Both the position numbers and the translations under genes were made by a program. Shown here piece after piece: positions 1-35,854 of a DNA stretch of 35,854 nucleotides. The notes beneath the pieces are model-generated. The model searched no databases and had not been told where the DNA came from. It worked only from the letters and a program-made list of their open reading frames with translations. Source of the DNA: Candidatus Saccharimonadota bacterium. Its GTDB lineage: Bacteria; Patescibacteriota; Saccharimonadia; Saccharimonadales; AWTP1-31. Each line of letters opens with the position of its first letter. Position 1 is the first letter of the stretch. The stretch lies in NCBI GenBank assembly GCA_026395435.1, contig JAPLYT010000014.1, forward strand, positions 1 through 35,854, in the 5' to 3' direction.

Positions 1-1
1 C

Positions 2-634
2 ATTTTGATCCCTAGACTCCATCGTTGGATGTCCAAAATATATCTTCCAGATTATTATATTGGGAGAGTAAAAACCTATGATGGGCTACTCGGGGACCCG
101 ATTAACCTTGCGATTTTCGGCTCAAAACAACAAGTCATACAGTCGATGATAAACGCAGGATGGACACAAGCTACTGATTTAAACTGGAAAAGCACAGTTA
201 AGATGATCCTCGCAAGCGTAAAACACAATAGTTACCCTGAAGCGCCAGTAAGCTCTTTATACCTCTTTGCAAGAAAACAAGATATTGCGTTTCAAATAGA
301 AGTTAATGGATCGCCCCACAAACGACATCATGTACGTTTCTGGGCCACACCAAAAGCGTGGTGGTTGCCTGGTGGACATAAGGCGGATTGGCTCGGTGCG
401 GCCACTTATGATCGGCGAGTAGGATTTTCGACACTTACCGGACAAATTACCCATAAAATATCTGCAGAGGTAGATCAAGAACGTGATTTTGTTGTGACGA
501 CATTGCAGAAATGCGGCAGGATTGATTCAATCAATATTGTGAAGCATTTCACGTCTGGGTATCATCACAGAAATGGTGGCGGAGATTCCATTCGTACCGA
601 TGGTGCATTGCCCTTTATCACTCTAAAAAAATAA
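2..634 (+). CDS. LssY C-terminal domain protein, 5'-truncated by window edge
   Basis: The frame is open to the left edge, so the true start probably lies upstream; the first start-like codon seen is TTG at 5. About 209 residues are visible. Segments such as LGDPINLAIFG, AGWTQA, RHHVRFW and a GAATYDRRVGFS stretch match what I know of the LssY_C domain (PF14067), often found at the C-terminus of DedA- or PAP2-type membrane proteins. No membrane segment lies in the visible part, as expected if it belongs to the missing N-terminus. The biochemical role of the family is unclear. It runs rightward, convergent with the tRNA-Phe unit. Family assignment is from memory of the motif pattern and moderately sure. 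Confidence 0.6.
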   Translation: MLIPRLHRWMSKIYLPDYYIGRVKTYDGLLGDPINLAIFGSKQQVIQSMINAGWTQATDLNWKSTVKMILASVKHNSYPEAPVSSLYLFARKQDIAFQIEVNGSPHKRHHVRFWATPKAWWLPGGHKADWLGAATYDRRVGFSTLTGQITHKISAEVDQERDFVVTTLQKCGRIDSINIVKHFTSGYHHRNGGGDSIRTDGALPFITLKK

Positions 635-666
635 TGCAGATCACGCCATAATCAAAAGTCTAGCCA

Positions 667-691
667 ATAAAAAATTCCCAGCATAGCTAGG
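667..691 (-). terminator. Second terminator-like hairpin beyond the tRNA-Phe 3' copy
   Basis: On the minus strand a 6-bp stem CCTAGC/GCTGGG with loop TAT is followed by a run of T and then TTATTGG. It resembles the real tRNA-Phe terminator at 843-866 and lies just after the duplicated tRNA 3' end, so the tRNA end and its terminator seem to have been duplicated together. Confidence 0.5.
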
Positions 692-695
692 TACG

Positions 696-834
696 TTTTT
701 ATTGGTGGCTCCTCCCAGATCGCTCCACTTCGTTTCGCTCTTCCGCTCCGGCGTGCTCGGTGCTAGCACCTGTGCGCGTCCTCACTTCACCGCACTGGCC
801 GTTCGCTCCGCTCACTTTTCCAGTTCTCGTCTGG
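696..834 (-). repeat. tRNA-Phe 3'-end copy interrupted by palindromic insert
   Basis: Positions 696-719 repeat, without mismatch over 24 bp, the tRNA-Phe 3' end plus trailer at 869-892. The T-arm 5' half is recognisable near 791-799, so a roughly 71-bp insert (about 720-790) sits in the T-loop of this copy. The insert carries the perfect palindrome GGTGCTAGCACC (759-770). Its 53 bp at 738-790 align without gaps to 6263-6315 near tRNA-Leu(CAG) at 45 of 53 positions. An inverted T-arm-like sequence (820-834) closes the unit. It lies beyond the tRNA terminator, so it is probably little transcribed. Confidence 0.7.
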
Positions 835-842
835 ATACCAAT

Positions 843-866
843 AAAAAGACCCCAGCTTTGCTGAGG
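843..866 (-). terminator. Intrinsic terminator of tRNA-Phe
   Basis: A minus-strand stem of 7 bp (CCTCAGC/GCTGGGG, loop AAA) is followed by TCTTTTTATT. Flanking arms CCAATAAAAA and TTTTTATTGG extend the inverted repeat up to the CCA end of the tRNA, so the whole structure is nearly symmetric. Confidence 0.8.
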
Positions 867-875
867 TATTTTTAT

Positions 876-951
876 TGGTGGCTCCTCCCAGACTCGAACT
901 GGGGACACGCGGCTCTTCAAGCCGCTGCTCTACCAACTGAGCTAAAGAGCC
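876..951 (-). tRNA. tRNA-Phe(GAA)
   Basis: The 76-nt cloverleaf reads on the minus strand with acceptor GGCTCTT pairing AGGAGCC, D-arm GCTC/GAGC, anticodon stem GCGGC/GCCGC around loop TTGAAGA (anticodon GAA), T-arm CCCAG/CTGGG with loop TTCGAGT, discriminator A and an encoded CCA. A promoter lies at 973-1001 and a terminator at 843-866, so it appears to be a single-gene unit. Confidence 0.95.
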
Positions 952-972
952 ATGATTTGGTTTAACCCAATT

Positions 973-1001
973 ATCATACAGTATCAGGGGTGTTTTTTCA
1001 A
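973..1001 (-). promoter_or_regulatory. Promoter of tRNA-Phe
   Basis: On the minus strand TTGAAA and TATGAT are separated by 17 bases, with the tRNA 5' end 21 bases beyond the -10 box. The spacer contains ACCCCTGAT, which also occurs at the same place in the tRNA-Leu(GAG) promoter. The -35 box overlaps the stop codon of the upstream MazG-like gene. Confidence 0.75.
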
Positions 1002-1315
1002 ATCTGCTTCTTTTTGAAACGGTCTTTATCGCGTGTGCTCAGTTTATTTATAGCACGCTCCATAGCCGGGTCGAGGTCTATCCCTTGGCTGTTCGCTATG
1101 CATATAGCTGCATAGATAACGTCAGCCAGCTCGTCCTCCAGTAATTCATGATCTTCGCCCTCTTTCTTGGGCTTATCACCAAACTGGTGGTTCAAGATCC
1201 GTGCTACTTCGCCTACTTCTTCGGTGAGTCGGGCCAGAATACTCAGCGGAGCCCAATAGGGTACTTCGTATTGTTGGAGTTCGTCGTCGATCTGCTTTTG
1301 ATAGTCGTGTAGCAT
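998..1315 (-). CDS. MazG-like nucleotide pyrophosphohydrolase
   Basis: This 105-residue protein has the MazG-type metal-binding pattern EEVGE (about residues 32-36) and a downstream DELAD (about 60-64), the E-x-x-E and E/D-x-x-D signatures that coordinate Mg2+ in all-alpha NTP pyrophosphatases. Members hydrolyse (d)NTPs to monophosphates and pyrophosphate and help to clean the nucleotide pool. It is a single-domain short form, unlike E. coli MazG with two domains. It lies 17 bp downstream of the SPFH gene and probably shares its transcript; the Shine-Dalgarno before the ATG is weak. The substrate cannot be told from sequence. Confidence 0.85.
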   Translation of the reverse strand: MLHDYQKQIDDELQQYEVPYWAPLSILARLTEEVGEVARILNHQFGDKPKKEGEDHELLEDELADVIYAAICIANSQGIDLDPAMERAINKLSTRDKDRFKKKQI

Positions 1316-1332
1316 TACAGGACCGAGAAGTA

Positions 1333-2085
1333 CTATTTCTCTTTAGACATAAAGTCTTTAACGCTGCTGACGGTGTCCATGAATTGGCTTGGGAAGATGA
1401 TCGTGCTGTTCTTTTCGACGGCAATCTCACTCAGTACCTGGAGGTTACGAAGCTGTAATGCAATTGGGTGAGCATTAATGATATCAGCTGCTTCACCAAG
1501 CTTAGCGGCGCTGAGCTGTTCACCTTCGGCGGCAATGATTTTGGCTCGTTTCTCACGTTCTGCTTCGGCCTCTTTTGCCATTGCTCGTTGCATAGAGTCT
1601 GGGAGCTGAATATCTTTAAGTTCAACGGTGTCGACGAAAACACCCCATTGCTCCCCGGTCTTATCGAGGATTACTTTGATGGCATCGTTAATTTTGGCGG
1701 TATTGCTGAGCACTTCGTCTAATCCATTTTGACCAACAACATTACGGACAGTTGTTTGTGCGATTTGATAGATTGCAGACTGAACGTTTTCAATCTCAAC
1801 CACAGCTTTGACTGGATCGATGACATGGTAGTAAGCGACAGCAGCAACATCGATCGAGACGTTATCTTTGGTGATAATTTTCTGGCTCTGGATAGGAAGT
1901 GTTACTACACGCATACCGACCTTAATAAGACGATCCACGATTGGGATAATCACCCTGATCCCCGGCCCTTTTGCCGCCTGCACTTTTCCGAGTCGAAGGA
2001 TAACCGCACGTTCATATTGATCGATAATTTTCACGACATTGAAAAACACGATTACTCCAAGTACAACAATAATGATAAAACCCAT
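1333..2085 (-). CDS. SPFH/Band 7 (slipin/stomatin-like) membrane protein
   Basis: The 250-residue protein starts with one hydrophobic segment (about residues 2-20), followed by an SPFH/Band 7 domain with [10 protein letters not shown] and a conserved PIVDRL region, and then a charged alanine-rich helix ([14 protein letters not shown], about 168-183) typical of stomatin coiled coils. Such proteins oligomerise on the inner membrane face and organise membrane microdomains, often with an NfeD protease partner that is not seen here. A clear AAAGGAG (2092-2098) precedes the ATG, and a TATACT -10 box lies at 2123-2128, so this gene has a leader of roughly 30 nt, unlike many genes nearby. MazG follows in the same direction. 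Confidence 0.9.
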
Positions 2086-2165
2086 TACGAACTCCTTTGT
2101 AAATTTATTTCCTTATACACCTAGTATACTACTAAAATATAGTAAGCATATCGCTTGGGCTAGGG

Positions 2166-2171
2166 TATAAT
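2166..2171 (+). promoter_or_regulatory. TATAAT -10 box directly before the DUF1996 gene
   Basis: TATAAT ends 9 bases before the GTG at 2181, so transcription would begin at or next to the start codon. I see no good -35 box and no Shine-Dalgarno, which fits a leaderless mRNA. Confidence 0.55.
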
Positions 2172-2180
2172 CTATGTATA

Positions 2181-3644
2181 GTGAAGCTTACGTTTAGATC
2201 GACCAAGATAAAACTACCAAAAAAGTCTCGGAAACGAGATATTTTACTCGTTGTTAGTTTTGCCGCGATTGGTGGCTTGATACTAATCATTACCCATGCC
2301 AGTACCCCAGTGATTAGTGTCGAACCGGAGAACGGCGTCAAGGCTCCTTACGATTTAGCAGTAGCTGACGCTACGGCATCGGGTGGGTCTGCCGTACGTT
2401 TTGGTCAGAAAAAAACTACCGTAACCTGGAGAAATAGCAAATACAGTTTCGATACGACCGAAACTGGCAAATCTTCAGCTAATTTAGATCTAACTAAACT
2501 CATCATTCCACAGGTTCCTGATTTTAAAAATTTTCATTCAAACTATTCCAGTGTTCCGCCACTTTCCCTACCCCAAGGTCAAAATGGACAATTCCGAGCA
2601 ACCTGCGAACCGTCACATATTTCAAATGACGATGCGATTGTCTATCCGAATCAGCCGGGAGCCGCTCACGAACACTTATTTTACGGCAATACCGGTTCCA
2701 ACGCTTACAGTACCGCCGACAGTATCATAAATAGTGGCAGTAGCACCTGTGCCGGTCAAGAAGGAAACCGGACATCATATTGGTTCCCTACGATGTTAGA
2801 CGCCAGTGGCAATACCCGTATTCCAAATGAAATGTATCTGTACTATAAAGGTGAAGGAGTTAGTCTGCCTCCAGGTGGATTCAGCGCTTTGCCTCAAGGC
2901 ATTAAAATGTTGGCCGGTAACTCTAAAACAGCCGTTCCACAAATTCATGACTATAATAATGGATTTGCCTGTGGCGACCTTTTTTCTAACCCTACTAGCG
3001 ACATAATTCCGGCTGGTGAAACGCCATTACTTAGATCAGGTGATACAAATCCAACATCACGCGAAATACGATCTAGACGATGTAAGGGTGGCGAATCAAT
3101 AACAAGCCCATGGACAGGATCTGTATCTATAAGTAATCTCAAGCAAAAAGTTTTATACCCTCGCTGCTGGAATGGTGTAGGCATGAATCCTACAGACGTT
3201 ACGTATCCAGTCAATGGAGTATGTCCTGCTGGATCAAAAGTCTTTCCTGAAATATCAATATTATTTGTCTGGGAGCTAGCTGTAGGTGAAACTACCGATG
3301 GCTGGCATTTATCCTCCGACCATTTACACAATGCCGATGGCACTATGACAGAACTTCCAGGTGGTACAACACGCCACGGAGATTATATTGCCGGCTGGAA
3401 CAAAAAAATAATAGAATCTTGGACAAATAACTGCATAAACAATGATTGGAACTGCCAAGCAAATTATATTACAAACAGTACAATTTTTGATGGAGTCAAC
3501 TATGCCGCCACAACCACAAATGGATACCCATTCCTAAAACCAGCACCGCATCAAGGCAGATTCGCGACTCAATACCCTGCGCAGCCGTCGAATCCTTGTA
3601 TAGTCATTGCTGGTCAAAGCACTTCGAACTGCGATAATAAATAG
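2181..3644 (+). CDS. Membrane-anchored DUF1996 domain protein
   Basis: The 487-residue protein has a basic N-terminus (KIKLPKKSRKR), one membrane segment at about residues 22-40 and then an outer-facing part. From about residue 135 the sequence FRATCEPSH, HEHLFYGN, and later SSDHLHNADG and RHGDYIAGW match the DUF1996 pattern (PF09362), a domain of unknown function known from fungal and bacterial extracellular proteins. Several cysteines in the outer part could form disulfides. The start is GTG at 2181; the ATG at 2174 is out of frame. A TATAAT box 9 bases upstream suggests a leaderless transcript. The gene stands alone between divergent SPFH and convergent tRNA-Val units. Substrate and function are unknown. 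Confidence 0.8.
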   Translation: MKLTFRSTKIKLPKKSRKRDILLVVSFAAIGGLILIITHASTPVISVEPENGVKAPYDLAVADATASGGSAVRFGQKKTTVTWRNSKYSFDTTETGKSSANLDLTKLIIPQVPDFKNFHSNYSSVPPLSLPQGQNGQFRATCEPSHISNDDAIVYPNQPGAAHEHLFYGNTGSNAYSTADSIINSGSSTCAGQEGNRTSYWFPTMLDASGNTRIPNEMYLYYKGEGVSLPPGGFSALPQGIKMLAGNSKTAVPQIHDYNNGFACGDLFSNPTSDIIPAGETPLLRSGDTNPTSREIRSRRCKGGESITSPWTGSVSISNLKQKVLYPRCWNGVGMNPTDVTYPVNGVCPAGSKVFPEISILFVWELAVGETTDGWHLSSDHLHNADGTMTELPGGTTRHGDYIAGWNKKIIESWTNNCINNDWNCQANYITNSTIFDGVNYAATTTNGYPFLKPAPHQGRFATQYPAQPSNPCIVIAGQSTSNCDNK

Positions 3645-3652
3645 TATAAATT

Positions 3653-3734
3653 GGTGGGCGATGAGGGACTCGACCTACCTTCAGCAGGCCCGTCGCAACA
3701 TCTTTGCAAACTAGTTTGCAAGAGTTGTCTCTTA
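3653..3734 (-). repeat. Outer tRNA-Val 3'-end copy with 18-bp palindrome
   Basis: Positions 3653-3668 repeat the last bases of tRNA-Val (GGTGGGCGATGAGGGA on the plus strand), continuing into CTCGA of the T-loop. The rest of the 82-bp unit holds the perfect 18-bp palindrome TTGCAAACTAGTTTGCAA (about 3706-3723), centred on CTAG like the palindromes of the other tRNA-flanking units. The next copy begins exactly 82 bp further on. Confidence 0.65.
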
Positions 3735-3856
3735 GGTGGGCGATGAGGGAAACCGCACGACTGCACTCGTTCTCGAAGCAAGCTTCTGCGATCGAGCTTG
3801 CCGACCGAACCCCCGACCTCAAATGCTTTGCATTTATGCCGGGGGTTCAACTCCGT
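3735..3856 (-). repeat. Inner tRNA-Val 3'-end copy with T-loop insert
   Basis: Positions 3735-3750 repeat the tRNA-Val 3' end, 164 bp from the real one (3899-3914). The T-arm 5' half CGAACCCCCGACC appears at 3806-3818, so a 55-bp insert (3751-3805) interrupts the T-loop of this copy. The insert has the palindrome GAAGCAAGCTTC, and its 19 bp at 3772-3790 match the tRNA-Leu(CAG) insert at 6281-6299 with 2 differences. An inverted T-arm (CCGGGGGTTC, near 3839-3848) follows. Confidence 0.65.
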
Positions 3857-3860
3857 CGAC

Positions 3861-3898
3861 AAACAAAAAGCCCATCCTTTCGGATGGACTGTTTGTTT
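3861..3898 (-). terminator. Intrinsic terminator of the tRNA-Leu/tRNA-Val unit
   Basis: On the minus strand a 6-bp stem CCATCC/GGATGG with GAAA loop is followed by GCTTTTTGTTTG. As at tRNA-Phe, outer arms CAAACAAA and TTTGTTTG make a longer inverted repeat that begins in the tRNA CCA end. Confidence 0.85.
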
Positions 3899-3974
3899 GG
3901 TGGGCGATGAGGGACTCGAACCCCCGACCCCCTCGGTGTAAACGAGGTGCTCTAGCCAGCTGAGCTAATCGCCC
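3898..3974 (-). tRNA. tRNA-Val(TAC)
   Basis: The 77-nt minus-strand cloverleaf has acceptor GGGCGAT/ATCGCCC, D-arm GCTC/GAGC, anticodon stem CCTCG/CGAGG around TTTACAC (anticodon TAC), T-arm with loop TTCGAGT and an encoded CCA. It lies 25 bp downstream of tRNA-Leu(GAG) with no terminator between, so the two are cotranscribed. Confidence 0.95.
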
Positions 3975-3999
3975 AATCATGCTACTACTGTAACATATT

Positions 4000-4083
4000 T
4001 GGTGCGCGAGAGAGGACTTGAACCTCCACGCCTTGCGGCACTAGTCCCTCAGACTAGCGTGTCTACCATTCCACCACTCGCGC
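4000..4083 (-). tRNA. tRNA-Leu(GAG)
   Basis: This 84-nt class II tRNA has acceptor GCGCGAG/CTCGCGC, anticodon stem CTAGT/ACTAG around CTGAGGG (anticodon GAG), a long variable arm (GTGCCGCAAGGCGT), T-arm GGAGG/CCTCT with loop TTCAAGT and an encoded CCA. It is first in a two-tRNA unit with tRNA-Val, transcribed from the promoter at 4165-4193. Confidence 0.94.
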
Positions 4084-4100
4084 ACAAATTTTTCTTTCAC

Positions 4101-4141
4101 GCTGGCGTGTCTACGATTATCCGTCGAAGCACCACTTGCGC
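4101..4141 (-). repeat. Partial 5'-half copy of tRNA-Leu(GAG) in its own leader
   Basis: On the minus strand GCGCAAGTGGTG and GTAGACACGC repeat the start and D-arm of tRNA-Leu(GAG) 58 bp upstream of the real gene. About 15 bases replace the original D-loop segment between them. It lies between promoter and tRNA, so unlike the 3' copies it should be transcribed and must be removed by 5' processing. Confidence 0.55.
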
Positions 4142-4164
4142 ATATCTTGTAAAAGAACCCTACA

Positions 4165-4193
4165 ATAGTACTTCATCAGGGGTAAAAACTCAA
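4165..4193 (-). promoter_or_regulatory. Promoter of the tRNA-Leu(GAG)/tRNA-Val unit
   Basis: Minus-strand TTGAGT and TACTAT are 17 bases apart, placing the transcription start near 4158, about 75 bases before the tRNA. The spacer contains ACCCCTGAT as in the tRNA-Phe promoter. Confidence 0.75.
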
Positions 4194-4196
4194 GCC

Positions 4197-4490
4197 CTAT
4201 CGCTTTTTAGCTGAGCGAGTTTTTGTGCGTGAAACTTTTTTGGTGTATCGCTCGGCAAATGAAGATAAGCCACGGAATGATACGAATACCAGCATCAGGT
4301 TGATCGGCAACGCAACGTAGGCTTTGACATGAATCTGGTATACAACCAAAAGACTGGCCCCCAAGATAGTATCCAACTCATAGAGTGGTGAAGAGTTCTT
4401 CCAGCGACCGGATGATGTTCTGTATAGCCCGAATACAATGCATAGCATGCCGACAATTCCAGCAATGACATAAGGATCTTGAAAGTTCAT
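4197..4490 (-). CDS. Small CBU_0592-like membrane protein
   Basis: The 97-residue protein has about three hydrophobic segments (roughly residues 8-23, 42-57 and 60-75) and a very basic tail (KKVSRTKTRSAKKR). The pattern with GIVGMLCIVFGLYR and LDTILGASLLVVYQ resembles the CBU_0592-like membrane family, whose function is unknown. It begins 3 bp after the stop of the FAD-linked dehydrogenase and has AAGGA about 8 bases before its ATG, so it is the second gene of that operon. Its end abuts the promoter of the tRNA-Leu/Val unit. Confidence 0.65.
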   Translation of the reverse strand: MNFQDPYVIAGIVGMLCIVFGLYRTSSGRWKNSSPLYELDTILGASLLVVYQIHVKAYVALPINLMLVFVSFRGLSSFAERYTKKVSRTKTRSAKKR

Positions 4491-4493
4491 GTG

Positions 4494-6131
4494 CTAGGTC
4501 CTTGGTAAATGGTGACCGAGATGCTCCATAGAGTACTCGTGACGCAAAAGTGGCTTAACATCATCTTGAGTGACATTAATTTTAACACCAGGGTTGAGCG
4601 TGCCGTAAGGGTCGAAAATTAGTTTAACCTTTTGAAAGACCGTATACACTGCTTCACCATAAAGTTGTTTGAGATAGGGCGCCCGCAGACGGCCGTCGTT
4701 ATGCTCACCACTGGTACTTCCGCCCATACCAATCACCATTGCGTAGTATTCGTCGATAATCTTGAACACTTTTTGACGATCTCCTACCTGAGATAAATCG
4801 AGAAATGGCTGCATATGTAGGTTTGCGTTACCGGCATGGCCCCAGATCGCTATCTTGAGACCATATTTATCAAATAGTTCGTAGCAGGCTTTGATATAGT
4901 CATGGAATTTATCGCTCGGCACGATACCATCTTCGATGATTGGCAATGCTTTGATGTTCCCTTCACTGTGAGATACGACCGCAGCAGCACTGTGGCGAAT
5001 CCGCCATAATTCTTCTTTGGCTTCTTCTTCGGTTTCAAGCACATAGGTAACATTGGCTTTTGTCAGAATCTTGGTGACTCGTTTGGCCATTTTCTTTTGG
5101 ACGCGAGCATTGGCATTATCGAATTCTATGAGCACGATTAGCTTATGGAATGGCTTAGTGACAACACCCTTTAACTGATTAGGGTGGTGTTCGTCGATAA
5201 ATTTGAGCAGGTTTTCATCGACGAGTTCCATAGCACTGGGCGTTTCAGGGAGTTTTTTGATCTCTTGAATGACCGATTCAACAACTTGCAGATCTTCGAA
5301 GAAAGCAGCAATTAATGTAGTCTCTGAATTATGCGGAACCGTCTTGATGGTCGCTTCAGTTACGATTCCGAGTGTCCCCTGTGATCCTATTAAAAGTGGC
5401 GTCAAGTCGAATGAGCCATCTTTACGCTTAACATCAGCGAGATCGTATCCGGCGGAGTTTTTGCTGACGTTTAGGTTCATGCCATCGATTATTTTCTTGT
5501 TATCTTCGAGCAGGCCGTCGAGTGCCCGATACAATTCACCTTCGAGCGTCGTGAGCCCTTTTTTCTTGCTCAGTTCGCGCTTAGTCAGTCGTTTTGTCTC
5601 GATAACTTCACCGTTTGCCAGTACGACGCGCAGGCTTTTGACAAAGTCTCGAGTATCGCCATATTTAAATGTTTTTTCACCACTCGCGTTATTGGCTATA
5701 GCGCCTCCAACCGTACTGTAGGCCATCGAAGATGGATATGGTGGCAGGAATCTACCATGCGTATGAAGTGTTTGCTGTAAGGTGCCGTAGTTGATTCCTG
5801 GTTCGATAACTACATCGCCTGATTTGCCGTCAAACTCGAGGATACGATTCATATGGGCTGGGAATACCAGTACAGCACCACTACCTACCGCAGCACTTCC
5901 TTGGTCGGTACCGCTACCACGAGCTGTGATAGGGATCACACGGCCTCGCTCTGCTAATTGCCAAGTAAAGCGAGCAACTTTGCGGACGTCAGATTCAGAT
6001 CGTGGATAGACGATGATCGAAGGGGTGACAGTAAACACGCCGCCATCAGTCGAAAAATACTTCCGCAGAGCAGGTGTATGCATCACTTCGCCGCTTAAAT
6101 GTTCTTGAAGATATTGCGCAACTTTACTCAT
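4494..6131 (-). CDS. FAD-linked dehydrogenase, D-lactate/glycolate dehydrogenase type
   Basis: This 545-residue protein shows the two domains of the GlcD/Dld-like family. An N-terminal PCMH-type FAD domain (about residues 35-220) has ITARGSGTDQGS and the GGAIANNASGEKTFKYGDT segment that binds the FAD pyrophosphate. The C-terminal oxidase domain (about 270-530) has the conserved WGHAGNANLHMQPF and SGEHNDGR segments around the substrate site. Such flavoenzymes oxidise 2-hydroxy acids such as D-lactate and pass electrons to quinone or another acceptor. No iron-sulfur domain is fused. In a fermentative small genome it may recycle lactate, but the substrate cannot be read from sequence. The small membrane protein follows at once. 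Confidence 0.85.
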   Translation of the reverse strand: MSKVAQYLQEHLSGEVMHTPALRKYFSTDGGVFTVTPSIIVYPRSESDVRKVARFTWQLAERGRVIPITARGSGTDQGSAAVGSGAVLVFPAHMNRILEFDGKSGDVVIEPGINYGTLQQTLHTHGRFLPPYPSSMAYSTVGGAIANNASGEKTFKYGDTRDFVKSLRVVLANGEVIETKRLTKRELSKKKGLTTLEGELYRALDGLLEDNKKIIDGMNLNVSKNSAGYDLADVKRKDGSFDLTPLLIGSQGTLGIVTEATIKTVPHNSETTLIAAFFEDLQVVESVIQEIKKLPETPSAMELVDENLLKFIDEHHPNQLKGVVTKPFHKLIVLIEFDNANARVQKKMAKRVTKILTKANVTYVLETEEEAKEELWRIRHSAAAVVSHSEGNIKALPIIEDGIVPSDKFHDYIKACYELFDKYGLKIAIWGHAGNANLHMQPFLDLSQVGDRQKVFKIIDEYYAMVIGMGGSTSGEHNDGRLRAPYLKQLYGEAVYTVFQKVKLIFDPYGTLNPGVKINVTQDDVKPLLRHEYSMEHLGHHLPRT

Positions 6132-6214
6132 GAATGTTTATTCCCGTACCCTTAAAGCGTTAGTATTTCTTGTTACTATAATAACACAGTCGTTACATGT
6201 ATATCGTCATGTTT

Positions 6215-6345
6215 TGGTGTTGTAGAGAGGACTATCGCACATTTTTGACTACGTCAAAAACACTCTTCCGTTGCGGCATGCTCGTAGCTAGCTTCTGCGC
6301 GCGTCCTCACTTCACGAACCTCCACCCTTCGGGTTTGGAGATTCT
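6215..6345 (-). repeat. tRNA-Leu(CAG) 3'-end copy interrupted by palindromic insert
   Basis: Positions 6215-6233 repeat the tRNA-Leu(CAG) 3' end (6394-6412) with 2 mismatches, 179 bp away. The T-arm 5' half CGAACCTCCACC appears at 6315-6326, so 81 bp (6234-6314) interrupt the T-loop of this copy. The insert shares 45 of 53 bases (6263-6315) with the insert near tRNA-Phe, including a CTAG-centred palindrome, and carries an extra hairpin TTTTTGAC-TAC-GTCAAAAA (6242-6260). An inverted T-arm stretch (TTTGGAGATT, 6334-6343) follows. Confidence 0.7.
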
Positions 6346-6360
6346 AGCCCAAGTCCAATT

Positions 6361-6386
6361 TAAAAAGCCATCTCTTTGGATGGCTC
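6361..6386 (-). terminator. Intrinsic terminator of tRNA-Leu(CAG)
   Basis: On the minus strand a 7-bp stem AGCCATC/GATGGCT is followed by TTTTTAAATTGG. Outer arms CCAATTT/AAATTGG extend the inverted repeat into the CCA end of the tRNA. Confidence 0.8.
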
Positions 6387-6393
6387 TTCAAAT

Positions 6394-6479
6394 TGGTGCC
6401 GTAGAGAGGACTTGAACCTCCACGTCCTTGCGAACACTACGTCCTGAACGTAGCGCGTCTACCATTCCGCCACTACGGC
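6394..6479 (-). tRNA. tRNA-Leu(CAG)
   Basis: The 86-nt class II tRNA has acceptor GCCGTAG/CTACGGC, anticodon stem CTACG/CGTAG around TTCAGGA (anticodon CAG), a long variable arm, T-arm GGAGG with loop TTCAAGT and an encoded CCA. It is a single-gene unit with its own promoter and terminator. Confidence 0.94.
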
Positions 6480-6512
6480 ACATTATTTAGAGTCATCACA
6501 AATAACCTGTTA

Positions 6513-6541
6513 ATTCTATGCTATTGCGGATAACTACTCAA
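6513..6541 (-). promoter_or_regulatory. Promoter of tRNA-Leu(CAG)
   Basis: Minus-strand TTGAGT and TAGAAT are 17 bases apart; the tRNA begins about 33 bases after the -10 box. The -35 box is identical to that of the tRNA-Leu(GAG) unit. Confidence 0.75.
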
Positions 6542-6553
6542 GAGAATGAAGAT

Positions 6554-8410
6554 TTATTTTTTGGGCTGGTTGGTTTCGCGGATCATCCAATTGTCGACGT
6601 TGTTGAGACGATCGGCACCGTTATTCATGACTTCTTGGTTAAAATTGAAAAGCGGGTCGCGCACGACATAGAGATATCGTGGTTGGTAGAGCGCTACTGC
6701 GGGTGCATCGTTGGTCCAAGCTTCTAAGAATGATTTGTACTTGATTACGCGGGCAGCATCTTCGCTTCGAGTCCGTCCTGCTTCGAGCGCTTTATCCGCT
6801 TGAACTGAGCCGTATTTGGAAAAGTTCAGGTGATTGGGCGACCGTAAATCTGCCTGAGAACTATGCCAGTAGGCGAAGACGTCTGGGTCGGGACCAATAG
6901 AAATTCCGTACAGTAACGCATCGTATGAATGCTGAGCAATGAGTGACTGCAACTCGTCATCTTTTTGAGGCGCAATGATCACATCGACACCAATCTTGGA
7001 CCATTGCTTCTTGAGCTCATCGGCGACGTTTTTGTATGAACTATTATCTTGGGTTGTAAGGATGTAGCTCAATTTTACTTTGTCTTTATAGCGGAAATTG
7101 TTCGTGCCAAGCTTCCACCCTGCTTCATCGAGCAACTTATTTGCTTGAACGATGTTGTTGGTCTTTTGGACGATTGCTGGGTCGTATCCTACTTGACCAC
7201 GGAGGAGCGGACTGTTGCTCGGCAGTACAGGACGTCCAATTTGATTCAGTACCTGCGACGTGTCTAGCCCATACGATAATGCCTGGCGGACTTTTGGATC
7301 ACTCAGAATATCAGCATTTGTTCTGAAGAATACCAGCACCTGGCTCGATAATGGAATGTTGTAGTCTCGGATTGATTGGTCGTCTTTAAATACATCGGGC
7401 ATGGAAGTTAAGCCTGCTGCAGCATTCAATTCTCGTTTCTTAAAGGCATCAACTAAATCTTGTTCTTTCTGAAATGATCGGACAATAAATTTATCGAGCT
7501 TTGGCGCACCACCGACATAGGATTCATTCGGTATAAGTGCGATGCGTTGCTGACGTTCTTCAGGTGTGTCGCCGGATACCTCGATAGCTTCCCACTTGAA
7601 TGGACCTGACCCAACCGGGCGATTGGTATTAAAGGCAACGGAGCGAAGCTGGCTGGCCGGGACACCTTTCAAAATGTGCTTCGGCACAATGCCATTTACC
7701 ATAGAGTACGGAAAAGCGCTGAGCAGGCTTGGAAGTTTGAATGTCACCGTGGTCGGATCGACAGCGGTCACCGTAATGCCCTGCCAGCTACTCGCCAGTG
7801 GTGATTTGGCGTCAGGGTTCTGAATGAGTGCATACGTAAATGCGACGTCGTCGGCAGTGAGCGGTTTGCCGTCGTGCCATTTGACATTTGGCTTGAGTTT
7901 GACGGTATAGGTCGTACCTCGTTCGTCAACCGTCCAGCCTGAGGCGATTTCACCTTCAAGCTTGTTCTTTTGATTGAATTTAAACAATCCTGAAAAAACG
8001 AGACGCTCTACGCTATTATCGACGCTACTAGCTGCATACAGTGGGCTGACATTGGTAAAAGATCCCAATATTCCTGCAGTGTATATACCGCCTTTGTCGG
8101 GACGAGATTCGAGATAGTTTGCTCCAAGCGCTTTTGTCTGGACGAGGACGCCACCAATCATAAAGACAAGTAACAATACCCATGACACAATAAAACGTTG
8201 CACCTGTGCGAGACGACTCAATCGGCGGAATAAGTGTTTCTCGAGCCCGTCTTCTGCCTGATAACCCAAGTCTTCGACCTGCTGTTGACTCCGCTTGAAT
8301 TTACGGCGCCATCTAAGACGCGTGCTACGATCTAACATGCTACGTGTCTTTCGAAAATTTGCTTGGAAGTATTTTTCTTGATCATAGATTAGTTGTGCCC
8401 ACGAACGCAA
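6554..8410 (-). CDS. Membrane-anchored oligopeptide ABC transporter substrate-binding protein
   Basis: From about residue 105 this 618-residue protein is a family 5 (DppA/OppA type) solute-binding protein: LKPNVKWHDGKPLTADDVAF is the hallmark, and SYGLDTSQV, VRQALSYG and a C-terminal RSPNHLNFSKYG region follow. Such proteins capture peptides outside the membrane for an ABC importer. The N-terminus is odd: about 70 basic, helical residues come before a single membrane segment (about 72-92), with no lipobox cysteine, so the binder is held by a type II anchor. The start chosen is TTG at 8410, directly after an in-frame stop; an in-frame ATG at residue 25 is the alternative. No permease or ATPase gene is in the window. 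SecG lies 25 bp upstream. Confidence 0.88.
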   Translation of the reverse strand: MRSWAQLIYDQEKYFQANFRKTRSMLDRSTRLRWRRKFKRSQQQVEDLGYQAEDGLEKHLFRRLSRLAQVQRFIVSWVLLLVFMIGGVLVQTKALGANYLESRPDKGGIYTAGILGSFTNVSPLYAASSVDNSVERLVFSGLFKFNQKNKLEGEIASGWTVDERGTTYTVKLKPNVKWHDGKPLTADDVAFTYALIQNPDAKSPLASSWQGITVTAVDPTTVTFKLPSLLSAFPYSMVNGIVPKHILKGVPASQLRSVAFNTNRPVGSGPFKWEAIEVSGDTPEERQQRIALIPNESYVGGAPKLDKFIVRSFQKEQDLVDAFKKRELNAAAGLTSMPDVFKDDQSIRDYNIPLSSQVLVFFRTNADILSDPKVRQALSYGLDTSQVLNQIGRPVLPSNSPLLRGQVGYDPAIVQKTNNIVQANKLLDEAGWKLGTNNFRYKDKVKLSYILTTQDNSSYKNVADELKKQWSKIGVDVIIAPQKDDELQSLIAQHSYDALLYGISIGPDPDVFAYWHSSQADLRSPNHLNFSKYGSVQADKALEAGRTRSEDAARVIKYKSFLEAWTNDAPAVALYQPRYLYVVRDPLFNFNQEVMNNGADRLNNVDNWMIRETNQPKK

Positions 8411-8435
8411 TTACTGCGTTATCAATTTATGTATG

Positions 8436-8648
8436 TTAGACAAGAATACCGAGGATCAGCGAAACACCGAAAATGATAACCATCAGGATGGTGATTTCAT
8501 GCAATGTCTTATCTGAGCCACGACGGACGCTGTTTACTTCACCGCCGCCGCCGAGACCAGCGCCGAGTGACGCACCCCTGGTCTGAAGAAGGATAAGTAT
8601 TGTCGAAAGAAGCATCGAACCAATAGTAATGTAATTAAAAATGTTCAT
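8436..8648 (-). CDS. secG: Preprotein translocase subunit SecG
   Basis: The 70-residue protein has two hydrophobic segments (about residues 5-22 and 52-69) flanking a glycine-rich loop (SLGAGLGGGGEV), the classical SecG layout. SecG joins SecYE in the membrane and eases SecA-driven protein export. The length is typical. GGAAG lies just before the ATG, and the start overlaps the end of the holin-like gene by 4 bases (ATGA), so the two are translationally coupled. The anchored peptide-binding protein follows. Confidence 0.9.
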   Translation of the reverse strand: MNIFNYITIGSMLLSTILILLQTRGASLGAGLGGGGEVNSVRRGSDKTLHEITILMVIIFGVSLILGILV

Positions 8649-9007
8649 CGTTCTTCCATTATAGTGGTCACCAGATAATTCACCAAACCAATTACCATTC
8701 CAGCCAGCATAGCCGCCCCAAAATTGGTGACATGGAGCGGCGCATAGAGTTTACTCACCAGCATGACCATGAGGCCATTGATGACAATCATGAAGAGTCC
8801 GAGACTAAATAAAATTGCTGGCAAGGATAAGATGATGACAATGGGTTTAATGATAGCGTTCATCAAGGCCAAAATGAGACCAGACACGATTATAACTCCA
8901 AGTCGACGATCGTAATTGATACCGTCACCTAATAGTGCAGCTGCGACCCAAAGACCGAGACCACAGACGAACCAACGAATTAGAAAACGGGATACCGAAT
9001 TTTTCAT
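8645..9007 (-). CDS. Four-TM holin-like membrane protein (Phage_holin_4_2 family)
   Basis: The 120-residue protein has four hydrophobic segments and the pattern LGVIIVSGLILALMNAIIKP, characteristic of the PF04020 family (YvlD-like, annotated as phage holin superfamily IV). Despite the name, chromosomal members are not known to lyse cells; envelope-stress roles have been proposed. The gene begins 17 bp after pepP. A TACAAT box (9019-9024) ends 11 bases before the ATG, so a separate short-leader transcript is possible. It overlaps secG by 4 bases. Confidence 0.8.
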   Translation of the reverse strand: MKNSVSRFLIRWFVCGLGLWVAAALLGDGINYDRRLGVIIVSGLILALMNAIIKPIVIILSLPAILFSLGLFMIVINGLMVMLVSKLYAPLHVTNFGAAMLAGMVIGLVNYLVTTIMEER

Positions 9008-9024
9008 AGCTTGTGCTTATTGTA

Positions 9025-10245
9025 TCACAATTCGATTGGAATATTTTTTGAGAGAATGGTGTAGCCTTTGTCGGTTATGACCACATCGTCTTCGATACGT
9101 ACCCCAAAACCTTCTTCGGGGATATAAATACCGGGCTCAACCGTAATGACCATTCCTGATTCGAGCGGACGATCGTAATCCATAGGATCATGGACATCAA
9201 GCCCCATACTATGGGATGTCGAGTGCGGGAAATACTTGGCAACAGATTCGTCATCAATCATTTTGATCAGCCCCAATTCGCGCAACTTTTCACCCATAAA
9301 CTGATGAATTTTTTTCTCGTTTTCGCGGAGTTTGGCACCTGGAGCTATGAGTGAAAAGGCATATTCCTGCACATCTCGAACAGTCTGATGGACAATACGG
9401 TTCCTTTTTGAAGGTTCTCCGACAGAAAATACACGAGTGATGTCGGCGGCGTAGTGATCAAATTCTGCGCCAACGTCTAGCAATAGCCATCCATTTTCTA
9501 TTTCTGAATTATTGGCTTGGTAATGTAAGATCGCCGAGTTTGCGCCGCTGGCTACAATTGGTTCAAATGAATGACCGCGGGCCCCGCGAGATCGAAAACC
9601 ATGGATCAAATCGGCTTCGATTTGATATTCAAACTGGTACTTGTCTCTTTTTTTGGCAATACTTTTGATCGTCTTGGCTGTAATATCGATAGCCTTTTTT
9701 ATAGCCTCAAGCTCAACAGGTTGCTTCACGGAGCGCATTAGTACCAGATGCTGACGAATATCGAGTAGTGTGACCTCAGAATTATATGATTTAATCTCTG
9801 CGATCAAAGCCCCTCGTGCAGGATTAACAAAAAAGCCGTAATGGTCAGAATACGCAGATTGGGCTCCGACTGTAGCCACATGCTTAACTTTCTTCAGTCT
9901 ACTGCCAAGCTTTTTCCAGCCCACTTTGGATTCATAAATATCTTTAATGCCGGATCTGCCCTGTATTTCATCCAAATCGCGAGGTTCATTAAAAACAGCC
10001 TCATGGGGGCTAATTTCAGGCATAATGAGGTATTCGTTGTCTTTATCAATTACAAGCTTTACGTCAGGCAAATCAATGCCTGTCAGATACCAAAAGCTGC
10101 TGTCTTGGCGGAATGGGTAATAATTGTCGCCGTTTCTCTGGAGAAGCCCATGTGCGGTCAGAACAATGGGCGCCGTTCCCTGGAAAAGGGTTCGTAGTCG
10201 TTGTCTGTTTCCCGCAAAAAATTCACTCTCAAAGCTATCTTTCAT
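9025..10245 (-). CDS. pepP: Xaa-Pro aminopeptidase (M24B)
   Basis: This 406-residue protein has an N-terminal AMP_N domain (residues 1-130) and a pita-bread M24 metallopeptidase domain. The five metal ligands are visible: Asp in LLLDVGAEFD, Asp in AADITRVF, His in HSMGLDVHD, Glu in TVEPGIYIP and Glu in GVRIEDDVVI. The enzyme releases N-terminal residues preceding proline and acts in the cytosol on imported peptides, which fits the peptide-binding protein encoded downstream. A TATACT box ends 11 bases before the ATG and no Shine-Dalgarno is seen, so the leader is only a few bases long. Confidence 0.92.
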   Translation of the reverse strand: MKDSFESEFFAGNRQRLRTLFQGTAPIVLTAHGLLQRNGDNYYPFRQDSSFWYLTGIDLPDVKLVIDKDNEYLIMPEISPHEAVFNEPRDLDEIQGRSGIKDIYESKVGWKKLGSRLKKVKHVATVGAQSAYSDHYGFFVNPARGALIAEIKSYNSEVTLLDIRQHLVLMRSVKQPVELEAIKKAIDITAKTIKSIAKKRDKYQFEYQIEADLIHGFRSRGARGHSFEPIVASGANSAILHYQANNSEIENGWLLLDVGAEFDHYAADITRVFSVGEPSKRNRIVHQTVRDVQEYAFSLIAPGAKLRENEKKIHQFMGEKLRELGLIKMIDDESVAKYFPHSTSHSMGLDVHDPMDYDRPLESGMVITVEPGIYIPEEGFGVRIEDDVVITDKGYTILSKNIPIEL

Positions 10246-10322
10246 TGCAAGAGCTCAGTATACCACGGGCAGACATGTGAAAGAACTATGTGTCGTTCAC
10301 GACAGCGGCCATCAAAATGACT

Positions 10323-10778
10323 TTAGCTATATTTTACGAGTTCACTCTGTAGCACCACTCGTGCAAGATCAGCACCTCCGCGGTAGCGACGTTCTTCACG
10401 AACACATTCAATGATACTTCTTCCATCAAGTCCAAGATCGCGCCGACTGATAAATTGCGCCATATTATTTACCGTCGTACGTCCTGTTGCTACTTCGGGT
10501 AAAACGGTATTAAGCCAAAGGTCAACGACTGGCTGACTAACCCTTGGTCGTTCACCAATTACCTCAAACTGAGACATAGGATACACCACCAAAAGTGATT
10601 GCTCGGTAGGGTGCTCTGCTTGGGCATAGACAAGACCACTGATGACATCGTCTTCTAAATAGAAATCGCGGGATAGCACTTGACGTGTTGTAAGGTCGCC
10701 AAGAGAAGCAACCGCCTCGTCATAGGAAAAGTGCGGAAGAATTGGCTCAAAATCAAATGTGTTTTCTATCGCTGACAT
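10323..10778 (-). CDS. Hypothetical protein, 151 aa
   Basis: I do not recognise this family. The 151-residue product is acidic at the start and has no signal peptide or membrane segment, so it is likely cytosolic. It shows mixed alpha/beta character and a charged stretch near the end (REERRYRGG). Coding is supported by its length, its position in a gap between uvrC and pepP and a TATACT box 11 bases before the ATG. There is no Shine-Dalgarno, as for other first genes here. It shows no evident relation to the other 151-residue orphan at 22709-23164. Confidence 0.65.
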   Translation of the reverse strand: MSAIENTFDFEPILPHFSYDEAVASLGDLTTRQVLSRDFYLEDDVISGLVYAQAEHPTEQSLLVVYPMSQFEVIGERPRVSQPVVDLWLNTVLPEVATGRTTVNNMAQFISRRDLGLDGRSIIECVREERRYRGGADLARVVLQSELVKYS

Positions 10779-10802
10779 ATGATTATTTTAGTATAAAATA
10801 AC

Positions 10803-12299
10803 TTAATTGTCAATATGCTGTATGAGCGTATGGACAGCTTTTGCTTTTTTATGACCTATAACGTCAGTAAGCTCCGCCACACTTGCCTGTTGGATGCCCC
10901 GAAGGCTGCCGAAAGTTCGGATGAGTTTTTTACGGGTGAGAGGTCCAATGCCTGGGATGTCATCGAGCAGACTGGTGGTCTGGCGAGAGCGCTTCAGGAC
11001 ACTATGATAACTGACCGCAAAGCGGTGTGATTCATCACGAATACGTTGAAGGAGTTTAATAACATTGCTAGTATTCGGGACGTCAACAAGCGTGAAGTCT
11101 TCACTAACCCTGCTGAAACCCCGCAATTTCAGGATATGTTTGTGACTAAGATGCGTATATGGCCAATCATTTCTGACCACAATTTCTTCGTGCTTTTTGG
11201 CCAGACCTATGGCTGGTATTTTGATGTCTTTCTCACGAAGCACTGATAATGCGGCTTCGAGTTGACCCTTGCCGCCGTCGATAAGAAGTAGGTTGGGCAT
11301 ACCCCAGGCTTTGATATTTTTCTCACTAAAGCGCCGTGTCATGGTCTCGCGCATATGCTCGAAGTCGTCATTGTTCTGTTTAACTGATTTGAACTTGCGA
11401 TATTCTGCCTTGTCGGCCACGCCGTTGACGAAGATGACCATGCTAGCCACGACGTCCGTTCCACTCATGTGGCTTATATCGTACCCTTCAATTCTGCGTG
11501 GTGCTTTATCGAGACCAAGTAGTTCAGTCAGTTCGATCAGCGCATGGTCTTTAGATAGGTCCATAAATTCTTTGTCGCTGAAGAGCACCCGTCGATCGAG
11601 CTCTTGCAAGGCTCGTACCTGATCGCGGAGTGTAGCTGCTTGTTCAAAATCAGCATGTTTGGACGCTCGCTTCATATCGGCTTCGAGCTCACGCATGATA
11701 GTAATTCGCTGTCCTTCCAAGACACGAACCAATTTTCTGAGTGTTATCTTGTAGGCGTTTGAATCGAGCGTGCCCGTTTCGGGACCTGGACATAAATGCA
11801 AATGAACCAACAAACAAGCCCTTGAAGGCAAAGAAGTATGCGTAGAATACGGAAATATTTTGCGCAAAAATCTAAGCGCTCGGCGAAGCGCGATGGTATT
11901 GAGAAATGGACCGTAATAGGTCGCCCCGTCATCAAGCGGACGCCGAGTAGTGGTGACGCTTGGATAGTCATTTTTGAAGTCTATCCGCACGTAGCTCTGG
12001 CTTTTATCATCGCGGAGCAGAATATTATAGCGAGGCATGTATCGACGAACCAGCTCTGCTTCCAGAAACAAGGCTTCGAATTCACTTTCAACTTCTTGCC
12101 AATCGGTATCAACGATTTCACTAACAAGTAATTCTGTTTTTGGGTCACGATTTCGAGATTTCTGGAAATACTGCCGAACCCGATTTTTGAGCACGGCTGC
12201 CTTACCCACATAGATGATCTCACCGGTTTTATCCTTATGGAAATAAACTCCAGGAGTACTGGGCAAGGTTTTTAATTTGGCTTCAAGCTGCTTATTCAC
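10803..12299 (-). CDS. uvrC: Excinuclease ABC subunit C (short form)
   Basis: UvrC makes the 3' and 5' incisions in nucleotide excision repair. The 498-residue protein has the GIY-YIG nuclease at 1-95 (PGVYFHKDKTGEIIYVGKA), a UVR helix pair (about 205-240, FEQAATLRDQ), the RNase H-like nuclease with EGYDISHMSGT, LLIDGGKGQLEA and RDESHRFAV, and C-terminal helix-hairpin-helix motifs (IPGIGPLTRKKLI). It is about 100 residues shorter than E. coli UvrC. Of the four cysteines reported to bind an iron-sulfur cluster in E. coli UvrC, only two equivalents remain (RACLL, LCPGP). The start is GTG, 6 bases after TATACT, so the message is probably leaderless. UvrA lies at 23264-26074; uvrB is not in the window. 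Confidence 0.93.
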   Translation of the reverse strand: MNKQLEAKLKTLPSTPGVYFHKDKTGEIIYVGKAAVLKNRVRQYFQKSRNRDPKTELLVSEIVDTDWQEVESEFEALFLEAELVRRYMPRYNILLRDDKSQSYVRIDFKNDYPSVTTTRRPLDDGATYYGPFLNTIALRRALRFLRKIFPYSTHTSLPSRACLLVHLHLCPGPETGTLDSNAYKITLRKLVRVLEGQRITIMRELEADMKRASKHADFEQAATLRDQVRALQELDRRVLFSDKEFMDLSKDHALIELTELLGLDKAPRRIEGYDISHMSGTDVVASMVIFVNGVADKAEYRKFKSVKQNNDDFEHMRETMTRRFSEKNIKAWGMPNLLLIDGGKGQLEAALSVLREKDIKIPAIGLAKKHEEIVVRNDWPYTHLSHKHILKLRGFSRVSEDFTLVDVPNTSNVIKLLQRIRDESHRFAVSYHSVLKRSRQTTSLLDDIPGIGPLTRKKLIRTFGSLRGIQQASVAELTDVIGHKKAKAVHTLIQHIDN

Positions 12300-12328
12300 C
12301 CTTACAGTATACCGGTAAACGGCTCTGT

Positions 12329-13387
12329 TTACTTGTCAGACGTCAAGACTGCTGTTATGTCTTGGGCTTCACACGATGATACTTTTACCATATCAATAGT
12401 TACTTTGGCATCTGTTGTAGCTTTTTGTGATTTTGTAATTTCATCGATTGTACGTTTGATTTCAGCGATACCTCCGTCTGAATCTTGAAAATCAAAGGAT
12501 ACATCCACTAGTTTTCGGTCGATTTGACGTGAAGATGCTATCTGGTTTGCGATAGATATACTCAGTAATTTTTGAATATCAGAACCATCATCATTGGCTT
12601 TATTGATGATGCATTCTCCGATCCTTTGGGAGGTCGCTTTGAGTAACTGTCCAGCTAGCAGAACAGGCACGTTTTCGGGGCTGTCCTTCTTTTCTTTGCC
12701 GTGCTTTTGCTTGCAAAGATTAGGTGATGCACCGGCTTCGGAGAGAAGTGGCTCGTCCAGTGGGAGTCCAAGCTTTGGTTCGGCAAATCCGGTGACACTG
12801 GCCTTAACCCGATTGCCTTCACGACTCACACGGATATTACTTGTTTCGGCTACCAATATTCCACTGAGTGAAACATTATTTTGGGAAACTTTTTCAACAC
12901 AGTCTGCAATGACAGGGTGATGAAGCGTCCGCACCAAATTAATATCGAGCGTACTGTTGATATCGGCCGAAACAATTCCTGAATATTCCGTTACATCACT
13001 ATGAATGTTCTTTATCCCTGCTGTTAGCTCAGTGTGACCTCGACCAAATGGATGAAAGTCGGGTAGCTCAAGTCCCATATCAGTCGCAATAGTTACGGCT
13101 CCCATGACCGCAAGTACTGCTACGCTCAATTTTGCTGCTCTTCGAACGCCGGGGAAACGCTTGTCTTCACTTACTGTTCGTGGCTCAGATATTTTTATTC
13201 GTTCTCGACGAGGAGCCTTTGCTACTCGAATTTTTAGAGGCTCTTCATGAATTCGAATATTCTCCGCCTGCATTTCAAAGTCTTCATTATTTTCTAATAT
13301 TTCTTCTGTTCTGGGGTGAGGGGGCATGCTGACAGTAGCTCCATCTTCAATCCCATATCCTCTAATTGGTATCTGTCGTTCTTCCAT
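12329..13387 (-). CDS. Hypothetical membrane-anchored protein
   Basis: This 352-residue protein has a polar, charged N-terminus of about 84 residues, one membrane segment (about 85-104, LSVAVLAVMGAVTIATDM) and an outer part of about 240 residues. The outer part reads like a beta-rich repeat with VSLSGILVAET and SREGNRVKASVTGF, and has a few cysteines. I cannot name a family; a DUF4230-like fold is possible but not shown. It starts within the stop codon of the 910-residue hydrolase (TAATG overlap) and has AAGGAG 7 bases before the ATG, so it is coupled to that gene and probably works with it at the cell surface. Confidence 0.7.
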   Translation of the reverse strand: MEERQIPIRGYGIEDGATVSMPPHPRTEEILENNEDFEMQAENIRIHEEPLKIRVAKAPRRERIKISEPRTVSEDKRFPGVRRAAKLSVAVLAVMGAVTIATDMGLELPDFHPFGRGHTELTAGIKNIHSDVTEYSGIVSADINSTLDINLVRTLHHPVIADCVEKVSQNNVSLSGILVAETSNIRVSREGNRVKASVTGFAEPKLGLPLDEPLLSEAGASPNLCKQKHGKEKKDSPENVPVLLAGQLLKATSQRIGECIINKANDDGSDIQKLLSISIANQIASSRQIDRKLVDVSFDFQDSDGGIAEIKRTIDEITKSQKATTDAKVTIDMVKVSSCEAQDITAVLTSDK

Positions 13388-16119
13388 TATTTTTCTCCTT
13401 GGTTAGGTAATTTATTCATATCAATCAATACTTGGGTATTTGATCCATCCGCATCTTGTTGATGAGTTTGCTTCAATAACCACGCCTTACATTCTTCACT
13501 TGATGAAAAATACAACTTCATAATTGCTTCGGCGTTTTCTGCTTTCATCCAAAACGGTTCAATGCTTTTTGGAGCGGTATCTACGAGCGATAAACCGCCA
13601 GTATCATCATGTTGTTCTGGCTGTGTAGTCGTCGTTGATGTTGCTGTGGATGTAGTCGTTGGGGGGTTGGTTGATGTGGTAGATGGTTGAGTATGCAACT
13701 CAATATAGCTGCTTCTTAACGCATTCAGTATTGCTTTATTAATTTCTACCCGCCGCTTACCGCCAATACCCCTGTTTCCAGCTCGATCATGATCATAATA
13801 TCCATGACCACTATTACATGGCATAGAGGCCCATTCTTGGCATAAGTCAGTAATTGCCTTATCTACTGGGACATCTTCACCTTTTATATAGCCTGCAAGA
13901 TGCTTTCGTTTTGAGAAAATCAGATAATTGACAGCTAGTTCATTTTGCGCTTCTTGATCAAATTTTCGATTTACATCGATGTGTGTAGCACTCACGGCAG
14001 AGTGAAGCGTGTTGGTGATAAATTGGTAACGACCAACAGCAAATATCTGACGTTTTTTCTGCATCGCCAGTATCTCGGCTATGGTAAGATCGGACAACAT
14101 ACGGTTCTTAAATAGTTGATTGTATCTTGCGCCGCCGACCTTTGTGTCTCCAGAGCGGCCGGTATTCACGGAGTCCCATCCACCTTCTCCTGATGATATT
14201 TCACCGAGCAGTCTTTCCATAGCTTTATCATATTTCTGTTTAGGGTCTGATGTGGCTAGTTCATCTTGTACTTGCTTCATATCGGCTTCTTCGCTGGCAA
14301 TATCATCGGCGAGTTTTTTGAGTTTAGGGAAAAGCGCGTCTACCAGGTCTTTTGGCATATCATGCTTGGCGCCACGTTTTGCGGCATCAATCTCTTCATG
14401 ACCAACGAAATTTTTGCGTTCAATAGGTATCCCATTATTTCTCATGAAACCATAGGCCAGAGTAATAAATTGCTTCATTTGCGCAGGAGTATAATCACGC
14501 AAGTTACGGGCTTCGATCTCTACGCCTTGCGTATCCATATTATTGTTGAGTGCATGCGCGGTCAGTTGAGTAGGGTCTTTAACAAATCGATACGTTTTTG
14601 CATCTTTATCGATGTAGAACATGACCGAGCAACAGTCGCCCGTTCTTCCCTTTATGCTACTAACGAACTGATCGACACCTTTTGGATATAAGTTTCCGGT
14701 CCAATGTCCGACAAACCTTTTTGGAACGATTTTCGTCGATGGAAGTTCACTGTCAAATACTCCTAAATGAGACGTATCTATGTTTAGGGCGTCATAGTCA
14801 TCAGGAGTCACCTCTACTTGATCAGCTAACCATTGTATATACTCACTTTTAGACATTTTTTCTGTAGAAGTATGATTTTCAGCAGGAATAGGTGCGCTTG
14901 CGGCAATTGAGGCGAGTGACGCTTCGGCATCGGTCAAGACATCTTCTGTTGGTACGATAATCATTCCGTCATTCTTATTTTGATTCAACGTTTCTAGTTC
15001 TGTGACGCTTAATCCTAGTGCTTCTGATACTGCAGAAAGGTTCGGGCTCGGAGTATTAGTCAATATTACTGCCCGACCTGGAACGGTAAAATCAAGCAGA
15101 TGGTCAGTATGTTGTGATTCTGGGTTTGATGACCTTACGATGGTTTCTGGTAGCTGAAATCGATCTGCAATTTCAGCAATAGTAGCTGGTGTGTGAAGTC
15201 TAACATTAGATACTGGTAGAGATATTTTAAGGTCTACACGCTTTGTACTTTTTTCTGCGTGAATTCCAGCATGCTGAGAGATTACTGCCATTTTTTCTGG
15301 ACCAATATGAAGTGTGTCAGCAAGATCATTGATACTATCTCCGACTTTGATAGATAGGCTAACATCTTTAGTTTGCATCGGTAGCGATACTATTTCTTTG
15401 GGGGTGTGTTTGTTGGCTATAGATTCGTTACTATGCGAAGGTATCAGAGTACAAGCAAGCGATGTCAGTACAACGGCACCCAATACTTTTCGGGTATTGT
15501 TTCGACTGTAGGTAATAGCTTCCTTGGCTAGATAATTGGCAGTATGTCCTAACGTTTTCAACGAACGAGCGGCGTTATAGAGATCGGTTATAACTACTTG
15601 CTTTGGTGAATCGCCTTCTGGGAAGCCAAGAAGATCAATAAATAGTTTATCTCGTAATGAAGAAGAATTTTTGTTCCCCTTAGATGGCGATGCTTTTCTT
15701 GGTAATACGGTAGGTTCTATGGAATATGCCGTGTCGGTACTTTTTGTAGCTTTAAAAGGCTTTGTATTCCATTCAGGCTTGGTTGAAGATGACTTTGTGG
15801 TACCAAGACTGACCAGATGAGATTCGCCTGTTTCCGGATTAGTATACATACCAATCTTTTTATTACCATCGGCAGATAAATATGACCCTTCAAATATGGC
15901 GCCTGGAAATGGTTCAAAAACTGGGGGCTTGTCTGAGGCTTCTTGAGGAGATGAGGGGCTATTAACAGCAGGCATTAAAACCTGCATGTGAGGTCCACTT
16001 ATCTCGATAGAATTGCCATCGTGAAAATTCATGGTTTTTTCACCATGTTCATTAATACCGGTCGTATAGAACGGTACTACATGTTGAGTTGGATTGTTTG
16101 GGTAAGATTCATTCTTCAT
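13387..16119 (-). CDS. Anchored bifunctional peptidoglycan hydrolase (amidase plus lysozyme-like)
   Basis: In this 910-residue protein, residues 1-210 are polar and probably cytosolic, and one membrane segment lies at about 211-226. Weak LysM-like repeats occupy about 255-395. An N-acetylmuramoyl-alanine amidase domain of type 2 spans about 460-600, with candidate zinc ligands His472 (VGHWTG), His574 (VGHEEID) and Asp587. A helical linker leads to a GH104-like lysozyme or transglycosylase domain (about 633-805) with Glu645 in SGEGGW and the GRYQF motif. A Thr/Pro/Ser-rich stretch (about 811-833) precedes the tail. It could cut both stem peptide and glycan strand, in own-wall remodelling or in attack on a host wall. 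A structured leader with a consensus promoter lies upstream. Confidence 0.85.
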   Translation of the reverse strand: MKNESYPNNPTQHVVPFYTTGINEHGEKTMNFHDGNSIEISGPHMQVLMPAVNSPSSPQEASDKPPVFEPFPGAIFEGSYLSADGNKKIGMYTNPETGESHLVSLGTTKSSSTKPEWNTKPFKATKSTDTAYSIEPTVLPRKASPSKGNKNSSSLRDKLFIDLLGFPEGDSPKQVVITDLYNAARSLKTLGHTANYLAKEAITYSRNNTRKVLGAVVLTSLACTLIPSHSNESIANKHTPKEIVSLPMQTKDVSLSIKVGDSINDLADTLHIGPEKMAVISQHAGIHAEKSTKRVDLKISLPVSNVRLHTPATIAEIADRFQLPETIVRSSNPESQHTDHLLDFTVPGRAVILTNTPSPNLSAVSEALGLSVTELETLNQNKNDGMIIVPTEDVLTDAEASLASIAASAPIPAENHTSTEKMSKSEYIQWLADQVEVTPDDYDALNIDTSHLGVFDSELPSTKIVPKRFVGHWTGNLYPKGVDQFVSSIKGRTGDCCSVMFYIDKDAKTYRFVKDPTQLTAHALNNNMDTQGVEIEARNLRDYTPAQMKQFITLAYGFMRNNGIPIERKNFVGHEEIDAAKRGAKHDMPKDLVDALFPKLKKLADDIASEEADMKQVQDELATSDPKQKYDKAMERLLGEISSGEGGWDSVNTGRSGDTKVGGARYNQLFKNRMLSDLTIAEILAMQKKRQIFAVGRYQFITNTLHSAVSATHIDVNRKFDQEAQNELAVNYLIFSKRKHLAGYIKGEDVPVDKAITDLCQEWASMPCNSGHGYYDHDRAGNRGIGGKRRVEINKAILNALRSSYIELHTQPSTTSTNPPTTTSTATSTTTTQPEQHDDTGGLSLVDTAPKSIEPFWMKAENAEAIMKLYFSSSEECKAWLLKQTHQQDADGSNTQVLIDMNKLPNQGEK

Positions 16120-16144
16120 AACAAAATATGTATCGTATAAACAA

Positions 16145-16290
16145 TCAAAAAGCGGATTAGCTGGTTAAGGGCTAAACCGCTTTTATAAAAAGTCGGTTCA
16201 GTTGCCCGGTTACGCTAGTGGCTCCATATATATCAAGCGTCCAAATAAGATATACAATTCACAGCCTACAACCAAATCGCAATTTGATTA
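16145..16290 (-). ncRNA. Structured leader or small RNA ending in a terminator hairpin
   Basis: Transcription from the promoter at 16296-16324 should start near 16289. The RNA can form CAAAT-TGCG-ATTTG, then GTATATC pairing with GATATAT, and finally a long hairpin AAAAGCGG..TTAGC pairing with GCTAA..CCGCTTTT (16147-16184) that ends in TTTTTG, a plausible intrinsic terminator. The 910-residue hydrolase starts only about 26 bases beyond. It may be an attenuator or riboswitch controlling that gene, or a separate small RNA. I do not recognise it as a known family. Confidence 0.5.
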
Positions 16291-16295
16291 GCAAC

Positions 16296-16324
16296 ATTGT
16301 ACTACTTTGTTGCTATTTTGTCAA
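16296..16324 (-). promoter_or_regulatory. Consensus promoter for the hydrolase leader
   Basis: Minus-strand TTGACA and TACAAT are exactly 17 bases apart, one of the best sigma-70-type matches in the window. It overlaps the 3' end of trhO and directs transcription to the hydrolase leader. Confidence 0.8.
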
Positions 16325-17203
16325 TACTTTATCTTGAAATGATTCGTGGGCGTAACAATGTGTTTTTTTGTCACAATTCTCACAAACTAAGACCAATTTG
16401 TTGCACGAGACATCCGCACAATTGATATAACGGCTGGTCTTACCTTTGCAATGCACGCATTGCCCGATATCAACTGATTTATCGCTAAAACGGTGATCCA
16501 TTCGGCCGTCAAAGATATAGAGAGAGCCTTCCCATAGGCCTTCATCGCCATATTTTTCGCCATATTTCACAATACCGCCATCCATCTGGTAGACATCCGT
16601 AAAACCCCTATTTTTCATCAGTACACTCAGCGCTTCACAGCGAATTCCACCGGTGCAATAGGTGACCACTGGTTTATCTTTGATATCATCATATTTATCA
16701 CTACTAATCTCACGTAAAAAATCGTGAGTAGTCTCGGTATCAGGTATAATCGCGTCTTTGAACTTGCCCACAGCTGCCTCATAGGCGTTACGACCATCAA
16801 AAAAGACCACATCATCGCCCTTTTCTTCCATCAGTTTGTGTAAGGCTTCAGGTTTGAGGTGTTTTCCGCCACCTACCACGCCGTTTTCGTCTACCTTGAT
16901 CTCGTCCGGTGCGCCAAAAGCCACCAGTTCATCACGCACTTTGATACTAAGCCGGGGGAACACATTTCCAGATGCATCACTCCATTTGTAGGTTATCCCC
17001 TTAAAAGTAACCGACTTATTCATTTCTCGCTTATAGGCTCGCAAGTCTTCGATGTCTCCACCAAGCGTGCCATTGATACCATGTTTACTAACGATGATAC
17101 GGCCCTTCAGATTGAGTCGACTACAAAGCTCGCGTTGCCAATGCATAGTCATTGCCGGGTCAGATAGCGGCACGAATTTATAATAGAGAATAACCTTATT
17201 CAT
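16313..17203 (-). CDS. trhO: tRNA uridine(34) hydroxylase, rhodanese-domain (TrhO/YceA)
   Basis: The 296-residue protein starts with an acylphosphatase-like domain (YKFVPLSDP, KHGINGTLGG), then a rhodanese domain with the active-site cysteine in VTYCTGGIRCE (about residues 175-185), and a C-terminal Cys-rich zinc-like region (CVHC, CENC). TrhO catalyses oxygen-dependent 5-hydroxylation of U34 in some tRNAs. The start was chosen at ATG 17203, not at 17239, because TTGTAT-17-TATACT (17211-17239) would place transcription at that ATG, 7 bases after the -10 box. The message is thus probably leaderless. Divergent from the ABC exporter pair. Confidence 0.9.
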   Translation of the reverse strand: MNKVILYYKFVPLSDPAMTMHWQRELCSRLNLKGRIIVSKHGINGTLGGDIEDLRAYKREMNKSVTFKGITYKWSDASGNVFPRLSIKVRDELVAFGAPDEIKVDENGVVGGGKHLKPEALHKLMEEKGDDVVFFDGRNAYEAAVGKFKDAIIPDTETTHDFLREISSDKYDDIKDKPVVTYCTGGIRCEALSVLMKNRGFTDVYQMDGGIVKYGEKYGDEGLWEGSLYIFDGRMDHRFSDKSVDIGQCVHCKGKTSRYINCADVSCNKLVLVCENCDKKTHCYAHESFQDKVLTK

Positions 17204-17210
17204 TTCAGAT

Positions 17211-17239
17211 AGTATAGCGCAATTACCCCTGTTATACAA
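17211..17239 (-). promoter_or_regulatory. Promoter of leaderless trhO
   Basis: TTGTAT and TATACT are 17 bases apart on the minus strand, and the ATG follows 7 bases after the -10 box. This fixes the start codon and rules out the longer frame. Confidence 0.7.
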
Positions 17240-17281
17240 CCATATTTCAGTCTTCGCAATAGCTAACAGATAGAAATCATT

Positions 17282-17311
17282 TTGTCATAAGGGGTATGGG
17301 TGTGCTATAGT
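17282..17311 (+). promoter_or_regulatory. Promoter of the ABC exporter operon
   Basis: TTGTCA and TATAGT are 18 bases apart. The start would be near 17318, giving a leader of about 170 nt before the first ABC gene, unusually long for this window. Confidence 0.7.
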
Positions 17312-17317
17312 TGGAGG

Positions 17318-17486
17318 CAATTCATTAAATAACGGAAAGGGCGGCCACAACAACCATGTCATATATGACAACCACAATTACCTCTTCGGTCGCCCACAGC
17401 GCCTCACGCTAGTCGGCCGCGCTCGCACGAAACTATAACAAACGTTCGAAATCATTAAAAACTAGACGACAGCAGGAGGCTGTCCT
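17318..17486 (+). promoter_or_regulatory. Structured leader of the ABC exporter operon
   Basis: GGGCGGCC (17339-17346) can pair with GGTCGCCC (17388-17395), or its GCGGCC part with GGCCGC (17415-17420), giving two mutually exclusive folds. The 14-bp palindrome TGTCATATATGACA (17357-17370) overlaps the start codon of a possible leader peptide. The Shine-Dalgarno AGGAGG (17474-17479) of the first ABC gene lies mostly in the loop of a 6-bp hairpin GACAGC-AGGAG-GCTGTC (17468-17484). The layout suggests control of the exporters by ribosome stalling or RNA switching. Confidence 0.55.
17356..17412 (+). CDS. Possible 18-residue leader peptide
   Basis: The frame reads MSYMTTTITSSVAHSASR and stops at TAG 17410-17412. 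An AAAGGG about 13 bases upstream is a weak ribosome site. The reading frame covers the first arm partner at 17388-17395, so a ribosome on it would change the leader fold. By analogy to bmrB upstream of the bmrCD exporter genes in Bacillus it could act as an attenuator. Not proven to be translated. Confidence 0.35.
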   Translation: MSYMTTTITSSVAHSASR

Positions 17487-19262
17487 ATGAAAAAGCAATC
17501 AAACGTACGGCGTATTGTCAGTATATACTGGCAACATACACTCAAATATAAAAAACAATTAGCTATCATCTATCCATCGATGGTTGCTGCTCAAGTTGTC
17601 GAAGATTTCATACAACCCCTTATTATAAGCTTCGTTCTAACTAAACTGGCAACTGGTGATATCGCGAGCCTGAAGGGTTCGAACCTACCATTGATCCTCA
17701 TTTCACTGGCATTGACTGAAATTTTCGGTCACACCATATGGATAAAAATTATTGTGCCACGAGTTTGGCGAACAGAAGAAGCAATCATGCGCGACCTCAA
17801 TATGACCGCATTTGATCATTTACAGACCATGAGTGCTCAATTTTTTGGCGATAGGTTTGCCGGGTCACTGGTAAGCCAAGTAGGTAAGTTTGCGGGCTCT
17901 TTTGAACGTCTAGCGGACGCCTTGACGTGGAACGTCTTCAAACTACTTGTTACGATTGTAGCGACTTCGGTGATTCTGTTTCCAAAAGTACCTTACGTGG
18001 CATTAGCAATCCTTATCTTAAGCGCTATTTTTGCGCCGCTTGTATGGTATTACCGCAAAAAACAAGTTCCCTATAACACCAAATGGGCAGCTGCCGAAAC
18101 AGAGCGCACCGGGCAACTCGCTGATGCCTTCTCAAACATTATGGCGGTAAAGTCATTTGCTGGAGAAGCAGGAGAACAAAAGCGGATGCAGCAAAAAGTT
18201 GATGCGGTATATGAACGATCAATCGATACCATGCAGCTCAACATGAGCCAAGAATTCATAACGGGGCTCGTTCAGCGAAGTATCAATGTGAGCGTGATTA
18301 CGATTTCTGTATTACTCGCCATACATGGCAAAGTTAGTGTTGGCATCATTTACTTGTCGCTTAACTTCACCATGCAAATAATGCGTCGAATATGGGACCT
18401 TAATAACACCTTCAGGACACTTACTCGTGTATTTGGCGATGCTCATGATATGGGTGAGATTCTTCAAATCAAGCCAGAGATTGTTGATGCGCCAAATCCG
18501 ATTGAACTCACGATACAATCTGCAGACATTACATTCAACGATGTAGTCTTTGCCCATGAAGAAGGCAAAAAAACACTATTCAATAATCTCAATCTACATA
18601 TTGCAGCTGGCGAAAAAATCGGACTCGTAGGGCATAGTGGAGGTGGCAAAACTACTATCACCAAACTTCTCATGAGATTCATGGACATTCAAGGCGGAAG
18701 CATCAAGATCGACGGCCAGAATATCGATGAGGTCGCTCAAGCAGATCTACGGCGTCATATTTCGTATGTCCCACAAGAACCAATGTTGTTCCATCGATCA
18801 TTAGCTGAGAATATTGCCTACGGCAAGCCGGATGCAACGCAGACGGAAATTGAGCGTGTGGCTAAACTATCGCATGCTCATGAGTTCATTCGTGACATTC
18901 CTACTGGATACAAAACATTGGTTGGAGAACGCGGGGTGAAATTATCTGGCGGACAGCGTCAACGTATCGCCATTGCTCGGGCAATGATCAAAGATGCACC
19001 TATCTTGGTTTTAGATGAGGCTACAAGTGCGCTCGATAGCGAGAGTGAAGCACTCATTCAAGATGCCCTCTGGAAACTGATGGACGGTAAAACTGCCATC
19101 GTAATTGCCCACCGTCTCAGTACAATTCAAAAAATGGATCGCATCGTAGTACTCAGTGAGGGTACAATAGTAGAGACCGGCAGTCATGCTGAACTCATTA
19201 AGCAAAAAGGTACCTACGCGGATCTGTGGGCACACCAAACCGGTGGATTCATCGAAGAGTAA
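17487..19262 (+). CDS. ABC exporter, membrane plus ATPase domains (first of pair)
   Basis: This 591-residue half-transporter has an N-terminal type I exporter membrane domain (six helices, about 20-310) and an ATP-binding domain (about 345-585). Walker A is GHSGGGKTT, the signature LSGGQRQR, Walker B ILVLDEATSALDSESE and the H-loop IAHRLST, all intact including the catalytic Glu after Walker B. Such proteins dimerise and export drugs, lipids or peptides. Its neighbour 12 bp downstream is a clear paralogue, so a heterodimer is likely. AGGAGG lies in a hairpin loop 7 bases before the ATG. The substrate is unknown. Confidence 0.92.
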   Translation: MKKQSNVRRIVSIYWQHTLKYKKQLAIIYPSMVAAQVVEDFIQPLIISFVLTKLATGDIASLKGSNLPLILISLALTEIFGHTIWIKIIVPRVWRTEEAIMRDLNMTAFDHLQTMSAQFFGDRFAGSLVSQVGKFAGSFERLADALTWNVFKLLVTIVATSVILFPKVPYVALAILILSAIFAPLVWYYRKKQVPYNTKWAAAETERTGQLADAFSNIMAVKSFAGEAGEQKRMQQKVDAVYERSIDTMQLNMSQEFITGLVQRSINVSVITISVLLAIHGKVSVGIIYLSLNFTMQIMRRIWDLNNTFRTLTRVFGDAHDMGEILQIKPEIVDAPNPIELTIQSADITFNDVVFAHEEGKKTLFNNLNLHIAAGEKIGLVGHSGGGKTTITKLLMRFMDIQGGSIKIDGQNIDEVAQADLRRHISYVPQEPMLFHRSLAENIAYGKPDATQTEIERVAKLSHAHEFIRDIPTGYKTLVGERGVKLSGGQRQRIAIARAMIKDAPILVLDEATSALDSESEALIQDALWKLMDGKTAIVIAHRLSTIQKMDRIVVLSEGTIVETGSHAELIKQKGTYADLWAHQTGGFIEE

Positions 19263-19274
19263 GTTGAAAAATAT

Positions 19275-21032
19275 ATGAACGCAACTAAAGATACACTCAA
19301 ATTTTTCTGGAAATACACTTGGTCACGACCAAAGGATTGTTTAATTGCATCAACGGTAATCTTTCAGTATTTAATCAACGTCATACTTCTGCCGATGATC
19401 ATCGCCACTTCTATCGGCAAATTAGTTAGCCCTAAATCGACGCGTTTTGCCTTCAGCACATTGATAATTGGCTTCGTATTTTCTGCGCTACTGGCAATAC
19501 TCTTTAATCGCATATCTCAGAGATCAATAGATGCGTTAGAGCAGGATGCTTTGGTTGAGATGAATATTGATGTTGCGAGACATATTCTGAATGAATCTTA
19601 TGAATTTCACTCCAAAAGCTTTAGTGGTGCATTGATCAGCCAAGCAACAAAGCTTTCTGGTAGTTATATCGGACTTATTGATACGGTATTTCTAGAAGGA
19701 CTGAGAACCGTAATTGTTGTTGTTTTTTCGAGTGCTATATTGGCATTTTATGACGTCCGCCTTTCTTTGATAATGGCTACATCCTCTATCCTTGGAGTGG
19801 CGGTTACTACCTTTATGGTCCGTAAACGATACCCTTTTCAGAAGGATGCAACCGAACAGATCTCTACTCAAACCGCATATTTTGCAGATATGATCACCAA
19901 TGCAATTACGGTAAAAACTTTTGCATCAGAAAAACACGAACTAGAAAGTTTTAAGAAAATAGTTACCATTTCTGCTAAAAAGCAGCTTTTGGCTTGGTCT
20001 AAACAGATAGATGCGTCTAATGTCACACTTATGATGGTCAGCATCATGAACCTCTCTATACTTAGTTATGGCATTTATGCTGTTCAAAATGGCTTTCTCG
20101 CTCCAGGGATATTTATCGCTGCTCAATTATATGCGGTTAGGTTGTCGGGGACATTCTGGGACACATCCAGAATGATCAGATCACTTGAAAGAGTATTCTC
20201 TGATGCCCATGAGATGGTTCAAATAATGAAAAAAGAGCCTGCGATTAATGACGAGCAAAATAGTCTCGATCTTCAGGTACAGCATGGAGCAGTAAATTTC
20301 GATAATGTGACGTTCTATTATAATGACACAACTTCAAAAGATAGCGTCCTTGCAAACTTTAATTTGGCTATTAAGCCAGGTGAAAAAGTTGGACTAGTAG
20401 GCCGGAGTGGAGGTGGCAAATCAACAATTACTAAACTAGTACTTAGGTTTATGGATATTCAGATTGGTCAAATAGCAATTGATGGTCAAGATATTACTAC
20501 TGTCACACAATCAAGTCTGCGAGCTGCCATAGCATATGTACCACAAGAACCTTTGCTATTTCACCGTAGTATCTACGAAAATATTAACTATGGTAACGAC
20601 AATGCCACAAAAGATCAGGTCATAAAAGCCGCAAAATTCGCCCAAGCAGATGAGTTTATCAGACATCTGCCAAAACAATATGATACTGAAGTAGGTGAAC
20701 GCGGCGTAAAACTATCTGGAGGGCAACGTCAAAGAATCGCAATTGCAAGGGCCCTGCTTAAGGATTCGCCGATACTCGTATTGGATGAGGCTACGAGCGC
20801 GCTCGATAGCGAAAGTGAAATTTCAATACAGAAAGCACTATGGAAACTCATGGAAAACAGGACTGCGTTGGTTATTGCTCATCGCCTTAGCACCATCCAA
20901 AAAATGGATCGGATCATCGTAGTTGACGAAGGCAAAATTATCGAACAAGGTAATCATGTGCAATTACTAAAAAATAACGGTACTTACGCCAAACTCTGGG
21001 CGCATCAAAGTGGTGGATTCATTGAAGAGTAG
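19275..21032 (+). CDS. ABC exporter, membrane plus ATPase domains (second of pair)
   Basis: This 585-residue paralogue of the preceding gene has a membrane domain (about 15-310) and an ATPase domain (about 340-580) with Walker A GRSGGGKST, signature LSGGQRQR, Walker B ILVLDEATSALDSESE and H-loop IAHRLST. The two proteins end alike in WAHQ(T/S)GGFIEE, indicating tandem duplication. Both ATP sites of a mixed dimer would be canonical, unlike TM287/288-type heterodimers with one degenerate site. There is no strong Shine-Dalgarno; the gene follows 12 bp after its partner and is probably coupled to it. It ends 4 bp from the convergent 76-residue gene. Confidence 0.92.
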   Translation: MNATKDTLKFFWKYTWSRPKDCLIASTVIFQYLINVILLPMIIATSIGKLVSPKSTRFAFSTLIIGFVFSALLAILFNRISQRSIDALEQDALVEMNIDVARHILNESYEFHSKSFSGALISQATKLSGSYIGLIDTVFLEGLRTVIVVVFSSAILAFYDVRLSLIMATSSILGVAVTTFMVRKRYPFQKDATEQISTQTAYFADMITNAITVKTFASEKHELESFKKIVTISAKKQLLAWSKQIDASNVTLMMVSIMNLSILSYGIYAVQNGFLAPGIFIAAQLYAVRLSGTFWDTSRMIRSLERVFSDAHEMVQIMKKEPAINDEQNSLDLQVQHGAVNFDNVTFYYNDTTSKDSVLANFNLAIKPGEKVGLVGRSGGGKSTITKLVLRFMDIQIGQIAIDGQDITTVTQSSLRAAIAYVPQEPLLFHRSIYENINYGNDNATKDQVIKAAKFAQADEFIRHLPKQYDTEVGERGVKLSGGQRQRIAIARALLKDSPILVLDEATSALDSESEISIQKALWKLMENRTALVIAHRLSTIQKMDRIIVVDEGKIIEQGNHVQLLKNNGTYAKLWAHQSGGFIEE

Positions 21033-21036
21033 GTTG

Positions 21037-21267
21037 CTAGAGTTCTGAATCGGTTTGTTCAATGACAGTATTTGCAGCAACGCCACCAATGCTGGCGATG
21101 ACTTGACCGGGAGTAAGTTCGACAGTGGTTGCTTCTTCCGGGGATGAATTATCTGATGGCAACGTTTCAAACGATTGCCGTTGTCCAAAATCATTGCCCA
21201 AAGACTCTTCATATTGAACTCGAATTGATCCATCTGCTTGTGTCCAACGTCCGACTTCTTTTTTCAT
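21037..21267 (-). CDS. Hypothetical small protein, 76 aa
   Basis: The family is unrecognised. The 76-residue product starts MKKEVGRWTQADG, is acidic and polar, and ends with a mildly hydrophobic LTPGQVIASIGGVAANTVIEQ; there is no clear membrane segment. Coding is supported by a good AAGGAG 8 bases before the ATG and by tight spacing: it begins 5 bp after the stop of the L25 gene and is surely cotranscribed with it. It ends next to the convergent ABC gene. Confidence 0.65.
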   Translation of the reverse strand: MKKEVGRWTQADGSIRVQYEESLGNDFGQRQSFETLPSDNSSPEEATTVELTPGQVIASIGGVAANTVIEQTDSEL

Positions 21268-21272
21268 AGTTT

Positions 21273-21929
21273 CTACTCCTTAGAGTCTTCGACAGGAGCC
21301 GTATCGCTGCCATTGTCGGCAGGTACGTCAGCTGCAGCAGTTTCTGCTTCTTCTGACTCTTCGCTCATTTGAGCTTTAGTTTCTTCGATAACAGCAATTG
21401 GGTGATCTGGTTCAGTGATGATAACAATTCCCTTTGGCACTATGATATCTGCAACAGTGATTTTATCACCGATTTCGGTGAGACCACTAGCATCTACGGT
21501 AAGTTCGTCAATCAGGTCTTTTGGTAATGCTTCGATCTCAACGACATCAAGTTGTCGGATAACCATGAGGCCTGCTTTTTCTGCTGGAATCTCACCGCTG
21601 AGATGTACGGGTACTTCTGTTTGTTGTTTCTCGTCAGCGGCAATGGCATTGAAAACGATGTGGCGAATCATGTGCTTACGCGGTTCAAAATCGACATCTT
21701 TGATGAGAGCCATGTATTTTTTTGAACCAACGGTAATGTTTACCGGGTGGTGTTTGCCTGCTGCCTGGAAAAGTTTGGTCATTTCAATGAATGAGCCCAT
21801 GACGTGTTGAGATTGTTTGCCATGGTCATGAATAACAGCCGGGACAGTGCCTTCGCGGCGCAATGCACGTACGCCTTTGCCGATTACGGTTCGTTCTTGT
21901 AGCGTTAACGCCATATCCTGTGTGGTCAT
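21273..21929 (-). CDS. rplY: Ribosomal protein bL25, CTC form
   Basis: This 218-residue protein has the L25 domain (about 5-95; ALTLQERTVIGKGVRALRRE and VPAVIHDHGK) followed by the CTC/TL5 beta domain (about 100-190; EVPVHLSGEIPAEKAG, DVVEIEALPKDL) and an acidic tail. L25 binds 5S rRNA in the large subunit. The start was set at ATG 21929 (MTTQDMALT), because the longer frame extends 125 residues antisense into the DedA gene and those residues do not look like L25. A TATACT box lies at 21963-21968, giving a leader of about 30 nt; GAGGGA lies 14 bases before the ATG. Confidence 0.9.
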   Translation of the reverse strand: MTTQDMALTLQERTVIGKGVRALRREGTVPAVIHDHGKQSQHVMGSFIEMTKLFQAAGKHHPVNITVGSKKYMALIKDVDFEPRKHMIRHIVFNAIAADEKQQTEVPVHLSGEIPAEKAGLMVIRQLDVVEIEALPKDLIDELTVDASGLTEIGDKITVADIIVPKGIVIITEPDHPIAVIEETKAQMSEESEEAETAAADVPADNGSDTAPVEDSKE

Positions 21930-22007
21930 AGTAGTATTGTTCCCTCTTAATTCAATACAACCAGTATACCAAACATTGGGTACCTTATCCGTTGTTGTTT
22001 GTACGTA

Positions 22008-22035
22008 GTGCCAAAATCGTTCGTGAGTTATACTT
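22008..22035 (+). promoter_or_regulatory. Promoter of leaderless dedA-type gene
   Basis: GTGCCA and TATACT are 16 bases apart, and the ATG at 22042 follows 7 bases after the -10 box. The -35 match is modest. Confidence 0.5.
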
Positions 22036-22041
22036 AAGCGT

Positions 22042-22695
22042 ATGTTTAATGTTGATACAATTATCTCTTCTGGCGGAATACTTATCATTTCGGCAATTAT
22101 ATTTGCTGAGTCAGGATTACTCATTGGGTTCTTCTTGCCTGGAGACACGTTACTCTTCGGCGCGGGGCTTGCTGCATCACAGGGCAAATTTAGCTTACTT
22201 TGGTTGATTGTCTGTGTGGTTTTAGCCGCAATCATTGGTGATAACGTGGGATATAGTATAGGGCGCCGGGCCGGGCCACGAATCTTCAAAAAGGAAGATG
22301 GCATCCTCTTCCGCCAAGAATATTTACAGAAAAGTGAAGAGTTCTATGAAAAACACGGCGGCAAAACCATCATCTTAGCTCGCTTTACGCCAATCGTCAG
22401 AACGTTTGCTCCCGTTGTAGCCGGTGCTGGTAAAATGACCCGCAAAAAATTCATGGTTTATAACATTATTGGGGGCATTTTATGGGGTGGTGGTATGTCA
22501 CTCCTGGGCTTTACCATCGGCGGAAAGATTCCACATCTCGATAAATACATTGAAGTTGTCATCTTTGGGGTGATGGCGGTCAGTTTGCTTTTGGCATTTG
22601 GTCATATTCTTAAAGATAAAAAAACGCGGACGTTACTTGTGGCGAGCATTATATCTGGCCTACGCAAAATCAGCCTCAACAAAAAAATAGACTGA
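22042..22695 (+). CDS. DedA/VTT family membrane protein
   Basis: The 217-residue protein has several hydrophobic segments and the family motifs FFLPGDTLLFGAG (about 30-42) and ILARFTPIVRTFAPVVAG (about 115-132), which form the re-entrant loops of DedA proteins. Members act in the inner membrane as lipid-carrier flippases (undecaprenyl phosphate recycling) or in membrane homeostasis. The length is typical. A TATACT box 7 bases before the ATG points to a leaderless mRNA. The gene is divergent from the L25 gene and convergent with the next orphan. In a cell with much wall hydrolysis, a lipid-carrier role would fit, but this is inference. Confidence 0.9.
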   Translation: MFNVDTIISSGGILIISAIIFAESGLLIGFFLPGDTLLFGAGLAASQGKFSLLWLIVCVVLAAIIGDNVGYSIGRRAGPRIFKKEDGILFRQEYLQKSEEFYEKHGGKTIILARFTPIVRTFAPVVAGAGKMTRKKFMVYNIIGGILWGGGMSLLGFTIGGKIPHLDKYIEVVIFGVMAVSLLLAFGHILKDKKTRTLLVASIISGLRKISLNKKID

Positions 22696-22708
22696 TTTTT
22701 AGTACATA

Positions 22709-23164
22709 TTATTGACGAAGATCAAGCCATTGTTCTTGCATATCCGGTGGCGAAAACATTTCTACACCAGCAAACGTATCAGGAAGTAATAGCCCATAAG
22801 TATCTGGGACCCTAAGTACGTCTACACTTTCTGGCTCTACGCCATACTTAACTATTTCAAGTTGAGCCCGAATCCCGGCTACAGCTAGATGGCCGAGGGC
22901 ATTCACGCGAAGCTCTGATTCTGATTTAACTGTGAAGTTTCTGTCCCAATGCTGAATAAGCTCATCAACACCCATAGTCAGATAAATTCCTGCCAGATTG
23001 ACTGGATCGCACTTCCAATCCTTTATTATTTGCTTACGCTGAGGGAACTCAGGAGTGTTTAAAATTTCTTCCACAACAAGATACTGGAACAACCCACAGA
23101 CAGCTGCGCCATTAATGTCAGGGTGGGCAGAGTAAAACTCAATTCTTTCGACCATTGTATTCAT
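22709..23164 (-). CDS. Hypothetical protein, 151 aa
   Basis: The family is not recognised. The 151-residue product appears soluble, with two cysteines (AAVCGLF, KCDP) and no signal or membrane segment. Reading quality is protein-like throughout, and a TATAAT box 6 bases before the ATG suggests a leaderless transcript. It lies 99 bp downstream of the uvrA stop, on the same strand, and converges on the DedA gene. Confidence 0.65.
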   Translation of the reverse strand: MNTMVERIEFYSAHPDINGAAVCGLFQYLVVEEILNTPEFPQRKQIIKDWKCDPVNLAGIYLTMGVDELIQHWDRNFTVKSESELRVNALGHLAVAGIRAQLEIVKYGVEPESVDVLRVPDTYGLLLPDTFAGVEMFSPPDMQEQWLDLRQ

Positions 23165-23263
23165 GAATATATTATATCATAATTTTGATACTTTTGCTGT
23201 ATTTATCCACAGCCTACTTATACAATCACATTTTTCGCATCTGTTAGAGGAGAAACCTTTTTG

Positions 23264-26074
23264 CTAGAGCATTTTGGCGAGGTAATTGCCGGTGTAGGAG
23301 GCTTTTACTCTGGCAACTGCTTCGGGTGTTCCTTGGGCAACGATTTGACCACCACCTGATCCGCCTTCGGGACCCATGTCGATAATATGATCTGCCGACT
23401 TAACAACGTCGAGGTTATGTTCAATAATAATCATGCTGTTTCCGGTATCAACAAGGGCGTGCAACACATGAAGGAGCTTATCGACATCGGCGACGTGAAG
23501 ACCAGTTGTGGGCTCATCGAGAATATATAAGGTACGTCCGGTTGGGCGTCGGCTAAGCTCTGTCGCAAGTTTAATACGTTGTGCTTCACCACCACTCAAC
23601 GTGGTTGCTGGCTGACCAAGCGAAATATAGCTAAGGCCAACGTCAACCAGTGTTTGCAGTTTGCGAGCGATGGCTGGAAGGTTGCCGAAAAATTCGAGTG
23701 CTTGCTCGGTGGTCATGGCCAGGACGTCACTAATGGTTTTACCTTTGTAATGAATCTCGAGTGCTTCACGGTTGTATCGTTTTCCATGACATACTTCACA
23801 GGTGACATAGACATCTGGCAAGAAGTGCATTTCAATCTTGATAATGCCATCGCCCGAACAATGCTCGCAGCGCCCACCTTTGACGTTAAAACTAAAGCGA
23901 CCAGCACTATAGCCGCGTAGTTTGGCTTCAGGTACGCCCGCGAATAGCTCACGAATCGGTGTGAATAGGCCGGTGTAGGTGGCGGGGTTACTACGTGGCG
24001 TTCGGCCGATTGGCGACTGATCAATAATAATTACTTTGTCGAGATGTTCAATACCACGAAGTTCATCATGCTTACCAGGTACACTACTGCTTCGCATGAG
24101 GCGAGCGGAAAGTTCTTTGGCGACGATATCGTTGATGAGACTCGATTTTCCACTTCCCGATACGCCACTCACCACAACCATTTTGCCAAGTGGGATATCG
24201 ACGGTAACATTCTGTAAGTTATTCTCTCGGGCATTTATAACGGATAAATTTTTGCCACTGCCGGCTCGGCGTTTCTTTGGTACGGCTATCGATTTTTCAC
24301 CACGCAGGTACTGACCAGTAATACTGTCTTTTGTCTTGGCAACTTCTTCTGGTGCTCCTTGAGCCACAATGTGGCCACCATGAATACCGGCTCCCGGACC
24401 GATATCAAGCAAGAAATCTGCGGTGCGAATGGTGTCTTCGTCGTGCTCTACCACGATCACGCTGTTCCCGATATCGCGGAGATGCTTGAGCGTACGAATA
24501 AGGCGCTCGTTATCACGTTGATGTAGTCCGATAGACGGTTCGTCGAGTACATACAGCACCCCCTGCAAGCCTGAGCCGATTTGAGTGGCAAGACGAATTC
24601 GTTGCGCTTCTCCGCCGCTCAAGGTCACGGCGCTCCGAAGAAGATTGAGATAATTGAGGCCAACATCTTGCAAGAACTGCAGACGGGCGGTGATTTCTTT
24701 GAAAATCATGGCTGCAATATGCTGCTCTTTTTCACTAAGCTTAATTTTGGCAAAAAAGGCGATTGCTTCGTCGATTGATAACTCACAGACATCCATGATT
24801 GATGCATCAGCGACCGTGACAGCGAGAACCGATGGCTTAAGCCTTTTTCCTTTACAGGCATGGCATGGCCGTTCCTGCATGAATCGTTCGATATCTCGGC
24901 GAATAAAATCACTGTCGGTCTCCTTGTGTCTACGCTCAAGGTTATTGACCACTCCTTCATAGGTGGTTTCGAATGTGCGACCAGAGCCCAAGCTGACTTG
25001 GTATTTCTCTTCGCCCGTTCCATACATGAGCATAGTAATTTGAGCGTCAGTAAGTTCGCCGGTCGGCACATGCAAACTAAACCCGTGCGCATCAGAAACA
25101 GCCTGAAGTTTTTTGGTATACCAGGCGTCAGTATTAATGCGGTTGAATGGTCGAATGGCACCCTCGGCAATGGTAAGACGACCGTTTGGAATTACCAGTT
25201 CGGGGTCAACTTCGAGACGCGAGCCAAGGCCCGTACATGTCGGGCAGGCTCCGAATGGACTGTTGAAGCTAAAGGTCCGTGGCTCTAGTTCAGGAATGGA
25301 AATTTCTGGGTGATCGATACAAGCATATTTAAGACTATAGCTATGCTCATCTTCGGTTTCGTAATTTACTACCAGGAGCTGCCCGGCTGCAATTTCAAGA
25401 CCCTGCTCAATCGATTGACTCAGTCGTCCTCGACTCTCTTCGTTGTTAACCAAGCGGTCAACAATGATCTCAATACTGTGCTTCAACTTCTTATCAAGTT
25501 CTGGGAATTCATCAAGGGCATAGATAACCCCATCCACACGGGCACGGGCATATCCAAGCCGTTGGTACTGTTCTGGAATGTGTTCGAAGGCACCTTTTTT
25601 ATCTATAACCACAGGAGCGAGCAGTAAAAGACGCGCATTAATAGTCAGATTCGAGACTTGATCGACAATTGCCTGGATGGTCTGGCGAGCAACCGGCTTA
25701 CCACACTCTGGACAATGCGGTATGCCAATTCGGGCATACAACAAACGAAGATAATCATAAATTTCGGTGACGGTGGCCACAGTACTACGAGGGTTCCGAC
25801 TGGTCGACTTTTGATCAATACTGATAGCAGGGCTGAGTCCGTCGATCTGATCAACGTCCGGCTTTTCCATGAGGCCCAAAAATTGCCGAGCATAACTACT
25901 CAGTGATTCGACGTAGCGTCGCTGACCTTCGGCATAAATAGTATCAAACGCTAAGCTCGATTTTCCGGATCCACTGAGGCCAGTGATAACCACCAATTTC
26001 CCACGAGGAATACGCACATCTATATTTTTAAGATTGTGCTCCCTCGCACCCCGGACATCGATAAACTCATTCAT
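23264..26074 (-). CDS. uvrA: Excinuclease ABC subunit A
   Basis: UvrA finds damage and loads UvrB in nucleotide excision repair. The 936-residue protein has two ABC ATPase modules: Walker [10 protein letters not shown] near residue 32 and GVSGSGKSS near residue 636, each with its LSGGEAQRI signature and LDEPS/LDEPT Walker B. Zinc-binding pairs are CPTCTG, CHACKG, and CEHC with CEVC. The length is full-size. A TATACT box (26086-26091) ends 11 bases before the ATG, so the leader is a few bases at most. uvrC lies separately at 10803-12299. The C-terminal boundary GNYLAKML is typical of the family. Confidence 0.97.
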
Positions 26075-26246
26075 AAAGCCGCTCTAGTATACGCTTAATC
26101 GGCGATATTTTCTAGTCCTAAGAGATGGTTTAGTTTGGTACCGAGTTTACGCAAGATTGCTATGTGGTGTGCTGCTTTCTGGAATAGTCGAATAAGAACA
26201 AGCTCGCCCACTGCGACATAAGGTATTAACGAACTTCTGAACGTTG

Positions 26247-26942
26247 CTAATTGTTGCCCATACTTTTGATGGCGCGTACTGCTATGGCTTGCAAGGATAA
26301 AACTCCGAAGATTCCATTTTCGGCAAATGTTTCTTCTATAGCCGTGAGCACTTGGTCTTGCGATGCCGGTATTTGATCTGGATCGGTGTTGCCTCTTTCA
26401 ATCAGTTCTGTAACCTGCTCAGTGCTCGGTATATGTATTTTTGCTTGAGCGATAACTATCGTTGATGCTTCATCTTCTCGGGCATACTTACCCTGAAAAC
26501 CCCTCATACCTGCTTCACCCATCACGGTTCGTGCTGCATGTCTCTCAGCTGTCAATCGTGGGTCAACAATCGTGGCAGTGATTATACGCTTTTGATTAAC
26601 ACCTTCAATTGATATACCGCCAATTCTCGCAAGCATTTCATCAGCGCCACCAGATTGAAGCTTAATTTCCTCCATGGCTGTTCGAAAATCATAGCCTTTT
26701 TCGAATCCTTGCCCGAACTTTGCCCTCACTGCCCGAGGATTGAGAACGTATACTCGATGTTTTCCGGGGATTTTTTCTAGCTCTGGCATAACTGGCCCTG
26801 ATGCTGCTCTGTTGAACAATTCAGTTATAGAACCAGCAATACGCGACGAGACATCGTGATCAAGTTGACGAGTTGCTTCAACCGCTTTAACTCTACGTTC
26901 TCTGTTTGCGTGACCGTAGGAGCGCCGTTTTTGGTTTCTCAT
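26247..26942 (-). CDS. Hypothetical protein, 231 aa
   Basis: I do not recognise this protein. The 231 residues start with a very basic segment (MRNQKRRSYGHANRERR), suggesting nucleic-acid or membrane-surface contact, and continue as a soluble alpha/beta protein. There are no cysteines, signal or membrane segments. Coding is well supported by TTGTAC-18-TATAAT (26951-26980) with the ATG 8 bases after the -10 box, a leaderless arrangement. It is divergent from pheA and upstream of uvrA. Confidence 0.7.
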   Translation of the reverse strand: MRNQKRRSYGHANRERRVKAVEATRQLDHDVSSRIAGSITELFNRAASGPVMPELEKIPGKHRVYVLNPRAVRAKFGQGFEKGYDFRTAMEEIKLQSGGADEMLARIGGISIEGVNQKRIITATIVDPRLTAERHAARTVMGEAGMRGFQGKYAREDEASTIVIAQAKIHIPSTEQVTELIERGNTDPDQIPASQDQVLTAIEETFAENGIFGVLSLQAIAVRAIKSMGNN

Positions 26943-26950
26943 TAAAAATT

Positions 26951-26980
26951 ATTATACTATTTTTATTTTATTTTGTACAA
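26951..26980 (-). promoter_or_regulatory. Promoter of leaderless 231-aa gene
   Basis: TTGTAC and TATAAT are 18 bases apart on the minus strand, with the ATG 8 bases after the -10 box. Confidence 0.7.
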
Positions 26981-27019
26981 AATACTGATAGCAAGGGTTT
27001 TCGTGAGATACTACCTGTA

Positions 27020-27862
27020 ATGAAAATCGCTATTCAAGGTATTGCCGGGTCGTTTCACGCCCAAGCTGCTACTGAACTATTTCAAGATCATGAAGTTTCA
27101 CTGGTCGAGTGCACGATATTTCGTGATGTATTTGATGCGGTCAATAATGGCGAAGCTGAATACGGCATCGTTGCGATCGAAAATTCCCTGCATGGGTCAA
27201 TCAATCCGGTGTATCGACTGCTTGCCGAACAAAAACTTTTTGTGTGTGGTGAAATTCGTTTACAGATCGAGCTTTTTTTGATTGGACTAAGCCCAACGGA
27301 GGTCGAGTCGATTAATGCACCGTCGACGGAAATTCTGTCTCAGCGAGAAGCATTGAGCCAGTGTGAGATATGGCTGGCCGATAATCTTGCCCAAGCACGC
27401 GTCACCGAAACATCCGACACCGCTGACGCTGTTCGCCAAATTATACAAGAAAAAAGTGATACAAAATTTGCCATTGCTAGTCGTCGGGCCGCAGAAGAAT
27501 ACCATGGGACCATTATCGCCGGACCGATTAACGACGACCCCGAGAACTACACCCGCTTTCTATGTATCACGAAGCAGCCCGCCATTCCGGAAGGCGCTAA
27601 TCGTACAAGCATCATCATGAGCGAATCGGATTTTGATAGATCAGGTACCCTTGTGCATGCACTCAATGTTTTTGCTAATCGTGGGATCAATCTTTCGAAG
27701 CTCGACAGTCACCCTCTCCCTGGGGAAAAACGACGCTATGCTTTCTACATCGATGTAGATACTTCGATGACACAGGAATCCGCAAAAACAGCGATTCAAG
27801 AACTCATAAAACTGGGCTGGGATGTCCAGATATTAGGAAGTTATTCGGCCTACAAGCATTAG
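27020..27862 (+). CDS. pheA: Prephenate dehydratase
   Basis: This enzyme converts prephenate to phenylpyruvate in phenylalanine synthesis. The 280-residue protein has the two-lobed PDT domain (1-190) with IENSLHGSINPV and the catalytic NYTRF motif (about 176-180), then a regulatory ACT domain (about 195-275) with GTLVHALNVFANRGINL. In the ACT domain the Phe-binding ESRP of typical enzymes reads DSHP, so feedback control may differ. The start was set at ATG 27020, 7 bases after a GATACT box; the longer frame from 26906 would overlap the divergent gene. It is a single gene, and no other aromatic pathway enzyme is in the window. Confidence 0.92.
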   Translation: MKIAIQGIAGSFHAQAATELFQDHEVSLVECTIFRDVFDAVNNGEAEYGIVAIENSLHGSINPVYRLLAEQKLFVCGEIRLQIELFLIGLSPTEVESINAPSTEILSQREALSQCEIWLADNLAQARVTETSDTADAVRQIIQEKSDTKFAIASRRAAEEYHGTIIAGPINDDPENYTRFLCITKQPAIPEGANRTSIIMSESDFDRSGTLVHALNVFANRGINLSKLDSHPLPGEKRRYAFYIDVDTSMTQESAKTAIQELIKLGWDVQILGSYSAYKH

Positions 27863-27877
27863 CGAAATACAATATTA

Positions 27878-27905
27878 TTGACAATCCTGCAACAATGTAT
27901 ATAAT
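27878..27905 (+). promoter_or_regulatory. Strong promoter of small membrane protein gene
   Basis: TTGACA and TATAAT, both full consensus, are separated by 16 bases. The ATG follows at 27938, so this transcript has a leader of about 26 nt. Confidence 0.8.
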
Positions 27906-27937
27906 CACCAGTAAATACGTTAAGCAGGGTCACTATT

Positions 27938-28120
27938 ATGCTCGATTTCATCGTTTTGGGGATTATTCCAGGCACCAATTTTATTATCACATTACCTGTA
28001 ATCATTATCGGATTTTGTTCGGTTATTATTGTTGTTCTTACCTACTTTGAGACACGCCGATATTTGCGTTCTCGAGTAAGTGTTGATCAAACCAGTGATC
28101 TCAATTCAGCAACCGCCTAA
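27938..28120 (+). CDS. Small membrane protein, 60 aa
   Basis: The 60-residue product is very hydrophobic over residues 4-39 (IVLGIIPGTNFIITLPVIIIG and the following IIVVLTY), perhaps one long or two short membrane helices, with a polar tail (FETRRYLRSRVSVDQ). The family is not recognised. A consensus promoter directly upstream suggests strong expression. The Shine-Dalgarno is weak. It ends 3 bp from the convergent exonuclease I gene, which limits how far transcription can run without a terminator. Confidence 0.6.
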   Translation: MLDFIVLGIIPGTNFIITLPVIIIGFCSVIIVVLTYFETRRYLRSRVSVDQTSDLNSATA

Positions 28121-28123
28121 AAT

Positions 28124-29596
28124 TTATTCGACCGACTCGGTTTCTTCACTAATATCACTTGGGACAATGCTTTGGCCATACAACGTGAGATCTTCAAGAA
28201 GAAATTTTTGAGTGTCAGTCAGGTCTGGTTTTGCGCTCAGAGTCTTGATTCGCTCAAAGTATTTTGCCAGTCGGCTTTCTGCACCGCCAGCCATTAGATA
28301 GTCTGCTCGATGCGTTTCCCACACCCTACGCTCATCTATGGTAAGTTTTCGGGGGTAATTTCGCGCCTTATATAACGGTACGAGTTTTTTAAGCCGCTGA
28401 TCGTGACATTTTTCAGCATATGATCCAATGTCATCTGGCTTTGCACTGCGTATATCTTGCATGAGTGAGTGATCTTTATCGCTCATAAATCCATCGTAAA
28501 GCTGGGCATCGACGGTTTTAGGTTCTTCCGCAAATCGCTTTTGCTGCTCAGCATCAAGAATTGCCAGTGCACCCAATACCTTTTTTGAAAAATCAGCATC
28601 ACCAGCTAGTTTGTCTCGGTTGGCTTGTATCATGTCAATGTCTATCTGGAGTCGACTTTGGCTGTCGGGATCCAACACAGCCAGAGGCGCGACGGCTGGA
28701 CAGCGATTGAATTGAAGTGTCTTGATAGGCAGCCGAGGCGCATCCTCGCGACGATCTTCTGGCGGCTGCCACCTCCAAGCATCGACGAGTTGATCGATTT
28801 CCATTGCCTGGAATTCGGTTGGGTCAAATCGTAGGTCATACACCAACGCCCCGCTTTTCTGCGGGTGATCAGCCAGACGGATAACGACCGCTGTCTTTTG
28901 GTATTCATTGGCATATTTACCTGAACAATAGACAAATGGTTTGCCCGATTCAACAAGTTCTTTGACAGATTTTTTATCACGTATAGACAATAAATAATCA
29001 AATAGCTTCGGTTGGTGACTACGGAGCAGTTTTGCCAGATCGATGGTTGCGTTGACATCACTTAAAGCGTCATGAGCATGTGCGTGATCAAGCCCATTTT
29101 GGGCCGTCAAAAGTTCGAGACGGTTTGTGGGCTTACCCGCTCCATCTACCGGCCAAGTAATCCCTTCTGGTCGTAGTGCGCGCGTCATCCGGACAACATC
29201 AAGCAAATCCCATCGAGATCGATCGTCTTTCCACTGCCACGTATAGGGGTCATACATGTTGCGGTACATTGTATAGCGCATGAATTCGTCGTCAAAACGA
29301 ATGGTGTTATAACCAACAAATATCGTTCCCTGGGTCGCTATTTCTTCTTCAAACGTTTTGAGAAAATCAGCTTCGGTAGTGCCTTCGGCAACGGTATGCT
29401 GTGGAGTTATTCCGGTGATCAGAATAGCATCGGGGTCTGGGAGGATATCATCACTGAGCGCAATAAGGATGTTATGTGGCTCACCAATAGGGTTAAGATC
29501 GAGATCAGTTCGCTGGCCTGCGAATTGCATGATTCGCGATTCCCTGGGGTTAATGCCACTTGTCTCGAGGTCATAAAAATAAAAGCTATTTGCCAT
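28124..29596 (-). CDS. sbcB: Exodeoxyribonuclease I
   Basis: The 490-residue protein is a DEDDh 3'-5' exonuclease: YDLETSG (residues 7-13) gives Asp and Glu of motif I, FVGYNTIRFDDEFM motif II, and HDALSDVNATID the final His and Asp. The SH3-like and helical C-terminal parts of ExoI follow. It degrades single-stranded DNA from the 3' end and acts in mismatch repair and recombination control. The start was set at ATG 29596 rather than at 29641, because a TACACT box lies 7 bases before it and the extra 15 residues have no family counterpart. It lies downstream of the photolyase gene. Confidence 0.92.
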   Translation of the reverse strand: MANSFYFYDLETSGINPRESRIMQFAGQRTDLDLNPIGEPHNILIALSDDILPDPDAILITGITPQHTVAEGTTEADFLKTFEEEIATQGTIFVGYNTIRFDDEFMRYTMYRNMYDPYTWQWKDDRSRWDLLDVVRMTRALRPEGITWPVDGAGKPTNRLELLTAQNGLDHAHAHDALSDVNATIDLAKLLRSHQPKLFDYLLSIRDKKSVKELVESGKPFVYCSGKYANEYQKTAVVIRLADHPQKSGALVYDLRFDPTEFQAMEIDQLVDAWRWQPPEDRREDAPRLPIKTLQFNRCPAVAPLAVLDPDSQSRLQIDIDMIQANRDKLAGDADFSKKVLGALAILDAEQQKRFAEEPKTVDAQLYDGFMSDKDHSLMQDIRSAKPDDIGSYAEKCHDQRLKKLVPLYKARNYPRKLTIDERRVWETHRADYLMAGGAESRLAKYFERIKTLSAKPDLTDTQKFLLEDLTLYGQSIVPSDISEETESVE

Positions 29597-29640
29597 ACGT
29601 CTAAGTGTATCACTTGATGTCTTACTAACCAGAACCGACA

Positions 29641-31008
29641 CTATTCGCTGAAAAGCTTCTCGTACTGATCGATCAGGAATTTTCGTTTGAGGCCGTTGTA
29701 GTTCATGTATCGAATTGTGCCATATACCGGTCGTTCAAACCACGGACGGTCATGTAATCCGGCGATGCTCCACAAAATTCCGACATACCCATTTGGGTCG
29801 CCACCGTCGAGACTATAAAAATCGTTCAATCGGATCAAGATCCTATGGGCGTCTTCTGGTGATTTGGTCCATTCCAGAACTTTTTTAGCCCAGTACATCC
29901 GCATATAGCCATGCATTTTGCCGGTTCTAACAAGTTGTGTTTGGGCAGCATTCCAGGCGGGATCGTGTGTCTGAGCGTCCTCGAGCTGTTTCAGGGTGTA
30001 GTCAAATTCACGGACGTCATCAGCGTGTTTCGCCAGCGTTTTTTGAGCCCAATCTGGCGCTCCAAGCAGTGAGTCGTAGTGAGAATTGTAATAACAATAA
30101 TTATCACTTAGGCTACTTCGAACATTCAGCTCTTCCAAAAATACATCAGCGTCCGCACGGAGTGACGTATCTTGAGCGGCGGCATATTCAACTTCAAGGG
30201 TTGCCCTTAGTCGTGACAGTTGACCGAAATGCAGATATGGACTCAGGCCACTTTGACCGTCGTCATGGGGATCGTTTCTGGCCTGTGCATAGCCACTAAG
30301 TCGCTTAGAGATAAAGAGGTGTAGTGCATCGTGTGCGGAGACTTCTCCAGATTTAAAGGAAAACGTTTGGCCATTTGATGGTATATCTTCAAGTAACGCA
30401 TCGATCATCGGCTGTAAGGTTTTAATAGACTTAACAGAGCCAGGCCAATGATGCGGATGTGATTGTATTTTTTGAGGTTCACTAATGTACTGCGGTAACA
30501 GTTTGCTAAGCTTGGTTCTAATAGTGCGCGCCGCGTATTCCTGTTTCTCGCTCACCGTCCAAATCGGCACGACATTATGCGTATCAACAACAAATACGTC
30601 GTATGGTGCCTCTTCCGCAATTTTCTTCTGCAATTTTCTTGGCCCTCGCAGCGGATTCATATCGAAATACACTGCAAGTGTATTCGTATGATGAATGAGC
30701 CCAGGCAAGGTAGTCTTGGCGTCGCCAATAAGCATCAAAAAAGGAATAGACAATGCGGACAGTTGAGTCTCTACCTCTCGAAGCCCTTCGAGCATCCACT
30801 CAAAATGTTCGCGAGACCGATTGCCCGATTTTGGCTGCAAACAAAAAATCACCGCCAGAGGCAGTGCATGTTCAATCGCTTTTTGTTGAGCTGCTATAAG
30901 GGCGTGATTATCCGCCACGCGCTGATCCCGACTCATGACATACAGTACGCACTTGCCGTCTGGCGAATCTGTTCTAGTATTTAATTTCTGAACTCTGGTG
31001 GTATCCAT
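29641..31008 (-). CDS. phrB: Class II deoxyribodipyrimidine photolyase
   Basis: This light-driven, FAD-dependent enzyme splits cyclobutane pyrimidine dimers. The 455-residue sequence has an N-terminal Rossmann-like domain (about 20-190) and an FAD-binding helical domain with GKMHGYMRMYWAKKVLEW, THDPAWNAAQ and GYVGILWSIAGLHDRPW, the pattern of class II enzymes rather than the class I type of E. coli. A TACACT box lies 6 bases before the ATG, again leaderless. Exonuclease I is the next gene, 44 bp downstream, with its own -10 box. It implies at least occasional exposure to light or UV in this lineage. Confidence 0.93.
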   Translation of the reverse strand: MDTTRVQKLNTRTDSPDGKCVLYVMSRDQRVADNHALIAAQQKAIEHALPLAVIFCLQPKSGNRSREHFEWMLEGLREVETQLSALSIPFLMLIGDAKTTLPGLIHHTNTLAVYFDMNPLRGPRKLQKKIAEEAPYDVFVVDTHNVVPIWTVSEKQEYAARTIRTKLSKLLPQYISEPQKIQSHPHHWPGSVKSIKTLQPMIDALLEDIPSNGQTFSFKSGEVSAHDALHLFISKRLSGYAQARNDPHDDGQSGLSPYLHFGQLSRLRATLEVEYAAAQDTSLRADADVFLEELNVRSSLSDNYCYYNSHYDSLLGAPDWAQKTLAKHADDVREFDYTLKQLEDAQTHDPAWNAAQTQLVRTGKMHGYMRMYWAKKVLEWTKSPEDAHRILIRLNDFYSLDGGDPNGYVGILWSIAGLHDRPWFERPVYGTIRYMNYNGLKRKFLIDQYEKLFSE

Positions 31009-31032
31009 AAGTCTAGTGTAGCAATTTTTAAA

Positions 31033-31608
31033 CTAGGATTGCATCAAAGTTTGTCTTCGAACATAGAGCATAGCAACAAAGAGTGCGTTGGTAATGACGA
31101 GCGATGCAGGGTAAAGCACAGTAACCGTAGAAAATTCTTGAAGTGCAAATAAGCTTATTAAGAATTTTAATCCACTCAATGCGTACGTAAATGCTGGCTC
31201 TGATTCTGGCATAAAATAAGATTTCCTGAATGTGGGGATAAAGGCCAGCATATCTATGATCGTCACGAGAATAATTGCTGCTAATGGATCACTTGTCACA
31301 GTCCAGAGCACCATCGCAATCGTACAGCCTGCCAAACAGAGCCAATCCGCTTTCGGGAAGTCTCTTTTACCCTTTACAAGAGCAAAACCAAATACAATAA
31401 AACTAATAAGCGCCGTAAAGCCAGTCACCCACGCCCCTGCACCGCCTTTACCAACAAGCTGCCCGAAGAACGCAATTGCAGTCAAAACTCCCCAAACAAG
31501 CCAAGTAAATGCATGTGGCTTTGTCTTGCCACTGAAAATAGTTCGGAAATATGGGATATAGCCGATTATCCCTATTACAACTGCAATAACCGCAAGAAAT
31601 TCTTTCAT
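31033..31608 (-). CDS. Multi-spanning membrane protein, SWEET/PQ-loop-like duplication
   Basis: The 191-residue protein has about six or seven hydrophobic helices. Two segments look related: GYIPYFRTIFSGKTKPHAFTW (about 15-35) and LAFIPTFRKSYFMPESEPAFTY (about 118-140), each a helix end with a conserved Pro, basic loop and Phe-Thr, reminiscent of the Pro motif of PQ-loop/SemiSWEET carriers. Transport of a small solute is therefore possible but not shown. The start was placed at ATG 31608, because TACACT lies 9 bases upstream; the ATG at 31620 is only 2 bases after that box, and TTG at 31629 precedes the box. Confidence 0.65.
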   Translation of the reverse strand: MKEFLAVIAVVIGIIGYIPYFRTIFSGKTKPHAFTWLVWGVLTAIAFFGQLVGKGGAGAWVTGFTALISFIVFGFALVKGKRDFPKADWLCLAGCTIAMVLWTVTSDPLAAIILVTIIDMLAFIPTFRKSYFMPESEPAFTYALSGLKFLISLFALQEFSTVTVLYPASLVITNALFVAMLYVRRQTLMQS

Positions 31609-31647
31609 ATATTGCATATAGTGTAGCAAATACTACCTAGATTACAC

Positions 31648-32925
31648 TTAGTATTTGATCGAGCCGATAGCTGGGTCGCCAATGATGACCTTTTGGTCTG
31701 GCTCTACGTCCATGCGGCGTAGTTGGTGCATAATGCCCATTTTGCCCATAATATCGCGAAGTCGCTCGATACCGTGGTTACTCTCGAAATCAGTACGTTC
31801 AGCGAAGCGTTCGATCTTACGACCCTTAACCAAGAAATGGTCATCAACCTTAGAAACGTTCCAACTGTTAAGTGTCTCTGGAAGTCGAAGGGTTGGGATC
31901 ATATCTTCTGCTTCGGCCTCTTTTTTGATAGCTCGCTGAATATCAACCAGTTTCTTGAGCTCGTAGAGCATTGGCTTAACACCTTCTCCACTAACAGCCG
32001 AGATGGCATATTGCATGGTACCTTTAGGAATGACCTTTTTAAGCGCCTTTTGCTTTTCGACTAATACTTTCGGATCGAGACCATCGATTTTGTTGAGCAC
32101 GACTGCTTGAGGTTTTTCACTTAAATCAACGGTATAGCTCTTGAGTTCGTTCTGGATAGTTTTATATACGGCGACCACATCGTCCTGATACGCATCGATT
32201 AGATGGATAAGCACACCGGTGCGTTCAACGTGACGTAAGAATTCATCTCCGAGGCCTTTGCCTTCTGATGCGCCCTCTATAAGGCCTGGTACGTCGGCAA
32301 GTAGCAGGCTATTGCCTTTGTCGAGGTCGACAACGCCAAGATTAGGAGTAAGCGTGGTAAAGGCATAGTCGGCGATTTCTGGTCGGGCATTACTAACGCT
32401 CGCAAGAAGTGTTGATTTACCGGCATTTGGCATGCCAACAATACCAACGTCTGCGATAACTTTTAGCTCTAACGTAAGCTCCAGTTCATCGCCACGTTCA
32501 CCCTTTTCAGCAACGCGAGGCGCTTGGCGACGAGATGATACGAAGTGGGCGTTTCCAAATCCACCCTTACCACCATGGGCGATAATCGCGGTTTGTTGGT
32601 CTGCTACAAAATCTGCGAGCACCAGACCGTCAGCATTTGATACGAGTGTCCCGACAGGTACTTGAATTGTTAGGTCTTTCCCACTTTTACCGTGCTTGTT
32701 TTGCTTATCACCCGGCTTACCAGGTTCAGCGAGGAGCTCTTTATGATAACGAAACGACGCGAGGGTATTTTGGTTACGACTGGCAACCATAATGATGTCG
32801 CCTCCGTCACCGCCATCGCCACCGTCTGGGCCACCACGATCGACAAATTTTTCATGCCGAAAATTGACGCGCCCATTACCGCCGTCTCCTGCAGAAACCT
32901 TCACCGTTGCTTTGTCTATAAACAT
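31648..32925 (-). CDS. obgE: Obg-family GTPase ObgE/CgtA
   Basis: The 425-residue protein contains a glycine-rich Obg fold (1-157; DGGNGRVNFRHEKFVDRGGP), a GTPase domain (about 158-330) with G1 GMPNAGKST, G3 DVPGLIEGASEGKGLG and G4 NKIDG, and a C-terminal OCT domain (about 340-425). It assists late large-subunit ribosome assembly and stress signalling. A TATACT box 8 bases before the ATG, with TTGCTA 17 bases further up, marks a leaderless transcript. The SWEET-like gene follows. Confidence 0.95.
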   Translation of the reverse strand: MFIDKATVKVSAGDGGNGRVNFRHEKFVDRGGPDGGDGGDGGDIIMVASRNQNTLASFRYHKELLAEPGKPGDKQNKHGKSGKDLTIQVPVGTLVSNADGLVLADFVADQQTAIIAHGGKGGFGNAHFVSSRRQAPRVAEKGERGDELELTLELKVIADVGIVGMPNAGKSTLLASVSNARPEIADYAFTTLTPNLGVVDLDKGNSLLLADVPGLIEGASEGKGLGDEFLRHVERTGVLIHLIDAYQDDVVAVYKTIQNELKSYTVDLSEKPQAVVLNKIDGLDPKVLVEKQKALKKVIPKGTMQYAISAVSGEGVKPMLYELKKLVDIQRAIKKEAEAEDMIPTLRLPETLNSWNVSKVDDHFLVKGRKIERFAERTDFESNHGIERLRDIMGKMGIMHQLRRMDVEPDQKVIIGDPAIGSIKY

Positions 32926-33266
32926 ATCCGATAAGTATACAATTTTTACAACAAATTAGCAATGTTACCATATGGAATAATTGATGCGCTTGTGAGAATT
33001 TGGGCGTACGCGCGGTGATGAATAATAATACCGTTAATAGTATGTGAATTTACTTCACTACTATTCACTTAGTTTGGGAGGTGAGCAGCCAAAGAAAATG
33101 TATCATTTTCATTTCAAGCTCTGATGATCCTTGCGCTTGTGAGAATTTGGGCGTATGTGGTGCGAAGCGCAAAGAAAACGTATGGAAGATACGTTGACTG
33201 CGCCTCGTAAACCACTACGCTCAAAGGCTCCAAGAAGTTGAGCTTGCTCAACTGGCGCATGGATTA
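32926..33266. repeat. Repeat- and hairpin-rich intergenic region
   Basis: No gene is evident in this gap. A 23-bp direct repeat GCGCTTGTGAGAATTTGGGCGTA occurs at 32986-33008 and 33133-33155. A second pair, CAAAGAAAA(T/C)GTAT, occurs at 33090-33103 and 33170-33183. Hairpins are GTGAAT/ATTCAC (33044-33068), GAAAATG/CATTTTC (33094-33110), AACGTAT/ATACGTT (33177-33195) and AGTTGAG-CTTG-CTCAACT (33236-33253). Minus-strand translations of the 23-bp copies both read YAQILTSA and then diverge. It may be a decayed duplication; the last hairpin could end the LysM-CHAP transcript but lacks a T run. Confidence 0.5.
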
Positions 33267-34394
33267 TCAATAGATGTAGGAGTAGCCGGCAGCTGCTTCA
33301 GGCGACAACGTCTTGGTGCTTACCCGGCCCCAGCCGACAACGTTCATTTCTGAGACGTTCACACTACCATCTGCATTTACAGATTCAACATAGCCAACGT
33401 GTCCGTACCAGTCGCGTGGTGGTGTCCAGATAACTGCACCTGCTTGTGGGACTCGCCCTGTTGAGAAGCCAGCCTGACTCGCGAGATTCAACCATGTTCG
33501 AGCGTCTCCGAGGTTACTTGGTACTGGGCGTCCAGCAGAAGCACGGCGGTTTGCTGCATACCACGTACAATAGCCATAATCATAGCCATTTGATCCGTAA
33601 ATTGCCCCAGATCCACCCCATGCGAATCCAGTGCCATAGGAGCTTGCAGATGCATATCGCGTGACAGGAGCCGGAGTGACACTTCCGTCACGAATCAGAA
33701 TCTTAGATCCTACCTTGATACCAGATGTTTCAGCATCGTTATCTGCAATCAGCTGTTCTTTGTTGGCCTTATATTTTGATACAAGCGAGTCGATAGTATC
33801 GCCATCTTTTACGACGTATACGATACCGTTTACCGGAGAAATAACCAGCGCCTTGCCAGCATCTACGTTATCGCCCTGTAACCCATTAGACCAACGAATA
33901 GTGTCTGATGTAATACCAAATTTTGCAGCAATACTTGGGATAGTGTCACCGGCAACCGTGACATACGTCTGGATATCTTTATACGATTTTAGCGTTGTAG
34001 CGACGACTTGAGGTTTCGCAACCACGTTGTCATCTGCTGCTGTGACCGCCAACAGTGATTTTGCTGAATCAGCCCTGTTGGCTACCGATGTAGCTTCAGG
34101 CATATTTGCCAACCTGGCGGCATGAACAGCGATATCGGCAGATGATAATTGATCAAGTGCGCCAGAAGCAGATGATGTGTCTGTGGAGCTCACAACACTG
34201 TTATTGACGACAGTCCCGCCTGTCGGCGCATTTACGACAAAGCCAACAACGCCAATAAGCACTGCTATATTAGCGAAAAGTATAGAATAACGAATAAGTT
34301 TCTTACGGGAAGATTTTTGGAGTTTTCGACGTCCACGGATACCGCTTAGATTTGAAAGTGGATTCAGCTCAAGCGTACGGTTGATGATACGAAT
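33267..34394 (-). CDS. LysM and CHAP domain cell-wall hydrolase
   Basis: The protein has two LysM repeats that bind peptidoglycan (YVTVAGDTIPSIAAKFGI and YVVKDGDTIDSLVSKYKA) and a C-terminal CHAP amidase/endopeptidase domain with the catalytic Cys in YCTWYAANR and His in WYGHVGYVES. From GTG 34262 it has 331 residues, but then starts inside its membrane segment. The frame stays open upstream and adds a basic stretch (RRKLQKSSRKKLIRY) ahead of that segment; no ATG, GTG or TTG is present there. AGGGAG (34401-34406) lies 6 bases before an ATT at 34394, so I give 375 residues with a non-AUG start as most likely. The alternative is GTG 34262. Confidence 0.85.
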   Translation of the reverse strand: MRIINRTLELNPLSNLSGIRGRRKLQKSSRKKLIRYSILFANIAVLIGVVGFVVNAPTGGTVVNNSVVSSTDTSSASGALDQLSSADIAVHAARLANMPEATSVANRADSAKSLLAVTAADDNVVAKPQVVATTLKSYKDIQTYVTVAGDTIPSIAAKFGITSDTIRWSNGLQGDNVDAGKALVISPVNGIVYVVKDGDTIDSLVSKYKANKEQLIADNDAETSGIKVGSKILIRDGSVTPAPVTRYASASSYGTGFAWGGSGAIYGSNGYDYGYCTWYAANRRASAGRPVPSNLGDARTWLNLASQAGFSTGRVPQAGAVIWTPPRDWYGHVGYVESVNADGSVNVSEMNVVGWGRVSTKTLSPEAAAGYSYIY

Positions 34395-34546
34395 AATGTT
34401 CTCCCTGATACGTTTGTATCAGATCAAAGACGGTTTTATGTTATTTGCGAGGGATAGTTCGACCAATCCCTGTAATTACTATGTGATCGTGTCTTTGATA
34501 CAACTTCTTGTTCTCTGGCCTAATCTGATAGAACTCAAAGTTGATA
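34395..34546 (-). promoter_or_regulatory. Structured leader of the LysM-CHAP gene
   Basis: About 150 nt precede the gene. Minus-strand ATCAAAGAC pairs with GTCTTTGAT (34423-34431 with 34491-34499) and encloses GGGAT/ATCCC (34451-34470). Right before the ribosome site is a perfect 7-bp hairpin CTGATAC-AAAC-GTATCAG (34405-34422) whose 3' arm overlaps the first bases of AGGGAG. This could control translation. I do not recognise a known riboswitch. Confidence 0.45.
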
Positions 34547-34552
34547 CCACCA

Positions 34553-34581
34553 ATAGTATCACAGAAGGTCAAGTTTTCCAA
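34553..34581 (-). promoter_or_regulatory. Promoter of the LysM-CHAP gene
   Basis: Minus-strand TTGGAA and TACTAT are 17 bases apart, just downstream of the mltG stop. The start would be near 34546. Confidence 0.6.
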
Positions 34582-34624
34582 GCGTTTTGCACTATCACCA
34601 CCCCTGTAAGGGCGATATATTCAC

Positions 34625-35671
34625 CTAGTTATTACAGAGTTTTTTACAGTGTTGAGCCACCGAAGCTTCGTGCTCTTGAAGTGTGCGATTGAAGTAGGTA
34701 GTACCATCGTCGCCAGAGACAAAATAGAGCCAATCAGTTTGAGCAGGATATGCAACTGCGCTCAACGATGATACCGATACATTACTAATAGGGCCGGGAG
34801 GAAGACCGTCTGTGCGGTAGGTATTGTATGGTGAATCAAATGTAAGAGATGGTACTTGACCGGCAAGAATTGCGCCGTAACTAGCAGTGGCGTCAGATTC
34901 TAACTTCTTGCCTTCTTTGAGACGCTTCAAGAAGACTTGGGCCACTTGAGCCCGATCTGAATCGCTCGATACTTCTCGCTCTACAATAGATGCTAAGGTA
35001 ACACCTTCATGTATGCTGATGCCTTGTTTGGCAATTGCAGCCCGGATCTCAGGTGTTAACCGTTTTTGCATTTCATCAAGAGAAAACGTAATGATCTGCG
35101 ACGGAGTTGTCTCTGCTGTTTTCTGGAATGATTCAGGGTATAAGTAGCCTTCTAGGCTCGCATCTGCTGGTTTATCCACAAGCGCAGGATGATTTGCGTA
35201 TGCGGATGGCTTAAATGCTTCTTCGGTGGCTGTGGCGTCGAATCCAGCATTAATAAACGCTTGTTTGATTTGATCAATGCGCTGGCCCGGCTTAATGGTG
35301 AACAGTTTACTTGAGATCTTACCCTGAGTTATGATCGTCACGATTTCTTTAACGCTTTGGCTCGGAGATAATGAATAGGTGCCGGCAAGGATAGAATCTT
35401 GAAGATTTTGCGTACGGGTATACTGCGTAAAGGCCCAGTCGCTGCGAATGAGTTTTTCTTGCTTTAGAAGCGTAGCGACATCGGTGATGGAAGACCCCGT
35501 TTTGATCACGATGGTCTGCGTCGTTTGATTGGAGCTTATCGGTTTGAGATTATTGAAGTAATACTGTCGTGAGCCATAGATACCTCCGGCTATAGCGAGT
35601 AATGCAACTACCAGCACAGAACCGAATATTATCCGTGTCTTGGTACGTGTCCGTCGATATTTATACGGCAT
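34625..35671 (-). CDS. mltG: Endolytic murein transglycosylase MltG
   Basis: MltG cuts nascent glycan strands and so ends peptidoglycan chain growth. The 348-residue protein has a basic N-terminus (KYRRTRTKTR), one membrane segment (about 15-33), a LysM-like subdomain (about 45-120) and the YceG catalytic domain with EGYLYPESF and LASIVEREV, the latter holding the catalytic Glu. The start was set at ATG 35671, preceded by GGAGGAG, and not at 35731: the extra 20 residues overlap ruvX in another frame. It overlaps the ruvX end by 11 bp, the usual ruvX-mltG neighbourhood, and is translationally coupled. Confidence 0.93.
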   Translation of the reverse strand: MPYKYRRTRTKTRIIFGSVLVVALLAIAGGIYGSRQYYFNNLKPISSNQTTQTIVIKTGSSITDVATLLKQEKLIRSDWAFTQYTRTQNLQDSILAGTYSLSPSQSVKEIVTIITQGKISSKLFTIKPGQRIDQIKQAFINAGFDATATEEAFKPSAYANHPALVDKPADASLEGYLYPESFQKTAETTPSQIITFSLDEMQKRLTPEIRAAIAKQGISIHEGVTLASIVEREVSSDSDRAQVAQVFLKRLKEGKKLESDATASYGAILAGQVPSLTFDSPYNTYRTDGLPPGPISNVSVSSLSAVAYPAQTDWLYFVSGDDGTTYFNRTLQEHEASVAQHCKKLCNN

Positions 35672-35854
35672 GAGACTCCTCCGGTAATTCATCAAGAAAA
35701 TCTTGCAATATATAGGTGGCGGCGAGTGCATCGATATCGCCTTTTTCGAACGGCATACCCCTACTTTTGAGCTCTTCTTCAGCCTTAACAGACGTTAGCG
35801 CTTCATCTTGTAGGTGGGTTGGTACAATAATTACTTTTTCAAGCTTCGCTACAA
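35661..35854 (-). CDS. ruvX: Holliday junction resolvase-like RuvX, 3' part
   Basis: Only the last 64 residues are in the window; the 5' part lies beyond the right edge. The visible end reads VIIVPTHLQDEAL, an AEEEL helix, and DIDALAATYILQDFLDE, which matches the C-terminus of YqgF/RuvX proteins, including the final Asp of the active site in IDALAA. RuvX is an RNase H-fold nuclease linked to pre-16S rRNA processing and junction resolution. Its stop (TAA, 35661-35663) lies inside mltG. Confidence 0.85.
   Translation of the reverse strand, partial: VAKLEKVIIVPTHLQDEALTSVKAEEELKSRGMPFEKGDIDALAATYILQDFLDELPEESHAV

Follow-up and report, generated by a model that had tools for sequence, protein, structure and literature searches.

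Saccharibacteria quite likely carry a short, non-autonomous spreading element which is specific for tRNA 3' ends. We have analyzed a window of 35,854 nt, the whole stretch of DNA under study, in which the genes for tRNA-Phe, tRNA-Val and tRNA-Leu(CAG) are each followed by a related unit. A sequence-only reading of the window had proposed a mobile or spreading element which uses the tRNA T-arm as its target. Our results support this proposal: Related cores are found behind 30 kinds of tRNA in 23 genomes, both in the genome of the window and in its relatives, and do not trace to one recent tandem duplication.

The three loci lie on the minus strand and have the same order. Behind the tRNA and its CCA lies a terminator palindrome, the outer arms of which pair with that CCA. 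Next come the T-arm in inverted copy and, after a short loop, a second T-stem 5' strand and the insert; the T-stem 3' strand, the acceptor 3' strand and CCA then appear again. The second tRNA 3' end had already been recognized behind Phe (703-719, 17/17), Val (3735-3752) and Leu(CAG) (6215-6233, with two changes), and it is indeed present in all of them; at the Val locus we have found a third copy. The similarity of the inserts is also confirmed: Phe (738-790) and Leu (6263-6315) share 45/53 nucleotides without gaps, while the best 53-nt pair in the shuffled first 7.5 kb reaches 31-32/53, and Val (3772-3790) is identical to Leu at 17/19. The units are non-coding and, as had been stated, there is no integrase in the window. 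Several parts of the anatomy had been missed: the inverted T-arm copy between terminator and insert, the extent of the conserved unit (about 60 nt), and the pairing of the terminator palindromes with the CCA of the tRNA. The inverted T-arm and a dedicated terminator are parts of the unit.

The features are listed below. They were read from the sequence unless another source is given; the E-values of the covariance model R3 are rough.

876..951, minus: tRNA-Phe(GAA), anchor gene (ARAGORN; Rfam tRNA)
838..878, minus: Phe terminator palindrome CCAATAAAAA...TTTTTATTGG, pairs back to the CCA of the tRNA
820..834, minus: Phe T-arm, inverted copy (CCAGACGAGAACTGG) (sequence; own-tRNA test over 66 elements)
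790..798, minus: Phe T-stem 5' strand copy (CCAGT)
736..796, minus: Phe structured core (R3, 52.3 bits, E 2.2e-11)
703..719, minus: Phe 3' end, duplicated, TCTGGGAGGAGCCACCA (T3 strand, acceptor strand, CCA)
664..705, minus: Phe second terminator palindrome
3898..3974, minus: tRNA-Val(TAC), anchor gene (ARAGORN)
3860..3900, minus: Val terminator palindrome, pairs back to CCA
3838..3857, minus: Val T-arm, inverted copy (sequence; I7/I12)
3806..3817, minus: Val T-stem 5' strand copy GTCGGGGGTTCG
3752..3811, minus: Val structured core (R3, 66.7 bits, E 4.7e-15)
3735..3752, minus: Val 3' end, duplicated, TTTCCCTCATCGCCCACC
3652..3673, minus: Val 3' end, third copy; no core found there
6394..6479, minus: tRNA-Leu(CAG), anchor gene (ARAGORN)
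6355..6396, minus: Leu terminator palindrome, pairs back to CCA
6336..6356, minus: Leu T-arm, inverted copy, partly changed
6316..6325, minus: Leu T-stem 5' strand copy GTGGAGGTTC
6261..6320, minus: Leu structured core (R3, 52.7 bits, E 1.8e-11)
6238..6262, minus: Leu right-end hairpin module TGTTTTTGAC-GTA-GTCAAAAATGTG
6215..6233, minus: Leu 3' end, duplicated, AGTCCTCTCTACAACACCA (2 changes)

The type of right-end hairpin module seen at the Leu locus is also found behind tRNA-Leu(TAA) of another genome (G016, locus L079).

Structure of the core

The three inserts of the window belong to one family of cores of about 60 nt, with three covarying helices. The inserts exist where the earlier description placed them, with the correction that it is the fold which is conserved, not the sequence. 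In a gap-free alignment of 14 cores 87.5% of the cells are paired, and changes on both sides of a pair number 48, compared with 16.7 in shuffles. The corresponding values for 108 distinct cores are 407 and 136; their covariation score is 0.716 against 0.228 when shuffled, and controls with slid partners do not exceed 0.12. Leaving out the genome of the window gives the same outcome. The conserved loops are NNCGCA facing GAGNA, with one extra covarying pair within them, and the apical loop is either C(UN)G or U(UN)A. Near-identical cores exchange the apical hairpin as a block, and pairing is kept. G-U pairs are infrequent in the cores (4.2%). This scarcity was rejected as a proof of folding at the DNA level, since tRNA stems of the same genomes have a similarly low rate (5-6%).

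A covariance model had been suggested as a check. The model R3, whose training copies come only from genomes other than that of the window, recovers exactly these three inserts in the 35.9 kb, and nothing else up to E=5. R3 is the check on the model R1, which was trained on the genome of the window, although the training rows of R3 were first collected with R1.

A similar picture might arise with no element at all, if tRNA 3' ends underwent conversion locally and were duplicated in tandem while hairpins arose convergently. Tandem units and near-identical neighbours do exist, and the Ser tRNAs exchange their left modules. On the other hand, no tRNA offers a source for the core, which is common to families of the class and covaries, and the model built from other genomes matches the window copies at E values, roughly estimated, of about 1e-11 to 1e-15. 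This explanation is largely refuted, and we consider it extremely improbable.

Relation to the local tRNA

When a tRNA is found at most 110 nt upstream of a core, both are on the same strand in 66/66 cases. The distance of the core from the CCA is mostly 62-105 nt and in a few cases shorter. We have compared 66 elements, from 23 genomes and 30 tRNA kinds, with their own tRNA and with other tRNAs, using 2000 permutations. The copy of the T-stem 3' strand and acceptor (T3+acceptor) scores 11.5/14 against its own tRNA and 5.4 against other tRNAs; the corresponding values are 9.1 and 6.5 for the inverted T-arm, and 6.8 and 4.5 for the T-stem 5' strand (T5) copy. All three own-tRNA values are above those of all 2000 permutations. 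The acceptor part is not mirrored. A T3+acceptor copy of the own tRNA follows the core in 55/66 elements.

The duplicated part of the tRNA had to be redefined. Some single units (L226-L228) have an ordinary-looking trailer after the second CCA, which indicates that the duplication extends from T-loop nt 58/59 to CCA, 18-19 bp. The second copy of the 3' end would then be the original one.

The presence of segments matching the local tRNA may suggest a different function: a structured RNA acting in cis, a regulator of tRNA synthesis with attenuator-like alternative pairings with the T-arm. The inverted T-arm and the T5 and T3 copies would alter the folding or processing of read-through transcripts. 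Four mutually complementary segments match the local tRNA, the core is always on its strand and covariation is strong, all of which would agree with such a role. Nevertheless, a T-run or terminator lies between tRNA and core in 58/66 elements, so that transcripts of the tRNA probably seldom reach the core. A switch of this kind has no evident use for the copied acceptor strand and CCA, and the presence of the units is patchy, congeners having different subtypes or none. Rfam offers no match either: With E values up to 5 allowed, we have obtained only chance-level hits over the inserts, none of which reaches the gathering score. A regulatory role is, in our opinion, improbable.

Distribution and turnover of the units

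The genome of the window (G000; 938 kb, 17 contigs, 36 tRNAs) contains 20 core matches, mostly directly behind tRNAs. When the DNA behind every tRNA was extracted, a second 3'-end copy was found within 350 nt downstream of 13/36 tRNAs, compared with 1 in the upstream control and with 0/22 tRNAs in G001, a genome of the same family. Cores are found behind Lys-TTT, Arg-TCG and Arg-GCG (twice each), Tyr, Ser-GCT, Ser-CGA, Ser-GGA, Val, Asp, Ala, Met, Gly, Phe and Leu-CAG. The element is thus present behind about a dozen tRNAs of this genome which the sequence-only reading did not include. The remaining tRNAs have neither such a palindrome nor a core, and several of the core-free tRNAs are immediately followed by an integrated island.

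The core is present in 28/61 relatives and in 57/295 sampled genomes of the class Saccharimonadia. Among 381 genomes drawn from the phylum we have found it in 9, nearly all of them in Saccharimonadia. Candidatus Saccharimonadia bacterium MYJ.17 and Candidatus Saccharibacteria viral-cat_48_13 are among the named carriers. In the genomes surveyed, mostly fragmented assemblies, the number of cores goes from 0 to more than 20; within one genus there are 26, 2 and 9 cores (G029, G053 and G061). The exact pattern has 0 matches in viral contigs, and matches in phages and plasmids are confined to the tRNA part.

The flanks change with the tRNA, as had been proposed. For example, one core subtype (GGGATTGAGCTTCACGC...GCCACGATGTC) follows tRNA-Gln in G029 and both tRNA-Arg and tRNA-Ser in its congener G061, and each copy has the 3' end of its own tRNA after it. 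In 29 pairs, cores from different tRNAs reach 80% identity or more; a few of these pairs are the same place counted twice, and one joins the Phe core of the window with a tRNA-Lys core of G012. At a given tRNA, sister genomes either lack the element or have another subtype: The core subtypes of congeners differ at Ser-GGA, Arg-TCT and Arg-CCT, and the Lys-CTT unit of G029 is missing from G053. Units are gained, lost and exchanged between congeners.

Two further ideas were not borne out. Arrays might have grown by addition of new units next to the tRNA, with older ones decayed, but core scores show no such gradient, and distal units are not clearly more decayed. The units might also be the ends of gene cassettes. 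In the loci we have read (L073, L081, L137 and L188) no core ends the gene part, and the inserted genes are followed downstream by a complete core unit. Genes are also found between cores at L131, L182, L084 and L178.

The islands of G000 suggest another origin: The units could be attL/attR scars of ordinary integrase-borne islands with a crossover in the T-loop, later deleted. Islands with large serine recombinases are in fact found at tRNA-Leu(TAG), Glu and Pro of this genome, and displaced tRNA ends are observed. At a given tRNA such a scar should carry the end of a single island family, and a conserved, covarying core common to 30 tRNA kinds would not be expected. Besides, the islands of G000 have separated the tRNA from an older core unit, and the island junctions which we have read show no core. 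We regard this origin as decidedly unlikely. The large serine recombinases of these islands are candidate movers of the units.

Movement of the units and comparison with known systems

Of four further enzymes looked for among the 61 genomes, none agrees with the richest carriers. Only 1/61 relatives has Cas1 (G054, itself core-free) and none of the carriers does, so that a casposase was rejected as the mover. The three richest genomes (G000, G012 and G029) have no reverse transcriptase, the enzyme expected for a group II intron or retroelement, and it was likewise rejected. Each of them has one PF00589 protein and therefore no extra tyrosine recombinase; a single PF00589 protein is found in nearly every one of the 61 relatives, with or without cores, the pattern expected of an apparently universal Xer. 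Y1 transposases (IS200/IS605, REP/RAYT) are found in 17/61 genomes, including G029, but are absent from G000 and G012. This mismatch with the richest carriers led us to reject them.

A transposition which duplicates 18-19 bp of its target, similar to that of a casposase or to CRISPR adaptation, would need no folded-site recombinase; the DNA would be cut in a staggered manner, once in the T-loop and once behind the CCA. The duplicated stretch is constant, from T-loop to CCA, and L226-L228 are clean cases. Nevertheless, we think this mechanism unlikely: Carriers have no Cas1, no terminal inverted repeats were seen by eye between the left and right ends, and a simple target duplication does not account for the host-specific T5 and inverted T-arm copies. 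Casposons do insert adjoining tRNA 3' ends and duplicate their target (PMC4046053). The unit shares both features with them; it differs in that Cas1 is absent, no terminal inverted repeats were seen and the overlap with the tRNA is longer.

Like integron cassettes, the units share one orientation and may stand in tandem behind a constant docking site. Integron attC is recognized as a folded single strand (PMC2727003). The constant strand, the constant joint and the conservation of structure over sequence make the units resemble attC sites, which are also imperfect hairpins with internal loops. Unlike attC, 0/106 cores have both R boxes (RYYYAAC and GTTRRRY), the units are gene-less and the docking site would be the tRNA T-arm. 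With no such pair of boxes and, in G000, G012 and G029, no second PF00589 protein which might be an IntI, we have rejected membership in the integrons.

Other systems also show a partial agreement. Integrative elements which target tRNAs (genomic islands, tycheposons) cross over in the T-loop and restore the 3' end, leaving the displaced one at the far side. The same crossover region, restored end and displaced copy are found here, in a unit which is under 200 bp, non-coding and devoid of integrase or cargo, with one core shared by 30 tRNA kinds and an inverted T-arm. REP sequences are short, non-autonomous hairpin repeats like these units. To our knowledge they are not tRNA-bound and carry no copies of host genes, both features of the Saccharibacteria element. 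In the E. coli tyrT rtT repeats, part of a tRNA 3' end is likewise copied downstream of the tRNA gene; we know of them at a single locus, and of no structured core which they share with other tRNAs, in contrast with the core common to many tRNAs described here. The element appears to fit none of the mobile-element or RNA families tested. No published description of it was found in the literature searched, whose coverage leaves out most subscription journals.

We are inclined to believe that the units are non-coding structured elements of about 150-180 bp, which insert at tRNA 3' ends in one orientation and are moved in trans via a folded site. The mover would probably be a trans-acting enzyme acting on folded DNA. 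Insertion would leave the tRNA complete: After the CCA the unit would bring a terminator palindrome, an inverted T-arm, the T-stem 5' half and the three-helix core, and its far end would abut the duplicated 18-19 bp. Since the element supplies a full tRNA end and terminator ahead of itself, its insertion should not harm the tRNA, and units could accumulate in tandem. More tentatively, and by analogy with attC, the core may be a folded single-strand recombination site and the T-arm its docking site, which we consider the most likely mechanism. It is conceivable, with similar caution, that these gene-less cassettes form a new class of mobile elements, moved by a recombinase, in which the tRNA 3' end and terminator would be rebuilt at each insertion.

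The element accounts for the partial tRNA repeats behind these genes. tRNA genes are a classic landing site of mobile DNA, and the known elements at these sites bring their own integrase. A gene-less element conserved in structure would be a new use of tRNA genes, spread over up to half of them in bacteria with tiny genomes. The covariance model provides a means to seek the missing enzyme in an episymbiotic lineage which is difficult for genetics.

Partial tRNA copies and left modules

Two further partial tRNA copies are found in the window:
4084-4150, minus strand: degenerate copy of a tRNA-Leu 5' half (GCGCAAGTGGTGC..ATCGTAGACACGC), immediately upstream of tRNA-Leu(GAG)
3652-3673: third copy of the tRNA-Val 3' end, without a core, after the Val unit

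A larger left module, reading CCA, GAATGACAGATCAGCC...ATTCTGG, is common to loci L208 and L084 (~2300-2530). These belong to two related genomes of different families: It follows tRNA-fMet in G061 and a displaced tRNA-Gly end in G038. Its T-arm copies are host-specific.

Genes and islands at tRNAs

Three islands with large serine recombinases are found in the genome containing the window (G000):
C15:49322-67700: tRNA-Leu(TAG), loci L027 and L183
C6:~65990: tRNA-Glu(CTC), locus L034
C10:~33770: tRNA-Pro(TGG), locus L014

All of them lie immediately after the tRNA, and the C-terminal frame of the recombinases reaches or enters it. At tRNA-Leu(TAG), the 18-kb island lies between the tRNA and its older core unit.

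Accessory genes are also present between core units, named by eye from the sequence:
G000, after Arg-TCG (L009/L054): protease-like, 211 aa
G055 (L131): APH-like
G038 (L084): DUF4145-like
G009 (L192): like ribosome-protection tetracycline resistance

Five other loci (L073, L076, L081, L137, and L188) have one small gene each. The tRNA with an ordinary trailer is followed by the gene, then by the displaced 3' end and core unit. These genes, which are GNAT-, Nudix-, and NADAR-like by eye, are a second type of gene insertion, with identical hot spots.

Variation of the core

In the cores of all loci, the 12 nt apical hairpin has few versions, for example GAAGCTTGCTTC, GGAGTTTACTCC, and GATGCTTGCATC. 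Near-identical cores differ by this hairpin, which is swapped en bloc, as if one arm had been templated by the other. A divergent core subtype (GTACAGGAYTGAACGTGCAG..GAAnAAGTGAAATCCGTGCAAGCGAAGC) is found after Tyr, Arg-GCG, and Ser-CGA of G000 (L006, L010). This subtype falls outside R1, a covariance model of the core; the core family is probably larger than counted.
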